Assembly (NCBI GenBank): GCA_035550055.1
Contig: DASZRO010000095.1
Location: forward strand, 1 to 64,000
DNA from: Mycobacteriales bacterium
GTDB lineage: Bacteria > Actinomycetota > Actinomycetes > JAFAQI01
Direction: 5' to 3'
DNA: 64,000 nucleotides
The position numbers and the translations under genes are program-made. A model generated the notes under the pieces. It made no database searches. It saw only the letters and a program-made list of their open reading frames with translations, and was not told the origin of the DNA. This document shows, piece after piece, positions 1 through 64,000 of this stretch. The first letter of the stretch is position 1. Each line of letters starts with the position of its first letter.

Positions 1-875
1 GCGTCGAACGCGCGGCGGACCCGTCCGAGGAACTCCTGCGGGCGCTCGTAGTAGTCCTCACGGCTGGCGACCAGGACAGTCCAGCCCGAGGCACGCATCT
101 GTTCCCGTCGCCGGTCATCGGCTCGACGCTGCTCCCAGTGATGCGCGCCGTCGTACTCGATGATGAGGCGCCGTTCCGGATAGGCGAAGTCTGCCCGCCC
201 GATGAAGCGGCCGGTCTGGTCGGTGACGACGTATTGCGCGACCGGGCGGTCGAAGCCGGCGCTGATGAGCAACACCCGAAGACGCGACTCCATGGGCGAC
301 TCGGTGAGCGGCTCGACGAGCTGGGCGACCCAGTCGGCCTGGCGAACGCCGCGAAGCCTTCGATGCGACCTGACGTACGCCGAGAAGTCGTCCGGGCCCA
401 TCAGGCCGGCGTGGCAGAGCGCATCGACGACGACGACAGCCTCGGTCAGCGAGAGCCAACGAGCGCAGTCGAAGGCGGTCCGCACCGGAGTCGTGATCGC
501 CGCTTCGTCGATCACGTGCAGGTCCGAAGCCTCGACGGTGATCTCGCGAACGATGCATCCCGGCCGCACCCGCCGCCAGTCGCCCGTGGGCCTGCCCATC
601 CACACCTGCAGTCCGCGACGGTCCTGCACCTCGACGCCGTATATCCACGCCGCGGTCAGACCGCAGAGAAACCCGTCCTGACCGAGGACCAGCTTCGCCG
701 CTTCGATTCGCGTCGTCAGATTGTCAGGGACCGACTTGTGTACCCAGACCTCGCGAAAGACGTGGCGCCATTCGTCGCCCGCCAGCGCGGTCGTAGTCAC
801 CCCGGCCGCCCGCGCCTCCGCGGTCGTGAACGGGCAGTGGGTCAGGCCAACGGGAACATTCGGGGTCACCGGCAC
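1..875 (-). CDS. DUF559 endonuclease-fold protein with AbiEi-like N-terminus (3' end outside window)
   Basis: No stop codon is reached before base 1, so the C-terminus is missing. I chose the GTG at 875; an in-frame TGA at 891-893 excludes anything further upstream, and GTG at 869 is the alternative. The N-terminus (FTTAEARAAGV, then WRHVFREVWV) looks like the winged-helix part of AbiEi-type antitoxin proteins. The C-terminal part (MESRLRVLL, RADFAYPERRLIIEYDG) is a DUF559/Vsr-like PD-(D/E)xK fold, with the acidic residues of a nuclease site visible. Such genes are scattered as single copies through actinobacterial chromosomes and are of unknown function. No toxin partner is visible on this side. 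Confidence 0.75.
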   Translation of the reverse strand, partial: MPVTPNVPVGLTHCPFTTAEARAAGVTTTALAGDEWRHVFREVWVHKSVPDNLTTRIEAAKLVLGQDGFLCGLTAAWIYGVEVQDRRGLQVWMGRPTGDWRRVRPGCIVREITVEASDLHVIDEAAITTPVRTAFDCARWLSLTEAVVVVDALCHAGLMGPDDFSAYVRSHRRLRGVRQADWVAQLVEPLTESPMESRLRVLLISAGFDRPVAQYVVTDQTGRFIGRADFAYPERRLIIEYDGAHHWEQRRADDRRREQMRASGWTVLVASREDYYERPQEFLGRVRRAFD

Positions 876-944
876 GCGCCGCAGCCTGCATCACTCGAGG
901 CGATCCACGTGAGCACCCATCCACAGCCTCACGCCTGACCACGT

Positions 945-1002
945 CGAGCCCAACGCTTTTGGTCTTTCGAGGGGGGTTGAAAGACCAAAAACGTTGGGCT
1001 CG
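945..1002. terminator. Long-stem hairpin, copy 1 of a repeated palindrome
   Basis: Arms 945-968 and 979-1002 pair at 23 of 24 positions around a 10-base loop (969-978) that carries a run of six G. It starts 3 bases past the ccsB stop codon, the position expected of a transcription terminator for the minus-strand haem/cytochrome operon. There is no clear U-tract. A diverged copy lies in inverted orientation at 25344-25400. Confidence 0.75.
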
Positions 1003-1005
1003 GCG

Positions 1006-2061
1006 TTAGGAGATGCCGGCGTAGCTGTGCAGACCGGTGATGACGGTGTTGACCACGTAGTAGTCGACCATCAGGCAGCCGAAGGCGATCAATGACAGCG
1101 TCGCGGCACGACGGCCTCGCCAGCCGGCGGTCGCCCGCGCATGCAGGTACGCCGCATAGCCGAGCCAGGTGATGAACGACCAGGTCTCCTTCGGATCCCA
1201 GCCCCAGTACCGGCTCCACGCCTGCTCGGCCCAGATCGCACCGGCGATGATCGCGAACGTCCAGACCGGGAAAGCGAACGTGATGACCCGGTAGGCCAGC
1301 CGGTCGAGCGACGCGGCGGACGGCAATGCACGCATCAGCCCGCCTCGCGCCGAGGTCATCTCGACCGCTGCGGCGGTGCCCGGGCCGAGGCTGACCTGCT
1401 CCGGGTGCATCGGCGAGCGCAGCCGCGCCAGCGCCGACACGTGCAGCGGCGGCTTGCCCCGCTCGTAGCGCTCCTTGAGCAGGTAGAGGATCGTCACCAC
1501 GCCGGAGACCATGAACGCGCCGGTGGCGGTGATCGCCGCGACGACGTGGATCTTGATCCAGTACGAGTTCAGCGCCGGCACCAGCGGACCCGGAGCGGCA
1601 TACAGAACGGTCCCGGCGAGCCCGAGATAGAGCACCACGGGGGCCATCAGGAACGCGCCGAGACAGCGCACCGACTCCGTGGTACGACGGGTCCGGCCGA
1701 ACCCGCCACGCAGCTTCGGCTGCGCCAGCAGGAACAGGTAGATCGTCACCGCGACGAGGGTGACCATGCACGAGAACTCGTACATGTTCCCCCACGGCAC
1801 CCGATGTACGGCGGCGCCGCGAGTGATGACCGACGACAGGTGAAAGCCCCAGCCCGCGACGGTGAGCAGGACCGCGCCACGACCGACGAGCTCCACCCGG
1901 CGTCGACCTTGCTCGACGGCCGCCGTACCTCCACCACGCGCCTCGGCTCGACGGCCCGCGGCGAACTCCGCGGCGTAGCCGAACATGGCGAATGCGTACG
2001 CGAAGACCGCCCACGTCAGCAGCACATCGGAGATGTGTGCGAGGTGGAGGTTCGGCTGCAT
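1006..2061 (-). CDS. ccsB: Cytochrome c biogenesis protein CcsB (CcsA-type haem handling protein)
   Basis: 351-residue polytopic membrane protein, part of the system II cytochrome c synthetase that carries haem across the membrane and attaches it to apocytochrome CxxCH motifs outside the cell. The family signature, a tryptophan-rich haem-binding loop, is present near residues 260-275 (WAEQAWSRYWGWDPKE), with conserved His residues around it. It is the last gene of the operon hemL, phosphatase, resA, ccdA, resB, ccsB. Its ATG follows the resB stop after 2 bases. The hairpin at 945-1002 closes the unit. Length is usual for actinobacterial CcsB. Confidence 0.96.
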   Translation of the reverse strand: MQPNLHLAHISDVLLTWAVFAYAFAMFGYAAEFAAGRRAEARGGGTAAVEQGRRRVELVGRGAVLLTVAGWGFHLSSVITRGAAVHRVPWGNMYEFSCMVTLVAVTIYLFLLAQPKLRGGFGRTRRTTESVRCLGAFLMAPVVLYLGLAGTVLYAAPGPLVPALNSYWIKIHVVAAITATGAFMVSGVVTILYLLKERYERGKPPLHVSALARLRSPMHPEQVSLGPGTAAAVEMTSARGGLMRALPSAASLDRLAYRVITFAFPVWTFAIIAGAIWAEQAWSRYWGWDPKETWSFITWLGYAAYLHARATAGWRGRRAATLSLIAFGCLMVDYYVVNTVITGLHSYAGIS

Positions 2062-2063
2062 CC

Positions 2064-3713
2064 CTAGTCCTTCTCGGTCGGCTCTACGTCGGTCGACCCG
2101 GTGTCAGTCGACGCAGCCCCCGGTGGTTCGCCAGCGATCCGACCGACCAGATCTTCGAGCTCGCCGTTGAATCCGTCGACGTCACTGCGGGCGAGCCCGG
2201 CCGCCATCACAACCGTACGCCCGTCGGGATCGTCACTCGCCGCCGGGATCGCCCGTAGCCAGAACCGGCGCCGGCGTACCCGCAGCGAGGCGAGCAGCCC
2301 GGCGATCACGAGGATCGCGCCGGCCAACAGCGTGCGCTTGCCCGGCTCGTGCGCGACCTGGAACGTCGCCCACTGGTCGACCCCGTGGAAGGTCACCGTC
2401 GCGCCGTCTTTGAGGTGCCAGCTCTTGCCCGGCGACAGCTGCGTGACGCCGATGTTCTTCAGCGACGCGACGTTGAGGGAGTACACCGACTGCGGTACGC
2501 CGGAGTTCATGCCGAGGTTGCCCGACCACGCGGCGAGCGAGAGCACCGGACGTTCCAGTCCCGGGTACACAGAGGTGACGGCACCGTTGGCCGCGTAGCC
2601 CTGGGTCGGGTAGAAGAACCCGGTCAGCCCGAGCTGCTGCCCCCCGCCGAGATCCGGGATCTTCACGACGCCGTGCGAGGTGAACTCGGAGTCGTCGGGC
2701 AGGAAGGGCGTGTCCCCGGAGTAGACCGTCTCACCGGCGGAGTTGGTCACGCTGATCTTCAACGAGTACCCGTGTCCGACGAGGAATACCTTCGCGCCGT
2801 CGACGTCGAGCGGGTGGTTGACCTCGATGTCGTAGGGCTTCGCCACCGCGGTGGGCGAGCTCTTGTACGTGATGTGCGCGTTGAACGCGGTCGGCTCACC
2901 GTTGGACTGGTAGGCGGCGGTGAACTTGTCGAGGGAGAACGAGAACGGCGCGAGCTGGGAGTCGGTGAACAGCCGCGAGGGCTCGAACACGTCGTAGAAC
3001 TCGCGCGCGTTGGCGAAGCTGCCGCCGTCGGTCACGAGCACGGTGCCCTTGAAGCCGTAGAGGCCGGTCGCCGCAATGCCGACGAGCAGTACGACGAGCG
3101 ACACGTGGAACACGAGGTTGCCGGTCTCGCGCAAGTAGCCCTTCTCGGCTGCAACCGTGACGACCCCGTCGGCCTCCTCGCGACGGTCGACCCGCCAGCG
3201 CGACCGTCGCAGGACCCGATGGGCGTCGGCGGCCACCTGGTCGGGCGAGGACTCGGTCGTCCACTTCGTCGAGGCCGGCAGCCGCATCAGGTGACGTGGC
3301 GCGTCGGGAGCGCGTCGGCGCAACGCCGCGGCGTGCAGCCGGATCCGGGGAACCAGGCAGCCGATCAGCGAGACGAACAGCAGCAGATAGATCGCGGCGA
3401 ACCACGGCGCGCCGAAGACGTTGAACAGTGACAGGTGCTTCATCAGCGGCCCGAGGTGGGGATGGTTCGCGATGAAGTTGTCGACCTTGACCGGGTCGAG
3501 CCCGGTCTGCGGGATGAAGGTTCCCGGGATCGCGGCGAGCGCGAGCAAGGTGAGCAGCAGCAGCGCCGTACGCATGCTGGTCAGCTGGCGCCACAGCCGG
3601 CGGCCGGTCGCGAAAAGGCCGCCGGGCCGCGCGTCGGGCACGGGCGCGGGAGCGGTCGAGAGCGGTGTCAGCTCCTCGTTGGTGGCCTCGGTCGGCTCGG
3701 TCGTCGTCGACAT
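2064..3713 (-). CDS. resB: Cytochrome c biogenesis protein ResB (Ccs1)
   Basis: 549 residues; the partner of CcsB in the system II haem lyase complex. Three membrane segments cluster in the N-terminal 220 residues (near 50-70, 105-125, 200-220). A long extracytoplasmic domain follows, then a fourth segment near 465-485 and an acidic cytoplasmic tail. This is the standard Ccs1/ResB layout. Its ATG overlaps the ccdA stop codon (ATGA at 3712), so the two are probably translationally coupled. Function is inferred from family and from the complete resA-ccdA-resB-ccsB order. Confidence 0.96.
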   Translation of the reverse strand: MSTTTEPTEATNEELTPLSTAPAPVPDARPGGLFATGRRLWRQLTSMRTALLLLTLLALAAIPGTFIPQTGLDPVKVDNFIANHPHLGPLMKHLSLFNVFGAPWFAAIYLLLFVSLIGCLVPRIRLHAAALRRRAPDAPRHLMRLPASTKWTTESSPDQVAADAHRVLRRSRWRVDRREEADGVVTVAAEKGYLRETGNLVFHVSLVVLLVGIAATGLYGFKGTVLVTDGGSFANAREFYDVFEPSRLFTDSQLAPFSFSLDKFTAAYQSNGEPTAFNAHITYKSSPTAVAKPYDIEVNHPLDVDGAKVFLVGHGYSLKISVTNSAGETVYSGDTPFLPDDSEFTSHGVVKIPDLGGGQQLGLTGFFYPTQGYAANGAVTSVYPGLERPVLSLAAWSGNLGMNSGVPQSVYSLNVASLKNIGVTQLSPGKSWHLKDGATVTFHGVDQWATFQVAHEPGKRTLLAGAILVIAGLLASLRVRRRRFWLRAIPAASDDPDGRTVVMAAGLARSDVDGFNGELEDLVGRIAGEPPGAASTDTGSTDVEPTEKD

Positions 3714-4549
3714 CAGACCGGAGCCGTGTAGCTCGGGAACCAGTCACGGACGTGGTTCGACAGCGTGGTCCACTCGCCGGTGAGCAGCAGTACGCCGACC
3801 GCGACGAGCAGCAGGCCGCCGCCGCGTACGACGACGGCGTAGTGACGTTTCACGACCGCGAAAGCGCCGAGCGCCTTGCGGAATGCGAGCCCGGCCACGA
3901 CGAACGGCAGGCCGAGCCCAGCGCAGTAGACCGCGGTGAGCAGCGCCCCCCGCCCCGCCGTCGCGGTGTTGGGATCGCCGGCGAGGCTCAGCACGACACC
4001 GAGCGTGGGCCCGGTGCACGGCGTCCAGCCGACCCCGAACGCCAGCCCGAGCAGCGGCGCGCCGGCGATGCCGAGCATCGGCAGCCGATGGAAGCGCCAC
4101 TCGCGCTGGAAGCCTGGCATGAGCCCCATGAAGGCGAGTCCCATGACGACCGCGACGGCGCCGGCGATCCGGTCCACCAGCGTCGCGTGCTGGTCGAGGT
4201 GGGCGCCGGCGGCGCCGAAGAACGCGCCGAACAGCACGAAGACCGAGGAGAACCCGGCGACGAACAGCAGCGAGCCGACGAGCACCCGGCCGCGGCGGCT
4301 GCCGGGGGTGCGCGGCCGTGCCTCGACCGCGACCGTGGCACCCGGGCCGTCGGAGAGCCGCTGGGTGCTCGCGGCGAGGTCGGCGGCTGACAGCCCGGTC
4401 ACGTACGACAGGTACGCCGGAACGAGCGGCAGCACGCACGGGGACAGGAACGACACCAGACCGGCGAGGAACGCCACCGGGATCGCGAGCACCAGGCTCC
4501 CCGAGGCGGCGTGCTCGAACGCGCTGCTCGCGCTTGCCAGGACGATCAC
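3713..4549 (-). CDS. ccdA: Cytochrome c biogenesis protein CcdA (thiol-disulfide transmembrane reductase)
   Basis: 278 residues with about six membrane segments. CcdA passes electrons from cytoplasmic thioredoxin to the exported thioredoxin-like protein ResA, which keeps apocytochrome cysteines reduced. The two redox cysteines of the family are visible in FLSPCVLPLVPAYLSY near the N-terminus and GWTPCTGPTLG in the second half. I chose the GTG at 4549, which overlaps the resA TGA (GTGA). A longer upstream reading frame exists but would run through resA and adds no membrane segment. Confidence 0.95.
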   Translation of the reverse strand: MIVLASASSAFEHAASGSLVLAIPVAFLAGLVSFLSPCVLPLVPAYLSYVTGLSAADLAASTQRLSDGPGATVAVEARPRTPGSRRGRVLVGSLLFVAGFSSVFVLFGAFFGAAGAHLDQHATLVDRIAGAVAVVMGLAFMGLMPGFQREWRFHRLPMLGIAGAPLLGLAFGVGWTPCTGPTLGVVLSLAGDPNTATAGRGALLTAVYCAGLGLPFVVAGLAFRKALGAFAVVKRHYAVVVRGGGLLLVAVGVLLLTGEWTTLSNHVRDWFPSYTAPV

Positions 4550-5133
4550 GCGAGCTTCCCGTCGAGAGCGTCCTGGACGAGGGTGCGCAGCGCGGTGTAC
4601 TCGATCCCGCCGGTGACCTTGGCGAGGATGTCGCCGTTCGGGGCGACCACGATCGTCGTCGGGGTCGACGCGGGGATGGCGTGCGGGAACTGCAGCGCGA
4701 GGCTCTCGTTGGCGTCGTAGATGCTGGGGTAGGTCACGTGGTACTGCCGCTCGAAGCTCTGCCCGGCGGCGGGCGAGGTCTCGCGCTCGTCGATGCCGAG
4801 GAAGGCGACTCCTTTTGCCGCGTCGTCCTTGGCGAGCTGCGCGAAGCCCTGCTCTTCTTCGTGGCAGGGCACACACCAGCTGCCCCAGAAGTTCACGACG
4901 ACCACCTTGCCGCGGTCGCTGGTCAGGTCGAAGTGAGTACCGGTCAACGTCGTACCGCTGACGTCTCCTACCTGGTAGTGATGACCGGCCAGGACGGTGA
5001 TGTTGCCGCTGCCGCCCTGGATCCCGAGCGAGCCGTCGACGTCACCCTGGCTGACGCTGCTGCCCCCGGCACACCCGGCGACCGCGAGCGCGGTGAGGCC
5101 GGCAAGGAGAACCCGGGGAAGACGAAAAACCAT
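4546..5133 (-). CDS. resA: ResA/TlpA-type thioredoxin-like lipoprotein
   Basis: 195 residues. It starts with a short lipoprotein signal peptide ending in the lipobox LAVAGC, followed by a thioredoxin fold with the active site WCVPC. It should reduce the CxxCH cysteines of apocytochrome c outside the membrane, receiving electrons from CcdA. I chose the ATG at 5133 because it places the signal peptide at the N-terminus. A GTG at 5157 would add eight residues and swallow the GGGAGGG that could serve as ribosome binding site (about 15 bases from the ATG, somewhat far). It lies 57 bp downstream of the phosphatase gene and overlaps ccdA. Confidence 0.93.
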   Translation of the reverse strand: MVFRLPRVLLAGLTALAVAGCAGGSSVSQGDVDGSLGIQGGSGNITVLAGHHYQVGDVSGTTLTGTHFDLTSDRGKVVVVNFWGSWCVPCHEEEQGFAQLAKDDAAKGVAFLGIDERETSPAAGQSFERQYHVTYPSIYDANESLALQFPHAIPASTPTTIVVAPNGDILAKVTGGIEYTALRTLVQDALDGKLA

Positions 5134-5190
5134 GGCCCACCATTGTCGCCCTCCCACCTGAGAACCCTTCGGGCGGATGGCACATGCGCG

Positions 5191-5823
5191 CTACGCGCCG
5201 CCTACCCGCTTGCGGCCGGTGTCGCCGGCGGGTTCTGAGTAGTCCACCCGGGCGATCCGGTCCCCGTCGTACACGATCGAGGTGAGCGACGCGAGCGCGC
5301 ACCGCCTGCGGTCCGGCCGGTGCCACAGCGTCTCGCCGGTCAGGTAGCGACGGGTGACCTCGATCGGCAGCTGGTGGCTGACCAGCACCGCCTCGTGCCC
5401 CTCGGCCGCCTCACGCGCGTCGGCCACCGCCGCCGCCACCCGCTTGGCCACGGCGAGGTAGGGCTCGCCCCACGACGGCCGGAACGGGTTCCACAGATGC
5501 CGCCACACCGCCGGCCGGCGCAGCGACCCATCCCCGACGCCGAACGTCTTGCCCTCGAAGAAGTTCTCGCTTTCGATCAGCCGCTCGTCGGTCGTCGGCG
5601 TGATCCCGAACAGCTCCGCGGTGGGCGCCGCGGTCTGGACGGCACGCTCCAGCGGCGAGGACCGTACGACGGTCACGTCGTGGCTCGCGAGCGCGTCGCG
5701 GGCCTGCAGCGCCATCCGCTCCCCTGCCTCGGAGAGCACGAAGCCGGGCAGCCGGCCGTAGAGCACACCGGTCGGGTTGTAGACCTCTCCGTGGCGCAGC
5801 AGGTGGACGATCGTCTGCGTCAC
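5191..5823 (-). CDS. Histidine phosphatase (phosphoglycerate-mutase-like) family protein
   Basis: 210 residues. The branch-1 histidine phosphatase motif LLRHGEVYN near the N-terminus carries the phosphorylated His. [11 protein letters not shown] supplies the second arginine, and LVSHQLPIE the second catalytic His. The start is the GTG at 5823, which overlaps the hemL stop (GTGA). Substrate is unknown; such proteins sit between hemL and resA in many actinobacteria, and a link to haem or cytochrome biogenesis is only contextual. The last residues ([11 protein letters not shown]) show no anchor. Confidence 0.88.
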
Positions 5824-7115
5824 TGCGCGACCTCCGCCGCGGCAGCGGCCGCGGCGGGCAGCGCGTCGATGACCCGGTCGAGCGCGGCGTCGTCGTGCGC
5901 GGCGCTGAGGAACCACGCCTCGTACGCCGACGGCGGCAGGTAGACGCCGCGGTCGAGCATGGCGTGGAAGAACGCCGCGTAACGCCGCGTCGACGTCGTA
6001 CTCGCGGTCGCGAAGTCGATCACCTCCGTGTCGGTGAAGAACACGGAGAACAGGTTGCCCGCACTGTTCACCCGATGGGCCACACCGCCCTCGGTCAACG
6101 CCGCCGACACCGCCGCCGACAGCCGCTGCGAGGCCGCGTCCACCGTCGCATAGACCTCGGGGGTGCAGTTCGACAGCTGGGCGAGCCCCGCCGCGACGGC
6201 GGCCGGGTTCCCCGACAGGGTCCCCGCCTGGTAGACCGGCCCGGCCGGGGCAAGCGCCGACATCACCTCCGCTTGGCCGCCGAACGCCGCCGCGGGCAGC
6301 CCGCCGCTCATCACCTTGCCGAAGGTGAACAGGTCAGGGCTGACACCTTCGAGCCCCCACCATCCCGCCGGCCCGACGCGGAAGCCGGTGAGCACCTCGT
6401 CGAGGATCAGCAACGCGCCGTGGGTGGCGGTCAGCTCGCGCAGCAGGGCGTTGAATCCCGCCCGCGGAGCGACGACGCCCATGTTCGCCGCGGCGGCTTC
6501 GACGATCACGCACGCGATGTCGGCGCCGAACCCGTCGAAGGCCGCGGTCGCTGCCGTCACGTCGTTGTACGGAAGAACGATCGTGTCTGCGGCGCTGGCG
6601 CCCGTCACTCCGGGCGTGTCAGGCAAGCCGAAGGTCAACACCCCGCTGCCGGCGCTGGCGAGCAACGCGTCGACGTGGCCGTGGTAGCAACCCGCGAACT
6701 TCACCACCTTCGCCCGGCCGGTGACCCCGCGGGCCAGCCGTACGGCGGTCATCGTCGCCTCGGTCCCCGAGCTCACCAGCCGTACTCGCTCGACGGGCGC
6801 CACCCGCTCGCAGATCAGCTCAGCCAGCTCGACCTCGCCCGGAGTCGGCGCGCCGAAGGACAGCCCCGACGATGCGGCCCGGGCGACCGCCTCGACGACG
6901 GCCGGATGCGCATGGCCGAGGATCATCGGTCCCCAGGAGCAGACGAGGTCCACGTATTCGTTGCCGTCCGCGTCGTACAGGTACGGCCCGCGGCCGCGGA
7001 CCATGAACCGCGGCGCCCCCCCGACCGCGCCGAACGCGCGAACCGGTGAGTTCACCCCTCCCGGCGTCACCTGCTGGGCGCGCGCGAACAGCGCCGCAGA
7101 GGCATCGGTGGGCAT
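5820..7115 (-). CDS. hemL: Glutamate-1-semialdehyde 2,1-aminomutase
   Basis: 431 residues, the usual length. A PLP enzyme of the C5 pathway that converts glutamate-1-semialdehyde, the product of HemA (encoded at 11963-13270), into 5-aminolevulinate. The class III aminotransferase motif DEVLTGFR and the PLP lysine in [10 protein letters not shown] are present. The start is ATG 7115, preceded by GAGGATGG. Longer upstream readings give a low-complexity extension that does not look like protein. It is the first gene of the cytochrome maturation operon and is divergent from the serine hydrolase gene, 49 bp away. Confidence 0.97.
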
Positions 7116-7164
7116 GCACCCATCCTCGCAGGCGCGACTCGGGCAGCCGTGGGACGCTGCTGGC

Positions 7165-8400
7165 ATGGCTGATTTCGGGGTGACGACGGACCCGGCACAG
7201 GTGGGCATCGACGCGGACCGGCTGGCGCGCATCGACCGCCACTTCGCGAGGTACGTCGACGACGGGCGGCTGCCGGGGTGGCAGCTCACGGTCAGCCGCC
7301 GGGGCGAGATCGCCCACCTGTCGTCGTACGGGCAAGCCGACATCGAGGCCGGCCGAGCGGTGGAGACCGAAACCATCTGGCGGATCTACTCGATGTCGAA
7401 GCCGATCACGTCGGTCGCGGCGATGATGCTCTACGAGGAGGGCGCCTTCGAGCTGACGGACCCGATCAGCAACTGGATCCCCGAGTTCGCCGAACCGCAG
7501 GTGTACGTCCAGGGGTCGGCCGCGAAGCCCGTGCTGGTGCCGGCCACCGAGCCGGTGCGGGTCTGGCACATCCTCACCCACACGGCGGGCCTGACCTACG
7601 GCTTCCACCGGGTCCACGTCACCGACGAGATCTACCGCAACGCCGGCTTCGAGTTCGGCGTGCCGAAAGGACTCGACCTCGCCGGCGTGGCGGCGGCGGT
7701 GGCGGCGCTCCCGCTGGCGTTCAACCCGGGCAGCGAGTGGCTGTACTCAATGGCGACCGACGTACTCGGCCGGCTCGTCGAGTGCTGGTCGGGCCAGACC
7801 CTCGACGCCTTCTTTGCCGAACGCATCTTCGGACCGCTGGACATGGTCGACACCGGCTTCTACCCGCCGGCGGCCGATCTCGACCGGCTGTGCGCGCTCT
7901 ACGCGGTGACCCCCGGGTCGCCGGAGAAGGTGCGCTTCGACGTGTTCGGCAACGCTTTCATGAAGGCGCCCTCGTGGCTGTCCGGCGGCGGCGGACTGGT
8001 CTCGACCAGCCGCGACTACACCCGCTTCGCGCAGATGCTGCTGAACCAGGGCACGCTCGACGGGGCGCGCATCCTCTCGCCGCGCACCATCCGGTTCATG
8101 AGCAAGAACCACCTGCCCGGCGGCGCGGATCTCGAGACGTTCGGCCGGCCGCTGTTCGCCGAGACCCGCTACGACGGCGTCGGCTTCGGCCTCGGCTTCG
8201 CGGTCACCGAGGACCCGGTCGCGCACAAGGTGATGTGCAGCGCCGGCGAGTACTACTGGGGCGGCATGGCCAGCACCGCGTTCTGGGTCGACCCGGCGGA
8301 GGATCTCGCGGTCGTGTTCATGACGCAGCTGATGCCGTCGAGCACCTACCCGATCCGCAGCCAGCTGCGTCAGCTCGTCTACCAGGCACTCATCGACTAG
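7165..8400 (+). CDS. Serine hydrolase, beta-lactamase/esterase (class C PBP-like) family
   Basis: 411 residues of the beta-lactamase-like fold (PF00144). The catalytic SxxK is S76-M-S-K79, the second motif is probably YSM in [11 protein letters not shown], and a GGM near the C-terminus replaces the KTG-type motif. There is no signal peptide, so a cytoplasmic esterase or amidase is more likely than an exported beta-lactamase. The start is ATG 7165; further upstream the frame only extends into the hemL antisense. It is monocistronic, divergent from hemL and convergent with hemB. Confidence 0.88.
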
Positions 8401-8451
8401 AGCGCAAGGCACATGCGTACTGCTATGGCGATACCCATGTGCCGTTCGCTC
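8400..8451. terminator. Bidirectional hairpin between serine hydrolase and hemB
   Basis: Arms 8400-8415 and 8436-8451 pair at 14 of 16 positions around a 20-base loop. The element covers the stop codons of both convergent genes (TAG ending at 8400, and CTA at 8423-8425), so it can fold in either transcript. No T-run follows on either side. Confidence 0.6.
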
Positions 8452-9436
8452 GCGCCGCGAGCTCCGTCGCCCAGTAGGTCAGCACGATGCCGGCGCCGGC
8501 GCGCTTGATCGAGGTCACCATCTCCCCGATCGCGCGCTCGCGGTCCAGCCACCCGTTGGCAGCTGCCGCCTCGACCATCGCGTACTCCCCCGACACGTTG
8601 TACGCCGCGACCGGCACGTCCACCGCGCCGGCGAGCGCCCGCACCACGTCCAGGTAGCCGACGGCCGGCTTCACCATCACGAGGTCGGCACCCTCGGCGA
8701 CGTCGAGCCTCGCCTCCGCGACCGCCTCGCGCGCCGACCTGGCCGGGTCCTGCTGGTAGGAGGACCGGTCACCGAACTGTGGGGCGCACTCCGCGGCGTC
8801 ACGGAACGGCCCGTAGAAGGCGGAGGCGTACTTCGCGGAGTAGGCCATGATCGCCACGTCGGAATACCCGGCGCCATCGAGGGCAGCTCGGATCGCTGCG
8901 ACCTGGCCGTCCATCATCCCGCTCGGCCCGACGACCTGTACGCCGGCCGCAGCCTGCGCCAACGCGATGGCCGCGTAGCGCTCGAGTGTGGCGTCGTTGT
9001 CGACGTCGCCACCGTCGGTGAGCAGTCCGCAGTGCCCGTGGTCGGTGTACTCGTCCAGACACAGATCAGCCATCACCACGAGCGAGTCGCCGACCTCCGA
9101 GGCGACGTCGCGCAGCGCCAGCTGCACGATCCCGTTCGGGTCGTCGGCGGAGCTGCCGCGGGCGTCCTTGACCGCCGGGACGCCGAACAGGATGACGCCG
9201 CCGACGCCCGCCGCCGCCGCCTCGACCACCGCCTTCCGCAACGAGTCACGGGTGTGCTGGAAGACCCCGGGCATCGAGGGGATGGCGACCGGTTCGGCGA
9301 TGCCTTCCTTGACGAACAGCGGCAGCACCAGGTCCGACGCCGTCACCTCCACCGATGCGACGAGGCGGCGCAGTGCCGCGGTACGCCGCAGCCGGCGAGG
9401 CCGCGACGCCGGAAACGCCGCACCGTGATCGGTCAT
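8423..9436 (-). CDS. hemB: Porphobilinogen synthase (delta-aminolevulinate dehydratase)
   Basis: 337 residues. Condenses two 5-aminolevulinate molecules to porphobilinogen. Both Schiff-base lysines are visible: MAYSAKYASAFYGP and LVMVKPAVGYLD. In the metal site the sequence DLCLDEYTDHGHCG keeps the first and third cysteines of zinc enzymes but has Asp at the second, a mixed form. The ATG overlaps the hemD stop (ATGA at 9433), placing it last in the rex-hemA-hemC-hemD-hemB operon. Confidence 0.97.
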   Translation of the reverse strand: MTDHGAAFPASRPRRLRRTAALRRLVASVEVTASDLVLPLFVKEGIAEPVAIPSMPGVFQHTRDSLRKAVVEAAAAGVGGVILFGVPAVKDARGSSADDPNGIVQLALRDVASEVGDSLVVMADLCLDEYTDHGHCGLLTDGGDVDNDATLERYAAIALAQAAAGVQVVGPSGMMDGQVAAIRAALDGAGYSDVAIMAYSAKYASAFYGPFRDAAECAPQFGDRSSYQQDPARSAREAVAEARLDVAEGADLVMVKPAVGYLDVVRALAGAVDVPVAAYNVSGEYAMVEAAAANGWLDRERAIGEMVTSIKRAGAGIVLTYWATELAARANGTWVSP

Positions 9437-11028
9437 CGCGCTCGCTTGTTCCTCGCGACGATCTTCGCCTTGTTTGCCTTGCCCGGCGGGTAGACCTCAC
9501 CCGCTTCACGACGCTCCCGCCCGAACGCCGCGAGGGCGTCGGCGAGCACCGTCGCCGAGGGCGAGGACGCCGTCACGTCGACCCGCAGGCCGAGCTCGGC
9601 GGCCGCCTTGGCGGTCTGCGGCCCGATGACCGCGATGATGCTCGAGGTGTGCGGCTTGCCGGCAATGCCGACCAGGTTCCGCACCGTCGACGACGACGTG
9701 AAGACGACCGCGTCGAACCCGCCCGCCTTGATCGCCTCGCGGGTCTCCGCCGGCGGGGGCGCTGCGCGCACCGTCCGGTAGGCGGTGACGTCGTCGATCT
9801 GCCAACCGCGCTCGAGCAGCCCGGCGGCCAGCGTCTCGGTCGCGATGTCGGCGCGCGGCAGCAGCACCCGCTCGAGCGCGTCATAGGTCGGGTCGAACTC
9901 CGGCCAGTCGGCGAGCAGGCCTTCACTCGACTGCTCCCCTGACGGCACCAGGTCGGGCCGGATCCCCCAGGCCACGACGGCCGCGGCGGTCTGCTCGCCC
10001 ACGCACGCCACCTTCACGCCCGCCAGTGCCCGCGCGTCGAGGCCGAGCTCCTCGATCTTCTCGCGGATCGCCTTCACCGCATTGACCGACGTCAGCGCCA
10101 CCCACGCGTACCGGCCCTGCACGAGACCGCGGATCGCGCGGTCGACGGCCTGCGGCGTACGCGGCGGCTCGACGGCGATCGTCGGCACCTCGACCGGAAC
10201 CGCGCCGTAGGACACCAGGCGCTGCGACATCGGTCCGGCCTGGTCCTTCGTCCGCGGGACGAGCACCTTCCAACCGAACAGCGGCTTGCTCTCGAACCAC
10301 GACAGCTTCTCGCGCAGTCGCACGACCTCGCCCACGACCGCCGTGCTCATGCCGTCGAGGACCGCGCTGTCGCGCTCGACGGTGTCGAGCGTCGACACGA
10401 CGGTCTGCTGGGAGGTGGTCGTGCCTGCGGCGGTGACCGCCACCGGGGTGTCGCCGCGCAGCCCGTGCTCGACGAGTGCTGCCGCGACCTTGCCGAGGCT
10501 GTGAGCGCAGTTGAGCAGCACCAGGGTCTGGCCGGCGTCGGTGCACGCGGCCCAGTCCGGCTCCTCCGCATGCTCCGAGACGTCGATCACGTGCACCGAC
10601 CGATGCTTGGCGTCCGACACCGGCACCCCGGCGTACGCCGGCACGGCGAACGCCGAGCTGACTCCCGGCACGAGCTCGAAGGCGACCTTCGCCTTGACGA
10701 CGGCGTCGGCCTCCTCGGCGAAATGACAAAGCACCGTGGGGTCGCCGGCGAACACCCGCGCCACGTCCTTGCCGGCCTTCGCCGCCGCCGCCAGAGCTTT
10801 GCCGGCGCCCGCGCTGTCCAGCCCCGAGACGTCGAGGATCTCGACGTCCGCCCGGCAGTGCGGCAGCACGGCGTCGCGAATCGACTCGTGGACCGCGACC
10901 GCGTCGACCGCACCGAGCACGTCGGCCGCCCGCAGCGTCAGCAGCCCGGGATCACCGGGCCCGGCTCCGATGAAGACGACCGCGCCGGTCTTGGTCCGGG
11001 TGCGGGTGGATGTACTACGTGTGGTCAC
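9433..11028 (-). CDS. hemD: Fused uroporphyrinogen-III C-methyltransferase / uroporphyrinogen-III synthase
   Basis: 531 residues. The N-terminal half is a SUMT/CobA-type tetrapyrrole methylase fold (VVFIGAGPGDPGLLTLRA near residue 17, VPGVSSA later). The C-terminal half (from about residue 255) is HemD, which cyclises hydroxymethylbilane with D-ring inversion. The methylase half is degenerate: the usual KGGDPFVFGRGGEE reads FAGDPTVLCHFAEE, and the Met of the TLVxYM region is missing. I would trust the synthase activity more than the methylase. The tail is basic (KANKAKIVARNKRAR). The GTG at 11028 overlaps the hemC stop. Confidence 0.93.
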   Translation of the reverse strand: MTTRSTSTRTRTKTGAVVFIGAGPGDPGLLTLRAADVLGAVDAVAVHESIRDAVLPHCRADVEILDVSGLDSAGAGKALAAAAKAGKDVARVFAGDPTVLCHFAEEADAVVKAKVAFELVPGVSSAFAVPAYAGVPVSDAKHRSVHVIDVSEHAEEPDWAACTDAGQTLVLLNCAHSLGKVAAALVEHGLRGDTPVAVTAAGTTTSQQTVVSTLDTVERDSAVLDGMSTAVVGEVVRLREKLSWFESKPLFGWKVLVPRTKDQAGPMSQRLVSYGAVPVEVPTIAVEPPRTPQAVDRAIRGLVQGRYAWVALTSVNAVKAIREKIEELGLDARALAGVKVACVGEQTAAAVVAWGIRPDLVPSGEQSSEGLLADWPEFDPTYDALERVLLPRADIATETLAAGLLERGWQIDDVTAYRTVRAAPPPAETREAIKAGGFDAVVFTSSSTVRNLVGIAGKPHTSSIIAVIGPQTAKAAAELGLRVDVTASSPSATVLADALAAFGRERREAGEVYPPGKANKAKIVARNKRAR

Positions 11029-11966
11029 TTTCTGGACTCCCCGATCAGATCGGCAGCACCTGCATCGAGCAGGGCCGCCGCCAGGCGATTTCCGACGTCC
11101 TCGGGTTGACCGAGCTCGCCGGTGATGGACAACCGGATGGTGCGAGTGCCGTTCGTGTCAGCAACGACAGCTCGCAGGTAGATCTCCTCTTCTCCTTCGT
11201 CGCCGACCGCTACGTCGGCAAGTGCCCCCACCGGCGCCGAGCAACCGGCTTCGAGCCGGGCGAGCAGCGTGCGCTCGGCAGTGACCGCCGCACGGCTGGT
11301 TGCGTCGTCGAGGGCAGAACGCAGCTGCCTCGTGAGCTCGTCATCCTCCGCACGGCACTCGACCGCGAGGGCCCCCTGACCGGGAGCCGGCAGCAGCTGG
11401 CCCGGATCGACGACCTCGGTGGCCTCCTCGCGCCGACCGAGCCGATCGAGGCCGGCGGCGGCGACGACCACGGCGTCGAGCTCCCCGGAGGCGACCTTGG
11501 CCACCCGGGTGTCGACGTTGCCGCGGATCGGCACCACCGAAAGGCCGTAGCCGAGCGCGCGCAGCTGCGCGGTGCGCCGTGGCGCGCCGGTCCCGACTCT
11601 CGAGCCGGCCGGCAGCTCGCCGAGTGTCAGGCCGTCCCGCGCGACGAGCGCGTCCCGCGGGTCGCCGCGTCGCGGCACCGCGGCGAGGACCACGTCATCC
11701 GCCGGGTACGTCGGCAGGTCTTTCAGCGAGTGCACGGCCAGGTCCACCTCGCCGGCAACCAGCGCCCGGCGCAGCTCGTTGACCCAGACCCCGGTGCCGA
11801 GATCGGCGACGGGCGCCCCCGAGCGGTCGCCGGTCGTACTCAGCTCGACCAGCTCGACCTGGTGGCCCGCATCGCGCAGCGACTGTGCGACAAGCCCCGA
11901 CTGGGCGAGCGCGAGCGCCGAGCGACGGGTGCCGAGCCGCAGCGTGCCGGTCGTGGTGGCCGTCAC
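11025..11966 (-). CDS. hemC: Hydroxymethylbilane synthase (porphobilinogen deaminase)
   Basis: 313 residues. Polymerises four porphobilinogens on a covalent dipyrromethane cofactor; the attachment cysteine is in LEAGCSAPVG. The N-terminal LGTRRSALALAQSG and the segment HSLKDLP are family signatures. It starts at a GTG overlapping the hemA stop (GTGA, 11963-11966) and ends overlapping hemD. Translational coupling along the operon would keep the pathway enzymes in step. Confidence 0.97.
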   Translation of the reverse strand: MTATTTGTLRLGTRRSALALAQSGLVAQSLRDAGHQVELVELSTTGDRSGAPVADLGTGVWVNELRRALVAGEVDLAVHSLKDLPTYPADDVVLAAVPRRGDPRDALVARDGLTLGELPAGSRVGTGAPRRTAQLRALGYGLSVVPIRGNVDTRVAKVASGELDAVVVAAAGLDRLGRREEATEVVDPGQLLPAPGQGALAVECRAEDDELTRQLRSALDDATSRAAVTAERTLLARLEAGCSAPVGALADVAVGDEGEEEIYLRAVVADTNGTRTIRLSITGELGQPEDVGNRLAAALLDAGAADLIGESRK

Positions 11967-13270
11967 GTGACCGCCTCGTCGGCTTCGACGACGACGGCGG
12001 CCCGAGCCACGGCCTCCGTCGCGGACGGGTCGAGCGCGAACAGCTCGCGAAGCACTTCGGCGTAGCTGTCGCCGCCGGGCTCCTCGGCAAGCTCCTTCAC
12101 CCGGACGGTCGGTGCGTGCAGCAGCTTGTCGACCACCCGTTCGACGGTCTGGCGCAGCTCACGCACCGTGCGCTCGTCGGCGTCCGGCAGCCGCCCGAGC
12201 AGCCGACCCATCTCGCTGTCGACGACCTGCTGCGCACGCTCCCGGAGCGCCACCACGGTAGGAGCGACCCGATCGGCGCGCTGCCGGGCGAGATAGCCCC
12301 CCACCTCCTCGTGGACGATGCGCCGGACCGCTTCGACCTCACGTGCGACCTGAGCGCCTTCGAGCGCTTCGCCGAGCACCTCGAGGTCGACGACCGTCAC
12401 CCCGGGCAGGTCGCGTGCAGCCGGGTCGACGTCGCGGGGCATCGCGAGGTCGACGACGAAGACCGGTCGGTCACCGCGATCCGCCAGCAGCTGCGCGTCG
12501 ATGACGACACCGAGCGCGCCGGTGCACGAGACGACCACGTCGCAGGCCGCGACCACAGCCGCGAGGTCGCTGAGCTCGACCGCGGTGCCGCCGACCTGCT
12601 CGGCGAGTTGCTCGGCGCGGGCGAAGGTGCGGTTCACCACCGTCAGGTCCGCGACACCGCGCCGAGCCAGCTCCGTCGCGGCGATGGTGCTCATCGAGCC
12701 GGCACCGACGACTGCGGCACGGCGACCATCCAGCGGGCCGACGGCCTGCACGGCGTAGTCGATCCCGGTCGAGACGACCGAGCGACCGGCGCGGTCGATC
12801 CCGGTCTCGTGGTGGGCACGGCGGCCGACTCGGATGGCGTGGTCGACGACGGTGCCCAGGGCCCGACCGACTGTCGACTCCTCGCGCGCGAGGTTCAGCG
12901 CGCTGCGTAGCTGGCCGAGGATCTGCTGTTCGCCGACCACCATGGAGTCCAGCCCCGCCGCCACCTCGAAGATGTGCTGGACCGCCCGGTCCTCGTAGTG
13001 GACGTAGAGGTGATCGGTCAGTACGTCGAGCTCCACGCCGGTCGAGGCGGACAGCTGCTCACCGATCTCCTTCACCCCACCGTGGAACTTCGCGACCTCG
13101 GCGTGGACCTCGAGCCGGTTGCAGGTCGCAAGCACCAGCGCCTCGGAGATGTGGTCGGCGCTGACCAGCGCGGCGAGCAGCTTCGTGAGCTGGTCCGCGC
13201 CGAGCGCGACGCGCTCCAGCAGCTCCACCGGTGTGGACCGATGAGACAGACCGACCGCGAGCAGGCTCAC
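11963..13270 (-). CDS. hemA: Glutamyl-tRNA reductase
   Basis: 435 residues. First enzyme of C5 haem synthesis, reducing Glu-tRNA to glutamate-1-semialdehyde. Landmarks are SHRSTPVELLERVAL at the N-terminus, the catalytic cysteine in LATCNRLEV, and VGEQQILGQLR before the NADPH domain (VVGAGSMSTIAA). I chose the GTG at 13270, which overlaps the rex TGA. An upstream reading adds about 48 Arg-rich residues out of frame with rex and is not credible. In Streptomyces the rex-hemACD operon is a known Rex target, which fits this layout. Confidence 0.97.
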   Translation of the reverse strand: MSLLAVGLSHRSTPVELLERVALGADQLTKLLAALVSADHISEALVLATCNRLEVHAEVAKFHGGVKEIGEQLSASTGVELDVLTDHLYVHYEDRAVQHIFEVAAGLDSMVVGEQQILGQLRSALNLAREESTVGRALGTVVDHAIRVGRRAHHETGIDRAGRSVVSTGIDYAVQAVGPLDGRRAAVVGAGSMSTIAATELARRGVADLTVVNRTFARAEQLAEQVGGTAVELSDLAAVVAACDVVVSCTGALGVVIDAQLLADRGDRPVFVVDLAMPRDVDPAARDLPGVTVVDLEVLGEALEGAQVAREVEAVRRIVHEEVGGYLARQRADRVAPTVVALRERAQQVVDSEMGRLLGRLPDADERTVRELRQTVERVVDKLLHAPTVRVKELAEEPGGDSYAEVLRELFALDPSATEAVARAAVVVEADEAVT

Positions 13271-13944
13271 GACGGAACCTCGACCAACGACTTGCGCTGC
13301 TCGTGGAAGGCGAGGATCTGCAGCTCGATGGACAGGTCGACCTTGCGGACGTCGACCTGCTCGGGAACGTTGAGCACGACCGGCGCGAAGTTCAGCACGC
13401 TGGTGACGCCGCAAGCGACCAGCCGGTCGCAGACGTCCTGGGCGGCCGAGGCCGGAGTGGCGATCACGCCGATCGACACCTCGTGCTCGGCGACGATCGC
13501 TTCGAGCTCGTCGACGTGGCGCACCTCGATGCCCGCGATCGTCTCCCCGACCCGCGACCGGTCCGCGTCGACCAGCGCGACCACTCCGAATCCGCGCGTG
13601 CCGAAGCCGGCGTAGCCGGCGAGGGCATGGCCCAGGTTCCCTACGCCGACGATCACGACGCTGTAGTGCTGGGTCAGCCCGAGCGCCCGGGAGATCTGGT
13701 AGACGAGGAACTCGACGTCATAGCCCACCCCCCGGGTCCCGTAGGAGCCGAGGTGCGACAAATCCTTGCGCAGCTTCGCCGGGCCCACCCCGGCTGCCTG
13801 TGCCAGCGTTTCGGAGGAGACGGTCGACACACCGCTTTCGGCGAAGCCGGTGAGCACGCGCAGGTAGACCGGAAGGCGCGCCACCGTTGCCTCCGAGATC
13901 GTGCCGCGCCGGCCAGGTCGCGATGGCAGGGAAGTGACCGACAC
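13267..13944 (-). CDS. rex: Redox-sensing transcriptional repressor Rex
   Basis: 225 residues. Winged-helix DNA-binding domain in the first 85 residues (LAQAAGVGPAKLRKDLSHLG), then a Rossmann domain with VIVGVGNLGHAL, and a C-terminal swapped helix. Rex binds operators when NADH/NAD+ is low and releases them when NADH rises, derepressing respiratory genes. The start is GTG 13944. A -10-like TAGGGT (13951-13956) lies 6 bases before it, which suggests a leaderless transcript. A Rex-type operator overlaps the putative -35 region, so autoregulation together with the hem genes is likely. Confidence 0.96.
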   Translation of the reverse strand: MSVTSLPSRPGRRGTISEATVARLPVYLRVLTGFAESGVSTVSSETLAQAAGVGPAKLRKDLSHLGSYGTRGVGYDVEFLVYQISRALGLTQHYSVVIVGVGNLGHALAGYAGFGTRGFGVVALVDADRSRVGETIAGIEVRHVDELEAIVAEHEVSIGVIATPASAAQDVCDRLVACGVTSVLNFAPVVLNVPEQVDVRKVDLSIELQILAFHEQRKSLVEVPS

Positions 13945-13950
13945 AGCCGG

Positions 13951-13980
13951 ACCCTACTTCGATTGTGAACTCGTGCACAA
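13951..13980 (-). promoter_or_regulatory. rex promoter with Rex operator (ROP)
   Basis: At 13963-13980 the sequence TTGTGAACTCGTGCACAA is an inverted repeat with one mismatch pair, close to the actinobacterial Rex operator type TTGTGAANNNNTTCACAA. Read on the minus strand it begins with TTGTGC, an acceptable -35. It is followed after 18 bases by TAGGGT (13956-13951) as -10, then six bases and the rex GTG. Operator and promoter therefore overlap, as expected for repression. Confidence 0.65.
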
Positions 13981-14058
13981 ACTGGTTGTGCGTTCGTGAA
14001 GACGCTTTGCCCGTGCCCGGTTAGTCCGGTTGCCGCGCTCTCCCTAGGATCGGGTCCG

Positions 14059-15252
14059 ATGAGCAGCGAGTGGGGTCGGATCGACGCCGACGGGTCGGTC
14101 TATCTCCGTACGTCGGACGGCGAGCGGCAGATCGGCTCGTGGCAGGCCGGCACCCCGGAAGAAGGCCTCGCGTTCTACACGAAGCGCTTCAACGACCTCG
14201 CCGCCGACGTCGCGTTGCTCGAAGGGCGCGCCGCTGCTGCGTCCGCGGATCCGGCGGCGGTGCGCGAGGCGGCCACCAAGCTCGCCGCGACGGTGAAGGG
14301 CGCGGCCGCCCTCGGCGACCTCGCCAGCCTCGCCGACCGCCTCGACGCAGTGGTGGCCAAGACCGACGAGCGGCTCGCCGAGCGGGCCGCCGAACGAGCA
14401 AAAGCAGCCGAGGCCGCCGTCGAGCGCAAGCGCGCGCTGGTCGCCGAAGCCGAGAAGCTGGCGAAAAGCGACAGTTGGAAGGCGGGCTCGGAGCGGTTCC
14501 GCGCGATCGTCGAAGAGTGGAAGTCGATCCGCATCGATCGCAAGACCGACTCTGCGCTGTGGGAGTCGTTCGCGGCCGCCCGCCGTTCCTTCGACGCCCG
14601 CCGTCGCGCCCACTTCGCCGAGCTGGACGCGGCGCGTGAGGCGGTGGCGGAGAAGAAGACCAGGATCGCGGCGGAGGCCGAGAAGCTGGTCGACTCCAGC
14701 GAGTGGGCGGCGACCGCGAAGCGGTTCCGCGACCTGATGAACGACTGGAAGGCGGCCGGCCGAGCCAACCGGGGCGTCGACGACGAGCTGTGGAGCCGCT
14801 TCAAGGCCGCGCAGGACGCGTTCTTCGCCCGGCGCTCCGAGGCGTTCAGCGCGCGCGACGAGGAGCAGTCCGCCAACCTCGCCGCGAAGCGGCAGCTCAT
14901 CGACGAGGCACGCACGCTCGACGCCAAAGCCGACCCGGAAGGCGCCCGCAAGCGGCTGAAGTCGATTCACGACCGCTGGGAGAAGATCGGTCATGTCCCG
15001 CGCGAGGACAAGGACAAGCTGGAACGGGAGCTCGGTGACATCGAGCGCACCATCCGCGACGCAGCGAGCGCCGGCCGCAAGGTCACCGTCACGGAGTCCC
15101 CGCTCGTGATCCGGTTGCGCGAGTCAGTGCAGAAGCTCGAGGCCCGGCTCGAGCGCGCCCGCACCGCCGGCGACCACAAGCTGATTGCCGAGACCGAGGA
15201 GTCACTCAAGACCCAGCAGCAGTGGCTGAGCCAAGCGGAGTCCGCCGGCTAG
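14059..15252 (+). CDS. DUF349 domain-containing protein
   Basis: 397 residues, almost all helical and charged, with at least three repeats of the DUF349 pattern (W..xx.RF..I..EWK/DWK, near residues 135-165, 210-240 and 290-315), ending in a coiled coil. It is conserved next to rex in actinobacteria and has no established biochemical role. I chose ATG 14059; a GTG/ATG further upstream would place the start inside the divergent promoter region. Transcription diverges from rex (114 bp apart). Its TAG shares the CTAG at 15249-15252 with the stop of the convergent glutaredoxin gene. Confidence 0.87.
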   Translation: MSSEWGRIDADGSVYLRTSDGERQIGSWQAGTPEEGLAFYTKRFNDLAADVALLEGRAAAASADPAAVREAATKLAATVKGAAALGDLASLADRLDAVVAKTDERLAERAAERAKAAEAAVERKRALVAEAEKLAKSDSWKAGSERFRAIVEEWKSIRIDRKTDSALWESFAAARRSFDARRRAHFAELDAAREAVAEKKTRIAAEAEKLVDSSEWAATAKRFRDLMNDWKAAGRANRGVDDELWSRFKAAQDAFFARRSEAFSARDEEQSANLAAKRQLIDEARTLDAKADPEGARKRLKSIHDRWEKIGHVPREDKDKLERELGDIERTIRDAASAGRKVTVTESPLVIRLRESVQKLEARLERARTAGDHKLIAETEESLKTQQQWLSQAESAG

Positions 15253-15500
15253 GTCAGCGCCTCGCGAAGCCGGCGGTCGTCGACCCGGAACACGTCGTGC
15301 ACCGAACCGTCGACGAGCACGACCGGTACCATCTCGCGCCATTCGGTACGCCGCGGCTCCTCGACCGACGTCAGCTCGACCGAGCGCCAGCCGACTCCGA
15401 GCTCCCCACAGACCATCGACACCACGCCGACCGCGTCCTCGCACAGGTGGCAGCCGGGATTGACGACGACGACGACACGCTCGGTCGCGGGACCGTCCAT
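15249..15500 (-). CDS. Glutaredoxin-like protein (DUF836 family)
   Basis: 83 residues with a thioredoxin-fold start and the redox motif NPGCHLCEDA near residue 15, then the cis-proline region MVPVVLVDG. Probably a small cytoplasmic disulfide reductase; actinobacteria use mycothiol, so a mycoredoxin-like partner role is possible but unproven. The stop codon overlaps the convergent DUF349 stop by 4 bases (CTAG). The acyl-CoA ligase gene ends 5 bases before its start and may be co-transcribed with it. Confidence 0.85.
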   Translation of the reverse strand: MDGPATERVVVVVNPGCHLCEDAVGVVSMVCGELGVGWRSVELTSVEEPRRTEWREMVPVVLVDGSVHDVFRVDDRRLREALT

Positions 15501-15505
15501 CGCGG

Positions 15506-17032
15506 TCAGCCGGCGACGGCGGGCGACTCCTTGAGCCGACCGCGTGCCACTTTGCCGACCAGCGAGTGCGGGAGCTCATCGACGAACTCGATCGCGGTCG
15601 GGCACTTGAACCTGGCAAGCCGGGTCGCGGCGTAGTCGATCAACGCGTCCGCATCGAGCGTCGAGCCGTCCCGACGGACCACCAGCGCCTTGACCGTCTC
15701 ACCGGTGTAGGGGTGCGGTACGCCGATCACTGCGACCTCGTCGACATCGGCGTGCTGGGCGAGCGCGTCCTCGACTTCTTTCGGGTACACGTTGAACCCG
15801 CTGACCAGGATCAGGTCGCGAGCCCGGTCGACGAGGAACAGGTCGCCGTCGGCGTCGAGATAGCCGACGTCACCCGTACGGAACCAGCCGTCTTCGTCGG
15901 GACCGCCCGCGCCGTCGGGCCAGTAGCCGGAGAACAAGTTCGGGCCGCGGACGACGATCTCGCCCGGGTCGTATTCGGGCTCGTCCTCGTCGACGAGATC
16001 CTCCTCACCGTCGGCGGCGGTGATCCGCAGCTCGACGTCGGGAACCGGTCGGCCCACGCTCCCCGGCTTCGCGACCTCGCTGCACAGCGTCGTGGTCAGC
16101 ACCGGCGCCGTCTCGGTGAGGCCGTAGCCCTCGAAGACGTGATGACCGCTGCTCTCCAGCACCGCCGACAGCACCGAAGGCGGCAGCGGGGCCGCACCCG
16201 ACGAGGCCAGCCGCACCGACGACAGCGAGTCGCCCAGATCGGGCAGCATCGACCACGCGACGTACATCGGTGGCGCGCCGACAACGTCGCTGACCTGCTG
16301 GTCGCGGACGAGCGCGAGCGTCTCCACCGGGTCGAACCGGCTGGCGAGGATGCCGGTCGCACCGGTCCGCGCGACCATGCCGAGCCCGGCGTTGAGGCCG
16401 TACACGTGGAACAGCGGCAGCACGAGCAGCACCCGGTCGTCGCTGGCCACGACCGGCGGGTCGATCCGGGACAACTGGTCGAGGTTCGCCAGCAGCGCGC
16501 GGTGGGTGAGCATGGCCCCGCGCGGACGGCCGGATGTGCCCGAGGTGTAGAGCAGCGCGGCGAGGTCCTCGCCGCCCGTCGTCGCCTCGACCGCGGTTGC
16601 CTCGCCTGCGGCGAGCAGATCGCGCCACCCGCCGGCCTCGACGTCGACGACGAGGGACACCACCTCTGGCGCGGCCTCCGCGACGACCGCGACGTGAGCC
16701 GAGTCGGTCACGACCACCGAGACCGTCGCGTTCTCCAGCTGGTAGGCCAGCTCCGGCGCGGTGTAGCCGGTGTTGAGCGGTACGGCGACGAACCCGCCGC
16801 GAAGGATGCCGAAATACGCAACGGCGAAGTCGATCGAGTTCGGCAGCAGCACGCCGATCCGGCTGCCCTGCTCGTGCCCCGCGGCACGCAGCCCGGCCGC
16901 GCAACGGTCCACCTGCCCGTCGAGCTCCGCCCAGGTCAGTGACGCCGTGCCGTCGACCAGTGCGGGCTTCTCCGGGGTCGCAGCGGCCGCCGAGCGCACG
17001 AGCTCGGCGAGGTTGCCAGCACTAGCCCCCAT
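15506..17032 (-). CDS. AMP-dependent synthetase/ligase (fatty acid-CoA ligase family)
   Basis: 508 residues. All ANL superfamily motifs are present: P-loop LYTSGTSGRPRGAMLTH, A5 GYGLTETAPV, A7 GWFRTGDVGYLD, hinge DLILVSGFNVYPKEVED, and the catalytic lysine in GKVARGRLKE. It should activate a carboxylic acid as acyl-AMP and transfer it to CoA; chain length cannot be read from sequence. It overlaps the end of the amidase gene by 11 bases and is the last or next-to-last gene of that minus-strand operon. Confidence 0.93.
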   Translation of the reverse strand: MGASAGNLAELVRSAAAATPEKPALVDGTASLTWAELDGQVDRCAAGLRAAGHEQGSRIGVLLPNSIDFAVAYFGILRGGFVAVPLNTGYTAPELAYQLENATVSVVVTDSAHVAVVAEAAPEVVSLVVDVEAGGWRDLLAAGEATAVEATTGGEDLAALLYTSGTSGRPRGAMLTHRALLANLDQLSRIDPPVVASDDRVLLVLPLFHVYGLNAGLGMVARTGATGILASRFDPVETLALVRDQQVSDVVGAPPMYVAWSMLPDLGDSLSSVRLASSGAAPLPPSVLSAVLESSGHHVFEGYGLTETAPVLTTTLCSEVAKPGSVGRPVPDVELRITAADGEEDLVDEDEPEYDPGEIVVRGPNLFSGYWPDGAGGPDEDGWFRTGDVGYLDADGDLFLVDRARDLILVSGFNVYPKEVEDALAQHADVDEVAVIGVPHPYTGETVKALVVRRDGSTLDADALIDYAATRLARFKCPTAIEFVDELPHSLVGKVARGRLKESPAVAG

Positions 17033-18344
17033 GAGCCGAGTGTTTCACACTTGCAAGCACCCCGATCGCCGCTTCGAAGTGCGCGGCCGCGTCGAGCAGC
17101 CGCGCCTCGGCGCCCCACGGTGCGAGCAGCTGCAGGCCCACCGGCAGACCGCCGGAGTGCAGCCCCACCGGGACCGAGATCCCCGGCACCCCCGCCAGGT
17201 TGGCCAGGACCGCTTGCCGGAGGTTGCCGGTGTCCGGCATGGCCGGGCCGGACGGCAGCTCGACCACCGGCGCGGCCATCGGCGGTGCCGGCGCCGGGTT
17301 CGTCGGCCACGCCAGCAGATCGACCCGTTCGAAGGCGGCCGCCAGCTCGCGTCGCAGCTGCGCGCGCACCCGGTCCGCACGCAACAGCCGGACGGCCGGG
17401 ATCTTCGTCGCGTAGCCGATCATGGCGCGGGTCACCGGATCGAGATCGGCGAGCACCCTGGCGGGCACCGCGGCTGACAGCTCGACGCTGGCACGCACGC
17501 CGCCCGCCGCGGCCGCGACCTCGGCGTACGGGATGGACACCTCGTCGACCTCGACCGCCGCCGCCGTGAGCGCCGCTTCGCACAACCCGGCCACCTCGAC
17601 GTCGACGTCCTGCCAGAACGGAGTGCGTACCACGCCGACGCGCAGCTTCGAGCCGTCACCGACCGGCACCGGTCGGGCGAGCAGCGCCTGCGCCATCACT
17701 CGCGCATCGGCGCTGTCCCTGCCGAACACCCCGGGAGCCGACAGCGTCGAGTTGGCGCCCGAGTACCCGCGGTAGGGCAGTGCGCCGTAGGTCAGCTTCA
17801 GACCGACCACACCGCACCAGCCGGCCGGCAGCCGCGTCGACCCTCCGCTGTCGCTGCCGACCGAGCCCGCGACCAGCCGAGCCCCGACCGCCGCCGCCGA
17901 CCCGCCGGAGGACCCGCCACTGCAGTGCGCGGCGTTCCACGGGTTGCCGGACGGCCCGTAGGCCGACACCAGCCCGGTCGTGCCGAAGCCGAGCTGATGC
18001 TGGTTGTCGACCCCGACGATGACCGCACCCGCCTGCTGCAGCCGGCGGAACACACCCGATGGTTCACGGGCGCCGATCTCCTGCGACGTGCCGTTGTGAT
18101 AGCCGCGCCACGGCAAGGAGAACATGTCCTTCACCGTCACCGGGACGCCGTGCAACGGCCCCTCGGGCGCCGCGGCCGCCATCGCGCGCGACTGCGCCGG
18201 GAACGTGACAGCAATCGCGTTGAGGTCGGCGTTGGCCTCCTCGATCCGGGCCAGCGTCGCGTCGAGCAGTTCCACTGCCGAAAGCTCTCCCGTGGCGAGC
18301 GCCCTGGCTTGCGCGACCAAGGAGAGATCCTGCGGCGAAGTCAC
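17022..18344 (-). CDS. Amidase (amidase signature family)
   Basis: 440 residues with the Ser-cisSer-Lys triad of amidase signature enzymes: Lys in VTVKDMF and the serines in CSGGSSGGSAAAVG and SDSGGSTRLP. It hydrolyses an unidentified carboxamide. The start is a GTG at 18344 overlapping the stop of a 49-residue ORF, a placement seen for small GatC/AtzG-like subunits of other amidases. It sits between the PBP gene and the acyl-CoA ligase in one orientation. Confidence 0.93.
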   Translation of the reverse strand: MTSPQDLSLVAQARALATGELSAVELLDATLARIEEANADLNAIAVTFPAQSRAMAAAAPEGPLHGVPVTVKDMFSLPWRGYHNGTSQEIGAREPSGVFRRLQQAGAVIVGVDNQHQLGFGTTGLVSAYGPSGNPWNAAHCSGGSSGGSAAAVGARLVAGSVGSDSGGSTRLPAGWCGVVGLKLTYGALPYRGYSGANSTLSAPGVFGRDSADARVMAQALLARPVPVGDGSKLRVGVVRTPFWQDVDVEVAGLCEAALTAAAVEVDEVSIPYAEVAAAAGGVRASVELSAAVPARVLADLDPVTRAMIGYATKIPAVRLLRADRVRAQLRRELAAAFERVDLLAWPTNPAPAPPMAAPVVELPSGPAMPDTGNLRQAVLANLAGVPGISVPVGLHSGGLPVGLQLLAPWGAEARLLDAAAHFEAAIGVLASVKHSAHGG

Positions 18345-18490
18345 TGCTCGGCCACCTCGTGGCGACGCGGCGGGCGACCCGGGTCGAGGTCGGGCTCGAC
18401 GGGCAGGTCGTCGAGGTCGAGCGCATCGAGCATCGCCATCGCGGGCTCGAACGCGGCCGAGATCAGCTCCTGCAGCTCACCTGGCGGCAT
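18341..18490 (-). CDS. Small 49-residue ORF before amidase, possible GatC/AtzG-like partner
   Basis: ATG at 18490, TGA at 18341-18343 overlapping the amidase GTG. The acidic peptide begins MPPGELQELISAAFEPAM and continues LDALDLDDLPVEPDLDPG before a basic end. Helix-then-proline layouts of this kind occur in GatC and in AtzG/DUF4089 proteins, which clamp amidases. The likeness is in shape rather than clear sequence identity. Its ATG lies 9 bases beyond the PBP stop codon, with only TAGG as a weak ribosome binding site. Confidence 0.55.
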   Translation of the reverse strand: MPPGELQELISAAFEPAMAMLDALDLDDLPVEPDLDPGRPPRRHEVAEQ

Positions 18491-18499
18491 GGCCGAAAC

Positions 18500-20710
18500 C
18501 TATCCGCCGGGCGAGCCGGGCTGCCCTGCCTGCCGTGACGGTGTGAGCGTCGCCGGAACGCTTGCCGGCGCCGTCGCCGGCGTAGCGACCGGCGCCCGGC
18601 CACCCGGGCCTGCGGTCGCTGCCGCACTCGCATTGGGCGAGACGGTCGGCGAAGCGGTCGGCGAGGTGGTCGTGGGGACGTACGTCGGGTACGGCGAGGC
18701 GCCGATCGCCGCGGGTGGGGCATCCAGCTCGCGGTAGTCGGTGAAGATCCGGGAGAAGATCTCCGCCGGCACCGTGCCGCCGAACACCGGCGCCCCGTAG
18801 GCGTCGCGGAGCTCGTGCGCGACGTATCTGCCGTGGACCTTCACGTAGGGCTTGTCGTAGCCCATCCAGACCGTGATGCAGACCGCTCGGGTGCAGCCGG
18901 TGAACCAAGCGTTGGTGTAGTCGTCGGTCGTCCCGGTCTTGCCGTAGATGGGGAACGGCTGGCGGGCGGCGGTGCCGGTGCCGTAGGAGACGACGTCACC
19001 CATCACGGTCGTGACCTCGTCGGCGATCGCCGCCGGCATCACCCGGGTGCCCGCCGGGTGCGCCGCCGCCCGGAAGAGCTCCCCCTGCGCGGGAGTGCGT
19101 ACCGACAGCACGCTGCGGACCGGGTGGTGGATGCCGTGGTCGATGAAGGTGCCGAACGCGTCGGCTTCGGACAGCGGGCTGACCGGGATGCCGAGCGCGT
19201 ACGACGGGCAGATCGTGCCCTTGGGCACTCCGCAGAACCTTCCGGAGTCGAGATGCCCGACCGCCATGCCGGCCCGACGTGCCAGCCGCACGACTCGGTT
19301 GAGCCCCACCTTCACACCGAGCGGTGCGTAGACCGTGTTGATCGAGCTCACCAGCGCACTCGCCAGGCTGTAGTACCCAGCGCCGCCCTCCGAGTTGCAC
19401 GGCCGGTATCCGGGCGCGACCTGGATGCACTCCGGCGCGTAGTGGCCCTCGGTGAGGGTGTGGCCGTGCTCGAGCGCCACGGCCAGCGTGAACGGCTTGA
19501 TCGTCGAGCCCGATGAACGGGTGATGTCGCTCTGCGGCGGGTCGGCGACGTCCTCGCCGTTCTCGACGTACCCACCGGCCTTCTGCTCGGTGAGCGCACG
19601 CAAGTCGCCGTTGCGCGGGTCGACCGCCACGATCGCCGCGTCGAGGCCCTTCGACTTCGGCAGCACCTCGTGCAACGCCTGCACGGCCGCCTGCTGGAGG
19701 TCGAGGTCGAGGGTCGTCTTCACCTTCATGCCACCGGACTCGAACAGCGTCGAGTCGCCGTAGTGCTGCAGCGACTGGGCGACGAGGTCACGGAACTCCG
19801 GAGCGATCGTCTGCGCGTCCGGCTGCGCGGCGGCGACGATCTTCGGCAGCGCGGAGCCGTAGGCGTCCCCGGCCTGCTGGGAGGTGATGTCACCGGCCTT
19901 GAACATCTGGTTGAGCACGTAGAGCTCGCGGGCTCGCGCCTGAGTCGGATCGTTCACCGGGTTCCACACCGACGGCGCGGGTGCGATCCCGGCAAGCGTG
20001 GCGGCCCGGGCAAGGCCCAGCGACGGGTCGTCGTTGCCGTGCGCGTCGAGGTCGATCTGGTCGATCGGCACCCCGAAGTAGAAGCGGCTCGCCGCATCGA
20101 CTCCGGCGACGCCGTTGCCCAGGTAGAGCGTGTTGAGGTAGCGGGTCAGGATGTCGGCCTTCGACAGGTGACGCTCGAGTCGGATCGCCAACGACGCCTC
20201 GCGGAGCTTGCGCAGCGCCGTGCGCTCGCCGCCGGTGTACACCTGCTTGACGTACTGCTGGGTGATCGTCGACCCGCCTTGCAGCGACCCTCCGGTGATG
20301 TCCCGCCACGCGGCGCGCAGGATGGCGATCGGGTCGATGCCCGAGTTCGAGTAGAAGCTCTTGTCTTCCGCGGCGACGATCGCCTGCCGCATCACCACCG
20401 GGATCTTCGATGCCGGGACGGGATGCTCGATCTGCGGCGAGTGGATCGTGGCGAACGCGTGGCCGTCGGAGTCGAGCAGCTGCACCGACTTCGGCGGCAC
20501 CGGCTGGAAGTCGTAGTTGAGGGGGGCCGCGACCAGGCCGGCAGCGAAGCAGGTCAGCCCGACCACGACCGCGAGGACGATCCAGCCGATCACCTGGCGC
20601 CGGCGCCGTCGTACCCGCGCCGCCCGGCGGCGGCGAGCGGCGATGGCAGAGGCCGCGCTGCGGCGGATCAGCGGCCGGGCGCCGGGCCGATTCGACGTGA
20701 CAGCCGGCAT
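18500..20710 (-). CDS. Class A penicillin-binding protein (glycosyltransferase/transpeptidase)
   Basis: 736 residues. Basic cytoplasmic N-terminus (to about 40), one membrane anchor (about 42-65), a GT51 domain (EDKSFYSNSGID, GGSTITQQYVKQ), then a transpeptidase domain with SxxK in GSTIKPF, SxN in SSINT and KTGTTDDYTNAWF. The C-terminus is a Thr/Ala/Pro-rich tail. It polymerises and cross-links peptidoglycan. It is transcribed divergently from bldN with about 95 bp between starts and heads a minus-strand group with the 49-residue ORF, amidase and ligase. Confidence 0.96.
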   Translation of the reverse strand: MPAVTSNRPGARPLIRRSAASAIAARRRRAARVRRRRRQVIGWIVLAVVVGLTCFAAGLVAAPLNYDFQPVPPKSVQLLDSDGHAFATIHSPQIEHPVPASKIPVVMRQAIVAAEDKSFYSNSGIDPIAILRAAWRDITGGSLQGGSTITQQYVKQVYTGGERTALRKLREASLAIRLERHLSKADILTRYLNTLYLGNGVAGVDAASRFYFGVPIDQIDLDAHGNDDPSLGLARAATLAGIAPAPSVWNPVNDPTQARARELYVLNQMFKAGDITSQQAGDAYGSALPKIVAAAQPDAQTIAPEFRDLVAQSLQHYGDSTLFESGGMKVKTTLDLDLQQAAVQALHEVLPKSKGLDAAIVAVDPRNGDLRALTEQKAGGYVENGEDVADPPQSDITRSSGSTIKPFTLAVALEHGHTLTEGHYAPECIQVAPGYRPCNSEGGAGYYSLASALVSSINTVYAPLGVKVGLNRVVRLARRAGMAVGHLDSGRFCGVPKGTICPSYALGIPVSPLSEADAFGTFIDHGIHHPVRSVLSVRTPAQGELFRAAAHPAGTRVMPAAIADEVTTVMGDVVSYGTGTAARQPFPIYGKTGTTDDYTNAWFTGCTRAVCITVWMGYDKPYVKVHGRYVAHELRDAYGAPVFGGTVPAEIFSRIFTDYRELDAPPAAIGASPYPTYVPTTTSPTASPTVSPNASAAATAGPGGRAPVATPATAPASVPATLTPSRQAGQPGSPGG

Positions 20711-20735
20711 GAGCCAGACCCTATGCGCCCGCCCG

Positions 20736-20757
20736 TGACTAGGCAGATGACTAGTCA
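20736..20757. promoter_or_regulatory. TGACTAG direct repeats and palindrome between PBP and bldN
   Basis: TGACTAG occurs at 20736-20742 and again at 20748-20754, spaced by 12 bases (about one helical turn). The second copy extends to the perfect palindrome TGACTAGTCA (20748-20757). It lies in the divergent promoter region of the PBP gene and bldN, a likely place for a regulator. The binding protein is unknown; I did not find a convincing BldD-type box. Confidence 0.4.
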
Positions 20758-20805
20758 GAAATGGCCCGGATTCGCCATGGTCCGCCCCGCTTCGTCCGGT
20801 GTGTC

Positions 20806-21615
20806 ATGACACCCATGCAGCCGTACGGATACACCGGGATCGGTGTAGGCGGGTACGACGGCATGTCGGCGCTGCGGCACGCGGTTTCGATGGCACGCGA
20901 CCCGCTCGGCGGCGCTGAGGAACGGGCGGTCTACCGCTCGATCCCCCGGCCGCGGACGGCGGCGCGCCCCGCCCACACCGTCGGCACGCTGCAGCGAGCC
21001 GCGAGCGAGACGGCACCCCGGATCCCGAGCCCGTCCCCGCCGGCTGAACCGACCAACGAGCAGGCTCGGATCATGGCCGCCGTGAAGGCGACGCAGGACG
21101 GCGACGGTGAAGCGTTCGGTCTGCTCTACGACGCGTACGCCGACCTCGTGCACCGCTACATCTCCTACCGGGTGAACAACCACGCACTCGCCGAGGACCT
21201 GACCAGCGAAACCTTCCTTCGGGCGCTGCGGCGCATCTCCACCTTCACCTGGCAGGGTCGCGACTTCGGCGCGTGGCTGGTGACCATCGCGCGCAACCTG
21301 ATCGCCGACCACTACAAGTCGAGCCGTCACAAGCTGGAGCACTCGACCGCCGACCTGATCGAAGCCGGCGCCGAGCGCCACGAGGACGGGCCGGAGAACG
21401 AGGTCCTGGCCGGCATCACCAACGCCGCCCTGCTCAACGCGGTGCGTCAGCTCGGTCACGAGCAGCAGGAGTGCATCGTGCTGCGGTTCTTGCAAGGCCT
21501 GTCGGTCGCAGAGACCGCGGCGATCCTCGGCAAGAACGAGGGCGCGGTCAAGGCGCTGCAGTACCGCGCGGTGAAGGCACTCGGCCGACTACTCCCGGAG
21601 GACCTGGTCGCATGA
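20806..21615 (+). CDS. bldN: ECF sigma factor, BldN (AdsA) orthologue
   Basis: 269 residues. An N-terminal extension of about 85 residues (MQPYGYTGIGVGGYDGMSAL onward) precedes sigma region 2 (FGLLYDAYADLVHRYISYRV, LTSETFLRALRRISTFTWQG, FGAWLVTIARNLIADHYKSS) and region 4 (QQECIVLRFLQGLSVAETAA). These segments are very close to Streptomyces BldN, which also carries a proteolytically removed N-terminal prosequence and drives chaplin and rodlin genes for aerial hyphae. I chose ATG 20806; ATG 20815 is equally possible. It is translationally linked to the downstream micro-ORF and anti-sigma gene. Confidence 0.93.
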   Translation: MTPMQPYGYTGIGVGGYDGMSALRHAVSMARDPLGGAEERAVYRSIPRPRTAARPAHTVGTLQRAASETAPRIPSPSPPAEPTNEQARIMAAVKATQDGDGEAFGLLYDAYADLVHRYISYRVNNHALAEDLTSETFLRALRRISTFTWQGRDFGAWLVTIARNLIADHYKSSRHKLEHSTADLIEAGAERHEDGPENEVLAGITNAALLNAVRQLGHEQQECIVLRFLQGLSVAETAAILGKNEGAVKALQYRAVKALGRLLPEDLVA

Positions 21616-21668
21616 GTACGCCGAACCTGCTCTGGGTCCGCACCGCGGGACGGGCGGCGACCCGATGA
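21612..21668 (+). CDS. 18-codon micro-ORF linking bldN and rsbN
   Basis: ATG at 21612 overlaps the bldN TGA, and its own TGA at 21666-21668 overlaps the ATG of the anti-sigma gene; both junctions are ATGA. The peptide would be MSTPNLLWVRTAGRAATR. It could be a translational coupler that lets ribosomes leaving bldN reach rsbN, whose start has no good Shine-Dalgarno sequence. It could also be chance. No function for the peptide itself is claimed. Confidence 0.4.
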   Translation: MSTPNLLWVRTAGRAATR

Positions 21669-22729
21669 GCCACACCATGAGCCCGAGCGAGCGCTTCGCG
21701 CAGCTGGTCGACCTCGACGCGCCGTCAGGGTTCCTCGACGGCGGCGACCCGCGGATGCGGCCGGTCGTCGCGCTCGCCGCGGCGCTGCGCCAGGCCGCGA
21801 CCGCGACCGCCCCGGAACCGATGTCCAGCGCGACGAAGCTCGCCATGCGCGAGCGCCTGGTTGCCGCCGCGACCGCGACGCCTCCCGTAGCGGCGACGCC
21901 CGGCGTCGCCGCCCGCGTGGTGGAGGTGATCGAGAGCGGAGAACGACGGGCCGCCCGTGCCGGTCGGCGGGTCAGCCGGCGCATCACCACCCTGGTCGGC
22001 TCGGTGGTCATCGTGACCTCGGTCGCCGGCGTAGGGGTCGCCGCCGCGCGTTCGCTGCCCGGCTCGCCTTTCTACGACCTCAAGCGCGCCACCGAGGCAG
22101 TCCAGCTGTGGGCAACCTCGGGAGAGGCCGCCAAGGGCCAGCGACACCTCGAGTTCGCCCGCACCCGGATCAACGAGGCGTCGAACCTGCCCGCCGACTC
22201 GCCGTATCTCGCCTCGACGCTGAAGGCGATGAACGACGAGATCCGTCAGGCCAACTCCGAGCTCGTCAAGGCGTACCGCTCGACCGGCGACGTCCAACCG
22301 CTCGCCGACCTGGTGCGCTTCGCCCGGACCCAGGCCGGCGAGCTCGCACAGCTCGGCGCGAGGCTGCCCGCGACGCTGCACCAGGACACGGCGTACTCGG
22401 CGAACCTGCTCAACGGCGTGACCCAGGAGATCCGGTCGCTGACCGTCGGCGTCTGCCACCAGTGCGCCACCGGGTCCGCCCCGTCGATGCCCTCGCCGAC
22501 CGTCGCGCCGAGCACCACGCCGTCGAGCCACCCGAGCACCACCCCGCACACCGGCAAGCCGTCCGATACGCCGTCGGTCAAGCCGAGCGTGGCCACCACC
22601 ACGAACCCGCTCCACAACCTGCTGCCGACCGTGCCCCCGCTGCTCGGCGGCGGCACCGGCGAGCCGCTGCCGAATCTCACCCCGTTGCCGCTGCTCACTT
22701 CCCTGGCGCAGCTGCTCGGCAGCAGCTAG
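21665..22729 (+). CDS. rsbN: RsbN-like transmembrane anti-sigma factor (DUF5667 family)
   Basis: 354 residues. A cytoplasmic N-terminal region (about 1-115) should bind BldN. One membrane segment follows near 118-138 (TLVGSVVIVTSVAGVGVAAA), then a helical extracytoplasmic DUF5667-type region (LPGSPFYDLKRATEAVQL) and a Ser/Thr/Pro-rich tail. Position directly behind bldN and topology match Streptomyces RsbN, the cognate anti-sigma of BldN; sequence resemblance is in the DUF5667 part. The start is ATG 21665, with ATG 21677 as alternative. A rho-independent terminator follows. Confidence 0.88.
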   Translation: MSHTMSPSERFAQLVDLDAPSGFLDGGDPRMRPVVALAAALRQAATATAPEPMSSATKLAMRERLVAAATATPPVAATPGVAARVVEVIESGERRAARAGRRVSRRITTLVGSVVIVTSVAGVGVAAARSLPGSPFYDLKRATEAVQLWATSGEAAKGQRHLEFARTRINEASNLPADSPYLASTLKAMNDEIRQANSELVKAYRSTGDVQPLADLVRFARTQAGELAQLGARLPATLHQDTAYSANLLNGVTQEIRSLTVGVCHQCATGSAPSMPSPTVAPSTTPSSHPSTTPHTGKPSDTPSVKPSVATTTNPLHNLLPTVPPLLGGGTGEPLPNLTPLPLLTSLAQLLGSS

Positions 22730-22750
22730 CCCAACCGCTTCCCCTCCACG

Positions 22751-22785
22751 GTCGCCCCGGCTCCCAGCGCCGGGGCGACTTTCGT
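22751..22785 (+). terminator. Rho-independent terminator after rsbN
   Basis: An 11-bp perfect GC-rich stem (22751-22761 with 22769-22779) with a 7-base loop, followed by TTTCGTT. It lies 21 bases past the rsbN stop, so the surface protein gene downstream needs its own promoter. Confidence 0.8.
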
Positions 22786-22810
22786 TGTGCCCGGAACGCC
22801 GCGTTTGGTC

Positions 22811-22838
22811 CGTCACCACCACCTGGGTCGGTCGTTGA
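22811..22838 (+). promoter_or_regulatory. Putative BldN-dependent promoter of the LPYTG protein gene
   Basis: CGTCAC (22811-22816), 16 bases, CGTTGA (22833-22838). As I recall it, BldN promoters in Streptomyces resemble CGTAAC, 16 bases, CGTTGA, so this site differs at one position. It lies between the rsbN terminator and the surface gene, leaving a leader of about 60 bases with a strong GGAGGT at 22895-22900. Confidence 0.45.
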
Positions 22839-22906
22839 AGCAACTGGCGGCGCCCAGTCGCCGCGCAAGCACATCCGGTCCGCCGGACCTTCATGGAGGT
22901 AATGGC

Positions 22907-24346
22907 ATGCCCAGCATGAGAACGCGTCGGGGCGCAGCCCTCGGTGCACTCGCGCTCGCCAGCACGACGACGTTGGCGGCTGTGGCCGCCACCCCGGCGA
23001 CCGCTGCGAGCGGAACGACCAAGGCACCGGCGTACTACGCCGGCGCGGCGCAGGGGAACGCGCTCGGCCTGAGCATCGACCTTCCGGTCAAGCTCCCGCT
23101 GCTGCCCAACCCGCTCAGCCTCAACCTGATCCACCTCGAGGGCAAGACGGTCCACGACCCGCTGCACCTCGCCGGCACGACCTCCGCGGTGTCGAACGCG
23201 ACCGCGAGCCTGGTGACCGGCAGCCTCGTCGACGCCCTGCAGAACACTTTGCACGTCGACCTCAACCGCACCGCATCGGTGGCGCTCGGTGGGCTGGCCC
23301 ACCAGGAGACCTCGCTGCTGGACATCCCGGCGAAGCCGCTGGCGGACCTCTCGATCGGTGACCTGGTCGCCAACCTCGTCAAGAGCACGAACGCGACGAG
23401 CTCAGGCGCGGAGTCGATCCACGCGAACATCGCGTCCGGCAACGACCTGCTCGGCGCGCAGACGGTCACTCAGGTGCAGAACCTGGTCAACTCGACTCAC
23501 CTGACGACCACGCTGCAGGGCACGGTCAACCAGGTGCTCTCGACGCTGCAGAAGGTCACCGCCACGACCCCGATCGTCGGTGACGCGGTCAACACCGTCA
23601 CCAACACGGTGAACGCGGTCCTCGCCAAGGTGACCAACCTGGTCAACAACCTCGGGACGACGCCGCTGGTGAGCATCGACGTGCACTCGACCAACCAGAA
23701 CGTCACGCCCACCGCGAACGGCGTCACCTCGACCAGCTCGATGGGCCTCGTCGACCTCAACGTGCTGGGCGGGCTGCTCTCGATCGACGGCTTCAACAAC
23801 TCGGCGACCGCGTTCGCCAACGGTGTCGCTGGCGGCGCCAAGGCGACCGTCTCCGCATCGAAGCCGCTGATCCAGATCAACGCTGCTGACGCGCTCTGCG
23901 CCCAGGTAGGTGCCGATGGCATCAGCCTGTGCAACGTGGACGGTCTCGGCCTGCCGGCCGCGATCACCACGCAGGTCAACGGCCTGCTGAAGACCCTCTC
24001 GAACGAGATCAACCAGATCACCTCGAAGATCCTCGGCAGCGTCCCGCTGATCAGCGAGACGCCGGGCTCGACGCACGTGTCCGAGGACGGCAAGAGCGCT
24101 ACCGCGACCGCGCCGTCGTACAACATCTCGGTCGGCAACCTCCTGACCGTGACCCTCGGCAACGGCGTCTCCGCCTCGGCGGCGGCCCTGCAGGACAAGC
24201 CGTCCAAGGTCGTCGTGTTCCACGACCCGCAGAACACGCCGAAGACGCTGCCGTACACGGGCCTGAACGAAGGCCTGCTCGGCGTGCTCGCCATGGTGCT
24301 GCTCGGCATCGCGGTGGTGGTTCGGCGACGTCTGATGGCCCGCTAG
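22907..24346 (+). CDS. Sortase-anchored (LPYTG) secreted surface protein, BldN-neighbour
   Basis: 479 residues. Signal peptide at 1-33 (ALGALALASTTTLAAVAATP), then a long Asn/Thr/Ser/Val-rich domain with few charges, two cysteines 10-12 residues apart (ALCAQVGADGISLC), and a C-terminal sorting signal LPYTG followed by a hydrophobic stretch and RRRLMAR. The start is ATG 22907, six bases after GGAGGT. No enzymatic motif is visible; amphipathic, beta-rich composition suggests a structural surface layer, by analogy with the sortase-attached long chaplins. Placement beside bldN/rsbN and a BldN-like promoter supports developmental control, as inference. Confidence 0.85.
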   Translation: MPSMRTRRGAALGALALASTTTLAAVAATPATAASGTTKAPAYYAGAAQGNALGLSIDLPVKLPLLPNPLSLNLIHLEGKTVHDPLHLAGTTSAVSNATASLVTGSLVDALQNTLHVDLNRTASVALGGLAHQETSLLDIPAKPLADLSIGDLVANLVKSTNATSSGAESIHANIASGNDLLGAQTVTQVQNLVNSTHLTTTLQGTVNQVLSTLQKVTATTPIVGDAVNTVTNTVNAVLAKVTNLVNNLGTTPLVSIDVHSTNQNVTPTANGVTSTSSMGLVDLNVLGGLLSIDGFNNSATAFANGVAGGAKATVSASKPLIQINAADALCAQVGADGISLCNVDGLGLPAAITTQVNGLLKTLSNEINQITSKILGSVPLISETPGSTHVSEDGKSATATAPSYNISVGNLLTVTLGNGVSASAAALQDKPSKVVVFHDPQNTPKTLPYTGLNEGLLGVLAMVLLGIAVVVRRRLMAR

Positions 24347-24380
24347 GTCACGCGCTGATGCCTCACTAGAGGCGAAGCTC

Positions 24381-24415
24381 AGGAAGCCCCGGTGTCGTCG
24401 ACACCGGGGCTTCCT
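24381..24415 (+). terminator. Strong hairpin after LPYTG gene
   Basis: A 35-base near-perfect palindrome, 17 bases on each side of a single central base, rich in GC and ending in GCTTCCT. It lies 35 bases past the LPYTG stop and before the HAD gene start. Confidence 0.85.
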
Positions 24416-24433
24416 GGCGTTGCGAGGCGGGCG

Positions 24434-25321
24434 ATGGCCCCTACGCTGGTGCACATGGCGGCGCGTGCGCGTTCCCGGGACAGCGCCGTCGAGGCCGGGC
24501 TCGCCTCGGCTGCGGCGGCGGAAGTCGAGGCCTCGCTCGCCGTACCGCTCGATCCGAAGGTCGCGGGCTTCTTCGACGTCGACAACACGATGATGCAAGG
24601 CGCCTCGATCTACCATTTCGCCCGCGGACTGGCCGCTCGCGACTTCTTCACCTGGCGCGACCTCGCGGCCTTCGCCTGGAAGCAGGTCGCCTTCCGCCTC
24701 AAAGGTGTCGAGGACCCGGCGCACATGGAGGAGGCGAAAGAAGCCGCCCTCGGCTTCGTCGCCGGCCACAGCGTCGAGGAGGTCGTCGGGCTCGGCGAGG
24801 AGATCTACGACGACCTCATGGCGGACAAGATCTGGTCCGGCACCCGGGCACTGGCCCAACAGCACCTCGACGCCGGGCAACGGGTCTGGCTGGTCACGGC
24901 GGCGCCGGCCGAGCTCGCCTCGCTGCTGGCCCGGCGCCTGGGCCTGACGGGGGCGCTCGGCACGGTGTCAGAGGTGAAGAACGGGATCTACACCGGGCGC
25001 CTCGTCGGGGAGCCGCTGCACGGCCCGGCGAAGGCCGAAGCGATCACTGCACTAGCCGAGAAGGAGGGCCTGGACCTGTCGCAGTGCTCGGCGTACTCGG
25101 ACTCGGCCAACGACCTGCCGATGCTCTCGCTGGTGGGTCACCCCGTCGCGGTGAACCCGGACGCGGCGCTGAAGCGGATCGCGAAAGAGAACGAGTGGGA
25201 GATCCGCGACTTCCGGACCGGGCGCAAGGCGGCGAAGATCGGCGTACCGGCAGCAGCCAGCGCCGGCGCAGTAGCCGGCGGGATAGCAGTCGGCCTGAGC
25301 ATGCGCCGCAACCGCCGCTGA
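24434..25321 (+). CDS. HAD-IB family phosphatase (SerB/CicA-like)
   Basis: 295 residues from ATG 24434; ATG 24455 is an equally good start. HAD motif I is FFDVDNTMMQG, motif II is around LVTAAPAE, and motif III with the acidic pair is YSDSANDLPML. It probably dephosphorylates a phosphoserine-like or phospholipid substrate. A small hydrophobic stretch near the C-terminus (AGAVAGGIAVGLSM) followed by RRNRR may tether it to the membrane. Members of this subfamily often neighbour glycerolipid acyltransferases, as here across a shared terminator, suggesting a lipid role. Confidence 0.9.
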   Translation: MAPTLVHMAARARSRDSAVEAGLASAAAAEVEASLAVPLDPKVAGFFDVDNTMMQGASIYHFARGLAARDFFTWRDLAAFAWKQVAFRLKGVEDPAHMEEAKEAALGFVAGHSVEEVVGLGEEIYDDLMADKIWSGTRALAQQHLDAGQRVWLVTAAPAELASLLARRLGLTGALGTVSEVKNGIYTGRLVGEPLHGPAKAEAITALAEKEGLDLSQCSAYSDSANDLPMLSLVGHPVAVNPDAALKRIAKENEWEIRDFRTGRKAAKIGVPAAASAGAVAGGIAVGLSMRRNRR

Positions 25322-25343
25322 CCCACCCCCTCCCCCGCTACGT

Positions 25344-25400
25344 CGAGCCCAACGTTGTTGGTCTTCAACCCCCCTCGAAAGACCAAATACGTAGGGCTCG
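25344..25400. terminator. Long-stem hairpin, copy 2 of a repeated palindrome
   Basis: Arms 25344-25365 and 25379-25400 pair at 19 of 22 positions. The loop reads CAACCCCCCTCGA, the reverse complement of the loop in the copy at 945-1002, and the arms match that copy too. It is therefore an inverted relative of the same element. It sits between the 3' ends of the convergent HAD and acyltransferase genes and could terminate both. Confidence 0.7.
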
Positions 25401-25404
25401 GCGG

Positions 25405-26364
25405 TTAGAAGAAGACGGACTTGCGCGCGAGAAGGAGCTTGTAGAGGGTCTGCTGGATGACCTCGCGGACCTGGTCGGTCAGGTTGAAGACCAGCATGGG
25501 GTCGTCGGCGCCCTCGGGGCCGATCTTGTCGGTCTCGATCGGTTCGCCGAACTCGATGATCCACTTCGACGGCAGCGGGATCATCCCGAGCGGCCCGAGC
25601 AGAGGGAAGAACGGCGTGATCGGCAGGTACGGCAGCCCTAGCGCCCGCGCCAGCGCCGGGACGTTGCCGACCAGGGGATAGATCTCCTCGGCGCCGACGA
25701 TCGAGCACGGGATGATCGGTACGCCGGAGCGCAGCGCAGCGGACACGAACCCGCCGCGACCGAACCGTTGCAGCTTGTAGCGCTCGCGGTAGGGCTTGCC
25801 GATTCCCTTGAAGCCCTCCGGCCAGACTCCGACGAGTTCACCGGCCTTCATCAGTCGCTCGGCGTCCTCGTTGCAGGCCAGCGTCGCGCCGGCCTTACGT
25901 GCCATCGGCGCGACGATCGGCATCGTGAAGACCAGGTCGGCAGCGAGCATCCGCAGGTGTCGTTTGGCGGGATGGTGGTCGTGCAACGCGACGCCGGTCA
26001 TCGCCGAGTCGATCGGGATCGTGCCGGAGTGGTTGGCCACGATCAGCGTGCCGCCGGTCAGCGGCACGTTCTCCATGCCGCGCACCTCGATGCGGAAGTA
26101 CTTCTCATAGACCGGCCGCAGCGCCGGCAGCACGACGCTGTCGGTCAGGTCGGGGTCGAAGCCGAAGTCGTCGACCGGGAAGTCACCGGAGATGCGCCGG
26201 CGAAGGAACGCCAGCCCCGAGGCGAGCTTGCGTTCGAGGTCGGAGGTCTGCCCGGTGCCGGCGGACTCGACCGGCGCGACGTCGGCGGGCGCCGGGCGCG
26301 CGCGGCGGCGACGCGGTCCGCCCTCCGACCCGCCGTCGAGCGGGATCACTGTCGCCTCAGGCAT
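25405..26364 (-). CDS. Lysophospholipid acyltransferase family protein (PlsC-like)
   Basis: 319 residues. After an Arg/Pro-rich N-terminal 60 residues the acyltransferase domain carries ANHSGTIPID, the spaced HX6D form of the catalytic motif, and WPEGFKGIGK, equivalent to the EGTR substrate motif. It should acylate a lysophospholipid or related glycerolipid at the membrane. The start ATG 26364 lies within the last codons of the epimerase gene (8-base overlap), so the two are probably coupled. The hairpin at 25344-25400 follows. Confidence 0.88.
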   Translation of the reverse strand: MPEATVIPLDGGSEGGPRRRRARPAPADVAPVESAGTGQTSDLERKLASGLAFLRRRISGDFPVDDFGFDPDLTDSVVLPALRPVYEKYFRIEVRGMENVPLTGGTLIVANHSGTIPIDSAMTGVALHDHHPAKRHLRMLAADLVFTMPIVAPMARKAGATLACNEDAERLMKAGELVGVWPEGFKGIGKPYRERYKLQRFGRGGFVSAALRSGVPIIPCSIVGAEEIYPLVGNVPALARALGLPYLPITPFFPLLGPLGMIPLPSKWIIEFGEPIETDKIGPEGADDPMLVFNLTDQVREVIQQTLYKLLLARKSVFF

Positions 26365-27382
26365 GAATCCCCACCATCCCGGCCACGGCACGGCCGGCCG
26401 ACTCGATCTTGTCCGGGTCGATGATGCGTTGCAGCCCACTACCCGACACGAAGTCGTCGAAGGCGGCGAGCGTGCTGAAGCGCGGCTCGTAGCCGAAGTC
26501 CTCGCGCAGGCGCCGGGTGTCGACGCCCCGGCCGAACTGCAGGAAGGCGAGCTGCTCAGGGGAGAAGTCGACGAGGCCGGTACGACGAAACATCGAGCCG
26601 ACGAACGAGACCGCAGGCGAGGGCAGCAGCACGCTGGTGCGACCAGCCCGGCGGATCGCCTGGGAGAGCAGCACCACCCCGTCGCCCGCGACGTTGAAGG
26701 TCCCGCGGTGGTCCTCGACGACGGCCCGTCGTACCACCTCGAGACCGTCCTCGACATGGACGAACTGCAGGCGCGGGTCGAAGCCGAACACCTTCGGCAC
26801 GACCGGCAGGGCGAAGTACCGCGTAAGCGGGGTGTCGATGCTCGGGCCGATGAAGTTCGCGAACCGCAGGAGCGTCACGTCGACGTCGGGGCGGCGCCGG
26901 CCGAGACCGCGTACGTAGCCCTCGACCTCGACCGAGTCCTTCCCGTAGCCCGAGCCCGGCAGCCGGCGAGGCTCCATGTTCTCGGTGAACAGCGCGGGGT
27001 CGCGTGAGGAGGAGCCGTAGACCGCGGTCGTCGACTTGACGACCAGCTTGCGCACGCTGGGGGCCTTCTGGCACGCGGCGAGCAGCTGCATCGTGCCGAT
27101 CACGTTGATCTCTTTCATCGCGGTACGCCCGCCGGCGCCGTACGGCGTCGCGATGACGCTCATGTGGACGACGGTGTCGACGTGCGCCGAGGCGATGACT
27201 TTCGCGATGATCGGGTTGCGGATGTCGGCGCGGACGAACTCGGTCCGGCCGACGTCGGCGCGCGGCGGTACCACGTCGACGCCGATCAGCCGCTCGATCG
27301 AGTCGTCGGCGGACAGCTCCGCCGCCAGCCGCCCCCCGAGGTAACGGGAAACGCCGGTGATCAGGACAACCCGGCCGCTCAC
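26357..27382 (-). CDS. NAD-dependent epimerase/dehydratase family protein (extended SDR)
   Basis: 341 residues. Rossmann glycine motif TGVSRYLGGRLA at the N-terminus and an extended-SDR layout with KSTTAVYGSS. The expected YxxxK is altered: the sequence is GSGYGKDSVE, with Lys two rather than four residues after Tyr. The same form occurs in related actinobacterial proteins as I recall, so it may be a subfamily trait and the protein may bind NAD without classical SDR chemistry. Substrate unknown. It is followed by the acyltransferase gene. Confidence 0.86.
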   Translation of the reverse strand: MSGRVVLITGVSRYLGGRLAAELSADDSIERLIGVDVVPPRADVGRTEFVRADIRNPIIAKVIASAHVDTVVHMSVIATPYGAGGRTAMKEINVIGTMQLLAACQKAPSVRKLVVKSTTAVYGSSSRDPALFTENMEPRRLPGSGYGKDSVEVEGYVRGLGRRRPDVDVTLLRFANFIGPSIDTPLTRYFALPVVPKVFGFDPRLQFVHVEDGLEVVRRAVVEDHRGTFNVAGDGVVLLSQAIRRAGRTSVLLPSPAVSFVGSMFRRTGLVDFSPEQLAFLQFGRGVDTRRLREDFGYEPRFSTLAAFDDFVSGSGLQRIIDPDKIESAGRAVAGMVGIHA

Positions 27383-27410
27383 CCCAAAGAGGGTACGGGC
27401 CCGGGGGTCG

Positions 27411-27509
27411 CTACTTCTTGTTGCGGCGCTGGACGCGAGTCTTCTTGAGCAGCTTGCGGTGCTTCTTCTTCGCCATCCGCTTGCGGCGCTTCTTGATGAC
27501 CGAACCCAC
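27411..27509 (-). CDS. Ribosomal protein bS22 (AURKAIN family)
   Basis: A 32-residue, extremely basic peptide, GTG start at 27509, beginning [16 protein letters not shown] and ending VQRRNKK. This matches bS22, a small-subunit protein found in actinobacterial ribosomes near the decoding region. Too short for usual ORF calling. Upstream AGGAAGAAGG on the minus strand can act as ribosome binding site. It lies between the epimerase gene and the HTH regulator, as in related genomes. Confidence 0.92.
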
Positions 27510-27585
27510 GAGGAGCCTTCTTCCTAGCCGATTTCGTTAGCGAACCGGCGGTGAGGTCTCTCGCGTCCGGTCTCTTGCGACGAGG

Positions 27586-27789
27586 CTACCCGGCCTCGAC
27601 GAACGAGTGCCGAAGGTAGTCGTGAACCGCCTGCTCGGGCACTCGCACCGAGCGGCCGACCCGCACGGCGGGCAGCGTCCCGGCGTTCACGAGCCGGTAC
27701 ACGGTCATCTTGGAGACGCGCATCACCGATGCAACCTCAGCGACCGTCAGAAAGCGCAACTCTCCGAGCCGCTCGGCTTCGGTGGCCAT
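27586..27789 (-). CDS. Small excisionase/MerR-like HTH regulator (BldC-like size)
   Basis: 67 residues, essentially a single helix-turn-helix with wing: FLTVAEVASVMRVSKMTVYRL then GTLPAVRVGRSVRVPEQAV. The architecture resembles AlpA/Xis proteins and the Streptomyces developmental regulator BldC. No prophage genes are nearby, so a chromosomal regulator is more likely than a true excisionase. A perfect palindrome (27867-27884) overlaps its likely promoter. Conserved linkage with bS22 and proC in actinobacteria suggests vertical inheritance. Confidence 0.88.
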   Translation of the reverse strand: MATEAERLGELRFLTVAEVASVMRVSKMTVYRLVNAGTLPAVRVGRSVRVPEQAVHDYLRHSFVEAG

Positions 27790-27866
27790 GCGTCAACCGC
27801 CCTCCCACGTGGACGGCGCGCCGGCTTCCCCTCCGGCGCACGCTCCGACCTCGTGCTCAGATGCGA

Positions 27867-27884
27867 CTGTATCGGGAGATACAG
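27867..27884 (-). promoter_or_regulatory. Perfect palindrome over the HTH gene promoter
   Basis: CTGTATCGGGAGATACAG: two 7-base arms separated by 4 bases. Read on the minus strand its far half contains TACAGT, a good -10 hexamer, about 80 bases before the HTH start codon. A dimeric regulator bound here would block transcription. The regulator could be the HTH protein itself; this is inference. Confidence 0.5.
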
Positions 27885-27945
27885 CACCGCGTCACTGTGG
27901 CGGGTGAGGCATTCGGCCGAACGAGTGACGAGCGCCGGCGCAAGA

Positions 27946-29025
27946 TCATTGGTACGGCGGGCGGATCAGGCCCTTGTCGCCGATGCGGGCGGCGTTGCCG
28001 GCGAAGTCCTCCCGGGACAGCGAACGCACCAGCGACAACGACTCGCCACCGAGCGACGGCCGCCCCTCGCTGTCGAGCAGCACGCTCGTGAGCTTGCCGC
28101 CGACAAAGCCGCCGCTGGGACTCAGCGTGACGTGCAGGATCGCCGAGTCCGACAGGACTCCCCCACCACCGAAGTTGTGGAAGTTCGCGAAGTTGCCGAG
28201 GCTGTAGGCGATCAGGTGGCCGCGGTAGAACTCCATCCCGCGCAGCACGTGCGGCCCGCTCGCCAGCACCAGGTCGGCGCCGTCGCGGATCGCCAGGTGC
28301 GCGAAGGCTTGCGGGTTGCCGCGATCCTCGCCGAGGAAGTACTCCTCCTCGCCGGTGACGTGCGTACGGTCCGATCCCTCGGCTCCGGCGTGCATGTAGA
28401 CGACGACGATCGACGCCTCCTTGGCGGCCTCGCGGATCATCGCCGCGGCAGTCTCGAGGTCGAGCAGGTTCGCGTCGTAGTCGTACGGCGCGAACGCCAC
28501 GAACGCGACCTTCTCGCCGGCCGCCTTGACGACGGTGATCTCGCCGGGAAGCCCGGTCTGCGCCATGCCTGCGGCGTGGATCGCACGGACGGTCTGCTCC
28601 TGCCCGGCCCTGCCGTAGTCGAACGAGTGGTTGTTGGCGTCGTTGAGGATCGTGAACCCGTCGTTCGCGAGGTAGCGGGCGAACCGCGGCGGGTTGCGGA
28701 AGGCGAAGCACTCGTCGTCGTGGGGCGGGCACTTGCTCGTCGAGGCGGTCGTCAAGGTGCCCTCGAGGTTGCCGAAGACGATCTGCGATCCGGCGGTCAG
28801 CGCGTGGTCGATGGGGTCGAGGTAGTGCCCCGGGTCGGGAGCCAGTGACGGTGTGTTGCCGAGGATCGTGTCGCCGACTGCGGCGATCGTGATGGTGCCG
28901 GTCGCCGCCGCCGGTGCAGGCGTCGAGGTCGGCGCCGGTGTGGCGTCTCCCAGTCCGGCGCCACACGCCAGGCCGCCGGCCACGAGCGAGGCGGTCATCG
29001 CGCCACGCACCAGGTAGGTCTTCAT
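27946..29025 (-). CDS. CapA-like metallophosphatase-fold protein (PGA_cap domain), exported
   Basis: 359 residues. N-terminal signal region (MKTYLVRGAMTASLVAGG) with a cysteine at 21 that could be lipidated though the lipobox is imperfect, a Thr/Pro/Ala linker, then a CapA domain: AAVGDTILGN, FGNLEGTL, NDANNHSFDYG, VYMHAGAE, ASGPHVLRG, AYSLGNFANF. These are the metal-binding motifs of the calcineurin-like CapA family, involved in poly-gamma-glutamate capsule systems in Bacillus. No capB/capC is present, so capsule function is not implied. The ATG overlaps the acuC stop (ATGA). Confidence 0.88.
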   Translation of the reverse strand: MKTYLVRGAMTASLVAGGLACGAGLGDATPAPTSTPAPAAATGTITIAAVGDTILGNTPSLAPDPGHYLDPIDHALTAGSQIVFGNLEGTLTTASTSKCPPHDDECFAFRNPPRFARYLANDGFTILNDANNHSFDYGRAGQEQTVRAIHAAGMAQTGLPGEITVVKAAGEKVAFVAFAPYDYDANLLDLETAAAMIREAAKEASIVVVYMHAGAEGSDRTHVTGEEEYFLGEDRGNPQAFAHLAIRDGADLVLASGPHVLRGMEFYRGHLIAYSLGNFANFHNFGGGGVLSDSAILHVTLSPSGGFVGGKLTSVLLDSEGRPSLGGESLSLVRSLSREDFAGNAARIGDKGLIRPPYQ

Positions 29026-30092
29026 CGGACTGCTTCCACGAGGTCGGACATCGTCTGCGGCGCCTGCCTGCCGGTTCGTTCGCAGACGAGGTCGCGCCAC
29101 GTGGCAGGGGTCGGCGTCGCAAGGTCGATCGGTACGCCGGTTGCGACCGCCAGCAGGTGCGCCCAGCTGCGAGGCACCACCTGGACCAGCTCGTATCCAC
29201 CACCGCCGGTTGCCAGCCACCGGCCGTCGCAGAGCTCGTGCGCGAGGTCGTGCACCTTCGCGTGCGCAGCGCGCTGACCGTCGACGGTCAGCGCGAGGTT
29301 GGCGAGCGGGTCGAGCCGGTGGGTGTCGCACCCATGCTGGCTGACGAGGAACTGCGGCTGAAACGCGCGCAACGCGTCGGGTACGACCGCGTCGAACTCA
29401 CGATGCCACGCCTCGTCGTCGACCCCTGGCGCGAACGGGATGTTGACGGCGCTGCCGCGAGCGTTCGGACCGCCGGTCTCGTCGGCGAAGCCGGTGCCGG
29501 GAAACAGAGTGCGACCGGACTCGTGGAGGCTGACGGTGAGCACCCGCGGGTCGTCCCAGAACAGCGCCTGCACGCCGTCCCCGTGATGGACGTCGATGTC
29601 GACGTACGCAACCCGCTCGTAACCCTGCGCCAGCAACCAGGCGATCGCGACGGCCGGATCGTTGTAGACGCAGAACCCGGACGCCCGTGAGCGCATCGCG
29701 TGGTGCAGGCCGCCGGAGATGCTCACACCGTGGTCGGCGTCGCCGGCAACGACGGCACGCGCCGCCGCGACAGTGGCACCGGCCACCAGAGCGCTCGCGC
29801 CGTGCATGTCGCAGAACACTGGGTCGTCCGGCGTACCCAGGCCGTGAGCCGGATCAGGCGCCAAGGACTGGCCCGCCCGGCGGACCGCCTCGACGTAGGC
29901 CGCGGAGTGCACCGGTTCGAGCAACGCGTCGTCGGCGGCGTCGAACCCGATCAGCTCGACGCGGTCGAGCACCCCGAGGTCTCGCGCCAGCGCCATCGTG
30001 AGCTCGACGCGAACCGGGTTGAGCGGATGGGAGGGGCCGAAGTCGTACTCCAGCAGCCGTTCGTCCCACGCGGCGGCGACCGAGCAGGTCAC
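29022..30092 (-). CDS. acuC: AcuC-type histone-deacetylase-family enzyme
   Basis: 356 residues from GTG 30092, which overlaps the proC stop. HDAC fold motifs are all present: active-site His pair in GGLHHAMRS, zinc ligands in DIDVHHGDGVQ and QHGCDTH, and the catalytic Tyr region GGGGYE. AcuC removes acetyl groups from lysines, in Bacillus reactivating acetyl-CoA synthetase; targets here are unknown. The operon context with proC and a TIM-barrel enzyme is conserved in actinobacteria but does not reveal a substrate. Confidence 0.93.
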   Translation of the reverse strand: MTCSVAAAWDERLLEYDFGPSHPLNPVRVELTMALARDLGVLDRVELIGFDAADDALLEPVHSAAYVEAVRRAGQSLAPDPAHGLGTPDDPVFCDMHGASALVAGATVAAARAVVAGDADHGVSISGGLHHAMRSRASGFCVYNDPAVAIAWLLAQGYERVAYVDIDVHHGDGVQALFWDDPRVLTVSLHESGRTLFPGTGFADETGGPNARGSAVNIPFAPGVDDEAWHREFDAVVPDALRAFQPQFLVSQHGCDTHRLDPLANLALTVDGQRAAHAKVHDLAHELCDGRWLATGGGGYELVQVVPRSWAHLLAVATGVPIDLATPTPATWRDLVCERTGRQAPQTMSDLVEAVR

Positions 30093-30898
30093 GTCAGCTC
30101 GACGGCGAGCTCTCGCGACCGGTCGCGGCAAGCCTGCATGCCGGCCGCGATGGCCTGTCGGATTCCCATCTCGTCAAAGGTGCGGATCGCCGCAGCGGTC
30201 GTGCCGTTCGGGCTGGTGACGTTCTCGCGAAGCGTCGTCGGGTCGTCACCGGAGTCGCGCATCATCGCCGCCGCTCCCGTCACGGTCTGGATCGCCAGGT
30301 CCTGCGCGACGTCTTTGTCCAGCCCGAGCGCAACGCCCGCCGCGACCATCGACTCGACGACGTAGAAGAAGTACGCCGGCCCGCTTCCCGACACCGCCGT
30401 CACGGCGTCGAGGTGGTCCTCGTCGACCCGGATGACCTTGCCCACGGTGGCGAGCAGCGCCTCTGCCCTCGCCAAATGCTCCTCGCCGGCGTTCGTGCCC
30501 GGCGCCACCGCACTCATGGCCTCGTTGACCAACGCCGGCGTGTTCGGCATGACGCGGACGAGCGCGGTGCCGGCCGGCAGATGTTGCTCGAGCGTCGCGC
30601 AGGACAACCCAGCGACGATCGAGATCACCAGCTTGCCGGCCGCGCCCAGCGTCGACACCTCGTCGAGCAGAGCCGTCGTCTCCGCCGGCTTCACGGCGAC
30701 GAGCAACGTGTCGGCACGTCCGAGGGCGCCGGCCACGTCGTGTCGGGCGATGCCGTACTGCTCGGCGACGTAGGCCGCGCGGTCGTCGTACCGCTCGACG
30801 AAGACGACGTCATCCGCGTCGTACCCGGACCGGAGCAGGCCCGAGATCAGCGCCTCGCCCATCTTCCCCGCGCCGAGGAACGCGACCGTCGAAGCCAT
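30089..30898 (-). CDS. proC: Pyrroline-5-carboxylate reductase
   Basis: 269 residues, usual length. N-terminal NAD(P)H-binding FLGAGKMGEAL, the central MPNTPALV, and the C-terminal signature AVSGSGPAYFF with TVTGAAAMM. Last step of proline biosynthesis. The start is ATG 30898. It lies 28 bp downstream of the TIM-barrel gene and overlaps acuC by four bases. Confidence 0.96.
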   Translation of the reverse strand: MASTVAFLGAGKMGEALISGLLRSGYDADDVVFVERYDDRAAYVAEQYGIARHDVAGALGRADTLLVAVKPAETTALLDEVSTLGAAGKLVISIVAGLSCATLEQHLPAGTALVRVMPNTPALVNEAMSAVAPGTNAGEEHLARAEALLATVGKVIRVDEDHLDAVTAVSGSGPAYFFYVVESMVAAGVALGLDKDVAQDLAIQTVTGAAAMMRDSGDDPTTLRENVTSPNGTTAAAIRTFDEMGIRQAIAAGMQACRDRSRELAVELT

Positions 30899-30926
30899 GC
30901 CGCGATCCTCGCAGATCGGGTGCGGG

Positions 30927-31751
30927 CTAGGCGCTCGATTCGTCGGCGGCGACCGGAGCCGCGAGGTGCAGCCTGGTGAAGGCGAGCGCCTCCGCGACGT
31001 CGGACTCACGCTCGATGCGGTCGTCAGCACGACGGGTGTTGATCTCCACCACGACCGTGCCGTTGAAGCCGTTGACCGCGAGCTGCTCCAGCAGCTCGGC
31101 GCACGGCTGCGCGCCACGGCCCGGGACGAGATGCTCGTCGCGGGCGCTGCCCATGCCGTCCGCGATGTGGATGTGAGCGAGGCGATCGCCCATGCGCGCA
31201 GCCATCTCGAGTGCGTCGTTCTGCGAGACGGCGGTGTGGGAGAGGTCCAGGGTGAAGTGACGGAAGTCCTCTTCGCTCGGGTCGTAGTCGGGCGAGTACG
31301 GAACGACGGACCGGCCGCGGGCACGCAACGGGAACATGTTCTCGACGGCAAAGCGAACGTCGGTCTCGTTGGCCATTCGTTCGATGCCTTCGATGAAGTC
31401 ACGGGCGTACTCGCGCTGCCAGCGAAACGGCGGGTGTACGACGACCGTGGGCGACTGCAACGCCTCGGCGACCGCCTGTGCCTTCACGAGCTTCCCCCAT
31501 GGCTCGGTGCCCCAGACGGTGCGCGTGATGATCAGGCAGGGCGCGTGGACGGCGAGGATCGCGATGCCGTGGTAGTCCGACAGCTTGCGCAGCGCCTCGA
31601 CGTCCTGGCTGACCGGGTCGGGGGTGACCATCACCTCGACCCCGTCGTACCCGAGCCGAGCGGCCATCTCGAACGCGGCAGCCGTCGACTCCGGATAGAC
31701 GGACGCGGTCGACAAGGCCACCTTCGCGTCCGGCACCTTGACGACTGTCAC
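30927..31751 (-). CDS. Sugar phosphate isomerase/epimerase-like TIM-barrel protein (AP endonuclease 2 fold)
   Basis: 274 residues from GTG 31751. Xylose-isomerase-like TIM barrel with conserved metal-site residues in [30 protein letters not shown] and VVEINT. Members act on sugars, inositol derivatives or abasic DNA; the substrate cannot be told. First gene of the run ending in capA. It is divergent from the Cys-rich gene at 31809, leaving only 57 bp for both promoters. Confidence 0.87.
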
Positions 31752-31808
31752 GACGTCAAAGCCTAGGCCCGTGGCGGCCGGCGGTGCCGATCGCCGTAGG
31801 GTTGTCCG

Positions 31809-32537
31809 GTGCCCGAGGTAGATCTGGATTTCCCGCGACAGTGGGTCGAGTTCGCCGACCCGGCGGACGCCGACCAGATCTTCCGCTGCGACCTCACCTG
31901 GCTGCTGTCGCGCTGGACGTGCATCTTCGGCAACGGCTGCAAGGGCATCGTCAAGGGCCGCAAGGACGACGGCTGTTGCACGCACGGCGCACACTTCTCG
32001 GACAAGGCCGACGAGAAGAAGACGAAGAAGTACGCGAAGGCGCTGAGTGCCGAGGAATGGCAGTACCGCGACGAGGGGCTGAAGAACGGCGTCACTGAGC
32101 TGGAGGACGGCGCCGCCAAGACCCGCGTGTACAAGGGCGCCTGCGTCTTCCTCAACCGGCCGGGCTTTCCCGGCGGGCAGGGCTGCGCCCTGCACCTGCA
32201 CGCCCTCAACATCGGCAAGAACCCGCTGGTGACCAAACCGGACGTCTGCTGGCAGCTGCCGATCCGGCGTACCTACGACAAGCGGGTCCGCCCCGACGAC
32301 ACCGAGGTCCAGGTCGTCTCGATCGGCGAGTACGACCGGCGCGGCTGGGGTCCCGGTGGTCACGACCTCAACTGGTACTGCACCGGCGCCACCGAGGCCC
32401 ACGTGGGCGAGGAGCCGGTGTATGTGAGCAACGCCCCGGAGCTCATCGAGCTGATGGGGCAGCCGGCCTACGACGTACTCGCCGAGATCTGCGAGGCCAA
32501 CCTCGCCGGCCGCTTCACCGCCCACCCCGCCGACTGA
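31809..32537 (+). CDS. Conserved Cys-rich protein of unknown function
   Basis: 242 residues, GTG start. The N-terminal part carries cysteines in [16 protein letters not shown] and DDGCCTHG, a spacing that recalls metal-chelating CxxCxxCC proteins (YkgJ/DUF3109-like). Histidines and further cysteines occur later ([22 protein letters not shown]). Probably binds zinc or an iron centre; no enzymatic motif is recognised. It is soluble, with no signal peptide or membrane segment. It precedes radA by 128 bp, but a large hairpin lies between, so co-transcription is doubtful. Confidence 0.8.
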
Positions 32538-32540
32538 CCA

Positions 32541-32629
32541 GCAACGCTCCTTAGCTGGGGCAATCCGCCCAGCGACGCTGCGTTGCTGGGGGGAATGGCC
32601 CAGCAACGCAGCGTCGCTGGGCGCGTTGC
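32541..32629. terminator. Nested long hairpin between Cys-rich gene and radA
   Basis: A perfect 25-bp stem (32566-32590 with 32599-32623) around an 8-base loop, flanked by a second pairing of GCAACGC (32541-32547) with GCGTTGC (32623-32629). The 9-mer CCAGCAACG occurs both near 32538 and inside the right arm. Probably terminates the upstream gene. There is no T-run. Confidence 0.7.
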
Positions 32630-32665
32630 GGGGAAGTGTCGCCGGTGCGCCTTACCGTCTCAGCC

Positions 32666-34027
32666 ATGGCGTCGAAGGCGGCCGCGCGGCCTGCATACCG
32701 GTGTGACGAGTGCGGCGTCGAGGTCGCCAAATGGGTGGGGCGCTGCCCGGAGTGCCAGGCATGGGGCACGATCAGCGAGGCCGGCGCGAGGCCGGGCCTC
32801 AGTGTCGTCGCCGGCCCGGTGTCGGCTCCCGCCAGACCGATCGCCGAGGTCGAGGAAGGGTCCGCCCGGCACCGCGCTACCGGTGAGGCCGAGCTCGACC
32901 GGGTGCTCGGCGGCGGGCTGGTCCCGGGCTCGGTCGTGCTGCTCGCGGGGGAACCCGGCGTCGGCAAGTCGACGTTGCTGATCAGCGCGGCGGCCAGGAT
33001 CGCGGAGAGCGGTCGGCGCTGCCTCGTCGTGACCGGCGAGGAGTCGGCGGCCCAGGTACGCCTGCGGGCCGGACGGATCGGCGCCCTCGCCGACGACCTC
33101 TATCTCGCCGCCGAAACCGAGCTCTCCGCGCTGCTCGGCCACGTCGAGACGGTCAACCCCGACGTCCTCGTCGTCGACTCGGTCCAGACGATCGGATCGG
33201 CGGACGTCGACGGAGCGGCCGGCGGCGTCGCGCAGGTTCGCGAGGTCGCGGCCGCCATCATCCGGTTGGCGAAGGCCCGTGGGATGGCGACGATTCTGGT
33301 CGGCCACGTCACCAAGGACGGCGCGGTCGCCGGCCCTCGCACCCTCGAACACCTGGTGGACGTGGTCTTGTCGTTCGAAGGAGACCGCCACTCGCGGCTG
33401 CGACTCGTACGCACCGTGAAGAACCGGTTCGGGCCGGCGGACGAGGTGGGGTGCTTCAACCTCACCGACGACGGCATCGTCGGTCTGCCCGACCCGTCCG
33501 GCCTGTTCCTCTCGCACGGCAGCAACCCCGTGCCCGGGACCTGCGTGACGGTCACGATGGAGGGCCGGCGCGCACTGGTCGCAGAGGTGCAAGCACTCGT
33601 GATGACCACCGATCTGCCCAACCCTCGACGGGCGACCAGCGGCGTCGACGCGGCCCGGTTGGCGATGCTGCTCGCGGTGCTGCAACGCCGGGCCAACCTG
33701 GCGTTCTTCAAGCGAGACGTCTACGCCGCGACGGTCGGCGGCGTACGAATCGACGACCCCGCCTCAGATTTGTCGCTCGCGCTCGCGCTGGCCAGCACGT
33801 TCCTCAACGTCGCGGTACTGCCCGGCCTTGTCGCGATCGGCGAGGTAGGGCTCGCCGGGGAGATCCGGCCGGTCTCCGGCGTACGCGGCCGGCTGGTCGA
33901 AGCGGCCCGACTGGGTTTCACGACGGCCCTCGTCCCGCCGCGATGCGGCTCGGACGCCGCGGGCATCCGCGCGATCGAGGTCAGCGACGTCATGGACGCG
34001 GTACGCCGGGTGTGGCCTGACGCCTAG
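32666..34027 (+). CDS. radA: DNA repair protein RadA
   Basis: 453 residues. N-terminal C4 zinc finger (CDECG and CPECQ), RecA-type ATPase with Walker A GEPGVGKST, the RadA-specific KNRFG motif, and a C-terminal Lon-like domain. RadA is a hexameric helicase that extends D-loops during recombination. The start is ATG 32666, where the zinc finger begins nine residues in. It is followed by disA after 74 bp, a pairing known in Bacillus and many actinobacteria, where RadA restrains DisA. Confidence 0.97.
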   Translation: MASKAAARPAYRCDECGVEVAKWVGRCPECQAWGTISEAGARPGLSVVAGPVSAPARPIAEVEEGSARHRATGEAELDRVLGGGLVPGSVVLLAGEPGVGKSTLLISAAARIAESGRRCLVVTGEESAAQVRLRAGRIGALADDLYLAAETELSALLGHVETVNPDVLVVDSVQTIGSADVDGAAGGVAQVREVAAAIIRLAKARGMATILVGHVTKDGAVAGPRTLEHLVDVVLSFEGDRHSRLRLVRTVKNRFGPADEVGCFNLTDDGIVGLPDPSGLFLSHGSNPVPGTCVTVTMEGRRALVAEVQALVMTTDLPNPRRATSGVDAARLAMLLAVLQRRANLAFFKRDVYAATVGGVRIDDPASDLSLALALASTFLNVAVLPGLVAIGEVGLAGEIRPVSGVRGRLVEAARLGFTTALVPPRCGSDAAGIRAIEVSDVMDAVRRVWPDA

Positions 34028-34101
34028 CTCGCCGGACGAAGATCGACAACGATCACCGGCCCCACCAATAGACTCGCTCGTCGAGCGAATCGAGGAATGA
34101 C

Positions 34102-35190
34102 GTGGCACCCGAGCGCGCCGAAGGCGATCTGCTGCGGGCGACCCTTGCCAAAGTCGCGCCGGGCACCCAGCTTCGCGACGGCCTCGAGCGGATCCTGCGC
34201 GGTCACACTGGCGCGCTGATCGTCCTCGGTCACGACAAGGTCGTCGAGGGAATCTGCACCGGCGGGTTCCCGCTCGACGTCGAGTTCGCCGCGACCCGGC
34301 TGCGCGAGCTGGCGAAGATGGATGGCGCCATCGTCCTCGACGACGGCCTCACCCGGATCCTTCGCGCCGCGACACACCTGGTGCCCGACCCGTCGATCCC
34401 GACCGAAGAGTCCGGCACTCGCCACCGTACGGCGGAGCGGGTGGCGCGCCAGACCGGCTACCCGGTGATCAGCGTCAGCCAGTCGATGCGGATCATCGCG
34501 CTCTACGTCGAGGGCCGGCGCTACGTGCTCGACGACTCCGCGGCGATCCTGTCGCGTGCCAACCAGGCCCTCGCCACGCTCGAGCGGTACAAGCTGCGCC
34601 TCGACGAGGTGAGCGGCACGCTCTCGGCGCTCGAGATCGAAGACCTCGTCACCGTCCGCGACGCCGTCGTCGTGACCCAGCGCCTCGAGATGGTGCTGCG
34701 GATCGCCTCGGAGATCGACGGGTACGTCGTCGAGCTCGGCACCGACGGCCGACTGCTCGCGTTGCAGCGGGACGAGCTGATGGCCGGGGTGATCCAGGAA
34801 CGCGAGCTGGTGGTGCGCGACTACATGCCGCTGCCACACGGCCGCAAGCCGCGAACCGCCGAGCACGTCCTCGCCGAGCTCGACGCACTGTCCGGCGTCG
34901 ACCTGCTCGACCTCGAGGTGATCGCTCGGGTGTGCGGGCTCGGCAGCGCCGCCGACGTGCTCGACACCCCGGTGTCCCCGCGCGGCTACCGGCTGCTCGC
35001 GAGAGTGCCGCGGCTGCCGTCGGCCGTCATCGACCGGCTCGTCGACCATTTCGGCGGACTGCAGAAGCTGCTCTCGGCCACCATCGACGACTTGCAGCTG
35101 GTCGAGGGCGTCGGCGAGACCCGGGCCCGGTCGGTCCGCGAGGGCCTGTCGCGGCTGGCGGAATCCTCAATCCTGGAGCGGTACGTATAG
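34102..35190 (+). CDS. disA: DNA integrity scanning diadenylate cyclase DisA
   Basis: 362 residues, GTG start with GAGGAA before it. N-terminal diadenylate cyclase domain with DGAIVLDDG and RHRTAER, the two catalytic motifs; a helical spine; and a C-terminal helix-hairpin-helix region ([16 protein letters not shown]) for branched DNA. It makes c-di-AMP from two ATP and stalls at DNA lesions. No c-di-AMP riboswitch or phosphodiesterase is visible here. The last 24 bases overlap the 3' end of the convergent esterase gene. Confidence 0.97.
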
Positions 35191-36696
35191 CTGGCGCGGA
35201 GCGCTTCCGAGCTCCACTCGCACGTCGCGGGCGTCACATCGCGGTGCCGGCCGCACCGTCACCTCCCCGGTCCCTCGCAGGGTAAGACCGCGGCAGCTGG
35301 CGTCGGTGATCGTCAGCATCCCCGGACGCTCGTCGCGATCGCGTACCCGCCAGCCCCAGACGCCGAACGAACGGGCGCCGCTGAGATAGGAGAACCGGGT
35401 TGGCACTGGTGGCGGCGCGCCGCCGCCGTCGGCATGCCGGACGACGGCGTACTGGGCCACCAGCTGCGCACGCAGCCACGGGTTCCAGTACCGGTCTTCG
35501 TGTATGCCCGGGTGGAGCTCGTAGTGCTGGCGCACCCCGGCCGCGGCGAACGCCTGGTTCATCTCGACGTTCGTCGGCAACACCAGATCCTCGAACGCCT
35601 GCGCCGTGAGGTAACCGGGCAGTGAGAGGTCAGCCGAAACGCGCGGGAGGGTGTCGTTGGAGAAGCCACGGATCATCAGTGACTGCCGTCCGCGCGCGAA
35701 GGCGGCCGCGTTGAGCGCCAGGTCGACCGGCTGGCGGGCGAGGTAGTACCCCTCATCGGCTGCCGGATCACCGAACGCGTACAGCACGACCGCGACGTCT
35801 TGCGCGGTTCCGGGCAGCCCGTTCAACGGGACAGTGCCGCCGAGCAGATCCGGCAGCCCGTCGGGGAGCGGGCCGAGGTCAGCGAGGCCGGGCGCCAGCA
35901 GGATGTTCATGATCCCGGAGTCGGCGCCGATGCTCGCCCACCGGTCGGGATGCGTCAGCCCGATGGCGTAGGACCCGTAGCCACCGAGTGACTCGCCGTC
36001 GAGGATGCGGGATGCGCGGCCACGCGCGACGTGCAGGTGCCGCTCGACGAAGGGCACCAGCTCGTCGACGACGTACGACGCGAACCGCGGTGGCGGACTC
36101 GGATAGCTCTGCCGGTCGCCACCGCGGCCGTACCTCGGGTTCCAGTCCACCCAGAAGCCGTCCAGCAACGGGCCCGGACCGTAGCCGCCGGGGACCGTCC
36201 GGCCATCCGGCGCGACCAGCACCAGGTCCAGCGGCGCTGCCGGCTTCCACTTCGCCTGGTCGGCGTACTTCCACGGGGTGGGCGTGCGGTACGGCGAGAC
36301 CGCGGGCTCGCTGTCGAGCGCGGCCACCCAGGCGCTGGGATCCCTCGCCGTACCCAGCATGGAGGTGAGGTCGCCACCGAACCCGTGCAGCAGGTAGAGC
36401 GTCGGGCAGCGCCGGCGGGCGCAACCGGCCGGCACGAAGTAGGAGAACGCGGTGGTCCCGCCGAGGTCCGGTGCCGGTTCGCGCCGGCAGGTGACCACGC
36501 CCACCACCACGGCTGCGTTCGCGGCTTGGCAGTCGGCGAACGGCGAGGCGGCCGAAGACGGCGCGGCGCTCGCCCGGACGGCCGCCGGACCCGGCACGGT
36601 CGCGACGACAGCTGCGACGACGGCGGTCGCGAGGACCGCCCGTCTGATCAGAGCGCGGCGCTCAGGTCGTCGACTCCCGCAAGGGTCTCCGCCCAA
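35167..36696 (-). CDS. Secreted alpha/beta-hydrolase esterase (FrmB/antigen-85-like)
   Basis: 509 residues if the TTG at 36696 is used; the true start is uncertain because no ATG or GTG is close, and this one lies inside cheW. A signal peptide is clear ([19 protein letters not shown]). The esterase domain has [10 protein letters not shown], the nucleophile elbow [10 protein letters not shown], and a likely catalytic His in [12 protein letters not shown]-terminal beta domain of about 90 residues follows. Substrate unknown. It overlaps cheW at the start and disA at the end. Confidence 0.85.
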
Positions 36697-37103
36697 CCGG
36701 AAGCCGCGACGTCGAGCATCTTCTCGAGGTCCACCAGGAGCACCGGACCGTCTGCCGAGCTGCGCACCCCGACGACGTACGACGGCAGGACCTTCGCGGG
36801 TCGATCGGTCAGTTCGGGCAACGCGTCGGCAGGGAGCACGGCAAGCACCTGGTCGACCGCGACGCCGACGGCGTCCTCCGCCACCTCGACCACCAGAACG
36901 TCACCCTGGTCCTCCGGTGCGTCTGCGCCGCGGACGTCGAGGACCGGCAACGGCGCGCCGCGCAGCTCGATCACGCCGGCCAGCGGCGCCTGCACCCCGG
37001 GCAGCCGTTGCAGACCGGTCAGCCGCACGATCTCGCGTACGTCGTCCAACGAGGTCGCGAAGGTGCGCGCCGCGAGGCGGAACATCACGTAGCCGGTGGT
37101 CAT
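36648..37103 (-). CDS. cheW: CheW-like chemotaxis coupling protein
   Basis: 151 residues from ATG 37103, which overlaps the cheR stop. One CheW domain of SH3-like beta barrels: FRLAARTFATSLDDVREI, LQRLPGVQAPLAGVIELRG, and LLVDLEKML near the end. CheW couples receptors to CheA; neither a receptor nor CheA is encoded in this window. The operon order is cheB-cheR-cheW. Confidence 0.9.
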   Translation of the reverse strand: MTTGYVMFRLAARTFATSLDDVREIVRLTGLQRLPGVQAPLAGVIELRGAPLPVLDVRGADAPEDQGDVLVVEVAEDAVGVAVDQVLAVLPADALPELTDRPAKVLPSYVVGVRSSADGPVLLVDLEKMLDVAASGWAETLAGVDDLSAAL

Positions 37104-38569
37104 GGTGTGCCCTCGAGTGAAGCAGCCGCGCCGGCTCGATCGGCCAGCTGGTGACACAGCGCGGCGAGCTCGCCGACCTCGCGCCCACCGAGCTCGGGAG
37201 CGGTCATGTCGGCCGGACGGTTGCCGAGCGTGCGCGCCGCCGCTCGGTAGGAGCGAGCGGCGGCCACACCTTCACCCACCCGGTCGAGGGCACCGGCAAG
37301 CATGAAATGGGCGAACCCGTGCTCAGGGTCGAGGTACAAGGTCTTTCGCAGCACGACGAGTGCATCGGCATCCCTGCCGAGGTTCGTAAGCGCGACCCCC
37401 CACAGATAATGCGCATCCGGCCGCAGCGGAGTGCTGCCGGCAACCTCTGCCGCGATGTCGGCGGCCTCGGCGTAGCGGCCCTCGTCCAACGCGACGCGTA
37501 CCGCGTCGAGCGGGTCCGGAAGCGGTGCCGCCGAAGGCACGACACGCGGCACCGGAAGCGCCGGGGTGACCAGTCGCGGCAGCTTCGGCACCGCGCCGGC
37601 ATGCTTTTCCCGGCGACGACGGTCGGAGTCGCTCTTTCGGCGTTCGGGCGCTCGCGGCACCGGCTCGTCAGCCGAGCGGCGGTCGGGCAGCACCCGGCGG
37701 CGGTCGGCGTCATCGGCCTTCTCCTCGACGTCGTCGAGGCGGCGGTAGACGAAAGCGTCCCCGAGTGAGACGAGGGTGAAGTCGTCGCTGATCTGCCAGA
37801 GCGTCTCGGCGTGACCGAGGAACAGGTAGCCGCCGTCCCGCAGCCGCTCGTGGAGGCGCTTCATGAGCTGACGAGTGGTGTCGCGGTCGAAGTAGATGGT
37901 CACGTTGCGGCACAGGATGAGGTCGGCTTCTCCCGGCTCGAACGCGGCCGGTTCGGTCACCAGGTTGCGGTGCTCGAACTCGACGATCGAGCGGACCTCG
38001 TCGCGAACCGTCCACGCGGTGCCGTCCGGGTCCGGCACGAACCAGCGCGCCAGGTCGGACGGCTCGGTCATCACGAATGACCGCTCGCCGTACCTCGCCG
38101 CGCCTCCCGCCGCGAGGCCGCGGGTCGAGATGTCAGTGGCGAGCACCTTGACGTCCCAGTCGGTCGACGCGGGAAGCAGTTCGCGGACGAGGATCGCGAC
38201 CGTGTAGGCCTCCTCGCCGGTCGAGCAGCCGGCACTCCAGATGCGCAACCGCTTGCGGTCGGCGTTCTGCCGAATCAGCTCAGGCATGACGTACTTGCGA
38301 AGCGCCCGGATCTGCGGCGGGTTCCGGAAGAAGTGGGTCTCCGGGATCGTCACCTCGTCGAGCAGCGCCTGGCGCTCCTCTGCACCGGTGACCGCAGTGA
38401 CCTTCGCGAGGTAGGCCGCAACGTCAGGGGTTCTGGTCGCCCGCATCCGCTCGCCGACCGAGAAGCTGAGGGAGTCCCGGCGCGAGTCGTCGAAGGACAA
38501 CCCCGCGGCCTCGTGGAGCAGCCTCGTGATCGCCGCGAACTCCGCGTCGCTGAGCGCGACGCGCTTCAT
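37100..38569 (-). CDS. cheR: CheR-type chemoreceptor methyltransferase with C-terminal TPR-like domain
   Basis: 489 residues. All-alpha CheR N-domain (LLHEAAGLSFDDSRR), then the SAM-binding domain (IPETHFFRNPPQ, IWSAGCSTGEEAYT, ILCRNVTIYFD). A charged linker (about 290-345) leads to TPR-like helices at the C-terminus (DAHYLWGVALTNLGRDADAL). It methylates receptor glutamates. TPR-tailed CheR proteins belong to alternative chemosensory systems as well as motility. Overlaps cheB and cheW by 4 bases each. Confidence 0.93.
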   Translation of the reverse strand: MKRVALSDAEFAAITRLLHEAAGLSFDDSRRDSLSFSVGERMRATRTPDVAAYLAKVTAVTGAEERQALLDEVTIPETHFFRNPPQIRALRKYVMPELIRQNADRKRLRIWSAGCSTGEEAYTVAILVRELLPASTDWDVKVLATDISTRGLAAGGAARYGERSFVMTEPSDLARWFVPDPDGTAWTVRDEVRSIVEFEHRNLVTEPAAFEPGEADLILCRNVTIYFDRDTTRQLMKRLHERLRDGGYLFLGHAETLWQISDDFTLVSLGDAFVYRRLDDVEEKADDADRRRVLPDRRSADEPVPRAPERRKSDSDRRRREKHAGAVPKLPRLVTPALPVPRVVPSAAPLPDPLDAVRVALDEGRYAEAADIAAEVAGSTPLRPDAHYLWGVALTNLGRDADALVVLRKTLYLDPEHGFAHFMLAGALDRVGEGVAAARSYRAAARTLGNRPADMTAPELGGREVGELAALCHQLADRAGAAASLEGTP

Positions 38570-39765
38570 ACCTTGCCGCCGTCCACCGGGCTGAGCAGCC
38601 GATGCAGCGCAACCGAGATCTCCGGCAGGGGCAGTTGGAGGTCGACCGCATCCTCGGACTTCGCGGCCGCCGGCATCCCGTACACCGCGCTGGTCGACTC
38701 GTCCTGGCCGATCGTGAGGCCACCCCGGTCCCGGATCCGCTTCAGACCGGTCGCACCGTCACGTCCCATGCCGGTCAGCAGTACGCCGGCAGCCATCGAG
38801 CCGTAGGACTCGGCGGCGGAGGTGAACGTCACGTCGATGCCCGGGACGTGGTACTGCGTCGGAGGGGGCGGTGACGTGGTCACCCGCAGATGGTCGTGAA
38901 TGACCAGGTTGGTTCCGCCGGGCGCCACGGTGACTGCCCCCGGGGCGATCCGCTTGCCGTGCTCGCCCAGGACGACGGGCAACGGGCAGACGTCGTCGAG
39001 CCAGTGGGTCAGGCCCTCCATGAACCCGTCGGCCATGTGCTGCACGACCACGATCGCGGTGTCGGTACGCCGCGGCAGATCCGCCAGCAGCGTCGCGAGG
39101 GCCTGCGGGCCGCCCGTCGAGGCACCGATCACGAGCAGCTCGAACTCGCGCTGCGCGAGGCTCTCCATCAGTGCGCTCGGCTCGTCAGGACGCGGTGGCG
39201 GCTGCCGCCGCGACGTGCTTCGAGGTGCCGGACGTTCGGTCGTGCCGTCCAACCGGGCCGTGGTCATCGAGGACCGCGTGACGCCGAGCCGTCCTCGGGG
39301 ATGGGTGATGACCCGCACCCGGCCGGCAACCCGCAGTCGCTGGCGCAGCTCCTCGGCGTACTCCGAGAGCCGGGCGCTGTCCTCAGGTCCGGGCTTGGCC
39401 ATCACGTCGATGGCGCCGGCAGCCAGCGCCGACGCCGCGTTGTCGCGGTCGGCGCCGTTGACGAAGGCGGAGTACACGACGATCGGTGTCGGCCGATTGG
39501 CCATGATCCGTTCGATCGCCTCGATGCCGTTCATGACCGGCAGATGCAGGTCCATGATCACGGCGGTCGGCTGCAGCCGTTCGACGAGCGCGACGGCATC
39601 GCGGCCGGTTCGCGCCTCGCCGACCACCTCGAGCAGCGGGTCCGCCGCCATCGCGGCGCGGATGAACCGGCGCTGAGTCGCCGAGTCGTCGACGATGACC
39701 ACCGTGACCGGAGACGGGAGCTCCGGCTGCGCAGTCACCTGTGACATGTCGTCGTGTCCGTCCAC
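38566..39765 (-). CDS. cheB: CheB-type protein-glutamate methylesterase with receiver domain
   Basis: 399 residues from GTG 39765; ATG 39747 is an alternative. The receiver domain has VIVDDSATQRR and the phospho-acceptor Asp in AVIMDLHLP. A Pro/Arg-rich linker leads to the methylesterase domain with the catalytic Ser in IGASTGGPQAL, His in VQHMADGF and Asp in GMGRDGATG. It removes methyl groups from chemoreceptors. The receiver would normally be phosphorylated by CheA, which is absent from this stretch. Confidence 0.93.
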   Translation of the reverse strand: MDGHDDMSQVTAQPELPSPVTVVIVDDSATQRRFIRAAMAADPLLEVVGEARTGRDAVALVERLQPTAVIMDLHLPVMNGIEAIERIMANRPTPIVVYSAFVNGADRDNAASALAAGAIDVMAKPGPEDSARLSEYAEELRQRLRVAGRVRVITHPRGRLGVTRSSMTTARLDGTTERPAPRSTSRRQPPPRPDEPSALMESLAQREFELLVIGASTGGPQALATLLADLPRRTDTAIVVVQHMADGFMEGLTHWLDDVCPLPVVLGEHGKRIAPGAVTVAPGGTNLVIHDHLRVTTSPPPPTQYHVPGIDVTFTSAAESYGSMAAGVLLTGMGRDGATGLKRIRDRGGLTIGQDESTSAVYGMPAAAKSEDAVDLQLPLPEISVALHRLLSPVDGGKV

Positions 39766-39813
39766 GTGCTTGAGGCTGCGGACGAGATGTCCGAAGCCAC
39801 CCGATTGAGGCGT

Positions 39814-40413
39814 TCAGTCAGTGTTCTGGGTGAAATGGAAGGTCACCTGCTGCGCCCGGACGCCGGCCAGCTTTGCGGCGAGGTGGTAGGTGCCGGGCGA
39901 GGCCGCCTCGCCCGGGCTGCAGCCGGGGTCGAGACGCTTGCCGTCCCAGGTGATCGACAGCGTGGTCGTGGCACCGGGGGCGAGATTCTTGGTGGTTGCG
40001 ACGTCCGAGGTCGGGCAGCCTGCGCTCGCCCCGGTCGTCCACCAGTCGGCGGCCCCCGAGGTCACCGTCCAGATTTCGTCCGACGGCGCGGTGGTCAGCC
40101 GGCAGGTGGTCGAGGAGACGTTGGTGAGTGTCCCGGTGAACACCGGCTCGTCACCGACGGCGTACGTCTGCTCCGAGGTCGTGATCGCGGCGGACAAGTC
40201 TCCGGGCGCGCAGTCCGTGACGCCACCCGCCGGCGTACTGCTGCCGGTCGGGGTGCCGGAACCGGTCGAGCTCGCCGACGGCTTCTTCCCGCCCCCCGAA
40301 CAGGACACCGCGATGACGATGATCAGGATGAGCGGCACGCCGAGGACCACCAGCCGGCGGATCCAGTAGACCCGCGCCGGCTGCGGGCCGACCGGCGACA
40401 GCACGCTGCTCAT
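39814..40413 (-). CDS. Membrane-anchored or lipidated protein with BsuPI/DUF4232-like beta domain
   Basis: 199 residues from ATG 40413. A hydrophobic segment near 25-45 ends in a cysteine (LIIVIAVSCSGGGKK), which could be a membrane anchor or an imperfect lipobox, followed by a Ser/Thr/Gly linker. The folded part has paired cysteines and an Ig-like pattern (YAVGDEPVFTGTLTN, APGATTTLSITWDG, PGTYHLAAKL). Function unknown; extracellular. It is divergent from mutY and 48 bp upstream of cheB in the same orientation, so an operon is possible but not obvious. Confidence 0.75.
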   Translation of the reverse strand: MSSVLSPVGPQPARVYWIRRLVVLGVPLILIIVIAVSCSGGGKKPSASSTGSGTPTGSSTPAGGVTDCAPGDLSAAITTSEQTYAVGDEPVFTGTLTNVSSTTCRLTTAPSDEIWTVTSGAADWWTTGASAGCPTSDVATTKNLAPGATTTLSITWDGKRLDPGCSPGEAASPGTYHLAAKLAGVRAQQVTFHFTQNTD

Positions 40414-40466
40414 CCGGATGATCGTAGGACGCAATGTCGCGCCGGATGGGACACTCGAGGGTGAGG

Positions 40467-41336
40467 ATGACCGACATCAGGTTCGCCCGCGAGGTCCAGC
40501 GCTGGTACGACGCGAACAAGCGCGATCTCCCCTGGCGCGGGCCGGACGTCACCGCCTGGGGCGTGCTGGTCAGCGAGGTGATGCTCCAGCAGACCCCCGT
40601 CGCTCGAGTGCTTCCCGCGTGGCAGGCGTGGCTGGCGCGCTGGCCGATCCCGGCATCGCTGGCCGGCGAGGCCCCGGGCGAAGCGGTGCGGCAGTGGGGC
40701 CGGCTCGGTTACCCGCGACGGGCACTACGACTGCACCAGGCCGCCAACGCGATCGTCGCCCGCCACGGCGGCGAGGTGCCTGCGTCGTACGACGACCTGC
40801 TCGCGCTTGCGGGCGTCGGCGGCTACACCGCTGCCGCGGTCGCAGTCTTCGGCTACCACGCTCGGCACGCCGTGCTCGACACCAACGTCCGCCGTGTCTA
40901 CGCGAGGTTCTTCTCGGGAGCGGCGGACGTAGCCACGGCCTCGCCCAGTCGCGCCGAGCAGGCCGCCGCGACCGACCGCGTCCCCGCGCTCGACCCGGCC
41001 CGATACAGCGTCGCCGTCATGGAGCTCGGGGCGTTGGTCTGCACGTCGCGAGACCCGCGCTGCGGGGCCTGTCCGGTCCGCGGCGACTGCGCATGGCGTC
41101 GAGCCGGCAAGCCCGCGGCGGCCGCCACGCGCAAGCCACAGGGGTACGCCGGCACCGACCGGCAGGTGCGCGGCCGGCTGCTCGCAGTCCTTCGCGAGGC
41201 GGCCGACGTGGTCACGCGGCCGGAGCTGGAAATCGTCTGGGACGACGTCGTGCAGCGTGAGCGTTCGTTGGCCGGCCTCATCGAGGACGGGCTCGTCGAG
41301 GCGGTTGGTAGCGACCTCTTCCGGCTGCCGACATGA
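40467..41336 (+). CDS. mutY: A/G-specific adenine glycosylase MutY
   Basis: 289 residues. Removes adenine mispaired with 8-oxoguanine. Catalytic Glu in SEVMLQQTPVARV, helix-hairpin-helix LAGVGGYTAAAVAVF with catalytic Asp in VLDTNVRRVYAR, and the [4Fe-4S] cluster Cys-x6-Cys-x2-Cys-x5-Cys in CTSRDPRCGACPVRGDC. The C-terminal NUDIX-like domain is reduced, as in other actinobacterial MutY proteins. The start is ATG 40467, with GAGG six bases upstream. ATGA overlap with the next gene. Confidence 0.95.
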   Translation: MTDIRFAREVQRWYDANKRDLPWRGPDVTAWGVLVSEVMLQQTPVARVLPAWQAWLARWPIPASLAGEAPGEAVRQWGRLGYPRRALRLHQAANAIVARHGGEVPASYDDLLALAGVGGYTAAAVAVFGYHARHAVLDTNVRRVYARFFSGAADVATASPSRAEQAAATDRVPALDPARYSVAVMELGALVCTSRDPRCGACPVRGDCAWRRAGKPAAAATRKPQGYAGTDRQVRGRLLAVLREAADVVTRPELEIVWDDVVQRERSLAGLIEDGLVEAVGSDLFRLPT

Positions 41337-42007
41337 GGTACGGGTTCGCCCATCGCGGCGGACGGGCACACGGGCCCGACAACGTGCTGCCGACGTTCAC
41401 CGAGGCGCTGGCTCGTGGCGCGCGCGCAATCGAGACCGACGCGTGGGTGACCGCCGACGGCATCGTCGTACTCGATCACGACGGCCTGCACCGCGCCGGC
41501 GCGGCCGACGAGGTCCCGATCACCACGGTGCGCCGGGCCGAGCTCGCCGTACACATCCCCACCCTCGATGACCTCTATCGCAGCTGCGGGACGGACTTCG
41601 AGCTCGCCGTCGACGCGAAGGGGGACGGCGGCGCGCCGGCCATCGCGGACGTCGCCCGGCGTCACGGCGCCGCAGACCGGCTATGGGTGTTCACACCGAG
41701 CGCCGTCCTGCCCGGTGCCATCGAGCCGGCACACGCCGGCGTGACGGTGCGCGGACGGCAGCTGTGGCGCCGGTCACGCCGCCGGGAGCTGCTCCGTCAC
41801 CTGGCGGGCGATGGCGTCGAGGTCGTCAACGCGCGGTGGCCGTACTGGCATCGTCGCGCGGTCGATGACGTCCACGAGCTCGGGCTACTCGCCTTCGCCT
41901 GGGACGTGCAGTGGCGTCTCGCGCTCGCCCGCTGTCGCCGCCTCGGCATCGACGGAATCTTCAGCGACCACGTCAATCTGCTCCACAAAGCCCTCACCGG
42001 CCCCTAA
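41333..42007 (+). CDS. Glycerophosphodiester phosphodiesterase family protein
   Basis: 224 residues. N-terminal FAHRGGRAHGPDNVLPTF with the catalytic His-Arg-Gly and metal ligands IETDAW and LDHDGLHRAG match the GDPD family, which hydrolyses deacylated phospholipids to glycerol-3-phosphate and an alcohol. The sequence is short and lacks a signal peptide. Start overlaps the mutY stop (ATGA). A long hairpin begins at its stop codon. Confidence 0.9.
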   Translation: MRYGFAHRGGRAHGPDNVLPTFTEALARGARAIETDAWVTADGIVVLDHDGLHRAGAADEVPITTVRRAELAVHIPTLDDLYRSCGTDFELAVDAKGDGGAPAIADVARRHGAADRLWVFTPSAVLPGAIEPAHAGVTVRGRQLWRRSRRRELLRHLAGDGVEVVNARWPYWHRRAVDDVHELGLLAFAWDVQWRLALARCRRLGIDGIFSDHVNLLHKALTGP

Positions 42008-42090
42008 GGAAACACAAACGTTGCTGGAATCACGTTCTCAGCGCTCACGGGGCTCGGCAGAACGGTCTTTCGCAACGTTTGTGTTTTCTT
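42006..42090 (+). terminator. Long-stem, large-loop hairpin after GDPD gene
   Basis: Arms 42006-42024 and 42072-42090 pair at 18 of 19 positions around a 47-base loop that can fold further (CGTTCT at 42033-42038 with AGAACG at 42059-42064). The right arm ends in GTGTTTTCTT, giving a T-rich tail on the plus strand. It lies between the GDPD stop and the convergent DinB-like gene. Confidence 0.7.
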
Positions 42091-42128
42091 GCGTACGGCG
42101 AGGGGCGGTCAGCGGCGCGTGGCGTGGG

Positions 42129-42881
42129 TCAGGCGGCGTAGTTGCGGAGCACCCGCAAGGCCGCCTCGGCGTAGGGCCCGTCAGTGGTCAAGCCCGAGTC
42201 CTCGGGAGCCAGTCGGTGCGCGCCGACCCGGCAGAACGCGCCGGCGTCGCCGGTGATCCGCGACGGTGCATCGCTGTCGCCGTACTGCCAGATCTGGCCG
42301 TCCGGCCCGGCGAGCTCGGCATAGACCGGCTGCGGGTCTCGACCGGCCAGGCCGAAACCGTACGGCAGGGTGCGGTGGGCGAGCCAGGCGACGTGGCGCA
42401 ACCTCGCGGTGTCGGGATAGGGCACGCCGAGTGCCTCGGCGATGTCGAGCGCGTGCGCCCAGTGCTCGGCCAGCCTGGTCGTCGCCATCACCTGTGGGCG
42501 CAACGGCGCCGCGGCCCAGGGATAGCGCGCGTCGGGGTCCGCCTCGCGCAGGGCGGCTAGTGCCGCCCGGCGCGCGGTACGCCAACGCTGGAAGACCTCG
42601 AACGGGTCGCCGCGTTCGGCGCGCACCCGGTTGTCCATGATCTCGTCGAGCGTGTCGCCCTCCACCGGGAACGCGTCGATCAACGACACGTGTGCGCCGG
42701 TCACGCTCGTGACGACCGCCTCCTCGCTCTGCGCGAGATGCAGTACGACGTCGGAAATGCTCCACCCCACGGCCGCTGACGGCGAGAGCCACTGTGCCTC
42801 GTCGAGGCCACCGACCATCGCCTCGATCGCGTCCTGCTCGGCCGCAAGATCGGCGATCACGGTCGCCGCGTCAGTCGTCAT
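42129..42881 (-). CDS. TIGR03084-type DinB/mycothiol-dependent isomerase-like protein
   Basis: 250 residues of the DinB superfamily: a four-helix bundle with probable metal-binding histidines in DVVLHLAQSE and RLAEHWAHALD, and a C-terminal SCP2-like domain. The TIGR03084 group is actinobacterial and related to mycothiol-dependent maleylpyruvate isomerase. Substrate unknown. It is on the same strand as clpC but separated from it by a hairpin. Confidence 0.85.
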   Translation of the reverse strand: MTTDAATVIADLAAEQDAIEAMVGGLDEAQWLSPSAAVGWSISDVVLHLAQSEEAVVTSVTGAHVSLIDAFPVEGDTLDEIMDNRVRAERGDPFEVFQRWRTARRAALAALREADPDARYPWAAAPLRPQVMATTRLAEHWAHALDIAEALGVPYPDTARLRHVAWLAHRTLPYGFGLAGRDPQPVYAELAGPDGQIWQYGDSDAPSRITGDAGAFCRVGAHRLAPEDSGLTTDGPYAEAALRVLRNYAA

Positions 42882-42897
42882 CGTCCCCCACCGACTC

Positions 42898-42937
42898 GTC
42901 CGTGTCTGCGGTCGCCATCGGCGCCGCAGACACGGAC
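42898..42937. terminator. Hairpin downstream of clpC
   Basis: Perfect 14-bp stem (42898-42911 with 42924-42937) with a 12-base loop that itself carries CGCC/GGCG. It begins 8 bases past the clpC stop on the minus strand, so it probably terminates clpC. Confidence 0.7.
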
Positions 42938-42945
42938 AACTTGGA

Positions 42946-45474
42946 CTAGCTCGCCTCGGAAGCGCCGTCCGCGGAGGGCGCGGTGCCCGCCTCGACCAGC
43001 GGTACGTCGAGCTCCATCGGCTTCGACTCGCCGCGGAAGGTGAACCGCTCCTCGCCCTCCTCCGGCTCGTCGACGTCGACGACGACGATCTGACCGGCGG
43101 TCAGCTCGCCGTAGAGGATCTTCTCGGACAGGGTGTCCTCGATCTCCCGCTGGATCGTGCGACGCAGCGGTCGGGCGCCGAGCACCGGGTCGTACCCCTT
43201 CTTGGCCAGCAGCCGCTTGGCGTCCGAGGTGAGCTCGATCGCCATGTCCCGGTTCTTCATCTGCTCGTCGACGCGACTGATCATCAGGTCGACGATCGTG
43301 ACGATGTTCTCCTCGGAGAGCTGGTGGAACACGATCGTGTCGTCGACCCGGTTGAGGAACTCCGGCCGGAAGTGCGACTTCAGCTCGTCGTTGACCTTGA
43401 GCTTCATGCGCTCGTAGTTGTTGACGTCGTGGTCGCCGGCGGCGAACCCGAGGTTCAGGCCTTTCGCGATGTCCTTGGTCCCGAGGTTCGTGGTCATGAT
43501 GATCACGGTGTTCTTGAAGTCGACCGTACGGCCCTGCGAATCGGTGAGCCGGCCGTCTTCGAGCACCTGGAGCAGCGCGTTGAAGACGTCGGGGTGGGCC
43601 TTCTCGATCTCGTCGAAGAGCACCACCGAGAACGGCTTGCGGCGTACCCGCTCGGTGAGCTGACCGCCGTCTTCGTAGCCGACGTAACCCGGCGGGGAGC
43701 CGACCAGCCGCGACACGGTGTGCTTCTCCATGAACTCGCTCATGTCGAGCTGGATCAGCGAGTCGTCGTCGCCGAAGAGGAACTCGGCCAGCGTCTTGGA
43801 CAGCTCCGTCTTCCCGACCCCCGACGGCCCGGCGAAGATGAACGACCCACCAGGCCGCTTCGGATCCTTCAGCCCGGCGCGGGTACGACGGATCGCCTGC
43901 GCGACGGCCTTGACCGCCTGCTCCTGACCGATGACGCGCTTGTGCAGCTCGTCTTCCATGCGGAGCAGGCGCGCGGTCTCCTCCTCGGTCAGCCGGAAGA
44001 CCGGGATGCCGGTCCAGGTCGCGAGGACCTCCGCGATCTCCTCGTCGGTGACCTCGGCGACGACGTCCATGTCGCCGGCTTTCCACTCGCGCTCACGGTC
44101 GGCCTTCTGCGCCAGCAGCTGCTTTTCCTTGTCGCGCAGCGACGCCGCCTTCTCGAAGTCCTGCGCGTCGATCGCGCTCTCCTTGTCGCGGCGTACCGAG
44201 GCGATCTTCTCGTCGAACTCGCGCAGGTCCGGCGGCGCGGTCATCCGCCGGATCCGCATCCGGGAGCCGGCCTCGTCGATCAGGTCGATCGCCTTGTCCG
44301 GCAGGAACCGGTCGGAAATGTAACGGTCGGCGAGCTGCGCGGCGGCGACCAGCGCGGCGTCGGTGATCGAGACCCGGTGGTGGGACTCGTACCGGTCGCG
44401 CAGCCCCTTGAGGATCTCGATCGTGTGCGCCAGCGTGGGCTCGCCCACCTGGATCGGCTGGAACCGGCGCTCGAGCGCCGCGTCCTTCTCTAGGTACTTG
44501 CGGTACTCGTCGAGGGTCGTCGCACCGATCGTCTGCAGCTCTCCGCGAGCGAGCATGGGCTTGAGGATCGACGCCGCATCGATCGCGCCTTCGGCGGCAC
44601 CCGCACCGACCAGGGTGTGGATCTCGTCGATGAACAAGATGATGTCGCCGCGGGTGCGGATCTCTTTGAGGACCTTCTTCAGCCGCTCCTCGAAATCGCC
44701 GCGATAGCGACTGCCGGCGACCAGCGCGCCGAGGTCGAGGGTGTAAAGCTGCTTTTCCTTGAGGTTTTCCGGAACCTCGCCTTTGACGATTCCCTGGGCG
44801 AGACCCTCGACGACCGCGGTCTTGCCGACGCCGGGCTCGCCGATCAGCACCGGGTTGTTCTTGGTACGACGCGACAGCACCTGCATGACGCGCTCGATTT
44901 CCTTCTCGCGCCCGATGACCGGGTCGAGCTTTCCTTCGCGCGCCGCTTGGGTGAGATTTCGGCCGAACTGGTCGAGCACGAGCGAGGTGCTCGGGGTGCC
45001 TTCCCCGACGCCACCGGCCGCCGCGGGCTCCTTGCCCTGGTAGCCCGATAGCAGCTGGATGACCTGCTGGCGCACCCGGTTGAGGTCGGCGCCGAGCTTG
45101 ACGAGCACCTGCGCGGCGACACCCTCGCCCTCACGGATCAGCCCGAGCAGGATGTGCTCGGTCCCGATGTAGTTGTGTCCGAGCTGCAGCGCCTCACGCA
45201 GGCTGAGCTCGAGCACCTTCTTCGCCCGCGGCGTGAAGGGGATGTGTCCGCTCGGCGCCTGCTGCCCTTGGCCGATGATCTCCTCGACCTGCTGGCGGAC
45301 GCCCTCCAGCGAGATGCCCAGGGACTCGAGGGCCTTGGCGGCAACGCCTTCGCCTTCGTGGATCAGGCCGAGCAGGATGTGCTCGGTCCCGATGTAGTTG
45401 TGGTTGAGCATCCTGGCTTCTTCTTGCGCCAGGACCACGACGCGTCGCGCGCGGTCGGTGAATCTCTCGAACAT
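42946..45474 (-). CDS. clpC: ATP-dependent Clp protease ATP-binding subunit ClpC
   Basis: 842 residues, AAA+ unfoldase that feeds proteins to ClpP. Double Clp-N domain (1-145), AAA1 with Walker A GEPGVGKT, a middle domain with a UVR-like segment ([14 protein letters not shown]), AAA2 with GPSGVGKT, and an acidic tail. The ATG at 45474 is preceded by AGGAGCGAGG. The upstream region holds a sigma-R/H-type promoter candidate, fitting known oxidative-stress control of clpC in actinobacteria. Confidence 0.98.
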
Positions 45475-45577
45475 CCTCGCTCCTCGCGCCGTACCCGGGT
45501 TGCCCCGTTGTCCGCATGCTAGCCCTGGCATGTGACGCACCGCGCCACTCCTCCAGAGCCTTCACTTACTTAGACGC

Positions 45578-45604
45578 AACGAATCACGAAGAACGTTCGA
45601 TTCC
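45578..45604 (-). promoter_or_regulatory. Putative sigma-R/SigH-type promoter of clpC
   Basis: On the minus strand GGAAT (45604-45600), 19 bases, GTT (45580-45578). Thiol-oxidative-stress sigma factors of the SigR/SigH group recognise GGAAT, 18-19 bases, GTT. The predicted start is about 95 bases before the clpC ATG. No clear HspR or ClgR operator was found beside it. Confidence 0.45.
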
Positions 45605-45656
45605 ACTTCAGCCGATGGCGAAACCTTGCCGAATGCGGCGTTTCGTCACCAAGCGG

Positions 45657-45992
45657 TCAGTGGCCCGCGGCGGTGTACTGCTCGATGATGTCTGCCGGGA
45701 TACGCCCGCGCTCGTTGACCTTGATGCCCGACGACCTGGCCCAGGCTCGCACCGCGGCCGGGTCGACGCCGGCCGATCCGCGTGCCCGGCGCCCACCCGA
45801 TCCCGCGATCCGTCCGGTACGTCGTGCAACGCCGACGTAAGGCGCGAAGGAGTCGCGCAACTGCGCGGCGTGCTGTGCACACACGTCGATCTCGAAACCG
45901 GCGCCATCCAATGCGAACCGAATCGTCTCGGTGCCCTCGGTGTCGTCGTCATGGAGATCACAAACCAGCAGAACCTGTACTCGCTGAGCCAT
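45657..45992 (-). CDS. lsr2: Lsr2-type nucleoid-associated protein
   Basis: 111 residues. N-terminal dimerisation domain (VQVLLVCDLHDDDTEGTETI) and a C-terminal DNA-binding domain with the AT-hook-like RGR in IKVNERGRIPADIIEQY. Lsr2 is the actinobacterial H-NS counterpart, silencing AT-rich or foreign DNA. A 182-bp gap separates it from clpC downstream. Its own leader (45993-46098) is visibly AT-richer than the surroundings, suggesting autoregulation. Confidence 0.95.
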   Translation of the reverse strand: MAQRVQVLLVCDLHDDDTEGTETIRFALDGAGFEIDVCAQHAAQLRDSFAPYVGVARRTGRIAGSGGRRARGSAGVDPAAVRAWARSSGIKVNERGRIPADIIEQYTAAGH

Positions 45993-46098
45993 TTGGGGAA
46001 GTCACCTCGCTCGTCTCGAAATCCAAAGCGTGATTCGAAACTACGCGGCGATTTCGGAAATCAACAAATGCGGATTCCGCCGCTTGCCGTAAATACCG

Positions 46099-47616
46099 CT
46101 ATTCCGGGCGCAGCAGCGGGAATGTAATGGCTTCGCGAATGTTGACGCCGGTCAGCAGCATCACCAGCCGGTCGACACCGAGTCCCATCCCGCCCATCGG
46201 CGGGGCGCCGTGTTCGAGCGCGCGCAGGAAGTCCTCGTCGAGCTGCATCGCCTCGGCGTTGCCGCCGGCCGCCTTTGCCGACTGTTCGGTCAGCCGGCGC
46301 CGTTGCTCGATGGGGTCGACGAGCTCCGAGTACGCCGGGGCGAGCTCGACTCCGTTGATGATGAGGTCCCACGCCTCGGACAGCCGCGGGTCGTCGCGAT
46401 GCGGTCTGGCCAGCGGCCGGACCGACGCCGGGTAGTCGCGCACGAACGTCGGCTGGATCAGCCGGTCCTCGACGAGCTGCTCGTAGAGCTCGAGCACGAT
46501 CTCGCCCTCGTCCCAGTCCGGGCGCAATGCGACGTCTCGCGACGCCGCGAGGCGGATGAGCTCCGCCTTGGGCGTCTCGACCGTCACCTCGGTCCCGAGC
46601 GCCTCGCTGATGGCGCCGAACACGGTGACGGTCTGCCACGGCGCGGTGAGGTCGATGTCGGTGCCATCGGACCCGCGTACCGTCGTCGTACCGAGCGCGG
46701 TCGCCGCGTCGAGCACCAGCTCGCGGGTGAGCTCGGCCATCGTGTCGTAGTCGCCGTACGCCTCATATGCCTCGAGCATCGTGAACTCGGGGCTGTGTGT
46801 CGTGTCGACGCCCTCGTTGCGGAAGATCCGGCCGATCTCGTAGACCCGCTCGACGCCGCCCACGACGAGACGCTTCAGCCACAGCTCGAGCGCGATCCGC
46901 AGATACATCGGAAGGTCGAAGGCGTTGAGATGCGTCTGGAACGGCCGCGCCGACGCCCCGCCGTGCAGCGTCTGCAGGATCGGGGTCTCCACCTCGACGT
47001 AGCCACGGGCGTCGAGCGTAGCGCGCAACGACCGCAGCACCGTCGCCCGGGCATGGACGAGCTCGCGGGCGTCGGCGTTGACGACCAGGTCGAGGTAGCG
47101 GCGGCGAACCCGCTCCTCGTCGTCGGAGATCCCGGCCCACTTCTCGGGCAGGGGCCGCAGTGCCTTGCTCGCCATGCGCCACGCGCCGGCCATGACCGAG
47201 AGCTCGCCTCGCCGGCTCGCCACGACTTCCCCGTCGACGCTGACGTGGTCGCCGAGATCGACGTCGCGCTTCCAGTCCTCGAGCCGATCCGCGCCGACGC
47301 GGTCCAGCGACAGCATGACCTGCAGGTCGTCGGTGCCGTCGCGCAAGGTCGCGAAGCAGAGCTTGCCGCCGTCGCGTTTGAGTACGACGCGGCCCGCGAT
47401 GCTGACCTGCTCGCCGGTCTCGGTGTCGGGAGCGAGGTCGGGATGTGCCGCGCGGATCGCCGCGTTGGTCGTGGTGCGCGGCACCTTGACCGGGTAGCCC
47501 TCCGCGCCCGCGGCTTGCAGGCGGGCGAGCTTCTCGCGACGGATCAGCTGCTGCTCGGACAGGGCGTGGTCCCCGGCCGTCGCGTCGCCGTCGCTACCGC
47601 CTTCGAGCCTGGACAT
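46099..47616 (-). CDS. lysS: Lysyl-tRNA synthetase, class II
   Basis: 505 residues. N-terminal OB-fold anticodon-binding domain (VSIAGRVVLKRDGGKLCFA), then the class II core with motif 2 RIFRNEGVDTTHSPEFTMLE and motif 3 MGLGVDRLVMLL. Charges tRNA-Lys. It lies 14 bp downstream of coaX and ahead of lsr2 and clpC in the same orientation, an order shared with Streptomyces. Confidence 0.97.
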   Translation of the reverse strand: MSRLEGGSDGDATAGDHALSEQQLIRREKLARLQAAGAEGYPVKVPRTTTNAAIRAAHPDLAPDTETGEQVSIAGRVVLKRDGGKLCFATLRDGTDDLQVMLSLDRVGADRLEDWKRDVDLGDHVSVDGEVVASRRGELSVMAGAWRMASKALRPLPEKWAGISDDEERVRRRYLDLVVNADARELVHARATVLRSLRATLDARGYVEVETPILQTLHGGASARPFQTHLNAFDLPMYLRIALELWLKRLVVGGVERVYEIGRIFRNEGVDTTHSPEFTMLEAYEAYGDYDTMAELTRELVLDAATALGTTTVRGSDGTDIDLTAPWQTVTVFGAISEALGTEVTVETPKAELIRLAASRDVALRPDWDEGEIVLELYEQLVEDRLIQPTFVRDYPASVRPLARPHRDDPRLSEAWDLIINGVELAPAYSELVDPIEQRRRLTEQSAKAAGGNAEAMQLDEDFLRALEHGAPPMGGMGLGVDRLVMLLTGVNIREAITFPLLRPE

Positions 47617-47630
47617 CGCAGTGGAGTATT

Positions 47631-48413
47631 TCAGGCGCAGTTGCGCTCGAAGACGAGCCGCAGACCGATCAGCGTGAGGTCCGGCTCATGCTCGGTCACC
47701 GTCTCGCACTCGTCGATGACCAGTGACGCGAGGCCGCCGGTCGCGATGACCACGGGATCGGCGTCCATCTCCTCGCTGATCCGCCGGACCAGGCCGTCGA
47801 TCTGGCCGGCGAAGCCGTAGACCATTCCCGACTGCAGCGCCTCGACGGTGCTCTTGCCGATCACCGCGCGCGGCCGGGCCAGCTCGACCTTGAACAGCCG
47901 TGCACCACGTGCGGCCAGGGCGTCCACGGAGATCTCGATGCCAGGTGCGAGCGCTCCACCCAGGAACTCGCCCTTCTCACTGATGACGTCGAAGTTGGTC
48001 GAGGTGCCGAAGTCGACGACGACCGCCGGCCCGCCGTAGAGGTGGAAGGCGGCCAGGGAGTTCACGATGCGGTCGGCACCGACCTCACGCGGGTTGTCGT
48101 ACATCAGCGGGACGCCGGTCTTCACGCCGGGTTCGACGATGACCGCCGGCACCTGCGCGTAATAGCGCGCGAACACGCCGCGCAGCTCGTGCAGGACGGC
48201 GGGCACCGTCGAGCAGGCGGCGATGCCGTCAGGTGACGGCGAGTCCGACAGCAGGCCGCGTAACAGCAACGCCAGCTCGTCGGCGGTCGCCCGGGTGTCG
48301 GTCTTGATCCGCCACGACTCGATGAGCCGCTCGCCGTGGAAGCAGCCGATGACGGTGTTGGTGTTGCCGACGTCGATCGCCAGCAGCACCCGATCCGCCG
48401 GGCTGTCCCCCAC
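47631..48413 (-). CDS. coaX: Type III pantothenate kinase
   Basis: 260 residues. ASKHA fold with LLAIDVGNTNTVIGCF at the N-terminus, GADRIVN in the middle, and VVVDFGTSTNFDV. CoaX phosphorylates pantothenate, is not inhibited by CoA and needs a monovalent cation. It follows panD by 14 bp, completing a pantothenate-to-CoA operon. Confidence 0.96.
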   Translation of the reverse strand: MGDSPADRVLLAIDVGNTNTVIGCFHGERLIESWRIKTDTRATADELALLLRGLLSDSPSPDGIAACSTVPAVLHELRGVFARYYAQVPAVIVEPGVKTGVPLMYDNPREVGADRIVNSLAAFHLYGGPAVVVDFGTSTNFDVISEKGEFLGGALAPGIEISVDALAARGARLFKVELARPRAVIGKSTVEALQSGMVYGFAGQIDGLVRRISEEMDADPVVIATGGLASLVIDECETVTEHEPDLTLIGLRLVFERNCA

Positions 48414-48427
48414 GACTCCGGAACCCG

Positions 48428-48862
48428 TCAGTTGCCGGCGACTGCGGCGCCGTAGACGGCGTCGCCGCGCACCGCGTCCATCCCGGCGAGCGCCTCCGCC
48501 GGGTCACTCCCGGTCCCGACGATGCGATTCTCGGAGTCCACGAACACGACACGCGGGCTGAGCTCACGCGCTTCGGCGTCGGTCACCGTGCAGTAGCTGA
48601 TGATGATGACGAGGTCGCCTTCGTGGACCAGCCGCGCCGCCGCACCGTTGATGCCGATGACGCCGCTGCCGCGCGGACCGGCGATCACGTACGTCTCGAG
48701 CCGCGATCCGTTGTTGATGTCGACGATCGCCACCTGCTCGCCGGGCAGCAGATCCGCCGCGTCCATCAGATCCTCGTCGATCGTGACCGACCCGACATAG
48801 TGCAAGTCGGCCTGCGTCACCGTGGCGCGGTGCAGCTTGCTCTTGAGCATGGTGCGGAACAT
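48428..48862 (-). CDS. panD: Aspartate 1-decarboxylase precursor
   Basis: 144 residues. Makes beta-alanine for pantothenate. The self-cleavage site is G24-S25 in HYVGSVTID, giving the pyruvoyl cofactor on Ser25. The ATG is immediately adjacent to the panC stop (no gap). Typical length. Confidence 0.97.
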
Positions 48863-49729
48863 CTAGGTCTCCTTCAGCCCAACGCGGGTGCCGAGGCGTA
48901 CGTCCATATTGTCAATCAATCTGGTGCCGCCGACGCGGGCGGCCACCAAAATCTTTCCGAACCGGGTTCGGTCACGCGGCGGCTGCCAGGTCTCGGTGTC
49001 GACGATCGCGAGGTAGTCCACGACGATCCCCGGCGCGGCGTCGAGCACCGCATGCGCCGCGTCGAGCACCGCCTCGGCGCCCTCGGCCTGGCGCTCGACA
49101 CCGGCGGCCAGCGCCTTCGACAGCGAGAGTGCGGCGGCTCGCTCGCCGGCGCTGAGGTATCGGTTGCGGCTCGACATGGCCAGGCCGTCCGGCTCCCGCA
49201 CGGTCGGTACGCCGACGATCTCGACCGCGCGGCCTTGGGCGGCGACCATCCGGCGGATCACCGCGAGCTGCTGGGCGTCTTTCTCTCCGAAGACCGCCAC
49301 GTCGGGCCGGACCAGGTCGAGCAGCCGGGAGACGACAGTCACGACGCCGTCGAAGTGCCCCGGCCGATGCGCGCCTTCCAGCACCGTCGCGAGCACGCCG
49401 GCCGAGACGGCCGGCACCTGCTCGTCGGCCGGATAGACCTCCTCCACCGCAGGAGCGAACACGACGTCGGCGCCGTGCGCCGCGCAGACCACGAGATCCG
49501 CGTCCAACGTTCGTGGGTAGCGGTCGAGATCCTCTCCGGCACCGAACTGCTTCGGGTTGACGAAGATCGTCACGATCACGTGGTCGGCGTGCTCGCGCGC
49601 GACGTCCATCAGCTGCGCGTGACCGTCGTGCAGCGCCCCCATGGTCATCACGACCGCGACCCGACCGGGCAACGCCGCCCGCGCCGTACGAAGCTGCGCC
49701 CGGCTCGACGCGACGACGACGTCGCTCAT
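48863..49729 (-). CDS. panC: Pantothenate synthetase
   Basis: 288 residues. Joins pantoate and beta-alanine using ATP. The HIGH-like motif is in [14 protein letters not shown], with [17 protein letters not shown] and the KMSKS-like region [12 protein letters not shown] overlaps the stop of the upstream DUF2520 gene, so pantoate supply and use may be coupled if that gene is a ketopantoate reductase. Confidence 0.97.
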
Positions 49730-50622
49730 GACTGCTTCCGGGTGGCGAGCGCGTCGAGCAGGTCGGCGGCCTTCTCGACGTCGAGCAGGCCCGCCGCGAG
49801 CGCACGTCCCGCCGTGAGTCGCGACAGCGCGACGTAGGCGTCGACCGTTTCCGGTGCACGTTCAACAAGGGTCGACAAGTGGACGCTGACGGTCCCGGCG
49901 TCACCGCGCGCGACCGGACCGGTCAAGGCGCGGTCGCCGCTTCGCAAGGCGTTGTCGAGCGCCGCTCCGAGAAGTGGGCCCAGCATTCGCTGCGGCGCTT
50001 CGACGCCCGCGGCGCTGAGCAGGTCGGCCGACTGGCTGACCAGCGTGACCAGCTGGTTCGCGCCGAACGCCAGCGCGGCGTGGTAGAGCGGGCGCAGCTC
50101 CTCGGCGATCCACGACGGCTCGCCCCCCATCTCGAGGACGAGGGTCTCCGCGACCGGCCGCAGCACCTCGTCACTGGTCACGCCGAATGCCGCGCCGTCG
50201 AGGCGTTGCAGATCCACCTCGGTGCCGGTGAAGGTCATCACCGGGTGGAGCGCAAGCGGCAACGCCCCGACCTCTGCCAGTGGGTCGAGCAGCCGGATGC
50301 CGTGCGCCCCGCTGGTGTGCGCCACCAGGCTGCCGCGGCGTACCGCGCCGGCGGCGGCGAGGCCGCCGACGAGCGGGCCGAGCGAGTCGTCCGGGACGGC
50401 GAGCAGCAACAGGTCGACTGCCGCCGCGACCTCGTCGGGCGGCCGGATCGCCACGCCCGGAAGCAGAGCGTCGGCGCGACGACGGCTGGCATCGGAGACC
50501 GCGGCGACCGCCTCGACGCGGTGACCGGCCCGGGCGAGCGCGGCCCCCAGCACCGCGCCGACCCGCCCGGCGCTGATCACACCGACCGCGAGCCGGGCAG
50601 GCCGATCCGCTGGCGTCGTCAT
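49726..50622 (-). CDS. Rossmann-like, DUF2520 protein; candidate ketopantoate reductase
   Basis: 298 residues. N-terminal NADP-type Rossmann domain ([17 protein letters not shown]), a serine-rich substrate-side motif [11 protein letters not shown], and HPVMTFTG, followed by the helical DUF2520 domain ([17 protein letters not shown]). The layout resembles 6-phosphogluconate/ketopantoate dehydrogenases. First gene of the operon with panC, panD and coaX; no panE or panB is present here. The ketopantoate reductase role is inferred from context and from the PanG-type enzymes described in other bacteria. Confidence 0.85.
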
Positions 50623-50686
50623 GAGGGTGTGTTCCAGTCCTGTGAGGGTCCCGGACGCAAAGATCGTACGCCGTACTGTTCGGCTG

Positions 50687-51637
50687 GTGACGACTCGTTG
50701 GCGTACCTGGCGCGAAGCGATGACGGACGCGCTCTACGGCGACCGGGGCTTCTACACCGTGACCGGGGTGGCGGCGCGCCACTTCCGTACGGCGGCGCAC
50801 ACCGGATCGACCTGGACCGATGCGATCGCCGAGTTGGCCGGGCGGGTGGACGACGCGCTCGGCAACCCTGACGACTTCACCGTCGTCGACGTCGGCGCCG
50901 GCGCAGGCGAGGTGCTTGCCGGACTCGCGCAGGTCGCACCGGCCCGATGGTCGTTGACCGGCGTCGATGTCGCAGACCGGCCCTCCGAGCTGCCGACGCG
51001 AGTCGGCTGGCAGCGCCAGTTCCCCAACGCGGTCCGAGGTCTCGTGGTCGCCCTCGAGCTGCTCGACGTCATCCCGGTCGACGTCGTCGAGCTCGGCGAC
51101 GACGTACCGCAGATCGTGGAGGTCGACGAGGACGGCACCGAGCGGCTCGGCGCCCCCGCCTGCGCCGACGACCGCGACTGGCTCGCCCGCTGGTGGCCGC
51201 TACGACTGCGAGGTGACCGCGCGGAGATCGGGGCGCCCCGCGACCGTCTGTGGCGAGAGCTCACCGACGGCCTCGAAGCCGGACTCGCCGCCGCGGTCGA
51301 CTATGCCGCCAACCCGCAGGAGCACGTCGCCGGCACGTTGTCCGGCTACCGCAACGGCCGTCATCGGGACCCTGTCCCCGACGGCTCCATGGACCTGACC
51401 GCACACGTGTTGTTCGAGTCGATGCGGCGCGACGGCGATCTGCTGCTCACCCAGCGCGAAGCGCTTCGCCGGCTCGGTGTCGACGCGAGCCCCCCGGAGT
51501 ACGACGCCGATCCCAGCCACTACCTCGCCGAGCTCACCCGTGCCACCGAGGTCGCCGAGCTGCTCAACCCCGAGGGGTTGGGCGGCTTCACCTGGCTGCT
51601 TCACCCGGTCGGCATCGCGCCGCTACCGCTCGGGTAG
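50687..51637 (+). CDS. MidA/NDUFAF7-family SAM-dependent methyltransferase
   Basis: 316 residues from GTG 50687; ATG 50720 is possible. N-terminal WREAMTDALYGDRGFYT is the PF02636 signature, and VVDVGAGAGEVLAGL the SAM-binding loop. In mitochondria NDUFAF7 methylates an arginine of NDUFS2, the NuoD homologue; a NuoD-like gene lies 4 kb downstream in this window. The protein is shorter than the eukaryotic form. Its last 15 bases overlap the convergent MmcQ gene. It is divergent from the pantothenate operon. Confidence 0.88.
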   Translation: MTTRWRTWREAMTDALYGDRGFYTVTGVAARHFRTAAHTGSTWTDAIAELAGRVDDALGNPDDFTVVDVGAGAGEVLAGLAQVAPARWSLTGVDVADRPSELPTRVGWQRQFPNAVRGLVVALELLDVIPVDVVELGDDVPQIVEVDEDGTERLGAPACADDRDWLARWWPLRLRGDRAEIGAPRDRLWRELTDGLEAGLAAAVDYAANPQEHVAGTLSGYRNGRHRDPVPDGSMDLTAHVLFESMRRDGDLLLTQREALRRLGVDASPPEYDADPSHYLAELTRATEVAELLNPEGLGGFTWLLHPVGIAPLPLG

Positions 51638-51988
51638 CGGCCAGCCGTGCGTGAGCCGGTACTCGCGGTCGACGCTCTTGGGGACACACATCGTCCAGGC
51701 GTCGACCAGCAGCTCGTGGAGCTCGTCGAGCGCGATGACGGCCAGCCGGCCGTGGACCCAGTTGTAGCGGAGGTCAGCCGGCCGAGGCAGCTGGAACTTC
51801 TCCGGCTCGGACGCGACGAGCCCGTCCCGCTCCTGCTTGGGAAATGCGAAGCCCAACAGCTCCTCGTCGCGGGAGACCCCTGCGTAGACGATGCGCCCGA
51901 TGCGGTAGCGGGCACTGCCACGGACGAGGCCGAGAGTCGTGCGCGGCAGGGTGAGACAGAACTCCCGAACCTCCTCGCCGGACGCCAT
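51623..51988 (-). CDS. MmcQ/YjbR family DNA-binding-fold protein
   Basis: 121 residues from ATG 51988. The YjbR fold: VREFCLTLPRTTLG near the start, FAFPKQERDGLV, LRYNWVHGRLAV and LHELLVDAWTMCVPKS. Function is not established; the fold resembles CyaY/DNA-binding folds. Tail-to-tail overlap with the methyltransferase gene (stops 12 bases apart). Confidence 0.88.
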   Translation of the reverse strand: MASGEEVREFCLTLPRTTLGLVRGSARYRIGRIVYAGVSRDEELLGFAFPKQERDGLVASEPEKFQLPRPADLRYNWVHGRLAVIALDELHELLVDAWTMCVPKSVDREYRLTHGWPLPER

Positions 51989-52030
51989 GGGCGCAAGCGT
52001 AGGGATCACCGGGGACGCCCGCGCGCGCCG

Positions 52031-52687
52031 CTACGTCGCGAGTCCGGCGCGAAACGCCCATGCGACCGCGGCGGCACGGTCGCTCACGTCGAGCTTGCTG
52101 AAGACGTTGTTGACGTGCGTCTTCACCGTCGCCTCGGTCACGAACAGTCGCGCTGCGATGTCCCGGTTGGACAGCCCTTGCGCCATCAGCTGCACCACCT
52201 CGGTCTCGCGTTCGGTGAGCGCGCCGCCCGGCGGCACCGGGCTCTCCCCCGGTGTCGCGGGCGCGGTACCGGAGGTGACCAGCTCGACAAGCCGCTCCTG
52301 AACCGTTGCGTCCAAGCGCGTACGGCCGGCAGCGGCGTCGCGGATCGCCTTCTCGATCTCCTCGGCACTCGCGTCCTTGGTGAGGTAGCCGCGCGCGCCC
52401 GCGCGGAGAGCCGACATCACCGACTCGTCGTCGGCGTACGTCGTGAGGACCACCACCTCGACCTCAGGCGCCCGTGCCCGCAGCCGTCGCGTAGCCTCGA
52501 CGCCGTCGACGCGCGGCATCCGCAGGTCGAGCAGAGCGACGTCGGGGTGCTGGTCCTCGACCGCGGCGACCGCCGCCTCGCCGTCGGCGGCCACGCCCAC
52601 CACCTCGATGCCGTCCATGAGTCCGAGCATCAAAGTGAGGCCCTCCCGGACAAGGGTCTGGTCGTCGGCGAGCACGACGCGAATCAC
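52031..52687 (-). CDS. NarL/FixJ-type response regulator
   Basis: 218 residues, GTG start overlapping the kinase stop. Receiver domain with acidic pair ADDQ, phospho-acceptor Asp in DVALLDLRMP and Lys in YLTKDAS. C-terminal LuxR HTH (LTERETEVVQLMAQGLSNRDI). It is encoded with the histidine kinase and divergently from the ABC exporter/NuoD-like operon, which is its most likely target. Confidence 0.95.
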   Translation of the reverse strand: MIRVVLADDQTLVREGLTLMLGLMDGIEVVGVAADGEAAVAAVEDQHPDVALLDLRMPRVDGVEATRRLRARAPEVEVVVLTTYADDESVMSALRAGARGYLTKDASAEEIEKAIRDAAAGRTRLDATVQERLVELVTSGTAPATPGESPVPPGGALTERETEVVQLMAQGLSNRDIAARLFVTEATVKTHVNNVFSKLDVSDRAAAVAWAFRAGLAT

Positions 52688-53892
52688 GACACGCTTGCCG
52701 CAACGAGCGGCAGTCTCACCTCCACCACGTACCCAGTGTCTCCGGGACCGGCACTCACGCTGCCGCCGGCGAGCTCGGCGCGTTCGCGCATCCCGCGCAG
52801 CCCGTTGCCGGCACCTGCCGCTCGCGGCGTCTCGGCGCCTTTGCCGTTGTCACTGACCCGCAGCACGGCCTCGTGGGGCTGCCAAGCGAAGGAGACGTCG
52901 ACCTCGGTCGCCTGCGCGTGCTTGACCACATTGGTCAGCGCCTCCTGCGCGGCACGAAACACCGCCACGCGCGCCTCCGCTGCGAGCTCGCCCGGCGTAC
53001 CGGTCTGCGCGAAGTGCACGGTCAGCCCGGTGTCGCGCTCGAAGTCCGCGACGAGCGCCGGCAACCGAGCGGGGCCGGGCAGGGCGTCATCGCGCAGCGT
53101 GCCGACCGCGTCCCGCGCCTCGACCAGACCGGTGCGCGCGAGGGCGACCGCACGGTCGATGCGCTCCAGCACCTCTGCGTCGACGTCGCGCGACTTGGCA
53201 AGCACGCGCGTCGACTCCAGATGCAGCGACAGGCTCGACAACGTGTGGGCAAGCACGTCATGGAACTCGCGGGCGAGCCGGGCACGCTCTGCCGCGATCG
53301 CGTTTCGCTGTTCCGCCTCGCGACTGTCGCGAAGCTCGTCGGAAAGCTCGCGGTTTCGCCAGTTCGCCCGCACCGCCCGACGTCGGAACGCCATCGCCGT
53401 ACCCAGCCCGAGGGCCCCGGCTGCCTGGCCGAGCCCGCCGAGCGGGTCGTAGCGCCCGACGTACGCCGTCGACAGGCCGACCGCGACGACACCGAGGCTC
53501 GCGGGAATCAGACTCCACGGCAGGCGGTACCAGTACATCGCGACGAACACCGCCGTGTAGCCGCACAGATAGACCTGGGTGTGACCACTGAGAACGTTGA
53601 GCCCGGCGCCAGCGCCGACCATCAGGCACATGGCGACGATGTCCTTCCAGTCACCAATGCGGCGATGGGTGAAGCTCGTCGCCGCGGCAACCACCAACGC
53701 CATCAGCCCGAGACTGAGCACGACGTAGCCGGTCGACAGACCGCCGAGCCCGGTGACGGTCTCGACGACCATGAGGATCGCCAGCAGGTTGCGCAGCACC
53801 AGCCGCGCCGACCCCGGCCAGTGCTGGGTCAGCAGCGGATCCATCCTGTCCGGCCCGCAGTCACTCGGCGTGCAGTCCGTTCGTCCGCCCAT
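52684..53892 (-). CDS. Histidine kinase, NarL/DesK-type (HisKA_3)
   Basis: 402 residues from ATG 53892; ATG 53844 is an alternative with a short GGACAGG before it. About six membrane segments occupy residues 30-190, without an extracellular domain, as in DesK-type sensors. The phospho-acceptor region is AREFHDVLAHTLSSLSLHLE, and the HATPase motifs are ALTNVVKHAQA and VSDNGKGAETP. The signal is probably sensed in the membrane. Divergent from the ABC transporter start (158 bp). Confidence 0.93.
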   Translation of the reverse strand: MGGRTDCTPSDCGPDRMDPLLTQHWPGSARLVLRNLLAILMVVETVTGLGGLSTGYVVLSLGLMALVVAAATSFTHRRIGDWKDIVAMCLMVGAGAGLNVLSGHTQVYLCGYTAVFVAMYWYRLPWSLIPASLGVVAVGLSTAYVGRYDPLGGLGQAAGALGLGTAMAFRRRAVRANWRNRELSDELRDSREAEQRNAIAAERARLAREFHDVLAHTLSSLSLHLESTRVLAKSRDVDAEVLERIDRAVALARTGLVEARDAVGTLRDDALPGPARLPALVADFERDTGLTVHFAQTGTPGELAAEARVAVFRAAQEALTNVVKHAQATEVDVSFAWQPHEAVLRVSDNGKGAETPRAAGAGNGLRGMRERAELAGGSVSAGPGDTGYVVEVRLPLVAASVS

Positions 53893-54050
53893 GAAGGGAC
53901 GGTACGGCGCGGAGGTCGGGCCGCACATCGGTCGGCAGGTGGACAGCGATTGTCCACCCGGGCTCCACCCGACGGCCGAGGAACTCGCTGGATCGGGGTT
54001 AGTACCGTCGCATCGGTCAGCCCAGCCGTACTGATGAAAGGTCATCGCGA

Positions 54051-54989
54051 ATGCCAGCGATCCTCGTGGAGGACCTCCGCAAGAGCTACGGGGCGGTTCA
54101 CGCCGTAGCGGGTGCCAGCTTCACCGTCAACGAGGGTGAGTGCGTGGCTCTGCTCGGCCCGAACGGGGCCGGCAAGACGACCACCCTCGAGGTGCTCGAG
54201 GGCTACCTGCCCCGCGACGGCGGGCGAGTCGAGGTCCTCGGCGTCGACCCGCAACACGCCACCCGTGCGTGGCGCGAGCAGATCGGCATCGTGCTGCAGG
54301 GCACCGCCGTCGACCCGTACCTGACCGTTCGCGAGACGCTGACCCGCAGCGCCGGGTTCTATCGCGCGCCGCGCGACGTCGACGAGGTCATCGAGCTGGT
54401 CGGCCTCGCCGAGAAGAAGGACTCCCGGATCAACAAGCTCTCCGGAGGTCAGCAACGCCGGCTCGACGTCGCCTACGGGATCATCGGAAACCCGAAGCTG
54501 CTGTTCCTCGACGAGCCGACGACCGGGTTCGACCCTTCCGCGCGCCGCGGCGCTTGGGACCTCGTGAAGGACCTGCGAACGCTCGGGACGACCATCATCC
54601 TGACCACCCACTACATGGACGAGGCACAGGCGCTCGCCGACAACATCGTGGTGCTCGGAGGCGGCCGGGTCGTCGCCACCGGGACCCCGGACTCGCTCGG
54701 CGGTCGAGACACTGCCGCACTCCAGATCCGGTTCCGCCTGCCGTCGGAAGTGGACCCGGCGAGCCTGCCCGTGCCCGTGACGGTCGACCACCACGGGTTC
54801 TGCGAGGTCACGACCACCGACGACATCAGAGTCCTCAACACCCTCACCGGCTGGGCGCTGAAACAACGAGTGCCGCTCGAAGGGCTGGTGGCCAGCCGGC
54901 CGAGCCTCGAGGACACCTACCTCGCCCTCGTCGGCCACGACGTACTCGACGAAGCACTCACCCCAGCGACCAGCGGAGCAAGCTCATGA
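54051..54989 (+). CDS. ABC transporter ATP-binding protein (DrrA-like exporter)
   Basis: 312 residues. Walker [11 protein letters not shown], signature [12 protein letters not shown], Walker [15 protein letters not shown]-loop TTHYMDEA. The C-terminal 80 residues match the DUF4162-like tail of drug/lipid exporters. ATG 54051 has AAAGG upstream. Overlaps the permease gene by ATGA. Substrate unknown. Confidence 0.93.
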
Positions 54990-55762
54990 CAGACATCGCA
55001 CTCGTCGGCACCCAGATCCGTTACGAGCAGAAGAGCTACTGGCGCAACCCGCTGGCGGCAGGCTTCACGTTCCTGTTCCCGCTCGTGCTCTTCTTCATCC
55101 TGGTCGGCGTCACGAAGGGCTCGACCGACACCAAGGATCTCGGCAAAGGCGTGCACCTTGCGCAGTACCTGACGCCGAGCGTGCTCAGCTACGCCGTGAT
55201 GAGCGCCTGCTTCATGTCGGTGGCGATGACCCTGGTCCGCCAGCGCGAGGCCGGGGTGTTGAAGCGACTGAGGGGTACGCCGGCGCCCTCGTGGGCGGTC
55301 ATCGGAGGGGTCATCGGAAACGCGGTGATCGTCGCGACGGCGTTGTCCGCGATCAGCATCGTGTTCGCGGTCGTCGCCTATGGCGTGTCGTTCCCGGCCA
55401 AGGACATCCTGCCGACCGTCGTGACGATCGCGTTGGCCGCCGTCGCGTTCTGCGCGCTCGGCGTTGCGATCTCCTCGGTGATCCCGAACGTCGACTCCGG
55501 CCCGGCAATCGTCAACGTCCCGTACTTCCTGCTGGTGTTCATCTCCGGCACGTACTTCCCGATCAGCGGGACGATGGCGCACATCGCCGCCTGGCTCCCG
55601 CTGCGGCCGTTCATCGTCGCGCTGTACTACCACGGCGCCTTCTCGCCGCTGAACTCCGGCAGCGCGTGGGCCTGGCACCAGTTGGGCAGCCTCGCGCTGT
55701 GGGGCATCGGGTCGACGATCTTCGCGGTACGCCACTTCCAGTGGACGCCGCGGAAGGGATGA
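54986..55762 (+). CDS. ABC-2 type transporter permease
   Basis: 258 residues with about six membrane segments and the ABC-2 features [13 protein letters not shown] and [15 protein letters not shown], then [17 protein letters not shown]. It forms the membrane part of the exporter with the ATPase in front. Its stop overlaps the ATG of the NuoD-like gene (ATGA at 55759), an unusual translational link between an exporter and a respiratory-type protein. Confidence 0.92.
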
Positions 55763-56901
55763 CGAGACTCACCGTCTCGACCGGTCGGCTGGAGACCGCC
55801 GACGCCGTCTTGACCCTCGCACCGCAGCACCCCGCCGCGCACGGGGTGCTGCGGCTTGCGTTGTCGGTCGAAGACGGTGCGGTGGCGACGGCGGAGCCGA
55901 TCGTCGGCTACATGCATCGCGGCGCCGAGAAGCTGTTCGAAGTCCGCGACTACCGCCAGATCCTGGTGCTCGCGAACCGCCACGACTGGTTGTCGGCGTT
56001 CGGCAGCGAGCTCGGCGTCGTGCTCGCGGTCGAGCGGATGCTGGGGATCGAGGTACCGGCCCGTGCGGTCTGGGCGCGCATGCTGCTCGCCGAGCTCAAC
56101 CGGGTGCTCAGCCATCTGATGTTCCTCGGGGGCGCCACGTCCGGGATCGAGCCGGGTTCGCCGGCTGCCGCCGCGTTGTCGGCCCGGGAGCGGATCCAGC
56201 AAGTCATGGAGGAGGCCACCGGCGGCCGGATGCACTTCATGTTCAACCAGGTCGGCGGGCTCAAGGCCGACCTGCCCGAAGGGTGGCTGGGACGCGTCCG
56301 GGAGGCAACGGCCGCCGTATTCGACGACGTGGCCCGGCTGTCGGCGCTCGTGCGCGAGGACGATCAGTTCCGAGCCGCCACGCGAGGCGTCGGCGTCCTC
56401 GATGTCTCGGACGCCGCGGCGTACGGCGTCTCGGGTCCGGTCGCACGCGCCAGCGGTCTCGACATCGATCTGCGCCGGGACGACCCCTACCTCGCGTACG
56501 CCGAGCTGCCGCCTTCGCTCATGCGGGTCGTCACCCGCAGCGACGGCGACGCGCTGGCTCGCTACGAGTGCCTCGTCGAGCAGATCGAGGTCTCCCTCGC
56601 CATCACCGACCACTGCATCGACGTACTTCACGAGCTGCCGCCCGGGCCGATCGACGTACGGCTGCCCAACGTCGTCCGCACTCCGGAAGGCGAGACCTAC
56701 GCGTGGACCGAGAACCCGCTCGGTGCCAACGGCTACTACCTGGTCTCCCGGGGCGAGCGGACGCCGTGGCGACTCAAGCTGCGCACCGCGTCGTTCAACA
56801 ACGTGCAGGCGCTGGGCGCCGCCCTGCCGGGAACGCGCATCGAGGACCTGACCACGGCCCTCGCAAGCTTCTTCTACGTGATCGGCGACGTCGACAAATA
56901 A
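55759..56901 (+). CDS. nuoD: Orphan NuoD-like protein (NADH-quinone oxidoreductase 49-kDa subunit homologue)
   Basis: 380 residues. Clear NuoD signatures: [53 protein letters not shown] and the C-terminal VIGDVDK. The quinone-site His (in HPAAHG) and a Tyr (in RDYRQ) appear conserved, and no hydrogenase-type CxxC pair is present. No other nuo gene is in the window, so it is either a second copy of complex I subunit D or a stand-alone protein with a different role. It is translated from an ATGA overlap behind the ABC permease. Confidence 0.88.
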
Positions 56902-56912
56902 CCCCCACCCCG

Positions 56913-57000
56913 GTTCGAAGTAGCACACAACCAGCCGCCGGAACCGGACAGCGAACCACCAACCGGCACAAACCGAGGCGGGTTGTGTGCTACTTCGAAC
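56913..57000. terminator. 20-bp perfect stem, 48-base loop hairpin between convergent operons
   Basis: Arms 56913-56932 and 56981-57000 are perfectly complementary over 20 bases. The loop (56933-56980) is GC-rich and almost the same length as that at 42006-42090. It lies between the stops of the NuoD-like gene (56901) and the osmoprotectant binding protein (57011) and can act for both. Confidence 0.7.
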
Positions 57001-57010
57001 GTCGGAAGAG

Positions 57011-58018
57011 CTAGCTGAGCTCTTGCTGGACGAACTGGTCCGCCACCTGCTGCGAAGTGCCCTTGTCGACCACGACGGCCTTGTTCAAGGCGACGAGGGT
57101 GGACTGGTCGAGCTTGGCCGACACGGCGTTGAGGGCGTTGGCCGCAGCACCGCTCGACAGGGACGCCTGGACGAGCGGCACGATGTTGTCCGACGCCTGC
57201 AGGTCCTTGTCGTCGGTGAGCACGGTCAGGCCGAGACCCGACAGGTCACCGTCGGAGGAGAAGACCAGGCCGACCTGCGCCTTGCCGCTCGTGAGCGCCT
57301 TGCGAGTCAGCGGCCCGTCCTCGTCGGTCTGCTGGAAGTGCGCGATCTTCATGCCGTAGGTCTTCTCGAGCCCGGGTTCGCAGAACGACCGGGTCGGGCA
57401 CTCCGGCGGACCCGCGAGCGTGAGCGGGTGACTCTGCGAGTACGTCGCGAGCTGCGAGAGCGTGCTGATGTTGTTGGCGGTCGCGAACTTGGTCTGGACG
57501 GCGAAGGCGTTGCGGTCGGTCGCCGTCGCGGGGTTCAACACCGCAAGCGATGACGGCAGCTCGGCCTTCAAGTTGTTGATCGTCGTGGTGATGTCGCCTG
57601 ACGCCTTGCTCGGCGCGTTGGCACCGTTGTTCGCGTCGTTGATGAAGTCGGTGAGCGTCGCGGCGTACTCCGGGATGACCTGGATCTTGCCCTTGGTCAC
57701 GAGCGGGTAGTACGCCTCGCGGCTGGCGAAGGTCTTCTCGCTCGCGTCGTAACCGCAGCCCTTCAGCACGTCGACGTACACGTCGGCGAGGGTGATGTTC
57801 TCGGCGAAGTTCGAGGCGCCGACGAGGATCTTGCCGCTGCCGGACTGGCCGCCGCAGTACGCCGGCAGCGACGACGCCGACGGCGTGGATGATGACCCGG
57901 AGTTGACGGCGGCGTTGCCGCCGCTGCTCGAGGAGCCGCAAGCGCTGGCGCCCAACGCGACCGCGACGCCGGCCGCGGCCAACGCGATCGAAGACGAACG
58001 AGTACGACGGATTGCCAT
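57011..58018 (-). CDS. Osmoprotectant/glycine betaine ABC transporter substrate-binding lipoprotein
   Basis: 335 residues. Signal peptide with lipobox GASAC at 23-27, Ser/Gly/Asn-rich linker, then an OpuAC-type domain (ILVGASNFAENITLADVYVDVLK, YAATLTDFIND, FCEPGLEKTYG). It should capture betaine, choline or a related compound outside the membrane and deliver it to the two permeases upstream. Gap of 89 bp to the preceding permease gene. Confidence 0.93.
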   Translation of the reverse strand: MAIRRTRSSSIALAAAGVAVALGASACGSSSSGGNAAVNSGSSSTPSASSLPAYCGGQSGSGKILVGASNFAENITLADVYVDVLKGCGYDASEKTFASREAYYPLVTKGKIQVIPEYAATLTDFINDANNGANAPSKASGDITTTINNLKAELPSSLAVLNPATATDRNAFAVQTKFATANNISTLSQLATYSQSHPLTLAGPPECPTRSFCEPGLEKTYGMKIAHFQQTDEDGPLTRKALTSGKAQVGLVFSSDGDLSGLGLTVLTDDKDLQASDNIVPLVQASLSSGAAANALNAVSAKLDQSTLVALNKAVVVDKGTSQQVADQFVQQELS

Positions 58019-58107
58019 CCGAACCTGCCTTCTGTGTCCCGCGACGGCTCGGCCATCGCGCGTGTCTGGCGGGTCGGGGCCCGCATCAGCACAACTTTAA
58101 GCACCAG

Positions 58108-58836
58108 CTAGGACAAAAGCGGCTGTCTCGACCCGAATCGACGCCGTACCGAGACCTGAACTCGTTTCAACAGCGCATCGAGCGCCACGGCTGTCACGGC
58201 AATCACAACCACACCGCCATAGACCTCGCCGTAGTACTGCGTCGCGTAGCCGACGGTGATCAGCTGACCGAGCCCGCCGCTGCCGACGATGGCCGCGATG
58301 GTCGCGGTCGCCCAGATCTGCACGGCGGCGAGCCGGATCCCGGTGGCGATCAGCGGAATCGCCAGCGGCAGCTCCACCGAACGCATCACCTGCACGCGAG
58401 TCATCCCCATGCCGATCGCCGCGCTCGTCGTCTCGGCGTCCACTTCACGAATGCCCGTGTAGGTGTTCGTGAGGATCGGCGGCAGCGCGAAGATCACCAA
58501 AGCGATGACTGCCGGCTCGGTCCCGATGCCGATCGGTCCGATGGCCAGCAGCAACATCACGCCGACGATCGGCACCGAGCGCGCGCCGTTCGCGACGCTC
58601 GTGACCACCACTCCGCCGCGACGCCATCGCGACAGCAAGGCCGCGAGCGGGATGCCGATCACGCAGGTGATCCCGAGCGAGAGCGCGGAGATCCAAAGGT
58701 GCTGGACGAACAGGTGCACCACGCCCGCGGTCCCGTTCGAGCCGCCCACCCAGCTCGACTTCGTGGTGAACCAGGTCGTGAACTGGTGCCAGGTCGAGTT
58801 GTCGACGTTCTCGGGCAGCACGACTGCCGGGTTCAT
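58108..58836 (-). CDS. Osmoprotectant ABC transporter permease (second)
   Basis: 242 residues from ATG 58836. A short extracytoplasmic N-terminal stretch, then about five membrane segments with the binding-protein-dependent transport motif around EVDAETTSAAIGMGMTRVQV (EAA loop). Pairs with the permease upstream, whose stop overlaps its ATG. Confidence 0.93.
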   Translation of the reverse strand: MNPAVVLPENVDNSTWHQFTTWFTTKSSWVGGSNGTAGVVHLFVQHLWISALSLGITCVIGIPLAALLSRWRRGGVVVTSVANGARSVPIVGVMLLLAIGPIGIGTEPAVIALVIFALPPILTNTYTGIREVDAETTSAAIGMGMTRVQVMRSVELPLAIPLIATGIRLAAVQIWATATIAAIVGSGGLGQLITVGYATQYYGEVYGGVVVIAVTAVALDALLKRVQVSVRRRFGSRQPLLS

Positions 58837-59519
58837 GCCGCCACGCCCCGACGCCACGGCGTGATCAGGCGTTGTACGACGAGCAGCACCGCATCGGCGA
58901 GCAGCGCAAGCAGCACGGTCAGCAGGATGTAGGTCGTCATCTCGGTGTGCGACCGGTTGGAGAACGCCTCGAAAATCTTCGAGCCGTAGCCGCCTTGGCC
59001 GACGTACCCGCCGATCACGACCAGCTCGATCGTCGAGACGACCGCCAACCGAATCCCCGCGAAGATCGTCGGGAGCGCGATCGGCAACCTGACCCGCAGG
59101 AAGATCCGCAAGCTGGACATGCCCATCCCGCGCGCCGCGTCCACCGCCTCCCCGTCGACCTCGTCGAGTCCGGTGAGGATGTTGCGTACCAGGATCACGA
59201 GTGAGTACGACGCCAGCGGGATGATGACGGTGAGACTGCTGAGCTCGAAGAACTTGATCATGGCCACCACGAACGCCAGCGACGGGATCGCGTAGATCGC
59301 GGTGCACAGGTTGAGCACTGTCGTTCGCAGCCATTCGCGCTGACGAGCGAGCGCAGCGACCGGAATCGCGATCAACAGCCCGAGGGCGACTGCCTCGACG
59401 GTCAGCGTGACATGCGTGCGCGTGGCCGAGAGGATGGCGTGACTGTTCGCCGTGATGTAGTGCCAGCTCAGCCAGGGATCACCCTGCTTGTGAAACGTGA
59501 AGCCGCCCGGGAGGCGCAT
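58833..59519 (-). CDS. Osmoprotectant ABC transporter permease (first)
   Basis: 228 residues, about five membrane segments, and the EAA loop DEVDGEAVDAARGMGMSSLRIF. First gene of the minus-strand part of the system. Its ATG at 59519 faces the ATPase gene on the other strand only 44 bp away (2 bp if that gene starts at GTG 59522), so the divergent promoters must overlap. Confidence 0.93.
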   Translation of the reverse strand: MRLPGGFTFHKQGDPWLSWHYITANSHAILSATRTHVTLTVEAVALGLLIAIPVAALARQREWLRTTVLNLCTAIYAIPSLAFVVAMIKFFELSSLTVIIPLASYSLVILVRNILTGLDEVDGEAVDAARGMGMSSLRIFLRVRLPIALPTIFAGIRLAVVSTIELVVIGGYVGQGGYGSKIFEAFSNRSHTEMTTYILLTVLLALLADAVLLVVQRLITPWRRGVAA

Positions 59520-59563
59520 CCGTGAAACGTAGCGCTCCCCATCGCGCCGATCCGGGTCAAGCG

Positions 59564-60652
59564 ATGATCTCCCTCGACGGCGTCGGCAAGACCTACCCCG
59601 ACGGCACCGTCGCGGTGCACGAGCTGTCCTTCGACGTCTCCCCCGGCGAGATCGCGGTTCTCGTCGGGCTTTCCGGGTGCGGCAAGACCACGACGATGCG
59701 AATGATCAACCGGCTCGTCGAGCCGTCGTCCGGGACGATCACCGTGGCCGGCGAGGACGTCTCGCGGATCGACCCGGTCGAGCTGCGCCGACACATCGGC
59801 TACGTCATCCAGCAGGTGGGGCTGTTCCCGCACCAGACGGTTGCCGCCAACGTCGCGACGGTGCCGAAGCTGCTCGGCTGGGACCGCACGAAGACGAAGG
59901 CGCGGGTGAACGAGCTTCTCGAGCTGGTCGGCCTCGACCCGGCCACGCACGCCAAGCGCTACCCGCATCAGCTCTCCGGCGGCCAGCGGCAGCGCGTGGG
60001 CGTGGCGCGGGCACTTGCCGCGGACCCACCGGTCCTACTGATGGACGAACCGTTCGGCGCCGTCGACCCGGTCGCCCGCGATCGGCTGCAACAGGAGTTC
60101 CTGCGTCTTCAGGAGCAGGTCCAGAAGACGGTGGTGTTCGTCACCCACGACGTCGACGAGGCGATCCGGCTGGGCGACCGGATTGCGGTGATGCGCGAAG
60201 GCGGCCATCTCGAGCAGTACGCCGCGCCGGCCGAGGTGCTGGCCGACCCGGCAACACCGTTCGTCGCGGAGTTCGTCGGAGCGGAACGAACCCTGCGCCG
60301 CCTCTCCGTCGTGCCGATCTCGCCGTCGCGACTGGTGACCTGGCCGACGGTGCACCCAAACGCGACGTTGGCGGAATGTGCCGCGGTGATGGACGCCGCC
60401 GACGCGCAGTGGGCTGTCGTCGCCGACGGCTCACCGACGGGCTGGCTGTCGCGAGCAGCCGCGCACGGTGACGGCGTCGCGTATGACCACGCCGAAGCGG
60501 CTGCGCCGGTGCAGGTCGGCGACCAGTTGGAGAAGGCACTCGCGGCGATTCTGGCAGGCAACGCGCCGGGCGCCATCGTCACGGCCGACGGTCAGTACGC
60601 CGGCGTGCTGCTCGCCACCGACATCGTCACCGCGGCCCGGGCGCGCGGCTGA
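59564..60652 (+). CDS. Osmoprotectant ABC transporter ATPase (OpuCA/ProV-like) with CBS-type tail
   Basis: 362 residues from ATG 59564. Walker A GLSGCGKTTT, signature LSGGQRQRVGVARAL, Walker B LLMDEPFGAVDP, H-loop VTHDVDEAIR. The C-terminal 110 residues look like one or two CBS domains, which gate OpuA-type importers by ionic strength or c-di-AMP. Because disA is in this window, c-di-AMP control is an attractive but unproven idea. Divergent from its permeases; an earlier GTG (59522) is less likely. Confidence 0.93.
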   Translation: MISLDGVGKTYPDGTVAVHELSFDVSPGEIAVLVGLSGCGKTTTMRMINRLVEPSSGTITVAGEDVSRIDPVELRRHIGYVIQQVGLFPHQTVAANVATVPKLLGWDRTKTKARVNELLELVGLDPATHAKRYPHQLSGGQRQRVGVARALAADPPVLLMDEPFGAVDPVARDRLQQEFLRLQEQVQKTVVFVTHDVDEAIRLGDRIAVMREGGHLEQYAAPAEVLADPATPFVAEFVGAERTLRRLSVVPISPSRLVTWPTVHPNATLAECAAVMDAADAQWAVVADGSPTGWLSRAAAHGDGVAYDHAEAAAPVQVGDQLEKALAAILAGNAPGAIVTADGQYAGVLLATDIVTAARARG

Positions 60653-60655
60653 GGG

Positions 60656-60934
60656 CTAGGCGAGCAGGTAGTCGATGTAGCGAGCCCGCAACATCGACTC
60701 GTCCTCGTTCGGTCGCCGCCCGAGCAGCTCGCTCACGGCGTCGATCGCACCGCGGATGCTCTCTCCGAGGCCACCGGCCGAGCCGTCGTCCGCGCCGATC
60801 GCTTCGCTGGCCCCGAGGTGCTTCACGAGGTCCCAGAAGAACCCGATGTCGTGGGCGTGCTCAGCCTTGCTGAACGCCCGCTCACGCAGCTCGCTCGTCG
60901 AAAGCGCGTCAAGAGCGTCGAAGTCGGCAGACAT
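60656..60934 (-). CDS. Conserved small protein of unknown function
   Basis: 92 residues from ATG 60934, helical and acidic (LSTSELRERAFSKAEHAHDIGFFWDLVKHL, interrupted; NEDESMLRARYIDYLLA at the end). No domain recognised. Situated between the osmoprotectant ATPase (stops 3 bp apart, convergent) and DUF3180, as in related actinobacteria. Co-transcribed with the fol genes by orientation. Confidence 0.8.
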   Translation of the reverse strand: MSADFDALDALSTSELRERAFSKAEHAHDIGFFWDLVKHLGASEAIGADDGSAGGLGESIRGAIDAVSELLGRRPNEDESMLRARYIDYLLA

Positions 60935-60944
60935 GCTGGGGAGC

Positions 60945-61391
60945 CTACTTTTCGTCGTCTTCGACCGGCGGCACCCGGCCGGTCCACTCGAGATACAGCG
61001 CCGCGGCGATGACCGCGAGACCGGCCGCCACTCCCACCGCCGACGTCCTGACGTCCTGGTGAGCCGCCGTCGAGTGGACCTGTACCACCCAGCCGAGGAA
61101 CCCGGCGTACGCCCCGGCCGCGACGGCGCCGCCAACCGATGACGCCTTGGCAAGTGCCACCAGCCGCGCGACGACCAGCGGATCGATCGCCCTTGTCCCC
61201 GGCCTGCGGTCGAGCCGTGCTTTGGTCAGCGAAGCCGTGTAGCCCTCCGCGATCGCCAGCACGAACAGCGACGCCTGCGCGTAGATCGTCGGCGACGGCA
61301 GGTCGGTGTAGTAGGAGCGGGTGATCAGGTACGCCACGAGACCCGCGACCACCCCGAGGCCGACGAGCACGTACCACCTCGTCGGTCTCAT
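60945..61391 (-). CDS. DUF3180 membrane protein
   Basis: 148 residues with four hydrophobic segments (near 7-25, 38-55, 85-105, 115-132), an acidic end (PPVEDDEK), and the arrangement typical of DUF3180, a family confined to actinobacteria and placed behind folK. Role unknown. ATGA overlap with folK. Confidence 0.88.
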   Translation of the reverse strand: MRPTRWYVLVGLGVVAGLVAYLITRSYYTDLPSPTIYAQASLFVLAIAEGYTASLTKARLDRRPGTRAIDPLVVARLVALAKASSVGGAVAAGAYAGFLGWVVQVHSTAAHQDVRTSAVGVAAGLAVIAAALYLEWTGRVPPVEDDEK

Positions 61392-61867
61392 CGCGGAGCG
61401 TCACCGACTCGACGTACGTCGGCCGCTGCGATGTGCTCCACCAACGCCCGCACCGATCCGACCCTCGGCAGCTCGGCGACCGGGTCGATCTCCAGCCACG
61501 GCACGAGCACGAACGCCCGTTCCCGGGCTCGCGGGTGGGGCAGCGTCAGCCGCGGATCCTCACTGACCTGGCCGTCGACGTCGATCACGTCCACGTCGAG
61601 ACTGCGCGGCCCCCACCGTCGAGACCGCAGCCGGCCGGCAGCCGTCTCCGCCGCTTGTGCCGCGACGAACGCCGACTCGGCGTCCGAGGTGCCCAACGTC
61701 GCGACCAGGTTGAGGAAGTCCGGCTGGTCGGTAACCCCCACCGCTGCCGTCTCGTAGACCCCCGACACCTCGACGATCGGCAGGTGCATCGACAACACCG
61801 ACAGGCCGCGGCGCAGCTGCCCGAGCCGATCTCCGAGATTGGAGCCCAACGACACCACGGCCGTCAT
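61388..61867 (-). CDS. folK: 2-amino-4-hydroxy-6-hydroxymethyldihydropteridine diphosphokinase
   Basis: 159 residues. SLGSNLGDR at the N-terminus, the HPPK signature RRWGPRSLDVDVI, and LPHPRARERAFVLVPW. Transfers pyrophosphate to the pterin before condensation by FolP. Lies 13 bp downstream of folB. Confidence 0.96.
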   Translation of the reverse strand: MTAVVSLGSNLGDRLGQLRRGLSVLSMHLPIVEVSGVYETAAVGVTDQPDFLNLVATLGTSDAESAFVAAQAAETAAGRLRSRRWGPRSLDVDVIDVDGQVSEDPRLTLPHPRARERAFVLVPWLEIDPVAELPRVGSVRALVEHIAAADVRRVGDAPR

Positions 61868-61880
61868 GACCGGGCAGCCA

Positions 61881-62243
61881 TCAGCCGCGCGCCCGGGTGA
61901 TCGTGATCGTCACGTCGTCGACGTTGACGCCGGTGGGCGCCTCGGGCTTGTGCACCGTGATCTCGACCGCGCTCACGCCATCCACCGACAGACAGACGTT
62001 CGCCAGTCGCTGGGCGAGGGTCTCGATGAGATTGACCGGGTCGTTCTCGATCGCGGCGAGCAACCGCTGAGCCAGCCCGGCGTAGTCGACCGTGTCGCCG
62101 AGGTCGTCGCTTGCCGCGGCCGCGCTGGAGTCCACCGACAGCACCGCGTCGACGACGAAGTGCTGGCCGTCGCGCCGCTCCTGCGCCAGTACGCCGTGAT
62201 AGCCGTATGCCCTGAGCCCGCGCAGCGCGATCTGGTCGCTCAT
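61881..62243 (-). CDS. folB: Dihydroneopterin aldolase
   Basis: 120 residues from ATG 62243, which overlaps the folP stop. YHGVLAQERRDGQ and VHKPEAPTG are family landmarks. Releases glycolaldehyde from dihydroneopterin to give the FolK substrate. Confidence 0.95.
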   Translation of the reverse strand: MSDQIALRGLRAYGYHGVLAQERRDGQHFVVDAVLSVDSSAAAASDDLGDTVDYAGLAQRLLAAIENDPVNLIETLAQRLANVCLSVDGVSAVEITVHKPEAPTGVNVDDVTITITRARG

Positions 62244-63085
62244 CGTCCGGATTCCCACCCGTGCCGTGCCGTCTCCGCGACGACGCGGACCGCGTCGGCA
62301 CTCGGCCGGGCGCGATGCACCCGCACGCCCCACACTCCCGCCGCCGCGGCCAGCGTGGTCACAGCCGTCGTCGCATCGTCGCGCGCCACGGCGTCACGCG
62401 GGCCGGCGTCGGTGGCGAGCAGCGTGCCGAGGAAGGACTTGCGACTGGCCCCGACGAGCACCGGGAACCCGAGCCCGACGAGGGCGTCGAGGTGCGCCAG
62501 CAGCTGCCAGTTGTGCTCGGCCTTCTTCGCAAAACCGATGCCGGGATCAATGACGATCGCGTCAGGTGCCACGCCGGCCGCCATCACGGCGTCCACCCGG
62601 GTCCGCAGCTCGCCGCAGACCTCGCGCACGACATCGTCGTACGTCGCATGGGCGTACATGTCGGCGCTGTGCCCACGCCAGTGCATGACGACGTAGGGCA
62701 TGCCGACGTCTGCCATCAACCGCGGCAACGCCGGATCGGCCAGACCGCCGGAGACGTCGTTGACCAGACGTGCCCCTGCCCGCATCGCGGCAGCAGCGAC
62801 CTCGGCGCGCATCGTGTCGATGCTGACGAACAGACCGGCCTCGCTCAATGCGCTGACGACCGGCAGGACGCGGCGCAGCTCCTCCGCGCACTCGATGCGC
62901 GCCGCGCCGGGCCGCGTCGACTCACCGCCCACGTCGACGAGGTCCGCGCCGTCCGCGGCGAGCGCCAACCCGTGGGCGATCGCGGCGTCGACGTCGAAGT
63001 GAAGACCGGAGTCGCTGAAGGAGTCCGGCGTGACGTTGACCACGCCCATGACCGCGGTGCGACCGAGGTCGGGCAGGCCCCCCAT
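62240..63085 (-). CDS. folP: Dihydropteroate synthase
   Basis: 281 residues from ATG 63085. Motifs GVVNVTPDSFSDSG, GGESTRPGA, DPGIGFAKKAEHN and GASRKSFLG are all present. Condenses pterin pyrophosphate with p-aminobenzoate; the sulfonamide target. Starts 23 bp after ftsH; folE is not inside the window but often sits between ftsH and folP. Confidence 0.97.
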   Translation of the reverse strand: MGGLPDLGRTAVMGVVNVTPDSFSDSGLHFDVDAAIAHGLALAADGADLVDVGGESTRPGAARIECAEELRRVLPVVSALSEAGLFVSIDTMRAEVAAAAMRAGARLVNDVSGGLADPALPRLMADVGMPYVVMHWRGHSADMYAHATYDDVVREVCGELRTRVDAVMAAGVAPDAIVIDPGIGFAKKAEHNWQLLAHLDALVGLGFPVLVGASRKSFLGTLLATDAGPRDAVARDDATTAVTTLAAAAGVWGVRVHRARPSADAVRVVAETARHGWESGR

Positions 63086-63108
63086 CGTGCCTAGCGCTTG
63101 CCGGCCAC

Positions 63109-64000
63109 TCAAGCGGTGGTGCCGGGAGCCTGACGACGGGTCGTGCGCTTGGTCGGCGTCGGCTTGTCGGGGTCCTTCGCGGTGCGGTTGGCGCGGCTGC
63201 GGGAGCCGGCCGCCGACCGCGAGCCGTTGCGGCCGTTCGCCGACTTTGCACGAGAGCCGTTGCCGTTGGTGAGACCGGCGACGTCCTTCGGACCCATCAG
63301 TGCCAGCTCGGCAGGGGTGAGGACGGGCTTGCGGTTGTTCGGCGCCTTTCGCGCAGTCACGATCTGGCGGGCCGGTCGCTTGTCGACCGCGGCGAAGATC
63401 TCCTGAAGATCCGCCTTCGACAAGGTCTCCTTGTCGAGCAGCTTCAGCACCATGTCGTCGAGCACGTCGCGGTACTGGACCAGGATCTCCCACGCCTCGT
63501 CGTGCGCTCGCTCGATCAGCTCGCGCACCTCGTCGTCGATCAGGGACGCAACCTCTTCGGAGAAGTCCCGCTGATGACCGAGGTCACGGCCGAGGAACAC
63601 GTCACCCTCGGTCTGCCCGAACTTCAGCGGGCCGAGCTTCTCGCTCATGCCGTAGGTCATGACCATCGCGCGCGCGGTGGCGGTGGCCTTTTCGATGTCG
63701 TTCGACGCACCCGTCGTCGGCTCGTGGAAGACCAGCTCCTCGGCGGCTCGCCCGCCAAGGGCGTAGGCGAGCATGTCCATCATTTCGGAGCGGGTCTGGT
63801 TGTACTTGTCCTCTTCCGGGAGGACGAGCGTGTGTCCGAGCGAGCGGCCACGGGCGATGATGCTGATCTTGTGCACCGGGTCGGTGTTGGGCAGTGCCCA
63901 CGCCACGAGCGCATGGCCGCCCTCGTGGTAGGCGGTGACCTTCTTCTCGGCCTCGCTCATGACCCGCGTCTTGCGCATCGGGCCGGCGATCGCGCGGTCG
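63109..64000 (-). CDS. ftsH: ATP-dependent zinc metalloprotease FtsH (C-terminal part, cut by window edge)
   Basis: The 5' end lies outside the window; only the C-terminal protease region is seen. Zinc motif AYHEGGHALVAW and the third ligand in GASNDIEKAT are present, with RVMSEAEKK before them. The C-terminal tail is a long Arg/Ser/Asn/Thr-rich region (about residues 225 to the end of the visible part), common in actinobacterial FtsH. Membrane-bound quality-control protease, usually hexameric. Confidence 0.95.
   Translation of the reverse strand, partial: DRAIAGPMRKTRVMSEAEKKVTAYHEGGHALVAWALPNTDPVHKISIIARGRSLGHTLVLPEEDKYNQTRSEMMDMLAYALGGRAAEELVFHEPTTGASNDIEKATATARAMVMTYGMSEKLGPLKFGQTEGDVFLGRDLGHQRDFSEEVASLIDDEVRELIERAHDEAWEILVQYRDVLDDMVLKLLDKETLSKADLQEIFAAVDKRPARQIVTARKAPNNRKPVLTPAELALMGPKDVAGLTNGNGSRAKSANGRNGSRSAAGSRSRANRTAKDPDKPTPTKRTTRRQAPGTTA

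Follow-up and report, generated by a model that had tools for sequence, protein, structure and literature searches.

The gene bldN occurs also in genomes in which no chaplin is detected, and the locus described here offers a testable answer to the question of what role the sigma factor BldN plays there. The BldN/RsbN switch of Streptomyces is reportedly that of Bibb et al. (2000, 2012). In Streptomyces, BldN drives the genes for chaplins, rodlins and BldM, and rsbN, the gene for its anti-sigma factor, has a BldN-dependent promoter (PMC4255298). The original prediction for the window, by which we mean the whole stretch of 64,000 nucleotides that was analysed, grouped bldN and its DUF5667 anti-sigma partner, across a terminator, with the gene of an LPYTG protein in one locus, and proposed that this surface protein, unrelated to chaplins, may fill their place as a different output of the same switch.

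Scoring of the first gene product against the BldN-family model TIGR02952 gives 202.4 bits for an equivalog cut-off of 206.45, by far the best family match. The open reading frame (20761/20806–21615, forward strand; feature 20806–21615) encodes an ECF sigma factor with an N-terminal extension, the core of which is identical to Streptomyces-type BldN in 117 of 177 residues (66%), sigma region 2 being almost identical. Among solved structures the protein comes closest to the ECF sigma factor in chain A of 6dxo (E 4e-62), an entry that we take to be the S. venezuelae BldN-RsbN complex. Membership of the BldN group has been tied to well over 50% identity with Streptomyces BldN together with local synteny (PMC4255298); in the window an rsbN homologue adjoins the gene, and the HAD and plsC-like genes of Streptomyces-type bldN loci lie nearby. 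The start of bldN at 20806 is uncertain, since this ATG falls inside a stretch upstream of bldN that relatives also keep, there outside the bldN frame; positions 20815 or 20864 are alternatives.

The second gene (21665–22729, forward strand) encodes an RsbN-like anti-sigma factor, with a DUF5667 match (PF18915, 44.5 bits) and one membrane span read from the sequence. Tblastn homology connects it to the gene following bldN in Streptomyces-type loci, so that it corresponds to rsbN both in position and as a DUF5667-type membrane protein. No sequence match to a solved anti-sigma chain was found when the N-terminal segment that would bind and inhibit BldN was looked for; RsbN proteins diverge fast (PMC4255298). 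Downstream of rsbN lies a hairpin terminator (22750–22780) with a 12-bp stem followed by TTTCGTT (−27 kcal/mol, z −3.6), and a stronger one follows the LPYTG gene at about 24380–24418 (−39.7 kcal/mol, z −7.8), both on the forward strand. Because rsbN and the LPYTG gene are parted by a hairpin and its short T run, and a stronger hairpin closes the latter, this gene is probably carried on a transcript of its own. The family models, the hairpin and the sequence thus bear out the predicted arrangement of the locus, apart from the doubtful bldN start.

The third gene (22907–24346, forward strand) encodes a secreted, hydrophobic protein of 479 residues (GRAVY +0.23, 10% charged residues). Its ATG at 22907, which is the start codon common to the orthologues, stands behind a ribosome-binding site GGAGG (22895–22899), and the orthologues have a GGAGG or GGGGG-type site in the same place. 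The protein has the ends of a sortase substrate: a signal-peptide-like N-terminus, as judged by eye, and at the C-terminus the sorting motif LPYTG (residues 448–452; 24248–24262), a hydrophobic membrane-spanning stretch and a basic RRR tail. Alignment of 13 family members, 26–80% identical, reveals an LPxTG-like motif, the membrane span and RRR in every one of them, the motif being MPRTG in one and LARTG in another; the mature proteins are hydrophobic across members (GRAVY +0.15 to +0.39, 6–17% charged residues). The LPYTG protein lacks the chaplin domain PF03777, and by sequence comparison the LPxTG proteins form a separate family, distinct from chaplins. The only known domain seen in the family is a weak mid-protein match to the choice-of-anchor P model NF040603 in three of the 13 members (27.4 bits in one relative, for a cut-off of 27), the window protein itself giving no match. 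A single-sequence AlphaFold model of the LPYTG protein, with a mean pLDDT of 39, is too poor for comparison.

A search for related loci with the LPYTG protein as query returned none; searches of whole genomes did find relatives, with strong matches in 15 of 60 related genomes and in 16 of 297 genomes of the class, which belong to five families. In all 15 loci that were read the LPxTG gene directly follows rsbN, and wherever the contig reaches, bldN precedes rsbN and a HAD gene comes after. The gene order is pbp-bldN-rsbN-LPxTG-HAD here, in contrast to HAD-bldN-rsbN-plsC-like in Streptomyces-type loci, and no LPxTG gene was found after rsbN in the inspected genomes with the latter gene order (Streptomyces, Sporichthya, Actinospica and others). 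By the tree of the sigma factors, the LPxTG linkage may have arisen once or several times. PF03777 finds no chaplin in the window's genome (98.75% complete), nor in any genome with an LPxTG protein, whereas the same search gives matches in 66 of the 297 class genomes. This comparison supports the proposal that an unrelated surface protein stands in the chaplins' place.

BldN has been reported to recognise CGTAAC-N16-CGTTGA (PMC2375139). The predicted promoter before the LPYTG gene, CGTCAC-N16-CGTTGA, is found exactly at 22811–22838 of the forward strand (−35 element 22811–22816, −10 element 22833–22838), and from its position transcription would start near 22845. No other site in the window comes within one mismatch of CGTMAC-N16-CGTTGA; since 0.85 such sites are expected by chance in 64 kb, a single match carries little weight and the case rests on conservation. 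The promoter is kept in every relative whose gene could be read, including other families in which the LPxTG protein is just 26–38% identical: each of the 15 genes is preceded by CGTMAC (CGCAAC in G012), a spacer of 16 or 17 nucleotides and CGTTNN, with the end of the site 68 to 161 nt upstream of the start codon. Neither of the two observable outcomes that would have spoken against the original prediction, a chaplin in this genome or loss of the promoter in relatives, was thus encountered. The −10 element is poor in a close relative, G003 (CGTTTC), which counts against the reading. All 15 genes have a promoter that departs from CGTMAC/CGTTGA in two positions at most, where Markov shuffles lead to expect 0.068 per gene, a gene-by-gene probability that overstates the case as the genomes are related. 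Such a promoter precedes only 1 of 13 HAD genes, 1 of 13 bldN genes and none of 12 bldM-like genes. These control genes and the shuffles served as controls; the reversed pattern was set aside because in GC-rich DNA it is expected at another frequency. Around the conserved elements, which therefore appear as a footprint, spacers and flanks vary from genome to genome.

Beyond the original prediction, the sortase likely to anchor the LPYTG protein carries a BldN-type promoter too. When 25 genomes were scanned for exact CGTAAC-N16/17-CGTTGA, the window's own genome yielded a single match, at C95:90491–90519 (minus strand). A sortase gene (C95:89633–90409, minus strand) begins 81 nt further on; it lies outside the window on the same contig, 65 kb from the LPYTG locus. 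The encoded protein contains the sortase domain PF04203; among sortase classes it scores best with the class E model NF033747, and we call it class-E-like only, because the score of 108 bits is under the cut-off of 160. The next gene overlaps the sortase stop codon (ATGA); its product, a secreted protein, matches fn3 weakly and has relatives in 12 of 15 sortase loci. Promoters with at most two mismatches precede 14 of the 15 sortase orthologues, for an expectation of 0.034 each. The LPxTG gene and the partner sortase occur together in 13 of 60 genomes. Two genomes with the LPxTG gene but without the partner sortase are incomplete drafts, and two others have the sortase only; G002 lacks the LPxTG gene because its contig ends shortly after rsbN, and in G033 bldN and the sortase site are present and the LPxTG gene is absent. 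The genome of the window encodes further sortases, which could also anchor the LPYTG protein. Given the BldN-type promoter of the likely anchoring sortase, the predicted output of the switch is a sortase/substrate pair.

Further candidate targets were sought with a slightly looser pattern in 15 genomes by reading the genes behind the matches, a list that includes chance matches and whose single items are leads. A BldN-type site precedes rsbN in 13 of 16 genomes (G001, G004, G006–G012, G022, G023, G032 and G045), and none was found before this gene in G000, G002 and G003, where rsbN closely follows bldN. The looser scan places such sites before a SigH-type sigma gene in at least eight genomes, the gene of G002 scoring above two SigH equivalog cut-offs, and before an SsgA-family gene in at least four. 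Among the matches listed are also an Rpf-like gene, an NlpC/P60 gene, several other genes for secreted proteins and a DUF1800 gene (scored in G003, similar in G000). Applied to Streptomyces-type genomes as a positive control, the strict pattern picks out bldM. The bldM-like gene of the window's family has no such promoter, and bldM was rejected as a conserved BldN target here; either the step from BldN to bldM would have been lost in this family or the bldM-like homologue would be a paralogue.

The gene identities, the synteny, the promoter conservation and the lack of any chaplin match can all be read in the genomes; with the help of known biology we infer that BldN uses the promoters, that RsbN controls it, that the partner sortase anchors the LPYTG protein, and that the cells form a hydrophobic coat and sporulate. 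The membrane-bound RsbN would hold BldN until the onset of development, and freed BldN would bring RNA polymerase to CGTMAC-N16/17-CGTTG promoters, driving the adjacent LPYTG gene and the class-E-like sortase gene, with that of the fn3-type secreted protein behind it. The LPYTG protein would then be exported and joined to peptidoglycan by the co-expressed sortase, so that cells in development would bear a hydrophobic wall-anchored coat in the place of the Streptomyces chaplins. The BldN-type promoters of relatives may also reach rsbN, which would constitute negative feedback, and probably further genes, namely those for a SigH-type sigma factor, an SsgA-type protein and secreted enzymes of the wall. 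We regard it as probable that the locus is such a BldN/RsbN developmental switch with a rewired output, a sortase and a hydrophobic wall-anchored protein instead of chaplins.

Unlikely, yet deserving most attention among the alternatives, is that the LPYTG gene and the sortase are indeed under BldN, which here acts as a stress sigma factor, the protein being an adhesin or an envelope-stress protein and no developmental coat. Hyphae or spores in these organisms are hypothetical, and a family whose one domain match is the weak choice-of-anchor P hit leaves room for such a function; on the other hand, the same promoter type before SsgA-family, SigH-type and Rpf-like genes in several relatives fits development or dormancy, every family member has a hydrophobic mature protein with few charges, and in Actinoplanes hydrophobic proteins anchored by sortase have a part in development (PMC13251363). 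It is rather improbable that the promoters are real and serve chiefly another ECF sigma factor of similar motif, the adjacency of bldN reflecting only inherited gene order. Related −10 motifs are known among ECF sigma factors, and two relatives (G022 and G045) have a second bldN-rsbN pair elsewhere in the genome. Against this explanation, the DNA-binding regions of the window's BldN are nearly identical to those of Streptomyces BldN, the motif is the one reported for BldN (PMC2375139) and marks bldM in Streptomyces-type genomes, rsbN itself has the site in most relatives, and G005, a 96% complete relative, lacks bldN, the LPxTG gene and the partner sortase all together. That GC-rich DNA produced the promoter match by chance, next to an accidental gene order, can be dismissed as highly improbable, for although about one match of this quality is expected in 64 kb, the orthologous genes all keep the promoter at similar distances with differing spacers, control genes do not, and five families share the gene order.

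Compared with the Streptomyces switch, the rewired one that we favour shares an orthologous sigma factor, a neighbouring DUF5667-type anti-sigma factor, the same motif and an rsbN often under a BldN-type promoter of its own; it differs in that no chaplins were found and the bldM-like gene lacks the site, whereas an LPxTG gene sits in the locus and a sortase gene carries the site. The long chaplins ChpA-C of Streptomyces are hydrophobic proteins anchored to the wall by the class E sortases SrtE1 and SrtE2, and chaplin genes are BldN targets. The LPYTG protein resembles them as a hydrophobic protein with a sorting signal and predicted wall anchoring, but it has no PF03777 domain and no sequence relation to them, its motif is LPxTG and not LAXTG, and here the sortase gene itself has a BldN-type site. 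In Actinoplanes missouriensis, the hydrophobic or disordered non-chaplin anchored proteins CwpA, CwpB and SspA serve development together with the class E sortase SrtE (PMC13251363, PMC13293333); the likeness to our pair of a non-chaplin hydrophobic substrate and a class-E-like sortase is one of description, and these two papers do not mention BldN. In the library searched, to which subscription papers such as Bibb et al. 2012 do not belong, we found no literature tying BldN to a sortase or an LPxTG protein. The switch itself is known; what appears to be new is the same BldN/RsbN switch with another output.

More tentatively, and with real doubt as to its full extent, several mostly uncultured actinobacterial families may share a chaplin-free BldN programme, in which BldN would directly control the sortase, the LPxTG coat protein encoded next to it, the anti-sigma factor, the SigH-type sigma factor, the SsgA-type division protein and wall enzymes, the covalently anchored protein replacing the self-assembling chaplin/rodlin sheath. 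If BldN does control a sortase and its substrate, one old switch would operate with exchangeable coats, a family of coat proteins would be predictable from gene order and promoter alone, and there would be a handle on development in actinobacteria that are known mainly from metagenomes.

Members of the family share a strongly conserved block of approximately 75 bases lying 5' of bldN (window positions 20735–20811, and the corresponding place in the related genomes G001–G011), which reads GACTAGTCA..AAATRGCCC..ATTCGYCATGGT..GGTGTGTCATGACA. This block resembles the promoter of bldN or an operator site for some regulator. In the N-terminal extension of BldN, ahead of the sigma domains (20864–20910), the motif GLAALRxAVAxARDP is kept across the family; this conservation, together with the similar motif GLATLRATV in Streptomyces BldN, suggests that the extension has a function. 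An additional bldN–rsbN pair is found in one genus (G022:C3 and G045:C46; loci L160 and L161), where it is accompanied neither by an LPxTG gene nor by the usual neighbours.

The class-E-like sortase gene of contig C95 is followed by a gene (L222:3785–5131) whose secreted product matches fn3 weakly and has a membrane span near its C-terminus but no LPxTG motif. Relatives of this protein are present in 12 of the 15 sortase loci, and the two genes probably form one operon.

Whereas bldM is marked by a BldN-type promoter in the Streptomyces-type genomes, the bldM-like gene of the window's family (L247, G000:C73:24336–24944) is without one. Among relatives, a BldN-type site precedes an SsgA-family gene in four (L295, L311, L344 and L348), at a motif-to-start distance of 35–38 nt in the loci where the start is clear, and a sigma gene related to the sporulation factor SigH in eight (L315, L318, L325, L327, L329, L331, L332 and L349). 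The latter arrangement may represent a sigma cascade.
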